This document shows positions 1 to 38,400 of a DNA stretch of 38,400 bases, one piece after another. The notes beneath the pieces were generated by a model that saw nothing but the letters and a program-made list of their open reading frames with translations, did not search any database and was not told the DNA's origin. The stretch covers positions 1 through 38,400 of the forward strand of contig MPMR01000035.1 of assembly GCA_002238605.1 (NCBI GenBank), in the 5' to 3' direction. The translations under genes were made by a program, and so were the position numbers. Source of the stretch: BD2-11 clade cluster bacterium bin43. GTDB lineage: Bacteria; Gemmatimonadota; Gemmatimonadetes; Longimicrobiales; Gaopeijiaceae. The number at the start of each line of letters is the position of its first letter. The stretch's first letter is position 1.

Positions 1-23
1 ACGAAACGGGTCTACACTGTGTC

Positions 24-98
24 GGCATCGGTCCTCTGGTGTGGTGACTGTCAAGTTTGTGCGGCACATAAACTTAACAACCCCCGGAGGCCGATGCC
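24..98. repeat. Long imperfect inverted repeat
   Basis: GGCATCGG at 24-31 is the exact reverse complement of CCGATGCC at 91-98. After skipping one T at position 32, the pairing continues with CCTCTGG (33-39) against CCGGAGG (84-90, one T-G wobble), giving about 15 pairs. A second nested dyad lies inside: AAGTTT (53-58) with AAACTT (70-75), and GTG (59-61) with CAC (65-67). It could be the end of a mobile element, a structured RNA or an operator-like dyad. The rest of 1-220 shows no gene that I can support. Confidence 0.5.
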
Positions 99-220
99 AT
101 CTTCTTGCTGTGAGAAATCCGGGCTAGTGAAGCGAGATCTGTGGCCATGAAGCGAGGACGAAGGGACGGTCGCCAGGGCCGTGCGCCACCTGCTCGAGCC
201 CTTGTCGCAGCAGGTTTATC

Positions 221-697
221 TCATGACGCCGGAATCGGAGTCGCCTTCAGTTCGTCAAGCATCGCGCGGATGTCTTCCTCTCGGACCTCGGCACGGCGAG
301 AGACCGCCGCATCCTTGATCACATCGTCCGCGGCGCGTGCGACCTCCGCATGGCTCAGGCCGATGGCCCGGCACGCCAGGTCGCTCCATTGGATGGACTG
401 CTGCTGCGTTCCGGCAAGTCGCGCTTGCAGCAATTCCGCGATTTGCGACTCATCGGGCAGGTCGACGTGCAGGATATCGTCGAATCGGCGGAAGAGCGCC
501 CGGTCCAGTATGCCGGGATTGGTCGCCGCGAAGACCATGCTGTGGGACCGGTCCTGCTCGATCATCTGGAGGAAGTTGTTCAGCCCCCGCCGGATCTCAC
601 CCACATCGCTGGCAATCACGCGTTCCGAGCCGATGGCGTCGAACTCGTCGAAGAAATAGACGCCCCTAGTCTGCTCGGTGGCGTCGAACATCTGCAA
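221..697 (-). pseudogene. AAA+ ATPase, 3' fragment lacking Walker A
   Basis: The reading frame encodes the second half of an AAA+ ATPase module. Visible are Walker B (VYFFDEFDAIG), the sensor 1 region (MVFAATN) and the arginine-finger region (ALFRRFDD), followed by a small helical lid (HAEVARAADD). The same frame is open upstream only to about position 754, where it meets a stop after YLDESSPIRPYLRFTQDATL. The N-terminal domain and the Walker A P-loop are therefore missing. The residue pattern (DEFDAIG, DVGEIRR, ATNPGILDRALFRRFDD) is that of the single-module AAA+ ATPases related to SpoVK/Vps4-like proteins. The only possible start is a TTG at 697 within the domain. Its 5' end overlaps the macro-domain remnant in another frame. 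I regard it as a non-functional remnant. Confidence 0.7.
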
Positions 698-1146
698 CGT
701 AGCGTCTTGCGTGAATCGGAGGTATGGGCGGATAGGTGAAGATTCATCAAGATATCACACGCTACCAAGCGAACTCCGTCCAACGCAGCCCAGTGCGCCT
801 CCGCCGATTCCTCCGAGAAGCAACAGAAAACGACTTTCGCAATGCCGCGCAAAGTGCTCAGGAAGCTCGCAATCGTGCGCACGGCAATCTTCGCGGCTCG
901 GTCGACCGGAAAACCGTAGACCCCGGTCGAGATCGCGGGAAAGGCGATCGTTCGCACACCGTTTGCTACCGCGACCTCCAGGGACCGACGATAGCACCGT
1001 GCCAGAAGGCGATCCTCGTCCGCGTCCCCACCCGACCCAACCGGGCCGACGTTGTGGATGACATGAGCCGCCGGCAAGCGGTACCCGCCCGTCATCTTCG
1101 CGTCGCCCGTGTCGCGTCCTCCCAAGGCGCAGCACTCAGCGAGCAA
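616..1146 (-). pseudogene. Macro-domain (ADP-ribose binding) protein, truncated
   Basis: The frame matches the C-terminal two thirds of a MacroD-type macro domain: LLAECCALGGRDTGDAK, GYRLPAAHVIHNVGP, then IAFPAISTGVYGFP, the phosphate-binding loop. These proteins bind ADP-ribose and many remove it from proteins or from O-acetyl-ADP-ribose. Homology begins abruptly at WAGPGLLAEC. Upstream in the same frame lie only about a dozen unrelated residues and then the stop codon of the neighbouring lipoprotein gene at 1198-1200. The N-terminal strand, the conserved Asn/Asp and the GGGVDGAIH-type loop are absent, so catalysis is not expected. At the 3' end the frame passes the expected end of the domain (near HWAALDGV) and runs into the AAA+ remnant out of frame. 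The start at 1146 is a TTG and is not convincing. Confidence 0.7.
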
Positions 1147-1197
1147 GCCCGGCCCGGCCCACAGCCATTCCTCCCATCGGGCAGAAACCGCCCCCGC

Positions 1198-1878
1198 TCA
1201 CCCCGCCGGACTCGGCGTCAGCGTGACCGCCGCCCGAGTGAAATACACCTCCGTCCGGCTCTCGAATCCCGAATCGGCGCCCATCAGGAGCCACACGCGG
1301 CCATCGTCAGCAACGGTGATGCCCGCCGGCGTCGATTCGCTCTCCAGGGCCTTGAGCTCCCATTCACGGGACTGCTCGCAGGGCCGCGAGTTGGCCACGT
1401 TGCCGAGCACCACCGCCTGCGTGCCGCTGCTGGATTGGCTTCCGATGTCGATGTTCATGCGCAGGTAGGAATCTTCCATGACCGCGACCGGTTCTTCGGC
1501 GGTCACGCCGGCCTTGATCCAGACGCTCTCGCCGGGCGCACCTCCCACGCCGAAGCAACCGGCCGGCGTGCTGGTCGCGATCTCAACGCTGACCTCGACG
1601 CCATAGCTCGCCCCGGGAGTCAGGCCATCGATGGATCCCTTGAAGAACATGAACAGATCGTCGCTCCTGTTGACCCCGGAAATGAACAGCCCGGACTGCG
1701 ACTCTAGAGGCGGCGGGAGGGCTCGGTGCCCGGATGTCAGTTCGTAGATCTCCTCATGGGCGGGGGGATAATCGGCGAAGCCCGCGACGAACCCCTGAGA
1801 GCCCTCATCGAAATCGAAGTGGAGGGTCATGGCCTCGCCGGTATCGCTCGGAAGGCTTCTGCAACCGGCGGAGAGCAC
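1198..1878 (-). CDS. Predicted lipoprotein of unknown function
   Basis: No family is recognised. The protein has a lipobox-like VLSAGC and a roughly 200-residue, Gly/Ser/Thr-rich, probably beta-rich body with a pair of cysteines (PAGCFGVGG and SRPCEQS), consistent with a periplasmic or surface lipoprotein. The GTG at 1878 would start inside the signal peptide. The frame is open further upstream and encodes a proper hydrophobic segment (LQLVATAFIGVVFAV), but no good start exists there: the in-frame ATG at 1948-1950 is followed two codons later by a TGA at 1939-1941. Either the true start is a rare codon, or the gene has a nonsense change or a sequencing error near its start. The stop codon directly abuts the macro-domain remnant. 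Confidence 0.55.
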   Translation of the reverse strand: MLSAGCRSLPSDTGEAMTLHFDFDEGSQGFVAGFADYPPAHEEIYELTSGHRALPPPLESQSGLFISGVNRSDDLFMFFKGSIDGLTPGASYGVEVSVEIATSTPAGCFGVGGAPGESVWIKAGVTAEEPVAVMEDSYLRMNIDIGSQSSSGTQAVVLGNVANSRPCEQSREWELKALESESTPAGITVADDGRVWLLMGADSGFESRTEVYFTRAAVTLTPSPAG

Positions 1879-2055
1879 AGCGAATACAACTCCGATGAAC
1901 GCCGTAGCGACAAGCTGGAGGGTCGGGCGACACGCTGATCAGGTGATCATCGGGCTACGTTATCTTGAGGTGAGCGACGGAGGTCACGTTCCGGCCTGGC
2001 AATTGGGAGCAGGCCATGGAGCGAGCTCAAAGCCCCTTCCCAAGGACTGCTAAAC

Positions 2056-2463
2056 ATGAAGACCGTCTCCGGTTTCGAAATCACCGGCTGGGATGCCGTG
2101 CCCGACGGTGAGGAAGGCAAAGGCCCGTTCCTCTCGGAAGCGCGCGTCGTCAAGCGCTACCAGGGCGATCTGGATGGAGAAGGCCGCGTGCGGCTGCTCA
2201 TGTGCCGTGCCAGCGCCGATGGCCCGCTGGAGAACGCGGGATACATCGCGTCGGAACAGGTCAGGGGCACGCTCGGTGGGCGGGAGGGCACGTTCGTGCT
2301 CCATCACTGGGGGATCGCCGAGGCTGGAGCCTCGCCGAGCACCGCCGGCCATGTAGTGCCGGGGTCCGGGACGGGCGGGTTGGCGGGCCTGTCGGGCACC
2401 GTGGAGATCCACGTGGATGAGGACGGTAAGCACACGCTGGCGCTGGACTACCAGATCAGTTAG
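2056..2463 (+). CDS. DUF3224 domain protein
   Basis: A 135-residue protein that looks like the DUF3224 family (a small beta-barrel fold related to allene oxide cyclase; function unknown). Supporting features are the opening FEITGWDAVPD, the central RVVKRYQGDLDGEGRVRLLM, the GTLGGREGTFVLHHWG strand and the GSGTGGLAGLSGT turn, which together cover the whole family length. It has no signal peptide, so it should be cytoplasmic. The ATG start is chosen because homology begins within the first ten residues; the ribosome-binding site is weak. It stands alone between a minus-strand lipoprotein gene and a minus-strand toxin gene. The product name is fairly sure; its role is not known. Confidence 0.8.
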   Translation: MKTVSGFEITGWDAVPDGEEGKGPFLSEARVVKRYQGDLDGEGRVRLLMCRASADGPLENAGYIASEQVRGTLGGREGTFVLHHWGIAEAGASPSTAGHVVPGSGTGGLAGLSGTVEIHVDEDGKHTLALDYQIS

Positions 2464-2473
2464 GTGGGCCGGG

Positions 2474-2914
2474 TCAACCGAATCGCTCCGGTTCGCCGAG
2501 CGTCTTGGGTTGAACTCTGCCGGGCTTGCCTTCGAAGACCAGCTCCCGCGGCGTGGGCCGATAGACTCTGACAACGGCAGGCGGCTGCACTTCGTCCAGG
2601 AGCTTCTCGATCTTCGGCATCGTGTTGATCAGGTTGGCCGCGAGTTCGGCTGCGGGAGCGTGGTTACCGACCAGAATGAGCATCCGGGCCTGGGATTCCA
2701 CCAGCGCCCGGACCTCTCGTGGACGTCGAAGGATCCTCTTGTCGCCAGAAACGATCACCCAGCCCTGTTGCGCCACACGAGGAATCCACACTTCATCTGG
2801 AGTGTCGGGCGCGAAATGAAGGTCGTGCCGTTCGACGGCAAGACCTGCGCGCTCAAGTGCGTCCGGCAGAATTCGGCGCCCTAGATCCCGATCAACGAAG
2901 AAGACCCTGGTCAA
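2474..2914 (-). CDS. PIN-like domain toxin, VapC45-like
   Basis: A 146-residue protein with a PIN-like fold pattern: FFVDRDLGRR at the N-terminus (first acidic position), DEVWIPRVAQQGWVIVSGDKRI in the middle, and a conserved aspartate in SGDKR. This matches the PIN-like/DUF5615-type ribonucleases such as mycobacterial VapC45, expected to cut RNA and stop growth when not held by the antitoxin. Its ATG overlaps the stop of the upstream antitoxin gene by four bases, so the two are translationally coupled. Length and gene order fit the VapB45-VapC45 arrangement (a long HTH-plus-DUF433 antitoxin followed by a short PIN toxin). The family assignment is by pattern recognition; activity is inferred. 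Confidence 0.75.
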   Translation of the reverse strand: MTRVFFVDRDLGRRILPDALERAGLAVERHDLHFAPDTPDEVWIPRVAQQGWVIVSGDKRILRRPREVRALVESQARMLILVGNHAPAAELAANLINTMPKIEKLLDEVQPPAVVRVYRPTPRELVFEGKPGRVQPKTLGEPERFG

Positions 2915-3606
2915 GCCGCTTTTTCGTAGAGCACGGCATCGTGAATCTGGGTGGTTCGGAGGCCATAGTCCTCGGCAAGCGCGTCGACCGTCTCTCCAGC
3001 GTCAATCCGGGAGATCAGCGCCTCGGTTGAGATGCCGGATCCCGCGATAGTTGGGCGACCAAATGAGATCCGTGGATCGATGACTATGGTCTTCCGTTCC
3101 TTGGACCAACCAGGCGGCAGCGGATAGAGCCTGAACGGAAGCGCGCTTTCATCTCGCTCAACCCGCTTCAGGTATTCTGCGAGAATCCGGCGTAGCGCCA
3201 GTTGACCTGATTTCGACAGCGAGATCAACTGGCCAAGACGCTCAAGCAGGATTTCCTGGCCGGACGTACGCAGTTCGTCTCTGAGCAGGAGACGATCGAT
3301 TCCGAGTTCTGCCTCGGCGAATGACAGGGCATCACGCACCGCCGTCATCTTGACCCGATGAACGGTGCGGAGTGCGCGAAGGACGTGCGCCTCCACGAGG
3401 TTGTTGAAGGACAGCCGATTCCTGGCTCCGGCGGGCGCGTGGATAAGCGACTGGGAAACCGCCGATTCGTTGCCGCGGCCGGGGCTGGGGCCAAGCACCC
3501 AATACCTGAGGGTCGCGGGTGGGATGCCGAGGTAGCGCGCGCCCTCGAGGAAGGTGTAGGCGGGGACATTCCGAATGTCGCGCGGTCTGATGCGGTCGCC
3601 GTTCAT
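2911..3606 (-). CDS. Antitoxin with MerR-like HTH and DUF433, VapB45-like
   Basis: A 231-residue protein with two parts. Residues about 15-40 (YTFLEGARYLGIPPATLRYW) form a MerR-type helix-turn-helix. The last 60 residues carry a DUF433 module (IVIDPRISFGRPTIAGSGI, then AGETVDALAEDYGL). Known VapB45-type antitoxins have the same build: the HTH binds the promoter and the DUF433 part pairs with the PIN-like toxin encoded next. The frame stays open to 3978, but the upstream residues are low-complexity and lie antisense to the next gene's start, so I take the ATG at 3606 (MNGDRIRPRD). It precedes the toxin with a four-base ATGA overlap. Autoregulation of the pair is likely from family knowledge; I found no clear operator. 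Confidence 0.75.
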   Translation of the reverse strand: MNGDRIRPRDIRNVPAYTFLEGARYLGIPPATLRYWVLGPSPGRGNESAVSQSLIHAPAGARNRLSFNNLVEAHVLRALRTVHRVKMTAVRDALSFAEAELGIDRLLLRDELRTSGQEILLERLGQLISLSKSGQLALRRILAEYLKRVERDESALPFRLYPLPPGWSKERKTIVIDPRISFGRPTIAGSGISTEALISRIDAGETVDALAEDYGLRTTQIHDAVLYEKAA

Positions 3607-3814
3607 CGACCGGCGGCGTGTGCGAGTCTCGTTGAGTGTGGTGCTCCGGTGTCGGGAAATCGAGGCGCGGTCATGGCCATAGAGTACGAAAAACGGGCGG
3701 AAGGGAGCAACAGGAATCGGAGATCCGCCACCCCCCCGCTTGTTGCATCCTCCGTCGCCCCGGTAGCTTGACCCGGCCCATCCCCGCTCCCAAGAACCCA
3801 CAGGAAATGCTGCC

Positions 3815-6800
3815 GTGAAGCGCTTCCCACTCAAGCCGTTTCTGCTCGTCGCGACGCTCTCCGCAATTACTCCCGCCCTGACCGACACGCGGTTCGGCGC
3901 GCGGGTCTCGTCTCTCGCGGACATCATGGCGGACATCATGGACGTGGACATGGCGGACCCGGGCCCGCTCGCATCCACCCTCCACGCCCAGACACCCGTG
4001 GTCCTCGACTCGGCCTTCCTGGCCGGCTACTCGTGGCGCAACCTCGGTCCCGACCGGGGCGGCCGCTCCATCGCCGTCTCCGGCGTCAGGGGCCGGCCCG
4101 AGGAAGCCTACTTCGGCGCCACCGGCGGCGGCCTTTGGAAGACCATCGACGGCGGTGAGAACTGGAATCCCGTCACCGATTTCCAGATCAGCACGGCGTC
4201 GATCGGCGCGGTCGCGGTCAGCGAGACCGACCCCGATCTCGTCTTCATCGGCACCGGCGAGACCTGCATTCGCGGCAACATCCTGCCCGGGGACGGCGTC
4301 TACCGGAGCCGCGACGGGGGCGAAACCTGGGAGCACATCGGCTTCCGGGAATCGCACGGAATATCGAAGATCCGCATTCATCCGACCGATCCGGACATCG
4401 TCTATGTGGCGTCCTTCGGGAAGTACGGCGTGCCGAGCGAGGAGCGGGGCGTCTTCAGGAGCACCGACGGCGGAGACAGCTGGGAGCGGGTCCTCTTCCG
4501 CGACGAGCGCACCGGCGCCATCGACCTCGTGATCGACCGCAACAATCCGGAGGTGCTCTACGCGTCGCTCTGGGAGGCCTTCCGCAAGGAGTACACGATG
4601 TCGTCCGGTGGGCCGGGCAGCGGCATGTTCAAGAGCGTCGACGGCGGGAGCACGTGGACCGAGATGACCCGAAATCCGGGGATGCCGCCCGAGGGCGTCG
4701 TGGGCCGGATCGGGGTGGCGGTCTCGAGCGCGAATTCGAACCGCGTCTACGCCCTCTTCGAGCACGACGACGGGGGCCTCTTCCGCTCGGACGACGCGGG
4801 CGCCACGTGGGAGCTCATCAACGACGAGCGGCGCATCCGGCAGCGCGCCTTCTACTACACGCACGTCTTCGCGGACCACCACGACGAGGACGTGGTGTAC
4901 GTGCAGAAACACCTCGTTCTTCCGCTCCACCGACGGCGGCGCCACCTACGAGGTCATCAACAACGGCACCCACGTCGACTTCCACGACTTCTGGATCGAC
5001 CCCGACGACCCCGCGCACGTGGTGGTCGCGAACGACGGCGGCGGCGCGGTCAGCTACGCCACAGGCAGCGACTGGACCGACCAGGAATTCTCCACGGCGC
5101 AGTTCTACCACGGCGTCACGACGGCGCACATCCCCTTCCACATCTGCGGGTCGCAGCAGGACAACAGCACGCTCTGCCTGCCGTCGGACTGGAACGCGGG
5201 GCGCTTCGCGTCGGCGCTGGCCGACACCGCCAGCGACTCGGGCGCCCGGGCACCCGCGATCACCGAAGGCTCGATGGGGGTGCACTACGTGGCCGGGGGC
5301 GGAGAGCCGGGTTACATCGCGCCCGACCCGAAGGACCTCGACGTCTTCTTCTCGGGCACCAACAACGGCCGCTACATCGACAGGTTCAACCGGCGCCTGG
5401 GCACTTCGCGCGAGGTCAATCCCTACCCCTGGTTCTACTCCGGGGAGCCGGCCCTGGACATGGTCGAACGGTGGCAGTGGACCTTTCCCATAATCTTTTC
5501 GCCCATCGATCCCAACGTGCTGTACGCGTCGTCGAACCGGCTCTGGCGGACCACCGACGGCGGCACCAACTGGGACGTCCTGAGCCCCGACCTCACCCGT
5601 GCCGACCCCATGACGCTGGGGCGGTCCGGCGGCCCCATCACCGGCGACATGAACGGCCCCGAGGTCTATGCGACGATCTTCGCCGTGGGTCCGGGCAAGG
5701 TCGACATCGACGTGATCTGGACGGGGTCCGATGACGGGCTCGTGCACGTGACGCGCGACGGCGGCGAGAGCTGGGCCAACGTGACGCCCCCCGACATGCC
5801 CGACTTCGGGCGCGTGAGCCTCATCGACGCCTCGGCGTTCGACGCGGGGCGGGCATATGTCTCGGCGCGGCGCGCGCTGCTCGATGATTTTCGGCCCCAT
5901 ATATGGAAAACCGATGATTTCGGAGCGACCTGGACCCGAATCGTTGACGGAATCCGGGACGATGCCTACGTGAACTCCATCCGCGAGGACCCGAACCGGG
6001 CGGGGCTGCTGTACGCCGGCACCAACCACGGCGTCTACGTCTCCTACGATGACGGCGGTTCCTGGCAGGAGTTGAACCCGGATCTGCCCGACATCCCGAT
6101 CACAGATGTGATCCCCGAGCACGACGAGTTGGCGATGGCGAGCCACGGGCGCGGCTTCTGGATCCTCGACAACGTCGCGCCGCTGCGGCAGATCCAGCCG
6201 GGGATGACGGACCGGGACCTGGTGCTGTTCGAGCCCGCCGCCGCGTACCGCTCCGCGAACGGGGTGGTGCTGTCATGGTGGCTTGCCGATGAGCCCGGGG
6301 AGGCGATGCTGGAGATCGTGAACGCGTCGGGCGAGGTGGTGCGCACATTCGCGCCCGCGGCGGAAGGCGAGGAGCGGGATCGCTGGGCGGGTCCGGCTCT
6401 GCCGATGGACGCCGGACTGAACCGGCTGCGCTGGGACCTGCGAACGGATCCGCCCGCGACCTTCCCGGGGATGATCCTCTGGGGCGTGCGCACGATGGCC
6501 CCCGCGGTCCCACCGGGCACGTACACGGCGCGGCTCACGGCCGACGGCCGCAGCGAAACCACCGAGGTGGAGGTGCGCCGCCACCCCTGGATCACCGACG
6601 TTACCGAAGAAGACCTGGTCGCCCAGTACGAGTTCGGGGTCGAGATCCGGGACCGGGTGCACCAGGCCAACTCGGCCGTGATCGCGATCCGGAACATGAA
6701 GGCCCAGCTGGACGAGCGGCTGGAGACGTCGGACGATGAGCGGCTGGCCGGCGCGGGCGACCGCCTGCGGGAGAGCGTGTCGGCGGTGGAGGCGGACATC

Positions 6801-7076
6801 TACCAGGTGCGCAATCAGTCCAACCAGGATCCCCTCAACTTCCCCATCCGGGTGAACAACCGCCTGGCCAACCTGCTGTCAATGTCCGAGCAGGGCGACG
6901 GGCGCCCCGGGAGCGGCATGTACGCGGTCTACGAGATCATGGTGGAGCGGCTCGAGGGCCACCTGACGCGGCTCCAGGCCGTCTGGGAGGACGAGCTGGC
7001 CGAGGTCAACGCCGAGCTGAGGCGGCTGGGGATGGAGGAGATCGTGCTCGAGGAGGGGGCTGGGCTGGTGTCGTGA
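3815..7076 (+). CDS. Secreted BNR/VPS10-like repeat protein (frameshifted)
   Basis: This reads as one gene of about 1086 residues split by a frameshift. The first part (GTG at 3815, AGGAA upstream at 3802-3806) has a signal peptide (LLVATLSAITPALT) and Asp-box repeats such as KTIDGGENW, RSRDGGETW, RSTDGGDSW and KSVDGGSTW. The frame breaks at AAA 4907-4909: removing one A restores QNTSFFRSTDGGATYEV and joins the long frame ending at 7076. Ten Asp boxes are visible in all, indicating one or two beta-propellers of the sortilin/VPS10 or sialidase type, followed by a beta-sandwich-like region (GEVVRTFAP, AGLNRLRWDL) and a C-terminal helical segment. Proteins of this size and layout are often annotated glycosyl hydrolase, but no enzyme activity is proven. 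As given, translation from 3815 would run out of frame to 5734; a downstream start at 5019 would yield only the C-terminal part. Confidence 0.8.
4907..4909 (+). other. Frameshift site (one extra A)
   Basis: At GTGCAGAAACACCTCG the reading frame is lost after EDVVYVQ. With two A's instead of three, the frame reads VQNTSFFRSTDGGATYE and restores an Asp box and the rest of the protein. The change could be a consensus error in a short A run or a real single-base insertion. Confidence 0.85.
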
Positions 7077-7086
7077 GGGGGCGTGG

Positions 7087-7224
7087 ATGGAGACGGACTA
7101 CCTTCTTCGCTCGCCGAAGAACGCGCAGAGACTGAGGGAAGCCATGGCCCGGGCCGACGCGGGGAAGGGCAACGCCGTAGATCTCGAGGAACTGCGCAGG
7201 CGCCTCCGGCTGGTCGAGGAGTGA
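7087..7224 (+). CDS. YefM/Phd-like antitoxin tail, micro-ORF
   Basis: A 45-codon frame starting METDYLLRSPKNAQRLREAM and ending in a charged helix (LEELRRRLRLVEE). The start closely resembles the C-terminal half of YefM-type antitoxins, where a motif like ETxYLLRSPxNAxRL binds the YoeB/RelE-type toxin. The N-terminal DNA-binding half of YefM is missing, since the preceding gene ends at 7076, and no RelE/YoeB-like toxin follows in any frame to 7387. It may be an orphan fragment, or a stand-alone toxin-neutralising peptide. Placement right after the BNR gene suggests it could be co-transcribed. Confidence 0.5.
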   Translation: METDYLLRSPKNAQRLREAMARADAGKGNAVDLEELRRRLRLVEE

Positions 7225-7387
7225 CCCGACCTCAGCCCATCTGCCGCTCGACGAGATCAAGCATCAAGACGCCTCAGGTAAGACGGCCCTCGTTGTGACC
7301 CCGGCCAGCGGGCCACACATTAACGCTACTGAGACAGGGCGGCGCGGTGGGGGCACCAAACGCATCAGATCGGAATTGGAGGTCGTT

Positions 7388-7615
7388 ATGGCAAACTGGG
7401 ACACCTGCCCCGCGGTGGAACGCCACCCCTTTCGGGTCAGCGGCGCATGGGTATTCAAGGGGACACGCGTGCCCGTCGCCGCCCTTTTCGAGAACCTGAA
7501 GGCTGGCGCCTCGATCGACGAGTTTCTGGAATGGTTTCAGGGTGTGGAGCGATGGAAGGTTGAGACGGTTCTCGATCACGAGCTTCGCGCCTTGGGCGAG
7601 GTCGCCACTCGGTGA
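7388..7615 (+). CDS. DUF433 antitoxin
   Basis: A 75-residue DUF433 protein: HPFRVSGAWVFKGTRVPVAALFENL, then a helical segment with ASIDEFLEWFQGV. Small DUF433 proteins act as antitoxins of PIN-like toxins. The ATG at 7388 is chosen over the upstream in-frame start at 7295 because a GGAGG (7377-7381) lies seven bases before it and homology begins directly after it. It overlaps the PIN-like gene downstream by four bases (GTGA), which indicates translational coupling. Unlike the antitoxin at 2911-3606 it has no separate helix-turn-helix domain. Confidence 0.8.
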   Translation: MANWDTCPAVERHPFRVSGAWVFKGTRVPVAALFENLKAGASIDEFLEWFQGVERWKVETVLDHELRALGEVATR

Positions 7616-7929
7616 AGGTTCTCTTCGATCAGGGAACTCCGGTACCCCTCCGACGTCACCTTCCGAGGCATCGGGTAGATACAGCATTCGAACGCGGATG
7701 GGCACAGCTCCGCAACAGCGCCCTGATCGATATGGCCGAGGAGCATGGCTACCAACTCTTGATCACCACGGATCAAAGTCTGCGGCATCAACAAGATTTG
7801 GCGAAGAGAAGGTTGGCGGTGATGGTGCTCATGTCCACAGCCTGGCCCAGGATCCGGCTCCGTACGGAGGAGATCCGCAACTTGGTCGGCGAGATCGGCC
7901 CCGGCGAATTCGTGGAAGTGACGATCTGA
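7612..7929 (+). CDS. DUF5615 PIN-like toxin
   Basis: A 105-residue protein with the DUF5615 pattern: KVLFDQGTPVPLRRHL at the N-terminus (the acidic residue after LF), ERGWAQLRNSALIDMAEEHGYQLLITTDQSL in the middle with conserved Asp in TTD, and a helical end. These are compact PIN-like ribonuclease folds, found as toxins next to DUF433 antitoxins. The GTG start at 7612 overlaps the antitoxin stop. The pair 7388-7929 therefore forms a second toxin-antitoxin module of the same general class as 2474-3606 but with a shorter antitoxin. The following 217 bases to the next gene show nothing I can name. Confidence 0.8.
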   Translation: MKVLFDQGTPVPLRRHLPRHRVDTAFERGWAQLRNSALIDMAEEHGYQLLITTDQSLRHQQDLAKRRLAVMVLMSTAWPRIRLRTEEIRNLVGEIGPGEFVEVTI

Positions 7930-8146
7930 CTCGCGCGATCAATCCATGTCACCCCTCCTACTGTCTCTTCCGTGGTGGCCGAGAAAGTACCGACCAAGTC
8001 TCAACCGCCAGAGCACCAAGCGGGAAGGAGTCGTGATGTGACCATGCACGGGGAGTTGCGGAGTCGACCTCAACTGGTCTGGTCCGGCCCAGAAAGTGAC
8101 CCAGGAGGAAACACTCGTCACATCTTCGGTAGGTGATGGTTGCTCC

Positions 8147-9340
8147 ATGAAGCGCGTCATCGCAGTCGATTGGTCCGGAGCGAAGTCCGGGGCGCGATCC
8201 AGGATCTGGCTTGCCGAAGTCCGTGACGGTACCCTCATGCGGCTGGAGTCTGGGCGCGACCGTCGCGAATTAGTCACGCATCTGATCAACGATGCGAAGA
8301 AGGACCCCGATCTGGTCGTCGGCCTGGATTTCGCGTTCTCCTTCCCCGGTTGGTTTGCGGCAGAACGGGGTGCGAGGTCGGTCGAAGACGTGTGGGACCT
8401 TGCTGCCGAGCAGGGCGAGGAATGGCTGCGCGATTGCCCGCCCCCGTTCTGGGGAAGACCTAAGAAACCCAAGCCGGACTTGAACGCGCACTTTCGGGTC
8501 ACGGACGACGCGGCCAGAGCGAAGGGCTCGTTTCCCAAGAGCGTCTTCCAGATTGGCGGGGCGGGAGCAGTTGGCACGGGCTCGATCCGCGGGATGCCTC
8601 ACTTGGCGACACTTCGCGCAGCCGGCTTCTCGATCTGGCCCTTTCACGAGGTCACTGCTCCCCTGGTGATCGAGATCTATCCGCGGCTTCTAACGGGGCC
8701 GGTCAACAAGTCCGACCCTTCCGCGCGCAAGGCGTTCCTGGCGGGCGGCTTTCCTGAAATCGACGGCATGTTCGCGGGCAAGGCGGCTTCTTCGGACGAT
8801 GCCTTCGACGCCGCGATATCGGCCGTGGTCATGGCCCGCCACCTGGACGATATCTCCGCGCTTACTGCATCCCGGGACCCCACCGAACTCCTCGAGGGAG
8901 TAATCTGGTGGCCGCGCGAGATCCGTGAGGCTCCCAGCCCGCCGGTCAAGGCCGCTCCTCCGGCCGACTGCCCCTTCTGCCACCTGCCCGCGGACTCTGT
9001 CGTCGCCGAGTCGCGGCACGCCCTCGCCATTCGGGACCGATATCCCGTCAACAACGGCCACACGCTCGTAATCCCCAAGGCTCACGCTGAGACCTTCTTC
9101 GACCAAAGCGCCAAAGTCCAAGCGGACATCTGGCGTCTCGTGACCCGGGTGCGGGATGAATTGCAGTCGGAGTTTCGCCCCGACGGTTTCAATGTAGGAC
9201 TCAACGAAGGCACGGCGGCGGGCCAGACCGTCCAACATGCGCACGTGCATATCATCCCTCGCTCCCACGGGGATGTGGCCGATCCGAAAGGCGGCATCCG
9301 CTGGGTCCTGCCCGAGCGCGCCGCGTACTGGGACGAATGA
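8147..9340 (+). CDS. RNase H-like (DUF429-like) and HIT domain fusion protein
   Basis: A 397-residue two-domain protein. Residues 1 to about 265 look like a DUF429-type RNase H/RuvC-like fold: IAVDWSG (Asp8), VVGLDFAFSFPG (Asp61), IYPRLLTGPV, and SSDDAFDAAISAVVMARH (Asp217, Asp218, Asp221) give acidic residues on the expected elements. Residues about 273-397 are a HIT domain with a CPFC motif (275-278), NGHTLVIPKAH, and the histidine triad QHAHVHIIPR (His364, His366, His368). HIT proteins hydrolyse or transfer nucleoside phosphates. The ATG at 8147 is chosen because the fold begins at once; a GTG at 8096 would add 17 unrelated residues. The stop overlaps the HNH nuclease gene by four bases, so the two products very likely act together. 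The substrate is unknown; a role in nucleic-acid damage, repair or phage defence is inference from domains and neighbourhood. Confidence 0.75.
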   Translation: MKRVIAVDWSGAKSGARSRIWLAEVRDGTLMRLESGRDRRELVTHLINDAKKDPDLVVGLDFAFSFPGWFAAERGARSVEDVWDLAAEQGEEWLRDCPPPFWGRPKKPKPDLNAHFRVTDDAARAKGSFPKSVFQIGGAGAVGTGSIRGMPHLATLRAAGFSIWPFHEVTAPLVIEIYPRLLTGPVNKSDPSARKAFLAGGFPEIDGMFAGKAASSDDAFDAAISAVVMARHLDDISALTASRDPTELLEGVIWWPREIREAPSPPVKAAPPADCPFCHLPADSVVAESRHALAIRDRYPVNNGHTLVIPKAHAETFFDQSAKVQADIWRLVTRVRDELQSEFRPDGFNVGLNEGTAAGQTVQHAHVHIIPRSHGDVADPKGGIRWVLPERAAYWDE

Positions 9341-10392
9341 TCGGGCCGAGACCGCCCACGGCCGAAGAGCAGCTTGTGTTCCTTCGTTCGCTCCAACGGC
9401 TTCTGGATGAGGGCAGCTTTGTCTCCAGCTATAAGTTCGCGCTGCTGCATGCCATAGCGGACCTGTGCCTGGTCAGGGGCGATGATAGTGGCGCTGAGCT
9501 GGAACTATCAACCTCCGAGATCGCGGAGCAGTTTGTTCGGCTTTATTGGCCCCAGGTCGCGCCATTCATTGCCGGCGACGCCTCGGGGATCCTCAGCCAG
9601 AACACCGGCCGGCAGGCGGCGATCGTGCGTGAGCTGGCGGAGCGCCACAACCGATATCAGGGTTCTCTGGCCGAACTCGAGAGGAGTGCCGCGGACTGGG
9701 GCCAAGTGCGGCGCAAGGTCGAGCAGACGGTTAGGAAGATGCCACTCTGGAAGCTACAGACCGTCGGTTCCCAACGCCTGGAGTTTCTGTACGAGAATCT
9801 GGATGCCGGTGGAGTCGTTCGCCTCGAACCCGGCGTCTCGTACTGCTTTCGGGCCTTCTATCCGATGGTCACCGACATGATCGAAGGGGCATGGTCCCAC
9901 TTCGTCCAGCGGCGCAACCCACGGCTCCTGGGACAAATCGTGGATCTGCGGTCGTTCCTGTTCGGATCCCAACGCAGTTCTCTCGCCGCGTACCGTCCTT
10001 TGCTCCGGGAAGTGCAGCAGGGCCGATGCTTCTACTGCGAACGCAACATCAAGTCACGGGCGGACGTCGACCACTTCATCCCATGGAGGCTGTACGCGCT
10101 GGACCTCGGCCACAACTTCGTCCTTGCCCACCAGGGATGTAACTCGAGCAAGTCGGACCTGCTCGCCGCGGAGGAACACCTCGAACGATGGACCGAGCGG
10201 AATCGTACCCGCCGGGACGAACTGCAGCATGGCTTCGATGAACTGAAGGTCCTGCACGATTGGCCCGCGACTCATCAGATAGCACGCTGGGCCTACGGTC
10301 AGGCCCACCAGTCGGGGCGACAGGTATGGGTTCAGACGAAGGCACTGAGGCCGCTATCGGACGACTGGCGAAGGATCTTGTCCGCGGCATGA
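9337..10392 (+). CDS. HNH endonuclease
   Basis: A 351-residue protein with a C-terminal HNH nuclease module: CFYCERNI (Cys231, Cys234), DVDHFIPW (Asp245, His246), Asn260, and HQGCNSSKSD (His265, Cys268, Asn269), which give a zinc-supported beta-beta-alpha-metal site. The first 200 residues are helical, with a conserved-looking FVSSYKFALLHAIADL segment, and may bind the partner or DNA. The start ATG overlaps the stop of the RNase H-like-HIT gene (ATGA), showing translational coupling. It ends 12 bases before the convergent Fic gene. The nuclease assignment is secure; target and trigger are unknown. Confidence 0.85.
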   Translation: MIGPRPPTAEEQLVFLRSLQRLLDEGSFVSSYKFALLHAIADLCLVRGDDSGAELELSTSEIAEQFVRLYWPQVAPFIAGDASGILSQNTGRQAAIVRELAERHNRYQGSLAELERSAADWGQVRRKVEQTVRKMPLWKLQTVGSQRLEFLYENLDAGGVVRLEPGVSYCFRAFYPMVTDMIEGAWSHFVQRRNPRLLGQIVDLRSFLFGSQRSSLAAYRPLLREVQQGRCFYCERNIKSRADVDHFIPWRLYALDLGHNFVLAHQGCNSSKSDLLAAEEHLERWTERNRTRRDELQHGFDELKVLHDWPATHQIARWAYGQAHQSGRQVWVQTKALRPLSDDWRRILSAA

Positions 10393-10403
10393 TCGGCTGA
10401 TTC

Positions 10404-11573
10404 CTACCCGCGTGGATCCTCCGTCCCCTCCCGCAGAACGGCCAGATACCGCTCATAGGTGAAGATCTTGCCACGCTGGCGGCCCGTGACTTCGCGCACG
10501 ATGTCCAGTTCTTCGAGAAGCCGGAGCACGGCGGCGACGGTCGGCGCGGACAGGCCGGTTCGCCGCGCGAGATGGGCGATGCCGCCGACCGGCCGTTCGA
10601 CGAGCGACTGGTGCACCCGCAGCGCCGAACCCGCGCGTCTTCCCTGGCGTCCGATCCGCAATCTGTCTTCCCGGATCGTTTTGCTCGCAATCCGAGCCGT
10701 CGCGAAGGCTCCTTCCGCTACCTCGCGCACGCCCTCCAGGAAGAACCGCAACCAGGCTTCCCAGTCTCCGGTGTGCCGGATGTCGTTGAGGAGCTGGTAA
10801 TACGTGCTTCGATGGCTCTTGAAGTACAGGCTGAGATACAGAAGTGGCTCCCGGAGAAGGCCGGCGTCACACAGCATCAGAGTGATCAACAATCGTCCCA
10901 GCCGGCCGTTGCCATCGAGAAAAGGGTGGATGGTCTCGAACTGCACATGCGCCAGTCCGGCCTTGACGAGAACGGGAAGTCCGTCGTCCGTGGCGTTGAT
11001 GAAGCGCTCCAGGTCAGCCATGCATTCCTGGACATGGTTGGGTGGTGGTGGCACGAAGGCCGCGTTGCCGGGACGTGAGCCGCCGATCCAGTTCTGAGAT
11101 CGCCGGAACTCGCCCGGCATCATCGCCGCCCCGCGGCCGCTCGCCAGCAACCTGGCGTGCATCTCCCGCATGAGGCGATTGGCCAACGGAAAGCCACCCC
11201 GCAGGCGCTCGACGCCGTGATTCAGGGCCGCCACGGCGTTCGACGTTTCCAGCACATCGCTGACGGGGGCACCGGGCGCACCGCCCGCCTCGTGGAGCAT
11301 CAGGTCGGCCAGCGAAGACTGGGTGCCCTCGATCTGAGAAGACAACACGGCTTCCTTTCGCACATAGCCGTACACAAAGAGGGCTGCATCCGGCAGCAAC
11401 TCCGTGACCGCATCGAGCCGTCCGAGGGCGGTCGTGGCCGCTTCGAGCGGACGCCGGAGACCCTCGCGGAAATCGACTTCCGGGACAGGCGGGAGAGGCC
11501 GGGGTACGAAGGCCCGCACGGTCTCTCCGCCACCGACGGTCACTTCGTAAGTGCCTGTGGATTCGCGGCGCAT
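10404..11573 (-). CDS. Fic family protein (AMP transferase type)
   Basis: A 389-residue Fic protein. The active-site motif HPFLDGNGRLGR is at residues 216-227, the flap/target segment GEFRRSQNWIGG at 154-165, and the N-terminal inhibitory helix SSQIEG at 78-83, where the Glu blocks ATP gamma-phosphate binding (autoinhibited class II Fic). The C-terminus (about 334-382) carries a winged helix (LARRTGLSAPTVAAVLRLLEEL). All catalytic residues are present, so it should transfer AMP (or a related group) to a protein hydroxyl. The ATG at 11573 places the inhibitory helix at the usual distance. It is convergent with the HNH gene and may belong to the same accessory block. Its target is unknown. Confidence 0.9.
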   Translation of the reverse strand: MRRESTGTYEVTVGGGETVRAFVPRPLPPVPEVDFREGLRRPLEAATTALGRLDAVTELLPDAALFVYGYVRKEAVLSSQIEGTQSSLADLMLHEAGGAPGAPVSDVLETSNAVAALNHGVERLRGGFPLANRLMREMHARLLASGRGAAMMPGEFRRSQNWIGGSRPGNAAFVPPPPNHVQECMADLERFINATDDGLPVLVKAGLAHVQFETIHPFLDGNGRLGRLLITLMLCDAGLLREPLLYLSLYFKSHRSTYYQLLNDIRHTGDWEAWLRFFLEGVREVAEGAFATARIASKTIREDRLRIGRQGRRAGSALRVHQSLVERPVGGIAHLARRTGLSAPTVAAVLRLLEELDIVREVTGRQRGKIFTYERYLAVLREGTEDPRG

Positions 11574-11741
11574 CTGGTATGGGAATCGCAGCCAGCGAGT
11601 GCTCTCCGCCGTCTGTGCGGCAGGGACATCGCTGGACGTGGAACCGAAGGGTGAATCCCAAGATGGCGCCGCTCTAAGAAAGATTCAAGGCGTTCGATTT
11701 CGTTAGTGTCTTCGTTGGAAAGGAAATCTTCCTTACGCCGC

Positions 11742-13340
11742 TCACCCACTACCATCCTGCGCCAGCGACTTGAGCAGCCCGGCGATCATGAACAGCAGTA
11801 CGACGCTCACGGGCAGGGCGGCGGCTATGGCTGCCGTCTGCAGGGCCTGGAGGCCGTCGGCGAGCAGGAGCACGGCGGCCACCAGTCCCACGCCGAGCCC
11901 CCAGACGATGCGGAAACGGCGCGGGGGATGAGCGTCGCCCATGCTCAGGAAGGTGGTGATGACCAGGGTGCCGGAGTCCGAAGAAGTGACGAACCAGGTC
12001 GCAAGCAGAAGGGTGGCCATGGCGGACATGGCCCAGGTGAGCCAGCCGAGGTCGCTCATCCGGCCGATGGTCGCGTAGAGCGCGGCTTCGTAGTTCGCGG
12101 CCCGCACCAGTTCCATGATCCCGGCGGTTCCGACGCCGCCCGCGGCGTTGAGTTCCAGGTGGATGGCGTTGCCGCCGAAAACCCCGAACCACAGCAGCAC
12201 CAGGCCGGTCGGGACGAACATCACGCCCAGGATGAACTCGCGCACCGTGCGCCCGCGGGAGATGCGGGCGATGAACGTGCCGACGAAGGGGGCCCACGAG
12301 ATCCACCATCCCCAGTAGAAGATCGTCCAGGCGTTCTGCCAGGCGGCTTCCCCCGGACCATCGGCAATCCAGAACGACATGGGCGCCAGGTGCCGCAGGT
12401 AGGAGCCCAGGGAGGTGGCAACGAATCCGGCGAGCCATTCGAAAGGGCCCAGGAACAGAAAGATGCCCAGCAGGACAACGCTCAGGACGATGTTCCACTC
12501 GGACAGGATGCGGATGCCTCGCCTCACGCCGGACACGGCCGACAGTGTGGCCGCCAGCGAGATGGCGGCGATGAGCGCGACCTGCGTGACGACACCCGGA
12601 TCGGCGCCGAGCAGGACGTTCAGCCCGGTCGCCATCTGGCTTGCTCCGAGACCCAGGGAGGTGGCGATGCCGAAGACCCCGCCGAACACCGCCAGAAGGT
12701 CCACCAGGTCACCGATCGGGCCGTAGATCCGGTCGCCGATGAGCGGGTACAGGGCTGAGCGCAGCGTCAGCGGCAGTTTCCTGCGAAACCCGAAATAGGC
12801 CAGGCACAGCCCGACGACGACGTACACGGACCATCCGTGTATTCCCCAATGGAAGTAGGTGATGCGCATGGCGTGCGCGGCGCGCTGCTCGTCCAGCAAC
12901 ACGGCGCCCGCCAGGTCGGCGACCGGGTTGTTGGGGTAACCCGCGGCCTGGCTGTTGTCGAAATAGAAGAGCGGTTCGGCAATGGAGAAGAACAGCAGCC
13001 CGATCCCGACGCCTGCCGAGAACAGCATGGCGATCCAGGAGGACGTTCTGAACTCGGGTTCGGAAGCGTCGTCGCCGAGCCGGATCCTGCCGAATCGGCT
13101 GCACACCAGGAACAGGCAGGTGAGCACGGCGGCGCAGACGGTCAGGATGTAGAACCAGTCGAGCGTGCCCTCGATCCAGTCGCGGATGCGGCCGAAAACG
13201 GCGCCGGCGGCGTCCACGTCCCGGACCGTGGCGAGGACGAAGATCAGGACGACGCCCTTGGCGGCCAGCGCCATCGCGGGATTCAGCCCCTTCCACAGCC
13301 CGGCACGCGCCGTGGCTCGCCGATGTCGCCCGCTGCTCAT
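11742..13340 (-). CDS. BCCT family osmolyte transporter
   Basis: A 532-residue protein of the betaine/carnitine/choline transporter family, with about 12 hydrophobic segments. Family marks include SAGVGIGLLFFSIAEPL, YFHWGIHGWSVY, WWISWAPFVGTFIARISRG and WFVTSSDSGTLV. Such carriers import quaternary ammonium compounds, usually with Na+ or H+, for osmotic protection or as nutrients. The frame is open to 13514, but I choose the ATG at 13340 because the upstream residues are Arg/Ser-rich and unlike the family. The cytoplasmic N-terminus is short, and the long charged C-terminal regulatory tail of BetP-like sensors is absent. The roughly 170 bases before Fic and before the divergent peptidase gene show no clear promoter to me. 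Confidence 0.9.
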   Translation of the reverse strand: MSSGRHRRATARAGLWKGLNPAMALAAKGVVLIFVLATVRDVDAAGAVFGRIRDWIEGTLDWFYILTVCAAVLTCLFLVCSRFGRIRLGDDASEPEFRTSSWIAMLFSAGVGIGLLFFSIAEPLFYFDNSQAAGYPNNPVADLAGAVLLDEQRAAHAMRITYFHWGIHGWSVYVVVGLCLAYFGFRRKLPLTLRSALYPLIGDRIYGPIGDLVDLLAVFGGVFGIATSLGLGASQMATGLNVLLGADPGVVTQVALIAAISLAATLSAVSGVRRGIRILSEWNIVLSVVLLGIFLFLGPFEWLAGFVATSLGSYLRHLAPMSFWIADGPGEAAWQNAWTIFYWGWWISWAPFVGTFIARISRGRTVREFILGVMFVPTGLVLLWFGVFGGNAIHLELNAAGGVGTAGIMELVRAANYEAALYATIGRMSDLGWLTWAMSAMATLLLATWFVTSSDSGTLVITTFLSMGDAHPPRRFRIVWGLGVGLVAAVLLLADGLQALQTAAIAAALPVSVVLLFMIAGLLKSLAQDGSG

Positions 13341-13514
13341 CGGTCGATGGCCGATTTGCTTGCCACGGGAAGATCGGCACGCTGCGCGATATGGGGCTCG
13401 GGCAAGCTGTTTCCTGTGCGGGGATGTGGAACGGTTGGTGGAACGGGGATCCCGGACCATAGGTTGGGGATTCCTGGCGCAACAGACCCGATCATCGAAA
13501 CGGCGCGGTGACAC

Positions 13515-15263
13515 ATGACGAGTTCAGAAACAGGACCAGCGGCTTCCCGGGCAACCGGACGTACAGCCCCCTCGCCAGTGGGACGTGGAGCCTCCACGGC
13601 AACAGGACGTGCAGCCCCCTCGGCAACAGGACGTGCAGCCTCGGGTCCTCGGGTGGCCACGCCAGCGCCTGGCCGCACTCGGAGGGGGACGCTTGCCTGC
13701 GTGGTGACGGCGGTCACGGTCGTGGTCGCGGCGTGCGAGGGTGCCCCGGTCCCCGACGAATCATTCCGCACGCGCGCGGAGCGCACGGATTATCGCGAGA
13801 CCAGCTCCCACGCCGATGTCGTGGACTTCCTGCAGCGCGCGGCGGCCATTTCGCCGTTGGTCCACTACACCACCTTCGGCTATACCAGCGAGGGACGGGC
13901 GCTGCCCCTGGCCGTGGTGGGCGACGTGGCTGATGCGAGCCCGGCTTCGGTCCGGGCTTCGGGCAGGACGGTCGTCTATCTTCAGGGCAACATCCACGGG
14001 GGCGAGGTGTGCGGGAAGGAGGCGCTCCAGATGCTGCTCCGCGACCTCATGGCCGGCCGCCACGGCGAATGGCGGGAGTCGATGGTGCTGCTCATCGGGC
14101 CCATCTACAACGCGGACGGCAATGAACGGGTGACCCTCACCAACCGTGGCCGCCAGCACGGGCCGGTCGGGGGGATGGGGCAGCGGCCGAACGCCCAGGG
14201 CTACGACCTGAACCGGGATCACATGAAGCTCGACTCGCCGGAGGCGCGCTCGGTGGCGCGGTTGTTCAGGGAGTACGATCCGCATGTCGCCGTTGACCTG
14301 CATACGACGAACGGGACGCAGCACGCCTACCACCTCACCTACTCGCCCCCGCTCCACCCCAACACCCCTGCCGGAATCGACGACTTTCTCCGGCAGGGGC
14401 TCCTTCCGCACGTGACCGGGGAGATCCGGGACAGGCACGGCTGGGACTACTACTACTACGGGAACGCGTTTGCGCGCGGCGGGGGCGAGCCCGGATGGTA
14501 CACCTTCGACCACCGCCCGCGGTTCAACAACAACTACATCGGTCTGCGCAACCGGATTGCGATCCTGAGCGAGGCCTATTCCTACGCGTCCTTCGAGGAG
14601 CGGGTGCTCGCGACGCTGTATTTCGTCGAAGAGATCCTGGACTACGTCCATGAGCACGCGGACGAGGTGCGGAGCATCGTCGCGGAGGCCGATGCCGCCA
14701 CGGTGGTGGGCGATTCGCTCGCGCTCCGCGCCGCGCCGGAGCGCTCCGCCGGACCGGTCGACATCCTCATGGGCGCCACCATCGAGGAGGCACACCCGCT
14801 TACCGGGCGCCCGCTGCTCCTGCGTACCGATACGCAGTACGTCGAGACGATGTACGAGTACGGGACCTTCGCACCGACGCTCCGGGAACGCGTACCCGAG
14901 GCCTACCTGGTTCCCGCCGGCCTGGAGGAGGTCCTGACGCGGCTCGCGGCGCACGGTGTCACGCTCGAGTCGGCCGGGACGGCGCCGCTGGATGGGGAGG
15001 CGTTCCGCATCGATTCGGTGAGCACGGCCGCGCAGCCGTTCCAGGGCCACAACGAGCAGACGGTGTTCGGGCGCTACGAGAGGACCCGGGTCACGCCGGG
15101 CTCCGGGGACATGCTGGCGCGGGTCGACCAGCCGCTGGGACGCCTGCTGTTCAGCCTGCTGGAGCCTCAGTCCGACGATGGCTTTGCCAACTGGGGGTTA
15201 CTGGCGGACCGGCTGGTTGCCGGGGAAGCGTATCCGATTCTGAGGGTCCCCGCAGGCGGCTAG
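13515..15263 (+). CDS. M14 zinc carboxypeptidase lipoprotein
   Basis: An M14-family metallopeptidase. Zinc ligands are His161 and Glu164 in NIHGGEVCG and His263 in VDLHTTNG; the catalytic Glu353 lies in ILSEAYSY. A conserved GYDLNRDHMKL precedes the third ligand. The N-terminus carries RTRR, a hydrophobic stretch and a VVAAC lipobox, so the mature protein should be membrane-anchored outside the cytoplasm and trim C-terminal residues from peptides. About 200 residues after the catalytic domain are probably a beta-rich accessory region. With the ATG at 13515 the first 45 residues are repeats (ATGRxAPS-like); a GTG at 13653 would start just before a normal lipoprotein signal and is a real alternative. 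It is convergent with tdk, with five bases between them. Confidence 0.85.
   Translation: MTSSETGPAASRATGRTAPSPVGRGASTATGRAAPSATGRAASGPRVATPAPGRTRRGTLACVVTAVTVVVAACEGAPVPDESFRTRAERTDYRETSSHADVVDFLQRAAAISPLVHYTTFGYTSEGRALPLAVVGDVADASPASVRASGRTVVYLQGNIHGGEVCGKEALQMLLRDLMAGRHGEWRESMVLLIGPIYNADGNERVTLTNRGRQHGPVGGMGQRPNAQGYDLNRDHMKLDSPEARSVARLFREYDPHVAVDLHTTNGTQHAYHLTYSPPLHPNTPAGIDDFLRQGLLPHVTGEIRDRHGWDYYYYGNAFARGGGEPGWYTFDHRPRFNNNYIGLRNRIAILSEAYSYASFEERVLATLYFVEEILDYVHEHADEVRSIVAEADAATVVGDSLALRAAPERSAGPVDILMGATIEEAHPLTGRPLLLRTDTQYVETMYEYGTFAPTLRERVPEAYLVPAGLEEVLTRLAAHGVTLESAGTAPLDGEAFRIDSVSTAAQPFQGHNEQTVFGRYERTRVTPGSGDMLARVDQPLGRLLFSLLEPQSDDGFANWGLLADRLVAGEAYPILRVPAGG
13527..13646 (+). repeat. 24-base tandem repeat, five copies
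   Basis: Units start at 13527, 13551, 13575, 13599 and 13623. The best-kept unit, at 13599-13622, begins GCAACAGGACGTGCAGCC. The third and fifth-position copies diverge most. As the period is a multiple of three, the repeat codes for eight-residue units (ATGRAAPS-like) if translation starts at 13515. It lies exactly before the signal peptide of the peptidase, so it may be an untranslated leader instead. Confidence 0.75.
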
Positions 15264-15268
15264 CAAGG

Positions 15269-15904
15269 CTACACCCCCTCCCATCCCCTCCCCCTCCTCA
15301 GCAACAGCTCCCGTTGCGCCCGATCCCGCGTCGGCACCTCGTGGCAGCGACGGCAGCGCGCCTCGTATGTCTCGGCGCCGCCCACCTGGATCGTCGGGCC
15401 CTCGGCGGGCGCCGGCTTCCCGTCGATGAGACGCTGGTTCCTGGTCGCCGGATCGCCGCACACGACGCAGATGGCGTGCAGCTTGTCGATCCGCTCCGCG
15501 CGTGCCAGGAGCAGCCCCATGGGACCGAAGGGCTCGCCGCGGAAGTCCATGTCGGTGCCGGCCACAATCACGCGCATCCCCGCATCTGCCAGCGCATCGA
15601 CAACCTCGCAGATGCCGTCATCCAGGAACTGGGCCTCGTCGATGGCGACGACCTGCGTGTCCGGGCGGACCTTTTCGGCCACCTGCACGGAGTTGGAGAC
15701 AGGCTCGGCGTCGATCTGGCGGCCGTCGTGTGACGAGATGCGGAACTGGCCGCCGTAGCGGTCGTCGAGGTGCGACTTGAAGAGCTGCACCCGCCGGCCG
15801 GCGATGAGGGCGCGCCGCACGCGCCGGATCAACTCCTCGGACTTGCCGCTGAACATGACGCCGGCGACCACCTCGACCGACCCGTGTCCCGCCCTGTGCA
15901 GCAT
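15269..15904 (-). CDS. tdk: Thymidine kinase
   Basis: A 211-residue type II thymidine kinase, which phosphorylates thymidine to dTMP for nucleotide salvage in the cytoplasm. Visible are the P-loop [11 protein letters not shown] (FSGKS at 18-22), the catalytic/Walker B segment [12 protein letters not shown], the [11 protein letters not shown] lasso start, and four cysteines of the structural zinc site (CVVC and CRRC). Length and motif order match the bacterial enzyme. The ATG at 15904 comes 17 bases after the stop of the upstream vapC-like gene, and a stem-loop ends right at this start codon. The start is chosen because the P-loop normally lies close to the N-terminus. Confidence 0.93.
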
Positions 15905-15931
15905 GGCTCTTGCCTGCGGGCTAAAGAGCCA
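15904..15931 (-). promoter_or_regulatory. Stem-loop at the tdk start codon
   Basis: On the minus strand TGGCTCTT pairs exactly with AAGAGCCA, and inside it GCC pairs with GGC across a CGCA loop with two unpaired bases (TA). The left arm lies in the last codons of the vapC-like gene and the right arm ends at the A of the tdk ATG. No T run follows, so it looks less like a terminator than like an element that could mask the tdk ribosome-binding region. Confidence 0.45.
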
Positions 15932-16295
15932 GGGGCACGAGCGATGACTTGCGAATCACCGCGTCCCGCGTGACGAGAGGGATCCCGTGGACGACGCTGG
16001 TCGCAGCGATGATTTGGTCGGCCGGATCGCCCCTGAAATCCAGTCGGGTTGAAGCGCGAGCCACCGCCAGATCGATCGGCCACGAGCGGATACGACTCAG
16101 GGTTCGGACCACGTGCCGGTCGCCGAGGTCCACTTCGACACGGCCCAGTTGGACGAGCTTCGCGATCTCCCAGAAGACGATGGAGGAGACCGACCACTGC
16201 GTGCCGGCGAGCAATTGCTGCTCGCTGCCGGCCAGTGCTCCGCGCAGGGCGTAGATAAGGATGTGCGTGTCGAGGTTCAGCACTCCGCGTCCCAC
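15921..16295 (-). CDS. PIN domain toxin, VapC type
   Basis: A 124-residue PIN domain: [12 protein letters not shown] (first Asp), [17 protein letters not shown] (conserved Glu), and the end motif [22 protein letters not shown] with further acidic residues. VapC proteins are Mg-dependent ribonucleases, often cutting initiator tRNA or rRNA. The GTG at 16295 overlaps the antitoxin gene by 19 bases; a second GTG at 16283 would start MLNLDTH and overlap by seven, and is equally likely. The antitoxin lies directly upstream, and the thymidine kinase gene follows at 17 bases. Confidence 0.88.
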
Positions 16296-16534
16296 CGAAT
16301 TCCCGTGGACAGGATATCCCCCCTGATCTCGAGCTTGTCCCGCAGACTGCCGATCAGGCTGGCCGAGTCCTGCTCAAAGGGCAACACCCGCGCAACCGGT
16401 TTGCCCCGCTTGGTGATCACCAGGCCGTCAGGACCGAGCCGATCCAGCAACGAGAGGCACTGCTCCTTGAATCGCGCCGCGCCGATCCTCCGGGGTGGTG
16501 CCGTGCTCCCCTCCGCATTGGGCTGTGTCTTCAT
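16277..16534 (-). CDS. Phd/YefM-type antitoxin
   Basis: An 85-residue antitoxin. The pattern IGAARFKEQCLSLLDRL, then GLVITKRGKPVARVLPFE, is that of Phd/YefM DNA-binding domains; the C-terminal part (IGSLRDKLEIRGDIL) would wrap the toxin. A strong Shine-Dalgarno (GGGAGG on the minus strand, about 16540-16545) stands five bases before the ATG at 16534. It overlaps the PIN toxin gene, forming a normal antitoxin-first operon. An inverted repeat at 16555-16592 upstream is a fitting autoregulatory operator. Confidence 0.85.
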   Translation of the reverse strand: MKTQPNAEGSTAPPRRIGAARFKEQCLSLLDRLGPDGLVITKRGKPVARVLPFEQDSASLIGSLRDKLEIRGDILSTGIRWDAEC

Positions 16535-16554
16535 GGTTCCCTCCCGGCTGCCAC

Positions 16555-16592
16555 ATGGACATATGATATGACCAGTCAGTTGTGATGTCCAT
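16555..16592 (-). promoter_or_regulatory. Inverted repeat, probable antitoxin operator
   Basis: ATGGACAT (16555-16562) and ATGTCCAT (16585-16592) are exact reverse complements, separated by a locally A/T-rich 22-base spacer that contains CATATG and repeated ATATG. The element starts about 20 bases upstream of the antitoxin start codon and touches the stop of the membrane protein gene. Phd/YefM antitoxins bind such dyads to repress their own promoter; binding here is inferred. Confidence 0.45.
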
Positions 16593-17326
16593 CAGTACCC
16601 AAGCACGCCGTACGTCCCGTCGAGGATCAGGCGAACGGAGACGTACAGTCCCAGCAGCGGAATCAGCACCCAGATGGAGTTCAGGGCAACCACATAGATG
16701 TACAACTCGCGCCTGGTGATGCGGGCCTGGCTCCGCGTCACGAAGAAGCTGACCCAGTACAGCGACGACACGTAGACCCATTGCCAGAAGAGCATCGCCC
16801 CGACGATACCGGCAACCATGGGCGGCACGACTTCGACCGTATAGCCTGCGTAAAGGACCAGGGTCGGAACCGGCGTAACGAACCCGTTGCCGATGTCGGC
16901 GGTGAAGCCGAAGCTGCTGCGCTCCTCGTACGCCGAATCGATCATCGAGTACGTTGCCCAGACGTCGGCCCAGAACGTCGGGGACAGGATCCGGTTCGGC
17001 GGGACCCTGGTGACAAGGAATTCGACCGCCGGGGTGCGGCCGGTCTCACGCCTCCATTTGCGCCAATGCTCCGCGCGCGCCTCGATGTAGTCCCTGCGGA
17101 AGAACAGGCACATCTCCCAGTAGCAGATCAGCAGATTGATCGAGAAAAACACGCTGAACAGGCAATGGATGGCGTCCAGGTCGCCGTAGAGGTAATAGCG
17201 GGTCCCGACGCCGGCCGCCGTCAGGAGCGCGATCACCGCCGCGATGAGCAGTCCCACCGGGATCCCCGAACCGCTCGCCCGCCCGCCCGGGTCCCGGGTG
17301 TCCTGATCGGAGTTGTGTCCACCCAT
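16592..17326 (-). CDS. Integral membrane protein of unknown function
   Basis: I do not recognise the family. The protein has 244 residues and about five hydrophobic segments: roughly 22-47, 53-76, 152-168, 170-197 and 207-235. Between the second and third lies a charged, conserved-looking region (RRDYIEARAEHWRKW, then FWADVWATYSMIDSAYEERSSFG). The frame is open to 17461, but the ATG at 17326 (MGGHNSDQDT) gives a short polar N-terminus before the first membrane segment. It is divergent from the amidohydrolase operon. The 257-base gap between them shows no feature beyond the downstream ribosome-binding site. Confidence 0.75.
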   Translation of the reverse strand: MGGHNSDQDTRDPGGRASGSGIPVGLLIAAVIALLTAAGVGTRYYLYGDLDAIHCLFSVFFSINLLICYWEMCLFFRRDYIEARAEHWRKWRRETGRTPAVEFLVTRVPPNRILSPTFWADVWATYSMIDSAYEERSSFGFTADIGNGFVTPVPTLVLYAGYTVEVVPPMVAGIVGAMLFWQWVYVSSLYWVSFFVTRSQARITRRELYIYVVALNSIWVLIPLLGLYVSVRLILDGTYGVLGY

Positions 17327-17583
17327 CGCCTGTGATCCTGGTCGGCCCGTGTTTCCCGTCGATCGGAGATGCCCGGCGCGCACGGGAGCGGCGGGCGAAT
17401 ACTCGGCCCTCCGGGCGTCGAGGGCTACAACCCGGAGTGAGCCGGGCGAACTCGACACCATACAACCGCCGATTGACCGGACGCCATGGGAAGCGTAGTC
17501 ATCAGAGTTACTCGCACCCCGTCGGGCTCGAACGAGGGCCGGTCGGGATTATGGAAACGAGGCGATTCACGCAGGGGTGACAA

Positions 17584-20580
17584 ATGGGGGGTTATGTGAA
17601 GGCAATACTCGGGACGATGGGGCTCGCGGCCGCCCTGGCGACGGGCGCCGATGCCCAGCAGGCGACCCGAACCCAGCCGGTCGAGGGCATGCGCGACAAC
17701 GGCACCGGGTTCCACGCTCTGGTGGGGGCACGGGTAGTGACCGGGCCGGGGCAGGTCATGGACGACGCCACGATCGTGATTCGCGACGGCCTCATCCAGG
17801 AGGTCGGAGGCGGGGGCGCGCCAGCGGGCGCGCGCGTATGGGATCTCGAGGGGCTCACGGTGTACCCGGGCTTCATCGACGCCCACGCGGATCTCGGAAT
17901 GGACGACGTGCCGGAGGACGGCGACATCGGTCCCACGCACTGGAATCCGCAGGTGCGGGCCTGGTTCTCCACCACGCGGAATCTTCGGGACGATGCCGGC
18001 CGGCGCGCCGCGCTCCGCTCGCAGGGGTTCGGCGCGGCGCTTGCCGTGCCCAGCCAGGGCATCTTCCGGGGCACCGCTTCGCTGGTCACGCTCGGGGACG
18101 AGGGGGTGCGTGACCGGGTGCTGCGCCCCGACATCGCCCAGGCCATCGGCTTCCAGCGCTCCTTCGAGCTGGGCGGATCGTATCCCAACTCCGCGATGGG
18201 CACGATCGCGCTGATGAAGCAGACGTTCATGGACGCCGACTGGTACGAGCGCGCCTGGGATGCGTACGAGGCGAGCGGCCGCGCCTTCCTGCCTCCGGAG
18301 ACCAGCGAAGCGCTGGCGGCGCTCCAGGATGCGACGCACGGCGATCAGCCGGTCATCTTCGAGACCGGCAGCGAGGAGGAATACCTGCGCGCGCATCGTC
18401 TGGCGTCGGAGTTCGAGCTCGAGGCGTGGTACCGTGGGAACGGCCTCGAATACAGGCTCATCGACGTGCTTCGGGGGCGAAGCGATCCCCTCATCGTTCC
18501 GCTCGATTTTCCGGACGCGCCGGACGTGGGTCATCCGGGGGCCGCACTCGATGCCTCCCTCGCCGACCTGCGGCACTGGTACCTGGCGCCAACCAGCGCG
18601 GCGCAGCTGGCCGACGCCGGGGTGCGCTTCGCCATCACGACCGACGGCCTTTCGTCGCTGAACGAGTTTCTGCCCAATCTGCGCGTCGCCGTGGCGCGGG
18701 GGCTTGAGGCGGACGATGCGCTGGCGGCGCTCACCACCACGCCGGCCTCCTGGCTCGGCATCGACCGCACCCACGGGACCATCGCCGAGGGCAAGGTGGC
18801 CAACCTGATCGTGAGCGAGGGCGACCTCTTCGCCGAGGAGGCGACGGTTCGCGACGTCTGGGTGCAGGGAAGAGTCTACGGCGTGACCCGCCCGGCCCAG
18901 ATCGATCCGCGCGGAAGCTGGGAGATCTCCTCGGACGACGACTGGGGCTTCGAAGCGGTTCTCGTTCTGGAGGGTCCGTTGAACCGGTTGCGCGGCCACC
19001 TTGATATCGCCAGCACCGGGCCCGAACTGCCGGGCGGTGCGCGGGTCGAGCTCGGATCGGCCAGCGCGGTCGCGGAGACCGGCCGGATCGACGTCCGCTT
19101 CAACGGCGAGGTGCTCGGCTATCAGGGCATGGCGCTCCTGTCGGGTTCGGTGCGGGGCGACGATTTCTTCGGATGGACTTCGCTGCCCAACGGGGCGGAC
19201 CCGTCCTTCCGCGGCATGCGCACCGAGCCCTTCGAGGGCCCGGCGCGCGGCACCGTGGCGATGGACGTGCCCGAGATCGACCTGCCGTTCATCCGGCCGA
19301 TGATGGACTACGGCCGCACCTCGATCCCGGAGCAGCCCGCCGCGGTCGTGGTGCGCAACGCGACGGTCTGGACCCAGGGTCCGGAGGGCATCCTCGAGGG
19401 CGCCGACCTCCTGGTTCGCGCCGGGACGGTCGAGGCGGTCGGCATGGACATCGACGCGCCGGGCGGCGCGGTCGAGATCGACGCCGCCGGCAAGCACGTG
19501 ACGCCGGGGATGATCGATCCGCACATCCATTCGGGCGTCAGCGCCGTGAACGAGAGCGGCTTCGCGATCGTTCCCGAGGTGCGCATGGGCGACGTCGTGA
19601 CCCACAACAACATCTGGATGTACCGGCAGTTGGCCGGCGGACTCACCACGGCGCACATCAAGCACGGATCCGCAAATCCCATCGGGGGCGAGAACGTCTT
19701 CGTGAAGATGCGCTGGGGCTCGCTGCCCGAGGATCTCAAGCTCGAGGACGCGCCCCGCACGGTGAAGTTTGCGCTGGGCGAGAACCCGAAGCGGCGTCAG
19801 GGCCGTTATCCCGACACCCGCATGGGGACGCAGGAGATCATCCGCGACCACTTCATGGCCGCGCGCGACTACGAGCGCGAGTGGCAGCGGTGGGAGGAGA
19901 ACCAGGAGGGACTGCCCCCGAGGCGGGACCTGCGCATGGAGGCGATCCTCGACATCCTCGACCAGGAGCTCCTCATCTCGTCGCACGGCTATCGCGCGGA
20001 CGAGTTCCTTGCGCTGGTCCGGCTGGCGGAGGAGTTCGGCTTCCGGGTCCAGACGCTGCAGCACGGGGTCGAGGCCTACAAGATCGCGCCCGAGCTCGCC
20101 GCGTCGGGAGTCGCTGCGGTGGTCTGGAGCGACTGGGGCGCATTCAAGCTCGAGGCCTACGACGCGACGGTGTACAACGCCCGCATCCTCATCGAGGCCG
20201 GGGTCGTCACCTCGCTGCACTCCGACAACAGCGAGATCGCCAGCCGCATGAACTGGGAGGCGGGCAAGCTGCTGCGCACGGGGCTCACCCCCGAGCAGGC
20301 CCTGTCGACGGTGACCAACCAGGCGGCGCAGGCAGTGGCGATCCAGGACCATGTCGGTTCGCTGGAGGCCGGCAAGGACGCGGACTTCGTGATCTGGAGC
20401 GGCAACCCGCTCTCGCAGTTCTCGCGCGCCGAGCAGACCTGGGTCGACGGCCGCCGGTACTTCTCGCTCGAGGAGGACGCGGCGATGCGCGACCGGATCG
20501 AACAGGAACGCACGCAGCTCATTCAGGCCATCCTGTCCGTAGGCAACGGCGACCGGAACGCTCAGATGGAGAGAAACTGA
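17584..20580 (+). CDS. Secreted two-domain amidohydrolase
   Basis: A 998-residue protein with a signal peptide (MGLAAALATGADAQQ) and two amidohydrolase-like halves. The C-terminal half is complete: PGMIDPHIHSG (His647, His649), SSHGYRAD (His801), LQHGVEAY (His827) and LHSDNSE (His879, Asp881), as in imidazolonepropionase-like/prolidase-like members. The N-terminal half keeps the shell (VYPGFIDAHADLG, PVIFETGSEEEYLRAHRL, FAITTDGLS) but lacks the HxH pair and most metal ligands. A beta-rich insert of about 150 residues lies between them. A GGGGTGA (17575-17580) precedes the ATG. Its stop overlaps the next amidohydrolase gene by one base. It should act outside the cytoplasm on amide-like substrates, which are unknown. 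Confidence 0.88.
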   Translation: MGGYVKAILGTMGLAAALATGADAQQATRTQPVEGMRDNGTGFHALVGARVVTGPGQVMDDATIVIRDGLIQEVGGGGAPAGARVWDLEGLTVYPGFIDAHADLGMDDVPEDGDIGPTHWNPQVRAWFSTTRNLRDDAGRRAALRSQGFGAALAVPSQGIFRGTASLVTLGDEGVRDRVLRPDIAQAIGFQRSFELGGSYPNSAMGTIALMKQTFMDADWYERAWDAYEASGRAFLPPETSEALAALQDATHGDQPVIFETGSEEEYLRAHRLASEFELEAWYRGNGLEYRLIDVLRGRSDPLIVPLDFPDAPDVGHPGAALDASLADLRHWYLAPTSAAQLADAGVRFAITTDGLSSLNEFLPNLRVAVARGLEADDALAALTTTPASWLGIDRTHGTIAEGKVANLIVSEGDLFAEEATVRDVWVQGRVYGVTRPAQIDPRGSWEISSDDDWGFEAVLVLEGPLNRLRGHLDIASTGPELPGGARVELGSASAVAETGRIDVRFNGEVLGYQGMALLSGSVRGDDFFGWTSLPNGADPSFRGMRTEPFEGPARGTVAMDVPEIDLPFIRPMMDYGRTSIPEQPAAVVVRNATVWTQGPEGILEGADLLVRAGTVEAVGMDIDAPGGAVEIDAAGKHVTPGMIDPHIHSGVSAVNESGFAIVPEVRMGDVVTHNNIWMYRQLAGGLTTAHIKHGSANPIGGENVFVKMRWGSLPEDLKLEDAPRTVKFALGENPKRRQGRYPDTRMGTQEIIRDHFMAARDYEREWQRWEENQEGLPPRRDLRMEAILDILDQELLISSHGYRADEFLALVRLAEEFGFRVQTLQHGVEAYKIAPELAASGVAAVVWSDWGAFKLEAYDATVYNARILIEAGVVTSLHSDNSEIASRMNWEAGKLLRTGLTPEQALSTVTNQAAQAVAIQDHVGSLEAGKDADFVIWSGNPLSQFSRAEQTWVDGRRYFSLEEDAAMRDRIEQERTQLIQAILSVGNGDRNAQMERN

Positions 20581-21950
20581 TGACGACGATCGAGCGACGG
20601 GCGACAACGGAGACCTGGTCACGGGCGGGCGGCACCGCCTGCGCGGCTCTGGCGCTGTGGCTGTTGGCGCCGGCGGCCATCGAGGCCCAGGTGCGCATGA
20701 CGGTCCCCCCGCAGGCCGAGCCGATGGCCTTGCGCGGAGCGACCATTCACACGGTTACGAGCGGTGTCATCGAGAACGGGACCATCCTCTTCGAGAACGG
20801 GGTGATCACCGCGGTTGGCGCCGATCTGGAGATTCCGGACGGGACCCGCGTGGTCGACGCGGCCGGGAAGCACATCTATCCCGGGCTCATCGACGCCTAC
20901 AGCACGGTGGGGATCGCCGAGATCGGGGCGGTGGGGGTCTCCAGCGACGTCAACGAGCTGGGGGACTTCAACCCGAACGTGCGCGCGGACGTCGCGGTCA
21001 ACGCCGAGAGCCGGCACATCGGCACGACCCGATCGGCCGGTGTGCTCACGACGCTCACGACCCCCGACGGCGGCCTCGTCTCAGGCATGTCTTCTGCGAT
21101 GGCCCTCGAGGGCTGGAGCTGGGAGGAGATGTCGATGCAGTCGGCCGCCGCGCTCAACGTGAACTGGCCGAACCCCAATCCCCGCCGCTTCCGCGGGTTC
21201 GGCGGCTTCGGCTTCGGTCAGCAGGAGGACCCGCCGAGCTACGAGGAACAGGTGCAGCAGCTGAAGAGCTTCTTCGCCGAGGCGCGGGCGTATCGGGACG
21301 CGGTCGCCGCCGGCGAGGAGGTGCGCAGCGACTCCCGCTATCTGGCGATGATGCCGGTCTTCAACGGGGAGCTTCCCGTGGTGGTCGCGGCCGACGGCGC
21401 AGCGCAGATCAACGACGCCGTCACCTGGGCGCAGGAGGAGAACCTCAGGATCGTCATCCGCGGTGGTCGCGACGCCATCCACGTGGCGGACCGCCTGGTC
21501 GCCGAGGACATCCCGGTCATCCTGACGTCGACCATGGCCGCCCCCGGCCGGGACTACGAGGGCTACGACGGCGCCTACTCGATGCCGGCGCGGCTGCACG
21601 AGGCGGGCGTTCGCTTCGCGATCTCGGGCGGCTCGGGCTCGCTGTACTCGAACCGGCTGCCCTTCGAGGCGGGGGTGGCGGTTGCGTTCGGGCTGCCGGA
21701 GGACGAGGCGCTGAGGGCGGTGACCATCAACCCGGCGGAGTTCCTGGGACTCGCCGACCGGGTCGGTTCGCTGGAGCCCGGCAAGCAGGCGACCTTCCTC
21801 ATCACGACGGGCACGCCGCTCGACATGACCAGCGACATCGAGCAGGCCTACATCCAGGGCCGCGAGCTCGACATGAACGACATCCAGAAGCACTTCTTCG
21901 AGAAATACATGGAGAAGGTCAGGCAGTACATGCGGCGGGTGATCATGTGA
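20580..21950 (+). CDS. Amidohydrolase-like secreted protein, metal ligands lost
   Basis: A 456-residue amidohydrolase-superfamily protein with a signal peptide ending near IEAQ. The beta-sandwich start (ALRGATIHTVTSGVIENGTILFENG) and end (SLEPGKQATFLITTG) are normal, but the catalytic barrel is altered: PGLIDAYSTVG replaces the HxH motif, VVVAADG and IVIRGGRDA replace later His ligands, and FAISGGSGS replaces the Ser-Asp-Ser metal-binding turn. It is probably a non-catalytic partner of the preceding enzyme, or uses an unusual mechanism. The start ATG overlaps the upstream stop (TGATG), showing translational coupling. The frame is open far upstream, but that part is only out-of-frame overlap with the preceding gene. 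A Phe/Gly-rich insert (RRFRGFGGFGFGQQ) lies mid-protein. Confidence 0.85.
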   Translation: MTTIERRATTETWSRAGGTACAALALWLLAPAAIEAQVRMTVPPQAEPMALRGATIHTVTSGVIENGTILFENGVITAVGADLEIPDGTRVVDAAGKHIYPGLIDAYSTVGIAEIGAVGVSSDVNELGDFNPNVRADVAVNAESRHIGTTRSAGVLTTLTTPDGGLVSGMSSAMALEGWSWEEMSMQSAAALNVNWPNPNPRRFRGFGGFGFGQQEDPPSYEEQVQQLKSFFAEARAYRDAVAAGEEVRSDSRYLAMMPVFNGELPVVVAADGAAQINDAVTWAQEENLRIVIRGGRDAIHVADRLVAEDIPVILTSTMAAPGRDYEGYDGAYSMPARLHEAGVRFAISGGSGSLYSNRLPFEAGVAVAFGLPEDEALRAVTINPAEFLGLADRVGSLEPGKQATFLITTGTPLDMTSDIEQAYIQGRELDMNDIQKHFFEKYMEKVRQYMRRVIM

Positions 21951-21971
21951 GGTAGCGAAGCGGGTCCAAGT

Positions 21972-24900
21972 TCAGCCCGCGCTCCCCATCCTCCTTGTCA
22001 GCGACAGCTTCACGCGCCGCCCGCGCGCGTCGTGCGTGGCCGGGTCGTAGAACATCTCCTGGTTCACGACCGGCGGTGGCGTGTCGGCGAGATTGACCGC
22101 CGACAGCACCACGTCGAACCCTCCCACCTTGGTGGACAGGCTGAAGTCGAAGGTCAGGTGGCTGCGGATGTCGCGATACCCGGAGGTCTCCTCCTGGCTC
22201 TCGTCGCTGTAGGACGAGGTGAAGTTGGCGTAGGCCGCAAAGCTCATCCGTTCCCCGTGGAACCCCAGGTCGACCCGGGTCTTGAGCCGCGGGACCGGGA
22301 ACGCGATGGGGTTGTAGCGGTTCAGCTGTCCGACCGCCTCCGACGGCGCCTGGATGCGGCTTCCGTTGTATGCGAACTCCCGGGTGTCGTAGCTCAGGGT
22401 CCAGGTGCCGTCCAGGCCCAGATCCATGCCCGGCAGGTGCTTGGCGAGCCCGGCGGGCAGCAGTGAATCGAAATGGGTATGGGCGTGCCAGTCGATGCCC
22501 GAGGTCTTCATCCCGGGCCAATTGGTGAGGTAGATCTCCACGCGCTCGATCTGCTCGGCTTCGCAGGTGCCGGTGCCCTTGCCGTCGGGACAGGTGACGA
22601 GTTCGCTGACCGCCCGGCGGGCGGCGCCTCCCTGGTCGTAGAGCTCGGTGATGCCGGCGTGGGGAATGACGTTGATCAGGTTCCTGAAGTCGTAGCTCCA
22701 GTAGTCCACGGTCACCCTCGCCTCCTCGGCCAGGACGATGGCCCCGAGGTTGAACGTCAGCGCCTCCTCGGGCACGAGATCGGTCGATCCGAAGCTGTCG
22801 ATCGCCTTGTAGGAGCCTGTCTGGCGCACGAACTGCAGCGTCGTGACCGGATCGGTATTGGTGTCGTCCACCGAGGGCGTCCGGAAGGTCGTCTGGAGCG
22901 ATCCCCTGAACGACAGGTTGTACCCGTCGCCCTCGGCGAAGCGATATCTGAGCGCGAGCTTGGGGTCGAAGCTGGACGCGACGCGGTGGAACTCGTAGTT
23001 GGCGGCGAGCTGCACGTCGAGACGGTCCCCGATGTTCAGCGGAAGCTCCGTGAAGAAGCGGTGCACCGTCTGCTGGTCCTCGTAGGGCGAGAAGCTGTTG
23101 GTGAAGGTGAACGGGCCGCTTCGGACCGCGCAGGTCTGGTCACCCGGGATGGGACAGGGGTTGATGGCGAGATTGCTCGGGTCGTTGGGGGTCGCCGACA
23201 CGCCCAGCCAGCGGAACTGGTATCCGAGCGCGTAGTTGACTACGTCGCCGGGCGCACCCCCCGTCAGCGTGACGTCCCCGATGAAGTGGTTGGCGACGTT
23301 GTCCAGAAAGGCTTCCTCGTTGATCCAGTCCATCAGTTCCGGGCTGTTCTCCAGCGAGGGATCGAACCAGGGATTGGAGCCACCATGGTACTCGGCTCCA
23401 GGTTGTATGGAGTTCGGCCAGGCGTTGCTGAAGGGGTTGTAGTACCGGCAGGCGCCCTGCCCGGGTTGCGCGCCCCCTGGGTTGGAGATCGCCATCCCCC
23501 CGATGGCGCTCCGGTCCGCTCTGACGCCGACGCCGCAGTCGGGTCCGCCGAAGCCCCGGAACGCCAGGAACTTCCGGTAGGCGTACTCCGCCGGAAGGTT
23601 GGCGTCGCCGCGCGAGCGCGCGAAAGTGGTTGCGAGGTCGAGGTGCCCCTCTTCGCTGAAGATCTCGATCTCCCGCTTCAGCGAAGCCGACGCGCGATGG
23701 GTTTCGTTCGTGCGCACCAGGTCGCGCGAGAGCAGTCCGTTGCCGGCGATGCGTCCGTAGTAGTACCAGTCGCCGGCGAGGCATTCGTCCCCGGAGGCGA
23801 ATCCCACCGATGCGCCCTGGTCGCGGCAGAACGCGATTCTCCCCGGGTGCGAGGGGGCGGTGACCTGAATTCCGTCGTACAGTCCCACCGGCGGAAACGA
23901 AGGCGAGGTCCGCCAGTGCGGATTTGTCGACCAGGAGGTCAGGACATCCAGGTTGTAGGCGGTGCGGTCGCCGAGATCGCCGTGAACCTCGCCGAAAAGG
24001 CGAAGAAAGCGCGCCGCGTTCACCACGGGGGCGGCGGGCTGATAGCGGTACCGGCAGGTCAGGGTCTGGGCGAGGCCCCCGAAAGGCGTGCATCCGGGAT
24101 CCACGAAGAAGTCGGGGTCCGATCCGACATGGGCGTCGAGCAGTTTCGGCGAGAACTCCTCCAGGGTCTCCTCCCCGGTCAGCTTCGGGGCGATGAAGGT
24201 TCCAGGGTTTCCGATGCCGGACCAGCCTCCGCCACGCGGATGAAAGGGCTGCAGGAGGTGTGCGCGGTCGGTGGGCAGGAGTTCGCGCTGGGTCACGAAC
24301 TCCCCGGAGACGATCGCGTGCGCGCCACCCAGTTCCCTGCCGAAGATGGCGCCGACATTGCTGCTGCCGGATGCCTGGAAGTACTCGTGCGAGGCTTGGA
24401 ACTCGATCCCTTCGAAGCCCTCGCGGGTCACGAAGTTGGCCACGCCCGCGACGGCGTCCGAGCCGTAGACCGCCGACGCGCCCTCCTTGAGCACCTCGAT
24501 GCGCTCGAGCGCGATCGCCGGGATGCTGTTGGTATCCACGAAGCGCCCGCCGGCCATGCGGTACGGCACATAGGCGTGGCGGCGACCGTTGAGGAGCACC
24601 AGGGTCCGGGATGCCCCGAGCCCTCTCAGGTTCACGTTGGCGAGAGTCTCGGGGTGCAGGCCGGCCGACCCGTTGAAGAAGCTTCCCTGGTCGCCGAGGG
24701 TTCCGTGGCTCGCCCCGAGCCGGCGGAAGAAGTCGAGCACGGTGGGCGAACCCTGCGCGGCGAGCGCTGCGCGATTGGACACGGCGACGGCGTGGGGCGA
24801 GCTGATGGTGGGCTCCGCGAAGGTCGAGCCCGTGACCACGATCTCCTCGAAGGTGATCGCGCTGATTTCCAGGCTGAAGGAAGCGATGGTGGTCTCGCCC

Positions 24901-25217
24901 GCGGCCACGGTCACCGTCGCGCTGCCCGCGCCATACCCGATGAGCGCAGCCTCGACGAGGTGGGTGCCGGCGGGAACGCCGGCCAGTATGTAGCGGCCCT
25001 CGCGGTCGGCCAGGACGCTGATCGAGAGCGCCGCGATGGTGACGCTGGCGGTCGCGAGCGGCTCTCCGTGGCTCGACTCGGTCACGGTGCCCGTGATCAC
25101 GCCGGTGGATTGTGCGACCGTGCTCGTGGGGGCGAGCGCGGATGCAGCGAGCAAAACGGAAGCGAAGGCGCAAGAGATTCCGGTCGTTACTCCCCGATCG
25201 AGCTGCCTTGTGCGCAA
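21972..25217 (-). CDS. TonB-dependent receptor with carboxypeptidase-like N-domain
   Basis: An outer-membrane receptor of about 1081 residues. After a signal peptide (SVLLAASALAPTSTVAQ) comes a carboxypeptidase-regulatory-like domain (GVITGTVTESSHGEPL to FSLEIS), a FEEIVVTGS linker, a plug domain (LRGLGASRTLVLLNGRRHAY, then IERIEVLKEGASAVYGSDAVAG) and a large beta barrel. Several cysteine pairs sit in predicted outer loops (for example DPGCTPFGG and TLTCRYR). Such receptors import oligopeptides, glycans or metal complexes using TonB energy. The frame is open to 25418, but I choose the TTG at 25217, with GGGAGG four bases upstream and a normal signal peptide after it; start confidence is moderate. 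It converges on the amidohydrolase operon, whose products could feed it. Confidence 0.88.
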   Translation of the reverse strand: MRTRQLDRGVTTGISCAFASVLLAASALAPTSTVAQSTGVITGTVTESSHGEPLATASVTIAALSISVLADREGRYILAGVPAGTHLVEAALIGYGAGSATVTVAAGETTIASFSLEISAITFEEIVVTGSTFAEPTISSPHAVAVSNRAALAAQGSPTVLDFFRRLGASHGTLGDQGSFFNGSAGLHPETLANVNLRGLGASRTLVLLNGRRHAYVPYRMAGGRFVDTNSIPAIALERIEVLKEGASAVYGSDAVAGVANFVTREGFEGIEFQASHEYFQASGSSNVGAIFGRELGGAHAIVSGEFVTQRELLPTDRAHLLQPFHPRGGGWSGIGNPGTFIAPKLTGEETLEEFSPKLLDAHVGSDPDFFVDPGCTPFGGLAQTLTCRYRYQPAAPVVNAARFLRLFGEVHGDLGDRTAYNLDVLTSWSTNPHWRTSPSFPPVGLYDGIQVTAPSHPGRIAFCRDQGASVGFASGDECLAGDWYYYGRIAGNGLLSRDLVRTNETHRASASLKREIEIFSEEGHLDLATTFARSRGDANLPAEYAYRKFLAFRGFGGPDCGVGVRADRSAIGGMAISNPGGAQPGQGACRYYNPFSNAWPNSIQPGAEYHGGSNPWFDPSLENSPELMDWINEEAFLDNVANHFIGDVTLTGGAPGDVVNYALGYQFRWLGVSATPNDPSNLAINPCPIPGDQTCAVRSGPFTFTNSFSPYEDQQTVHRFFTELPLNIGDRLDVQLAANYEFHRVASSFDPKLALRYRFAEGDGYNLSFRGSLQTTFRTPSVDDTNTDPVTTLQFVRQTGSYKAIDSFGSTDLVPEEALTFNLGAIVLAEEARVTVDYWSYDFRNLINVIPHAGITELYDQGGAARRAVSELVTCPDGKGTGTCEAEQIERVEIYLTNWPGMKTSGIDWHAHTHFDSLLPAGLAKHLPGMDLGLDGTWTLSYDTREFAYNGSRIQAPSEAVGQLNRYNPIAFPVPRLKTRVDLGFHGERMSFAAYANFTSSYSDESQEETSGYRDIRSHLTFDFSLSTKVGGFDVVLSAVNLADTPPPVVNQEMFYDPATHDARGRRVKLSLTRRMGSAG

Positions 25218-25460
25218 GGAGCCTCCCGGCCGATGCCGTTGCTTGCGGCACCCGTGCAAGGAATGGACGAGAGACCCGGATGCCGTGACGATGACTACCC
25301 AATCCGGGCTCCCCGGTGCCCTTCCGCGAACCGCCGCGGAACCTGGGTTCGACGGGGGTGTTTTCCGTCGGTGCGTGCGAGGCGGATCTCCAACACCTGC
25401 CCGCGCCGCGGCGGACACACAGCCTTCCCCATGCCCTCACACCTCACGGGCGACCAGCCA

Positions 25461-26054
25461 ATGACGACCAGGTTTCACCAGACCGCCGCTACGCGGCCCT
25501 CCCTCCGCACCCTGGCGGCTTTCCTCACGCTGTTCGGCGCAGCTGCGGCCACGGCGCCAACCCGCGCCACCGCCCAGCAGCCCGCCGCCGACCCGGCCGA
25601 CGTCGCCTCCATCGACGCCATCATCGCGGCCGTTTACGACGTCATCTCCGGCGACGCGGGCGTGGCGCGCGACTGGGACCGCTTCCGGTCGCTGTTCGTG
25701 TCCGGCGCGACCCTCAGCCCGGTGGGACGTCCCGGCGGCGGCTCCACCTACGCGCGCAGGGTGATCACGGTCGACGAGTACGCGGACGGGGTCGGCGAGT
25801 CGCTCGAAGCGAACGGCTTCCACGAGGTGGAGATCCACCGGGTGACCGAGGAGTACGGCGTGATCGCGCACGCCTTCAGCACCTACGAGTCGCGCAGGAA
25901 CGCGAGCGACCGCGAGCCGTTCGCGCGCGGGATCAACTCGATTCAGCTGATGAACGACGGATCGCGCTGGTGGGTGGTGTCGATCTTCTGGCTCGGGGAA
26001 GGGCCCGACCACCCGATTCCGGCGCAGTACCTTCCGGGGGGCGGAGGCGGCTGA
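25461..26054 (+). CDS. Secreted NTF2-like (SnoaL-type) protein
   Basis: A 197-residue protein with a signal peptide (FLTLFGAAAATAPTRATAQQ) and an NTF2/SnoaL-like cone fold: helix ADVASIDAIIAAVYDVISG, FRSLFVSGATLSPVG, the strand EIHRVTEEYGVIAHAFSTYESR, and the closing NSIQLMNDGSRWWVVSIFW. Such proteins bind small hydrophobic ligands or act as isomerase-like enzymes; here no catalytic residues can be assigned. The ATG at 25461 fits the signal peptide. It is divergent from the TonB-dependent receptor, across 243 bases in which I see no clear promoter or other gene. Confidence 0.75.
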   Translation: MTTRFHQTAATRPSLRTLAAFLTLFGAAAATAPTRATAQQPAADPADVASIDAIIAAVYDVISGDAGVARDWDRFRSLFVSGATLSPVGRPGGGSTYARRVITVDEYADGVGESLEANGFHEVEIHRVTEEYGVIAHAFSTYESRRNASDREPFARGINSIQLMNDGSRWWVVSIFWLGEGPDHPIPAQYLPGGGGG

Positions 26055-26106
26055 CCCCGGGGCGGCCTTGTTGACGCCCCGCCATTGCGCGGCGCACATT
26101 GCACTC

Positions 26107-26574
26107 ATGCGCCGCACCGCAGCTCTTCTCGCCCTCGCGGCCCTGTCCTGGTCTCAGTTGGCCGCGCATCGTTGTGACATGGGTGCGCCCACGCCCATGC
26201 TCGAGGCCGGCCCGCGCACGATCGCTTCGGCGCACCCGGCCAGCGACCCCGCGCACGACGCCGGCGACCCCGGCCGCCCCGCGAGCAGCCCCGCGCACCA
26301 TGGCTCGGCTCCCCAGCCCGCCCCGGCGCCCCCCGGGCACCACCATCTCTCCACCGAGGAGGCGCCGGCGACCCCGCACGGCGAGCACCACGGCGAAAGC
26401 GGCGGGTGCCTGATGATCCTCGCGGCCTGCGGGGCCGCCTCCGCGCGCACTGCGCAGACGACCATCCTGGCTCGCTTCCCGGGCGTCTCCGTCCGGGCGA
26501 ATCTCTACATCGCGCCCATCCCCGCCGCGGTCTCAATGGGCATCGAGACACCCCCGCCTCGCTTCCTCGCCTGA
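26107..26574 (+). CDS. Small secreted His-rich protein
   Basis: A 155-residue protein starting MRRTAALLALAALSWSQLA, a signal peptide. The middle is Pro/Ala/His-rich with clustered histidines (PAHHGS, PGHHHLS, HGEHHGES) and a few Met and Cys residues, so it could bind metal ions in the periplasm. No family is recognised. The frame opens at 26068, but the ATG at 26107 starts the signal peptide directly. It lies about 200 bases before the Cu/Ag efflux operon on the same strand, as small metal-binding or metal-sensing proteins often do; a role in copper or silver handling is inferred from position and composition. Confidence 0.65.
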   Translation: MRRTAALLALAALSWSQLAAHRCDMGAPTPMLEAGPRTIASAHPASDPAHDAGDPGRPASSPAHHGSAPQPAPAPPGHHHLSTEEAPATPHGEHHGESGGCLMILAACGAASARTAQTTILARFPGVSVRANLYIAPIPAAVSMGIETPPPRFLA

Positions 26575-26629
26575 CCGTCCGCGCTCCGTTCGGGGCGCAA
26601 CCCGTGCAGGCCGCCTGACTCGCGCAAGC

Positions 26630-26711
26630 GCCTCCATGCCTGGAGGCAGCCTTTCCCGCAGTCGGTCGCAGGCCCGTCCCGCGTAGCACACAGTCCCGCT
26701 CGCTTCGGGAC
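26630..26711 (+). promoter_or_regulatory. Two stem-loops upstream of the efflux operon
   Basis: GCCTCCA (26630-26636) and TGGAGGC (26641-26647) form a perfect seven-pair hairpin with a TGCC loop, followed by a weak pyrimidine stretch. GTCCCG (26693-26698) and CGGGAC (26706-26711) form a second one with a seven-base loop. They lie in the 201-base gap between the His-rich protein gene and the outer-membrane channel gene. The first may end upstream transcription. No known riboswitch consensus was recognised. Confidence 0.35.
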
Positions 26712-26775
26712 CGTAGCCTCGCATCCCGGGCCAGCCCCTCACGGGACCTGTCGACATCCTGATGGCGAGGTGCAC

Positions 26776-28119
26776 ATGTCTATCAAGCGGATCCTGGCGG
26801 TTGCGCTGGCAATCGCGGTCTCGGATCCCCTGGGCCCGTCCGGCGCCACGGCGCAGTCGCCGGCCCATGCGAACAACGGCGATCCAGTGCTGGCCGCGCT
26901 CATCGCGGAGGCGCTGGAGGGCAACCCCCGCGTACGCGGAGCGCTGTCGGAAGTGCAGGCCGCGCGTGCCCGCGTCCCGCAGGCGGCGGCCCTCCCGAAT
27001 CCGATGGTTGCCTTCACCCAGCACCTGCGGGGCCCCCAGACCCGGGTCGGGCCGCAGACGTCGGGCGTTTCGCTCAGCCAGGCATTCCCCTGGTTCGGGA
27101 CGCTGTCCGACCGCAGGGACATCGCCGAGGCCGAAGCCGAGAATCGCAGCGAGGCATACCGGGAGCAGAGGGCCGAAGTCGTGCGGCAGGTCAAACTGGC
27201 CTACTACGACCTCGCGTATCTGGATGAAGCCCTCCGCATCACCGGCGAAGAGGAACAGCTCCTCCTCCACTACGAGGCGCTCGCCCGGGCCCGCTACTCG
27301 CAGGGCTTCGGGCAGCAGCAGGCCGTGCTCAAGCTCCAGGCGGAAGTCACGCGCGTCCTGAGCCGGCGGCGGGAACTCCTGCAGCAGCGGACCGACTTCG
27401 AAGCCGGGCTCAACATCCTCGCGAATCGGCCGGTGGATGCTCCCATCCCGACGATCGAGATCGGGGAACGCCCGGCGGCCAGCGTTGATGATGAGCAACT
27501 GCGGGCGGCCGGGCTCGGCGCCAGGCCGGAGGTGAGGTCGGCCCGGCTGCGGATCGAGAGCAACGAGCGGGCCATGCGCCTGGCTGGTCGCCGGTACCGG
27601 CCCGACTTCTCCATCGGCCTCGCCTGGGGCAGCGTCCTCGACCGGCGCGACGACCCGGGCCGCAGCGATCCCCCGCCGGACAACGGGCGCGACACCTACA
27701 GCCTGACCCTGGGGGCGAGCATTCCCGTCTTCAGGTCGAGCTACGACGCGGGCATGCGCGAGGCCGCCGCGCGCCTCTCCGCCGCCGAGGAAGGATACCG
27801 CGACGCGGTCAACGAGGTGGCCTTCGCCGTCCGCTCGACCGCGTTCCGCCTGACCACCATCGAGGGACAGCTGGCCCTCTTCGAACGCGCGCTGCTCCCG
27901 CAGGCGGAGCAGGCCCTGCGCGCCACCGAGGAGGCGTATTCGGCCGGCGTCACGGGCGTGCTGGAGTTGCTGGACAGCGAGTCCGTCCTGCTGGACGTCC
28001 GCCTCGGCCTCGCGCGCATGCGGGCCGACTACATGAAGGCGCTGGCCGACATGGAACGAGCCATCGGCTCGCCCTTTCCGGAGGAGGGAGCGTCATCTCC
28101 GGGGGAGGAGGGATCATGA
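26776..28119 (+). CDS. TolC-like outer-membrane channel of metal efflux pump
   Basis: A 447-residue outer-membrane efflux protein (CusC/CzcC class). It has a signal peptide (AVALAIAVSDPLGPSGATAQ) without a lipobox, and two helical coiled-coil repeats typical of the family: ALIAEALEGNPRVRGAL to NPMVAFTQ in the first half, and VRSARLRIESNERAMRLAGRRYRPDFSIGL in the second, ending in RADYMKALADMERAIG. The trimer would form the exit duct for the inner-membrane pump. I choose the ATG at 26776 with GCGAGG before it; a GTG six bases earlier is possible. The stop overlaps the adaptor gene start by four bases (ATGA). Confidence 0.88.
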   Translation: MSIKRILAVALAIAVSDPLGPSGATAQSPAHANNGDPVLAALIAEALEGNPRVRGALSEVQAARARVPQAAALPNPMVAFTQHLRGPQTRVGPQTSGVSLSQAFPWFGTLSDRRDIAEAEAENRSEAYREQRAEVVRQVKLAYYDLAYLDEALRITGEEEQLLLHYEALARARYSQGFGQQQAVLKLQAEVTRVLSRRRELLQQRTDFEAGLNILANRPVDAPIPTIEIGERPAASVDDEQLRAAGLGARPEVRSARLRIESNERAMRLAGRRYRPDFSIGLAWGSVLDRRDDPGRSDPPPDNGRDTYSLTLGASIPVFRSSYDAGMREAAARLSAAEEGYRDAVNEVAFAVRSTAFRLTTIEGQLALFERALLPQAEQALRATEEAYSAGVTGVLELLDSESVLLDVRLGLARMRADYMKALADMERAIGSPFPEEGASSPGEEGS

Positions 28120-29579
28120 GGAGCACGAAGAGACTTCAATTCGCGGCAATCGTGGCGCTTGGCGTGGTGATCGGCGCGGGCGGGGCGCTGCTGTTGACGC
28201 GCATCCTGCCGGGCGAGCCAATGACCGGGGCACCGCCCGGAGCCGGAGAGAGCGGGGACCACGCATCCCATGGAGAAGCCGGAGCGGTCGGCGCCGATGC
28301 GGCGATGGCCGGGGGCGTGGCTGATCGCCGGATCCTCTACTGGCGGGCGCCCATGGATCCCAACTACACATCCGACCAACCGGGAAAGTCGCCCATGGGG
28401 ATGGATCTGGTTCCGGTCTACGCGGACGAAGGCCTTGCGGACGGCCAGGTCCGGGTGAGCTCGAGCTTTCTGCAGAACTTCGCCGTGCGCACGGCCGGCG
28501 TGCAGCGCGGCTCGCTCCCCGTCTTCATCCGCACGGTCGGCATCCTGGCGCACAACGAGGAGCGGGTGGTCTCGGTCCAGACCAAGTACGCGGGCTGGAT
28601 CGAGCAGGCCAGCGTCAACAACGTGGGCGAGACGGTCGAAAGGGGCGACGTCCTCTTCGAGATCTACAGCCCGGAGCTGGTCACGACCCAGCGCGAGTTC
28701 ATCGGCGCGATGGACTACCTCCGGCGCCTCCGGGACAGCGGGGCCTACGCGGAGGCGATCGAGCGCGCGCAGTCCCTCCTGGAGGCGACCCGGGAGCGCC
28801 TGCTCTACTGGGACATGACCGAGGCGCAGATCGACGAACTGGCCGAATCGGGGACGGTGGCGCGCACGGTCCGGGTCTTTTCGCCCGCCACCGGCTTCAT
28901 CGTCGAGAAGATGGGCGACTCGATGGAGGGGCTGCGGATCGAGCCCGGGATGACGGTCCTGAAGATCGCCGATCACTCAACCCTCTGGGCCGAGACCGAG
29001 TTCTACGAGGACGATCTGAGGCATGTGGGGGAGGGCGAGGCCGTGGAGATCGAGGCGGACGCGTTCCCGGGCCGGCAATGGGACGGGCGCATCCTCTTCT
29101 TTCGTCCGGCTGTGAACTCGCAGACCAGGACGCTCACGGCGTTCGTGGAGGTGGCCAACGCCGACCTGCGGCTCCGACCCGGGATGTACGTCGACGTGAC
29201 CGCGCGGGCCACCGGCGCGTCCGACGCCGTGATGGTGGCGTCCGAGGCGGTGCTGCACAGCGGCACGCGCGCGGTGGTGATCGTGGCCAGGGGCGGGGGC
29301 GTGTTCGAGCCGCGCGAGGTCCTGCTGGGAACCGAGAGCGAGGGGATGCAGGAGGTGACGGCCGGGCTGGCCCCGGGAGAGCAGGTTCTGGTCTCGTCCC
29401 AGTTCCTCATCGACGCCGACGCCAACCTCAAGGCCGCCATCTCCCAGCTGTTGAGCGGGGCGGAGTCCGGGGCGGACGGCGAGATGCCGCACGGGGAAAT
29501 GCCGGGCGCGCAGGGCCCCCCGCCGGGCGAGTCCGGGGCGATGCCCGCCGCAGCCTCCGGCACCCGCCCCCCGCGCTGA
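28116..29579 (+). CDS. cusB: CusB-like periplasmic adaptor of RND metal pump
   Basis: A 487-residue membrane-fusion protein. After an N-terminal membrane anchor (IVALGVVIGAGGALLLTRI) and a His/Met-containing linker comes a heavy-metal-binding module (ILYWRAPMDPNYTSDQPGKS, then PMGMDLVPVY). Next are the barrel-sandwich/lipoyl halves (RVVSVQTKYAGWIEQ, and VFSPATGFIVEK), a helical hairpin between them, and the beta-barrel and membrane-proximal domains (VEIEADAFPGRQWDGRI, GMYVDVTARATGA). The module's cysteines, common in zinc-type relatives, are absent and methionines are present, fitting Cu(I)/Ag(I). The tail is Met/His/Pro-rich (GEMPHGEMPGAQG) and may also bind metal. It is coupled to the channel gene and lies 12 bases before the pump gene. 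Confidence 0.88.
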   Translation: MRSTKRLQFAAIVALGVVIGAGGALLLTRILPGEPMTGAPPGAGESGDHASHGEAGAVGADAAMAGGVADRRILYWRAPMDPNYTSDQPGKSPMGMDLVPVYADEGLADGQVRVSSSFLQNFAVRTAGVQRGSLPVFIRTVGILAHNEERVVSVQTKYAGWIEQASVNNVGETVERGDVLFEIYSPELVTTQREFIGAMDYLRRLRDSGAYAEAIERAQSLLEATRERLLYWDMTEAQIDELAESGTVARTVRVFSPATGFIVEKMGDSMEGLRIEPGMTVLKIADHSTLWAETEFYEDDLRHVGEGEAVEIEADAFPGRQWDGRILFFRPAVNSQTRTLTAFVEVANADLRLRPGMYVDVTARATGASDAVMVASEAVLHSGTRAVVIVARGGGVFEPREVLLGTESEGMQEVTAGLAPGEQVLVSSQFLIDADANLKAAISQLLSGAESGADGEMPHGEMPGAQGPPPGESGAMPAAASGTRPPR

Positions 29580-29591
29580 CGGAGACCGGCC

Positions 29592-32500
29592 ATGTTCGCG
29601 CGCATCATCGACGGCTCCATCAGAAACCGGCCCCTGATTCTCGTCGGCGCCCTCGCCGTCGTGGTCGCGGGCATCTTCTCGCTGTCCCGCACGCCCATCG
29701 ATGCGATCCCGGATCTCTCCGACGTCCAGGTCATCATCCAGACGGATTATCCGGGCCAGGCGCCGCGCATCGTCGAGGACCAGGTCACCTACCCCGTCGC
29801 CACCCAGATGCTGGCGGCGCCGTTCGCGCAGGTGGTGCGCGGGTACTCGTTCTTCGGGGTGTCGTTCGTCTACGTCATCTTCGAGGACGGAACCGACCTC
29901 TACTGGGCCAGAAGCCGGGTCCTTGAGTACCTGAACGCCCTTTCCGGGCAACTGCCGGCGGGCGTCACGCCCCGGCTCGGACCCGATGCTACCGGCGTCG
30001 GCTGGGCCTTCGTCTACGCGCTCAGATCCGACCGTCACGACCTCGGGGAGCTGCGCGCGATCCAGGACTGGTTCCTCAAGTATGAACTGACCGCGGTGCC
30101 CGGGGTCTCGGAGGTGGCCAGCGTGGGCGGCTTCGTGCGCCAGTACCAGATCACGGTCGATCCGAATCGCCTGCGCGCATACGATCTGTCCATCTCCGCC
30201 ATCCGCACCGCCATCCAGGAGAGCAACAGCGATGTCGGGGGCGGCCTCATCGAGGTCGCCGAGCGGGAGTTCATGATCCGGGGTCTCGGCTACATCCGGT
30301 CGGTGGACGACATTCGCCGGATCGGCCTCGGCGTGAGCGCGGACGGGACACCGATCCTGCTCGAGGACGTGGCGCGCGTGAGCCTGGGGCCGGAGGGACG
30401 CCGCGGGCTCGCCGAGTGGAACGGGGAGGGGGAGACGGTCGCCGGCATCGTCGTGGTGCGCTCCGGCGCCGACACGCGGCGGGTGATCCGCGACGTGAAG
30501 GACAAGCTGGCGGAGGTGACGCCGGGCCTGCCGGAGGGCGTCGAGATCGAAGTGGCCTACGACCGCAGCGCGCTGATCGACCGGGCGGTCGGAAGCATCC
30601 GCATGAGCCTCGCGCAGCAACTCGTGATCGTGGGCCTGGTGTGCCTGCTGTTCCTCTTCCACCTGCGCAGCGGGCTCGTGGCCGTGATCGCGCTCCCCGT
30701 CGGGATTCTGATGGCCCTGATCGTGGTGCGCATGCAGGGGCTGACGCTCAACATCATGTCCCTGGGGGGGATCGCCGTCGCGATCGGGACGATGGTCGAC
30801 GCCGGGATCGTGATGGTCGAGAACGCCCACCGGCGCCTTGCCCAGGACGGCGGCCGAAAGCCGCACTGGGAGATTGTCGCCTCCGCGGCGCGGGAAGTGG
30901 GCCCGTCGCTCTTCCTGGCGCTGCTGGTGATCACCGTTTCGTTCATGCCGGTCTTCACCCTCGAGGCGCAGGAGGGGCGGCTGTTCAAGCCCCTTGCGTT
31001 CACCAAGACCTATGCGATGGCGGCCGCGGCGCTCCTGTCGGTGACGCTGGTTCCGGTGCTGGTGGGCTACTGGGTGCGAGGGAAGATCCGCCCGCCGACG
31101 CGCACCCCGCTGGGCAGGTTCCTGGCCCGGGCGTATTGGCCGGTGCTCTCGCTTGCTCTGCGGTTTCGGGCGTGGGTGCTCGCCGCCGCGCTTCTGGGGC
31201 TGGCGGCGACCGCCGTGCCGCTGTCTCGGCTGGGATCGGAGTTCATGCCCCCGCTCTGGGAGGGCGACCTCCTCTACATGCCCACGACGCTCCCCGGGGT
31301 CTCGATCACCGAGGCGCGCGAGATCCTGCAGCAGACCGACCGGATCATCTACACCTTCCCCGAGGTCCAGCACGTGTTCGGCAAGGTCGGACGGGCGGAA
31401 ACGGCGACCGATCCCGCGCCCCTGTCCATGATCGAAACCACCATCGCCCTCAAGCCGCGCGACCAGTGGCGGTCGGGGATGACGCCCGAGCGCCTCATCG
31501 AGGAACTCGACGCCGCCCTGCGGATTCCGGGGCTGACCAACGCCTGGACCATGCCCATCCGGAGCCGGATCGACATGCTGTCGACCGGAATCCGCACGCC
31601 CGTGGGCGTCAAGATCGCCGGTCCCGATCTGGCGGAGCTGGAGAGGCTGGGGCGCGAGATCGAGGAGGTTCTGCGCGGCGTTCCCGGTACCGCCAGCGTG
31701 TACGCGGACCGGGTGATGGGCGGCAACTATCTCGACTTCGACATAGACCGCGAGGCGATTGCCCGGCACGGACTCACCGTGAGGGACGTGCAGGAGGTGA
31801 TCCGGACGGCGATCGGCGGGATGAACGTCACGACCACGGTGGAAGGTCTCACGCGCCATCCGGTCAACCTGCGCTACAGCCGCGAACTGCGGGACGATCT
31901 GCCCGCGCTGCGCGCCGTCCTGGTGACGACGCCCCAGGGCCACCAGGTGCCGCTGGGACAGCTGGCCGGAATGGAGTACGTGGTGGGTCCGCCGAGCATC
32001 AAGAGCGAGGGCGCGAAGCCCAACGCCTGGGTGTACGTCGATCTGCGCGACGTGGACATGGGCGGATACGTGGAGTCCGCGCGGGAGGCGGTCGCGGCCG
32101 GGGTCGTGCTGCCCCCGGGATACACGATCGCGTGGAGCGGGCAGTACGAGTACCTCGAGCGCGCCGAGCGGCGTCTCATGTACGTGGTGCCGATGACCCT
32201 CCTCCTGATCTTCGTCCTGATCTACCTGGCCAACAGGTCCGTGACGGAGACCTGCCTCGTCCTGCTGGGCGTTCCGTTCGCGGTCGCCGGGTCGTTCTGG
32301 CTGCTGCAGGTGCTGAACTACGACCTCAGCATCGCCGTCTGGATCGGGATCATCGCGCTGGCGGGCCTCTATGCCGAGACCGCGATCGTGTTTCTGCTCT
32401 ACCTGAACCTCTCGCTGCGCGACTACCGCGACCGCGGACTGCTGACCGATCGCGCGGCGCTTGCGCAGGCGATTCGGGCCGGGTCGATCAAGCGCGTGCG

Positions 32501-32723
32501 GCCGATCATGATGACCATCGCAACCGATGTGATCGGGCTGATGCCGATCATGTGGAGCGCGGGCGCGGGCGCGGACGTGATGAAGCGGATCGCGGCGCCC
32601 CTGGTCGGAGGAGTCGTGACGTCGGGCGCCGTGGTGCTCCTGCTCTTCCCGGTGGTCTACTACCTGTGGAAGGCGCGCGGGCTGCCGGAGGCACCGGGAT
32701 CGACGCTCTCGCTGTCCGGCTGA
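29592..32723 (+). CDS. cusA: CusA-type Cu(I)/Ag(I) RND efflux pump
   Basis: A 1043-residue inner-membrane RND transporter, which uses the proton gradient to drive metal export. The start MFARIIDGSIRNRPLIL, the TM4 motif AIGTMVDAGIVMVENAH with the proton-relay Asp, and the MWSAGAGADVMKRIAAP end segment are all of the heavy-metal (HME) subclass. The periplasmic site keeps three methionines at 563 (LLYMPT), 613 (LSMIETT) and 662 (RIDMLST). Their spacing (50 and 49 residues) is the same as the E. coli CusA triad Met573/Met623/Met672, so copper/silver is favoured over Zn/Co/Cd. GGAG (29581-29584) precedes the ATG. It is the last gene of the three-gene pump operon; no sensor kinase or regulator gene lies within this window. 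Confidence 0.93.
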   Translation: MFARIIDGSIRNRPLILVGALAVVVAGIFSLSRTPIDAIPDLSDVQVIIQTDYPGQAPRIVEDQVTYPVATQMLAAPFAQVVRGYSFFGVSFVYVIFEDGTDLYWARSRVLEYLNALSGQLPAGVTPRLGPDATGVGWAFVYALRSDRHDLGELRAIQDWFLKYELTAVPGVSEVASVGGFVRQYQITVDPNRLRAYDLSISAIRTAIQESNSDVGGGLIEVAEREFMIRGLGYIRSVDDIRRIGLGVSADGTPILLEDVARVSLGPEGRRGLAEWNGEGETVAGIVVVRSGADTRRVIRDVKDKLAEVTPGLPEGVEIEVAYDRSALIDRAVGSIRMSLAQQLVIVGLVCLLFLFHLRSGLVAVIALPVGILMALIVVRMQGLTLNIMSLGGIAVAIGTMVDAGIVMVENAHRRLAQDGGRKPHWEIVASAAREVGPSLFLALLVITVSFMPVFTLEAQEGRLFKPLAFTKTYAMAAAALLSVTLVPVLVGYWVRGKIRPPTRTPLGRFLARAYWPVLSLALRFRAWVLAAALLGLAATAVPLSRLGSEFMPPLWEGDLLYMPTTLPGVSITEAREILQQTDRIIYTFPEVQHVFGKVGRAETATDPAPLSMIETTIALKPRDQWRSGMTPERLIEELDAALRIPGLTNAWTMPIRSRIDMLSTGIRTPVGVKIAGPDLAELERLGREIEEVLRGVPGTASVYADRVMGGNYLDFDIDREAIARHGLTVRDVQEVIRTAIGGMNVTTTVEGLTRHPVNLRYSRELRDDLPALRAVLVTTPQGHQVPLGQLAGMEYVVGPPSIKSEGAKPNAWVYVDLRDVDMGGYVESAREAVAAGVVLPPGYTIAWSGQYEYLERAERRLMYVVPMTLLLIFVLIYLANRSVTETCLVLLGVPFAVAGSFWLLQVLNYDLSIAVWIGIIALAGLYAETAIVFLLYLNLSLRDYRDRGLLTDRAALAQAIRAGSIKRVRPIMMTIATDVIGLMPIMWSAGAGADVMKRIAAPLVGGVVTSGAVVLLLFPVVYYLWKARGLPEAPGSTLSLSG

Positions 32724-32790
32724 GTGATATCATCGCAGTGCACCAAGTGATACTACACGCAAGCGAAGGCTGCACGCGGGGCGGTTGAAC
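32720..32790 (+). repeat. Partial copy of the MscS-gene linker sequence
   Basis: Directly over the cusA stop lies CTGAGTGATATCA (32720-32732) and, 16 bases on, TGATACTA (32749-32756). The same blocks at the same spacing occur at 33330-33342 and 33359-33366 inside the MscS-family gene. Translated, the two copies read LSDIIAVHQVIL and LSDITAAQQLIL. It may be a remnant of a duplicated gene part or a shared sequence signal. Confidence 0.45.
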
Positions 32791-32864
32791 GCCGGGGGTA
32801 GGCGCGCGGCGGGCGCGCGGGTAATGTAGAGTTGCCGCAAACCTACCCGAGAACCCGCCGACAA

Positions 32865-34280
32865 ATGGCCGTACGAGACACGAACAGCGACGCCGCCAGG
32901 CTCGTCTCGCGCGTTGCGGGCGGGATCATGCTCCTGATGGCGGCCGCGGCGTGCGGCGACCCTGCGCCGATGGACTCGGACCCCGGGACCGTGGTGATTA
33001 CCGGGGCGGAACAGCCGGCTGCCTCCGGCACCGCGGTGGACGCGGAGGTCCAACAGCAGGCCGATCCGGGCGCGGAACTCGCTGCGGGCCCCGGACCCGA
33101 GGCGGATGTGCCGGCTGGCGCTCAGCCGCAGGCCGGTGCCGATCAGCAGGCCGGCGCCGATCAGCAGGCCGGTGCCGATCAGCAGGCCGGTGTCCCACTG
33201 CAGGCCGGCGCCTCACTGCAGGCCGGCGCCCCTTCGCAGGCTCTACCATCCCAGGCGGCCCTCGACTCGCTCGCCGCGCAGCAGCAGGCTCTGCCATCCC
33301 AGGCGACCTTCGACTCACTCGCCGCCCAGCTGAGTGATATCACTGCGGCACAGCAGCTGATACTATCCCGTCTGGAGGCGATGGAGCAGGGCGGTCCGGC
33401 GGCCACGGCTCAGACCGACACCTCCGGCGCGGCCCTCGATCTGGAGGGCGCGACCGAGGAGGTCCGGAGTCTCGGGGTCGGCATCTTCTGGTCGCTGGTC
33501 GTCATCGTCGTCTTTCACTTCCTGATCCGGGCGCTGGGATGGGTCCTGGAGACGCTGGCCGAACGGAGCGTCAAGCGCCGCCTCTCGATCAAGTGGCTCA
33601 TCCCCATCACCCGCATGGCGCTGTGGGGGATCGCGGCCTACCTCATCCTGCGCACCGTGTTCCGGGTCGACGCCCAGGGGCTCCTCGCGGCGAGCGCGGC
33701 GCTGGGCCTGGCGCTCGGCATCGCGGCGCAGGACCTGCTGAAGAACGTGTTCGGGGGCCTGATCGTGGTCTTCGACCAGCCCTTCCAGGTAGGCGACAAG
33801 ATCTCGGTGGGGGGCACTTACGGCGAGGTTGTGTCAATCGGCCTCAGGTCGACGCGCATCGTGACCGCCGACGACAACCTGGTGACCGTGCCCAACTCGC
33901 AGGTCGTGGAGGAGCAGGTCGCCAACGCCAACGCCGGGCAGCTGAACTGCCAGGTCGTGACCGATCTCTACCTGCCCGGCCGCGTGGACGAGCGCAGGGC
34001 CAGGGAGATCGCCTTCGAGGCGGCGGTGACTTCCCGGTACGTCTTCCTGAACAAACCCATCGTGGTGCTCGTCGGAGACGAGTTCCGCACCACCTTCGTG
34101 ACCCGCGTGAGGGTGAAGGCCTACGTGCTGGATCCCCGCTTCGAGTTCCTGATGCAGAGCGACATCACCGAGCGCGCCCGCGATGGTTTCCGCGCCGCGG
34201 GTCTCATGCCGGAACGCGACTGGTATCCGATGGTCGAACCCCCGGAGGCGTCCACCCCGGGTGAGCGGAGCGCGCGATGA
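32865..34280 (+). CDS. MscS-family mechanosensitive channel with lipobox
   Basis: A 471-residue protein. The N-terminus has a signal-like segment ending in MAAAACGD, a lipobox-like site at Cys30, and then about 170 residues of low-complexity, Gln/Ala-rich repeats. From about residue 205 come the membrane segments (FWSLVVIVVFHFLIRAL, MALWGIAAYLILRTVF) and the pore helix and MscS domain (LLAASAALGLALGIAAQDLLKNVFGGL, QPFQVGDKISVGGTYGEV, LVTVPNSQVVEEQVAN). MscS channels open under membrane tension to release solutes. I chose the ATG at 32865 over an open start at 32832. It lies 141 bases after cusA. Its stop overlaps the ATPase-like gene by four bases (ATGA), implying a joint function. A lipidated, extracytoplasmic N-terminal arm on an MscS channel is unusual. 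Confidence 0.88.
   Translation: MAVRDTNSDAARLVSRVAGGIMLLMAAAACGDPAPMDSDPGTVVITGAEQPAASGTAVDAEVQQQADPGAELAAGPGPEADVPAGAQPQAGADQQAGADQQAGADQQAGVPLQAGASLQAGAPSQALPSQAALDSLAAQQQALPSQATFDSLAAQLSDITAAQQLILSRLEAMEQGGPAATAQTDTSGAALDLEGATEEVRSLGVGIFWSLVVIVVFHFLIRALGWVLETLAERSVKRRLSIKWLIPITRMALWGIAAYLILRTVFRVDAQGLLAASAALGLALGIAAQDLLKNVFGGLIVVFDQPFQVGDKISVGGTYGEVVSIGLRSTRIVTADDNLVTVPNSQVVEEQVANANAGQLNCQVVTDLYLPGRVDERRAREIAFEAAVTSRYVFLNKPIVVLVGDEFRTTFVTRVRVKAYVLDPRFEFLMQSDITERARDGFRAAGLMPERDWYPMVEPPEASTPGERSAR
33128..33235 (+). repeat. 18-base tandem repeat, six copies
   Basis: Six in-frame units start at 33128, 33146, 33164, 33182, 33200 and 33218, each opening GCAGGCCGG. The first three units read GCAGGCCGG(T/C)GCCGATCA. 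They encode QAGADQ-like hexapeptides in the extracytoplasmic arm of the MscS-family protein. The unit length keeps the frame, so copy number may vary between strains without breaking the gene. Confidence 0.85.
33237..33332 (+). repeat. 48-base tandem repeat, two copies
   Basis: The units 33237-33284 and 33285-33332 differ at only a few bases and encode QALPSQAALDSLAAQQ and QALPSQATFDSLAAQL. They follow the 18-base repeats in the same linker and look helical, possibly a short coiled-coil spacer. Confidence 0.85.
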
Positions 34281-37200
34281 GCGACGCCGAGTCCCGGAAG
34301 CCGGCAGCCTCCGCCGCGTCGGAAGACATCGTGCCGGGCGTGCGGCCCCCGACGAGGGACGGGCCCGGAGCGGGAGGGTTCCCCTCGGAGCCGTTTGCCG
34401 CACCGGACGCGCGGAGCGGCCAGATCGACCGGCGCAGCGATACCGAGATCGTCGCCCGCATCTCCGCGGCGGTTCATGAGCCCTTCGCGGAGGCCTGGGG
34501 GCGCTACGAGGCGGAAGTGTGGCATCCCGTTCGCCAGACGTTGGAGGACGCCGCGAGTGCGCATGAGCTTGCACTCGGCGCCCTCGCCGTCGAGGGAATG
34601 GAGGATGCGAGTCCCGGCGGCGATAGAGAGCGGGAAGGGGTCGCGGGAGACGGAGGCCGGCGCGCGCGCGCCGGCGACAGCGGGAAGGCTGCGCCCGGAG
34701 CGCCGGCACGATACCGCGATGCAGTCTCGGAAGATGTCATCGAGCCCTTGCGCGCCGCTCTCGCCGGACGGGCCGTGGCCACCGAACTGGAAGAATCCCT
34801 CGCTTCGACTGCGGACCGCGCGCGCGCGTCGGTGACGGAGCTGCCGGCCATGCTGCAGGCGCCGGCTTCCCGCCTGCCCGCCGCGCGCGTCCCCGGCGTC
34901 GGTGCCATTCGCACGATCAAGCGAGCCGTGGCGCGTGTACTCGGGCCGACCATGTGGCGGCGGGGCCGGATGCGCCGCGTCCCTGTGGCCCGGCTGGCCC
35001 GCCAGCACCTCGTTCAGGTGGTGCTCCGCAACCAGGCGAACGCCTTCCGCCGGAGCCAGCACGACCGGGCCGAATGGCTCGGGCGCCTGGAGCGCGCATG
35101 GGCCGAGTGGGCGGCCGCGGTGCTGCAGCCGGTCCCTTCGGCCGATGAGCCCGCACCCTCTGCCGACTCTGTCGCGGAGGAGCAGTTGCCTGCCGAGACC
35201 CCGGCCCACCACGCCGCCGGGGCGCGGCTGCACGACGCCCCCGAAGTACGGCTCGACCACGCGGCCGAAGTAGGGCTCGACCGCCCCGCCGGAGCGCGGC
35301 TGCAGGCCGAACTGCAGGCGCTCGTCGACGACGTCGAAAAGGCTGCAGGGAGCGCCCGCGGCGCCGATTTCGGACAGCTGGAGGAATCCCTGGCGGCCTC
35401 GGTGGCGGTGGCCGGCACCTTCGCGGCCGACCCGCCCTCCAGTCGGCCGGGCCCCGGACGCCAGCGGGAACTGGCCGTCCAATGGGATGCCTGGGCGGAG
35501 GGAGCGGGGGCCCGGCTGGAGTTGTACCGGGGCCTGGTCGCGATGCGCCGTGATGTCGAAAGGATTCGCGGCGCACTGCGTGGTGACTGGTCGCGTACCG
35601 TCCGCAACGCGGATGCGGTGTTGGCCGAAGTCGCGGCCGAACTGGGCCGAAGCAGGAAGCGCGCAGCGGGCCTGTCAGCCGGCGATGAGGATCTTGCGCC
35701 GACTCTGGAGGCCGAGCGGCAACTCACCGATGCAGCGCTCGAGCGCCTCCAGGGCGTGCTGCCGGAACCCGACGCCGTGTTCGAGGCGCTGACTGCTACG
35801 GTGGAGGACGCGATCCACGGTCTGGACGAGATTCGGGAGCGGATGCCCGGAGCGCTGGCGCTTCACGACATCCCGCCGCCCGGAGATCCTCCTCGACGAC
35901 CGACGGCGGACCCCCGCGCCGTGCGTCCGCGCGATACCTTCCTGCACGCCTTCGATCTCCTGCGCCGGGAACGCATGCGAGCCGCGCCTGCAGCGATCCG
36001 TGAAGCCATGCACCGGATTCTCTCGCAGGTGACCGACCTTCGGGAGGTGTCGGGATACGGCTATGAGGCCGCGGTCGCGGAGGCGAAGGACCCGCGCGAC
36101 TCCGACGCGCCGCATCCCACGGTGCTGGTCGTCAACGGCCTCACCCGCGCCGGCGACAAGGCAGCGACCGCGCGCGAACTCCTGCGCGAGGCCGTTGCGG
36201 CGGCGGAAGGCAGGCTCGCGGCCGAGATCGGCGGCGGTTTGCACCAGCTGATCGAGCAGGTGACCGCGGACCGGATGACGGCAGGTTATCTGGAGGCCCG
36301 CACAGTTCTGGCGGCCGGACTCGCCCGGGTGTGGATGCGGGCGCGGCGGCTGTCGGCGCAGGTTGGCGGCGGGGCCGCCGCGGCCGCATCGTGGGTTTTG
36401 GGGCTCCTTCGGCCGCTCAGCGCGAGCATCGGTCTCGGTCCAGCGGCCCGGGACGTCGTCGACCGCCGCGACTCACTGGCGTACGCGGATGAGGTTCCGC
36501 GCGCGCTTCCGGTCGTCTACCGGCGCCTCTTCGCGCTGGAACCGCTGGCCGACGCGCGTTTGCTCGCGGGGCGCGAGGACGCCCTGGCCGCGGTGGAGGC
36601 GGCCTGGGCGAGGCGAGCGACCGGGGAGGCCAGGTCCCTGGTCGTCATCGCATCGCCCGGCGTCGGCGTGACCAGTTTCCTGAATGTCGTCACAGGCCGC
36701 CTGTCCACCGAGGCTCCGGGCGGGGTACGGCGCAGGTTCACCACAAAGATGCGGGCGGAGGCGCGTCTCGCGCGGTGTCTGGCCGAATGGCTGGGGCTGG
36801 GGGAGGCGGACGACCTCGACTCGCTCGCGGACCGGTTACTGGAGGCGCCACCGGGGTCAGTACCGGGCTTTGCCATCCTGGAGGCGACGGAACATCTGCA
36901 CATGCGCGCGCCCGGGGGAGGCAGGCTGGTCGAGCGGCTCCTGACCTTCATGTCGCGCACCGAATCGAGGGTGTTCTGGATCGCAGCCATGACCTCGACG
37001 GCCTGGCAACTGGTCGAGAAGCGTGCCCCCGCCTTCGTGCACGACATTGAGCGGGTCACTCTGGGGGAACTGTCCCCCGAAGCGTTGCGCCAGGCGATTC
37101 TGGCCCGGCATCGGCTGAGCGGGCTCCCCCTGCGCTTCGCCGAACCACGCGACCGAAGGGCGCTGCTGCGACGCCGGGCGCGCCGGCTGCGGGGCTCGGG

Positions 37201-37654
37201 CAAGCAGGGGGACCTCATCGAATCCGACTTTTTCCAGCGTCTACACCGGGTTTCCCAGGGATTCCCGCGTCTGGCGCTGTTCTACTGGTTGCGCTCGGCG
37301 GACTTCGCTTCGACTGCGGGAAGTCTCCTCGTGCGTCCGCTGAGCGCGCTGGAGTCGGGCATCGAAAACCTGGATCTGGCGCAGAGCTTCGCCCTCAAGG
37401 CCATTGTGGACCACGGAACCCTGACCTCGGACGAATACTGCGTAATCTCCCGGACCTCGGGTGCCGAGAGCCTGCACATCCTCCGGTCGCTGGAAGAGCG
37501 TCGAGTGATTGAAAGGGTCCCGTCCGCAGCCAGCGAGAAGCCGACCGCGGAGAAGACGGCAGGGGACAGCTCAGCTCAGCCCGAATACCGCATCCGCCCC
37601 CTCATGATCGGCGCCGTGACCACCCACCTGAGGTCACGCAACATCCTGCATTAG
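34277..37654 (+). CDS. Large ATPase-like protein with degenerate P-loop
   Basis: An 1125-residue protein coupled to the MscS-family gene by a four-base overlap. Residues 1 to about 740 are mostly helical, Ala/Arg/Glu-rich, without a domain I can name; a weakly hydrophobic stretch (GGGAAAAASWVLGLLRPLS) lies near 695-715. From about 750 an AAA+/STAND-like module follows: LAGREDALAAVEAAW, then ASPGVGVTS (792-800), a Walker A in which the lysine (position 798) is Val. After it come FAILEATEHLH in the Walker B place (Glu instead of Asp), FWIAAMTSTAWQLV as sensor 1, and a lid with SPEALRQAILARHRLSGLPLRF. The C-terminus is a winged helix (VIDHGTLT-like, AESLHILRSLEERRVIERV). ATP hydrolysis is doubtful; it may bind nucleotide, or act as a scaffold or sensor for the channel. 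Function is unknown. Confidence 0.7.
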   Translation: MSDAESRKPAASAASEDIVPGVRPPTRDGPGAGGFPSEPFAAPDARSGQIDRRSDTEIVARISAAVHEPFAEAWGRYEAEVWHPVRQTLEDAASAHELALGALAVEGMEDASPGGDREREGVAGDGGRRARAGDSGKAAPGAPARYRDAVSEDVIEPLRAALAGRAVATELEESLASTADRARASVTELPAMLQAPASRLPAARVPGVGAIRTIKRAVARVLGPTMWRRGRMRRVPVARLARQHLVQVVLRNQANAFRRSQHDRAEWLGRLERAWAEWAAAVLQPVPSADEPAPSADSVAEEQLPAETPAHHAAGARLHDAPEVRLDHAAEVGLDRPAGARLQAELQALVDDVEKAAGSARGADFGQLEESLAASVAVAGTFAADPPSSRPGPGRQRELAVQWDAWAEGAGARLELYRGLVAMRRDVERIRGALRGDWSRTVRNADAVLAEVAAELGRSRKRAAGLSAGDEDLAPTLEAERQLTDAALERLQGVLPEPDAVFEALTATVEDAIHGLDEIRERMPGALALHDIPPPGDPPRRPTADPRAVRPRDTFLHAFDLLRRERMRAAPAAIREAMHRILSQVTDLREVSGYGYEAAVAEAKDPRDSDAPHPTVLVVNGLTRAGDKAATARELLREAVAAAEGRLAAEIGGGLHQLIEQVTADRMTAGYLEARTVLAAGLARVWMRARRLSAQVGGGAAAAASWVLGLLRPLSASIGLGPAARDVVDRRDSLAYADEVPRALPVVYRRLFALEPLADARLLAGREDALAAVEAAWARRATGEARSLVVIASPGVGVTSFLNVVTGRLSTEAPGGVRRRFTTKMRAEARLARCLAEWLGLGEADDLDSLADRLLEAPPGSVPGFAILEATEHLHMRAPGGGRLVERLLTFMSRTESRVFWIAAMTSTAWQLVEKRAPAFVHDIERVTLGELSPEALRQAILARHRLSGLPLRFAEPRDRRALLRRRARRLRGSGKQGDLIESDFFQRLHRVSQGFPRLALFYWLRSADFASTAGSLLVRPLSALESGIENLDLAQSFALKAIVDHGTLTSDEYCVISRTSGAESLHILRSLEERRVIERVPSAASEKPTAEKTAGDSSAQPEYRIRPLMIGAVTTHLRSRNILH

Positions 37655-37675
37655 CGTGGTGTCCCGGGATGTTGC
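37638..37675 (+). terminator. Hairpin at the end of the MscS-ATPase operon
   Basis: GCAACATCC (37638-37646) and GGATGTTGC (37667-37675) are exact reverse complements around a 20-base loop that contains the TAG stop of the ATPase-like gene. No T run follows, so intrinsic termination is uncertain. The site lies between convergent genes, where a bidirectional terminator would be expected. Confidence 0.4.
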
Positions 37676-37735
37676 ACCTGTTAGTCTGCGGCGTGTCCTG
37701 GTATAGCTCAACGTCGCGCGGATGTGGACGCAGGG

Positions 37736-38400
37736 TCAGGGACGGCTGCTCTGTCCTCCTTCTCTCCAGAGGCACATCATCGCATAGCCCCAGTCGATGC
37801 GTTCGCCCGTCCACAGCGAGTCCCCGGTCCAGGCGTCGATGCCGTCCTGGCCGTGCCAGCGGCGCAGACCGAAGTCCTGCGCCGAGGGTGGCGGCGGGTC
37901 TGCCAACGTCGAGGACGAGACGGATGTTCCCGGGGAGGCCAGGGGCAGTGCCGCCGGAGCCTTCGGGCATGCGGACGAGGGCATCCGGAATGCGGGCGAG
38001 GGCTCCCGGGGTGCGAGCGAAGGCTTCCGTAGTGTCGGCGAGCCGCCGCGGGGCACCCCTTCGGCGATGTCGGGAGAGGCGGGCACCAGGTCGCCGATGT
38101 CCGACGGCTCCGGCTGCACGGGCAGCGGAACGCCGAGCGGATTCGAGAAGCGCGGGGCTCCCCACTCGTCCATCTCCACCCGCCAGCCCCCCTCGTGGAC
38201 CGCGCGGTGGTGGAAGGGGCACAGCAGCACCAGGTTGTTCATCGCGGTCTCTCCACCGTGGGCCCACGGGGTGATGTGGTGGGCGTGGGTGCGCGCGCGC
38301 GAATCGCACCCGGGGAACCGGCAGCCGCCGTCGCGTGCCTCCAGGGCCTTGCGCAGCCGCCAGCCGACGGTCCTTCGACGGCGCCCGACATCGAGCACGG
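37736..38400 (-). CDS. DUF222-type HNH endonuclease, 3' part
   Basis: The 5' end lies beyond the window. The visible 220 residues start with LDVGRRRRTVGWRLRKALEA, a segment that in DUF222/13E12-type proteins comes just before the nuclease. The HNH module follows: CRFPGCDSRARTHAHHITPW, then GGETAMNNLVLLCPFHHRAVHEGGW, with the His-His, Asn and His residues and paired cysteines all present. The C-terminal 120 residues are Pro/Ser/Ala-rich and partly repetitive, ending in WTGERIDWGYAMMCLWREGG. These proteins are often multicopy and near mobile regions; the biological role is poorly known. It converges on the ATPase-like gene with an 81-base gap. Confidence 0.85.
   Translation of the reverse strand, partial: VLDVGRRRRTVGWRLRKALEARDGGCRFPGCDSRARTHAHHITPWAHGGETAMNNLVLLCPFHHRAVHEGGWRVEMDEWGAPRFSNPLGVPLPVQPEPSDIGDLVPASPDIAEGVPRGGSPTLRKPSLAPREPSPAFRMPSSACPKAPAALPLASPGTSVSSSTLADPPPPSAQDFGLRRWHGQDGIDAWTGDSLWTGERIDWGYAMMCLWREGGQSSRP
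37968..38051 (-). repeat. 21-base degenerate tandem repeat
   Basis: Four units start at 37968, 37989, 38010 and 38031; on the plus strand they follow the pattern xxTGCGGxCGAGGGCxxCCGG, and a weaker fifth may precede them at 37947. They encode seven-residue units (for example EPSPAFR and MPSSACP) in the low-complexity tail of the HNH protein. Confidence 0.6.

Follow-up and report, generated by a model that had tools for sequence, protein, structure and literature searches.

Whether a nucleotide-processing enzyme and a DNA nuclease encoded by overlapping genes form a functional unit, and of what kind, is the question raised by one locus in a 38,400-nucleotide stretch of DNA (the window) from BD2-11 clade cluster bacterium bin43 (Gemmatimonadota), where a protein with an RNase H-like and a HIT domain is followed directly by an HNH nuclease. 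HIT enzymes are ancient dinucleotide hydrolases whose roles in bacteria are poorly understood. A first-pass annotation of the letters alone had taken the two genes, set among two toxin-antitoxin (TA) modules and a Fic gene, for a candidate defence system that might work through nucleotide-signal control or as a damage-triggered nuclease. The comparisons described here revealed that the HIT-HNH pair recurs across many phyla inside anti-virus gene clusters and is thus probably an undescribed bacterial immune module, of which the RNase H-like domain is a lineage-specific addition.

Architecture of the fusion protein

The open reading frames, the ATG start at 8147, the stop codons and the four-base overlap claimed by the first-pass annotation were confirmed from the sequence (Table 1), and the residues it had named were all found as given, namely Asp8, Asp61, Asp217/218/221, and His364/366/368 of the fusion protein and His246 of the HNH protein.

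Table 1. Features of the HIT-HNH locus and its surroundings, in window coordinates
Feature	Position	Strand	Basis
Conserved hot-spot boundary gene	5019-7076
Variable hot spot holding the module	7082..11753		DNA comparison with 6 congeners
DUF433 antitoxin-like and DUF5615-like toxin genes	7295..7929	+	PF04255 7.5e-11; PF18480 9e-3, below cut-off
RNase H/DUF429-like + HIT fusion gene	8147-9340	+	397 aa, ATG start 8147
Predicted RNase H-fold, DUF429-like domain (residues 1-262)	8147..8932	+	alignment, hhalign, predicted topology
HIT domain (residues 269-397), triad H364/H366/H368	8951..9337	+	PF01230, Fhit fold, A2 alignment (33 relatives)
ATGA overlap, HIT stop/HNH start	9337..9340	+	sequence; same overlap in many distant loci
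HNH gene, intact, 351 aa	9337-10392	+
HNH protein N-terminal, mostly helical domain (residues 1-213)	9337..9975	+	A1 and A5 alignments; AF2
HNH (ββα-metal) nuclease domain (residues 214-328)	9976..10320	+	PF01844; Cas9 HNH fold match
SoFic-type Fic gene	10404..11573	-	PADLOC SoFic 4.8e-113
BCCT transporter gene, other hot-spot boundary	11742-13514
Small antitoxin-like ORF (upstream) and PIN-domain toxin, outside hot spot	15921-16534	-

Residues 1-262 of the fusion gave no Pfam match, the gathering threshold of PF04250 (DUF429) not being reached, and a search of the window's own genome with PF04250 returned none. In a structure search with the whole fusion model, the list was filled by HIT matches that masked the RNase H-like part, and profile comparison was therefore used instead. 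The profile of the N-terminal domain matched a DUF429 profile, constructed with sequences of congeners and further relatives, with a probability of 95.3% over 145 columns (hhalign), as compared with 0.7% and 0.1% for the HIT and HNH control profiles, respectively. Asp61 and Asp218/Asp221 are aligned with the DUF429 profile, and Asp8, on strand 1, is conserved among the relatives and lies beyond the aligned range. An alignment of 27 relatives (A3) revealed Asp8, Asp61, Glu176, and Asp221 to be invariant, Glu176 being an addition to the acidic residues listed previously. The predicted model has a β-β-β-α-β order, consistent with the RNase H fold. The RNase H/DUF429-like character first proposed from the acidic pattern is thus upheld by profile similarity and by the conserved acidic residues of strands 1 and 4.

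The HIT domain was identified by a Pfam match to PF01230 (E = 3e-22, residues 283-374 of the fusion), and its predicted structure superposes on Fhit with a Z score of 16.6 over 103 residues and a deviation of 1.5 Å. The top PDB sequence matches are Bacillus HIT proteins, with a mycobacterial Ap4A phosphorylase near the top. The catalytic residues are intact, with the triad and Gln360 nearly invariant among the 33 aligned relatives (A2); the HxHxHxx triad, the HIT fold and the upstream glutamine together place the domain in the Fhit/Ap4A-hydrolase branch of the HIT superfamily. A C-terminal signature, GDxxDPRGGxRW..P..A.YW, is conserved within the subfamily.

Architecture of the HNH protein

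The HNH protein was modelled with high confidence (AF2, mean pLDDT 93). Pfam recognized PF01844 at residues 231-274 (E = 2e-4), and residues 214-328 of the model match Cas9 HNH domains with a Z score of 7.4 over 97 residues at 3.3 Å. The domain carries Asp245-His246, Asn260, Lys272, and the zinc-knuckle cysteines, and the catalytic positions are conserved in an alignment of 70 relatives, such that the β-β-α-metal fold, the DH and HN motifs, and the zinc knuckle of an HNH nuclease are all present. Residues 1-213 are also strongly conserved, with the motifs (S/T)YKFAL, LYW, and QNTG; this region had no separate fold match, searches of PDB and viral folds returning HNH-core matches, and it is proposed to be a sensor or regulatory part.

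Among close relatives, the zinc cysteine at residue 231 is replaced in the HNH proteins of L003/L041 (C231R), and frameshifts are found in the HIT gene of L008/L040 and in the HNH genes of L010/L075 and L011/L088. These changes may reflect assembly error, phase variation, or decay.

Conservation of the pair and variation of its partner

The expectation that the two genes would be neighbours elsewhere was borne out. The HIT-HNH pair is kept in all 12 of the full-length relatives first found, and an HNH alignment scan of 84,980 species genomes returned 299 HNH relatives. For 66 of the best 80 of the 299, the gene immediately preceding HNH encodes HIT (64 counted automatically, plus L042 and L075, where HIT is hidden by an overlap or frameshift). 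Overlap or near-contact of the two genes, often as a four-base ATGA, is common to distant loci, and this arrangement would permit translational coupling. The best 80 are labelled under more than 10 phyla, comprising Gemmatimonadota, Planctomycetota, Verrucomicrobiota, Lentisphaerota, Acidobacteria, Proteobacteria, Geobacter relatives, Chloroflexi, Myxococcales, Spirochaetes, Latescibacterota, Ignavibacteriales, and others, although many are metagenome bins for which individual assignments may be wrong. Within this range the distribution is patchy: only a small fraction of 298 sampled genomes of the phylum has a full-length relative of the fusion, and the HNH family was detected at 1e-20 in only 3 of 398 proteobacterial genomes.

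Comparison of the window with four relatives gave dN/dS values of 0.16-0.40 for the RNase H-like domain, 0.19-0.25 for HIT, and 0.08-0.15 for HNH. Pairwise distances of HIT and HNH show a weak correlation that is nonetheless significant (r = 0.32, 0 of 5000 permutations). Judged by these sequence comparisons, both genes are under purifying selection and the pair is not a chance one.

The position upstream of HNH is not always occupied by HIT. Among the best 80 of the 299 relatives, it holds a class I SAM methyltransferase in four, a nucleotidyltransferase in one, a NADAR protein in one (PF08719, 3e-54; L051 2920-3501, from a Planctomycetaceae bin), and a small protein in one (L060), the remainder of the 80 having no recognized partner or a contig edge. 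The small L060 protein, which had no Pfam or NCBIfam match, is presumably a relative of MazG-type NTP pyrophosphatases, and the partner methyltransferases resemble classes that act on small molecules or proteins and not DNA methylases. HNH relatives with no recognizable upstream partner (L046, L077, L081, L090, and L100) include a close one, 75% identical (L046), and HIT is thus not strictly required.

Small SAM methyltransferases were observed paired with or near HNH at L034, L035, L038, L039, L115, L116, L119, L120, L122, L156, and L157. These loci are of Acinetobacter and Pseudoalteromonas type, and L038 adjoins type I-Fv CRISPR genes. A scan of viral contigs returned three relatives, two with a methyltransferase directly upstream; with these three as the only viral-contig relatives, and with phage HIT matches confined to HIT, a viral origin was rejected.

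The RNase H-HIT fusion was seen solely in Gemmatimonadota-type genomes, HIT standing alone elsewhere, and at locus L050 a separate RNase H-like gene lies upstream of HIT. The first-pass annotation had treated the fusion and HNH as the unit; the pairing stands, but on these gene arrangements the core is HIT plus HNH and the fusion an elaboration specific to Gemmatimonadota. In two other loci, L019 (904-2367, minus strand) and L020 (1468-2889, plus strand), the RNase H/DUF429-like domain recurs, joined there to a SpoT/RelA-type HD hydrolase domain (PF13328, 2e-17; TIGR00691, 6e-22 for L020), another nucleotide-hydrolase fusion.

The hot spot and its neighbouring genes

In the window the module occupies a variable hot spot together with TA and Fic genes. 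Pfam and PADLOC matches agree with the two TA modules and the Fic gene that had been reported as its setting. Some congeners carry the module in other company. The hot spot of G045 holds the module alone and that of G161 a DUF433-type TA pair and the module, with no adjoining Fic gene, indicating that the TA and Fic genes vary as cargo independently of it; they were accordingly rejected as parts of the system. Other contents were found in G085 (a PhdYefM/YoeB pair and Fic) and G098 (a macro-domain protein and other genes), and in G301 and G279 the interval is ∼0.8 kb and lacks the module. The HNH family is present in 4 of 11 congeners, and the hot spot is empty in some others. In G085 (L124, 1035-2436), a stretch that matches the final 48 bases of HNH (window 10345-10392) adjoins Fic and is probably a scar left by loss or replacement of the module. 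The conserved boundary gene belongs to a large paralogous family, matched 26 times in the genome of the window and 22-29 times in most congeners. An Rfam search of the window found nothing.

Defence genes around the pair

Enrichment near defence genes, which the first-pass annotation had made a test of its proposal, was found across genomes. In 20 genomes, the 140 proteins encoded no more than 6 kb from the pair gave matches to 95 PADLOC models at 1e-15, and 140 control proteins, called likewise away from the pair in 14 of the same genomes, matched 4, these being counts of models rather than proteins, to which a single operon can contribute many. Among the flank matches are HerA accompanied by SIR2, QatA/B/D, a type II methylase, and a number of PDC candidates. 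A set of ten neighbours taken from other loci produced five PADLOC matches, to SspC, ZorA, and three HNH restriction-type genes, the last three having been chosen knowingly and so subject to post hoc bias. In 2 of 20 genomes an HsdS gene is found no more than 15 kb from the pair, where its density would predict ∼0.11 (Poisson ∼0.006), and HNH_2 gave 4 matches within 15 kb against ∼0.07 expected, an enrichment that is partly post hoc because it was in these loci that HNH_2 first drew attention. A PLD-SF2-DUF3427 helicase is encoded near the HNH gene in seven loci, downstream in several, and that of L074 matches the PADLOC type IV restriction enzyme at 2.6e-236. The location of the pair in defence islands is therefore well supported.

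Two further arrangements were observed downstream of HNH. A protein of ∼315 aa, with no Pfam match, is encoded between HNH and the PLD-helicase-DUF3427 gene in L060 (11063-12007) and L074 (11119-12072), and in L055 an SspC/BrxC-like ORF (7261-9672; 1.8e-140) begins four bases past the end of the HNH ORF.

A proposed mode of action and its alternatives

The reading we favour, to which we would give slightly less than an even chance, is that the two genes make up a compact immune module, spread by horizontal transfer, with HIT processing a nucleotidyl ligand or mark that controls the HNH DNase. The HNH protein would be the effector, its N-terminal 210 residues sensing a ligand or a DNA or protein cue, and HIT, as a member of the Fhit/Ap4A-hydrolase branch, would split a nucleotidyl bond of the ligand or mark that exerts control, most likely an adenine-nucleotide compound. 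Such cleavage would set or reset the effector. In Gemmatimonadota, the DUF429-like domain perhaps brings HIT to nucleic acid or releases the nucleotide from it. That other enzymes of nucleotide or small-group chemistry can take the place of HIT beside the same HNH family supports a role for the partner as a controller and not as a structural subunit. Recurrent adjacency, catalytic residues kept intact in both enzymes, purifying selection, a patchy occurrence, and a place in defence islands speak for this reading; the HNH relatives lacking a recognizable partner, the weak distance correlation, and the frameshifts or lost cysteine of some close relatives speak against it.

These loci could instead represent modification-dependent (type IV-like) restriction, with the HNH N-terminal domain reading modified phage DNA and the partner adding, removing, or protecting against a nucleotide-type mark. 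The presence, at several loci, of a type IV methyl-directed restriction helicase within the gene cluster, the adjoining HNH_2 restriction-type proteins, and the NADAR partner, from a family in which some members act on ADP-ribosylated guanine, all point in this direction. The partner methyltransferases, however, are not of DNA methylase classes, HIT has to our knowledge no role in DNA modification beyond removal of AMP from 5′ ends, and the N-terminal domain matched no known modified-base reader in searches that returned HNH-core matches; we consider such restriction unlikely. Processing of DNA ends or abortive ligations, in which an aprataxin-like HIT would strip 5′-AMP from breaks that the nuclease makes or leaves while the RNase H-like domain holds nucleic acid, is permitted by HIT chemistry and would accommodate the fusion, in Gemmatimonadota, of HIT to a predicted RNase H fold with a conserved acidic site. 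Yet the closest solved HIT structures are of Fhit/Ap4A type, with aprataxin absent among the matches listed, most HIT partners have no DNA-binding extension, and a patchy distribution in defence islands is ill-suited to housekeeping repair; we regard end processing as distinctly improbable.

Two short coupled genes, with the partner upstream where present and replaceable by other enzymes, also resemble a toxin-antitoxin pair, in which HNH would be a DNase toxin neutralized by HIT or its replacement. Since HNH is also found without HIT, as in the 75% identical L046, a strict antitoxin role is disfavoured, and a toxin-antitoxin function appears highly improbable. That HIT, a common type of protein, is an ordinary nucleotide housekeeping gene travelling by chance with a nuclease is scarcely credible given the adjacency in 66 of the best 80 of 299 loci, commonly with an overlap, and the conserved C-terminal HIT signature of the subfamily.

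Control of HNH by HIT, the preferred reading, can be extended to a new class of module, comprising an HNH effector, a new N-terminal sensor, an interchangeable partner for nucleotide chemistry, and an undescribed infection-linked nucleotide signal, a proposition we consider possible but doubtful. The gain of an RNase H-like domain by the signal enzyme in Gemmatimonadota suggests that the signal nucleotide may be released from nucleic acid. If the module is as proposed, its occurrence in the defence islands of many phyla would assign HIT enzymes a role in immunity and make it possible to test directly whether infection is signalled by adenine-nucleotide alarmones or related compounds. The swapping of HIT, methyltransferase, and NADAR partners around one nuclease would then be a natural experiment on effector control.

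Comparison with known systems

PADLOC models reach only the core of the HNH family and, for the HIT protein, only the generic fold. Mainly open-access literature yielded no description of the HIT-HNH pair, although an unseen report is possible, and for HIT with defence only the PADLOC paper (PMC8565338) was relevant.

The N-terminal domain of the fusion shares with DUF429 (PF04250, RNase H-like clade D) a predicted RNase H fold and the motifs GVD, GID.PFG.P, E(V/I)YP, and SDD..DA; it differs in being fused to HIT and in falling below the Pfam threshold. DUF429 is an established RNase H-like family with some members fused to NUDIX or RelA/SpoT domains, and the portions of that report consulted make no mention of HIT among the DUF429 fusions (PMC3985635). 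The HNH nucleases PtuB of Septu/retron systems and PDC-M01B have the same core, CxxC..DH..HN..C..N..K. The match, however, extends only over residues ∼205-299, and PtuB models do not cover the 210-residue N-terminal domain; with a profile match to the HNH core only and no PtuA ATPase adjacent in the window, membership of Septu was rejected.

In Thoeris type II, as here, a HIT-domain protein (ThsC; PADLOC PDLC00441) is encoded beside an immune effector, and ThsC has been hypothesized to switch off signalling by a nucleotide second messenger (PMC8565338). The ThsC profile matched HIT at 1e-11 to 3e-14, over the generic HIT core only. In contrast to Thoeris, the partner of HIT is a predicted HNH DNase with no TIR or other Thoeris genes beside it; the window neighbours are TA genes and Fic, with no thsA or thsB (TIR), and no recurrent TIR neighbour was found among the annotated neighbour families of the best 80 of the 299 loci. 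Membership of Thoeris type II was therefore rejected. The closest likeness of the HIT domain, in fold, triad, and glutamine, is to the Fhit/bacterial Ap4A hydrolase branch, from which it is set apart by its own C-terminal signature (GDxxDPRGGxRW...YW), suggestive of a particular substrate or partner.
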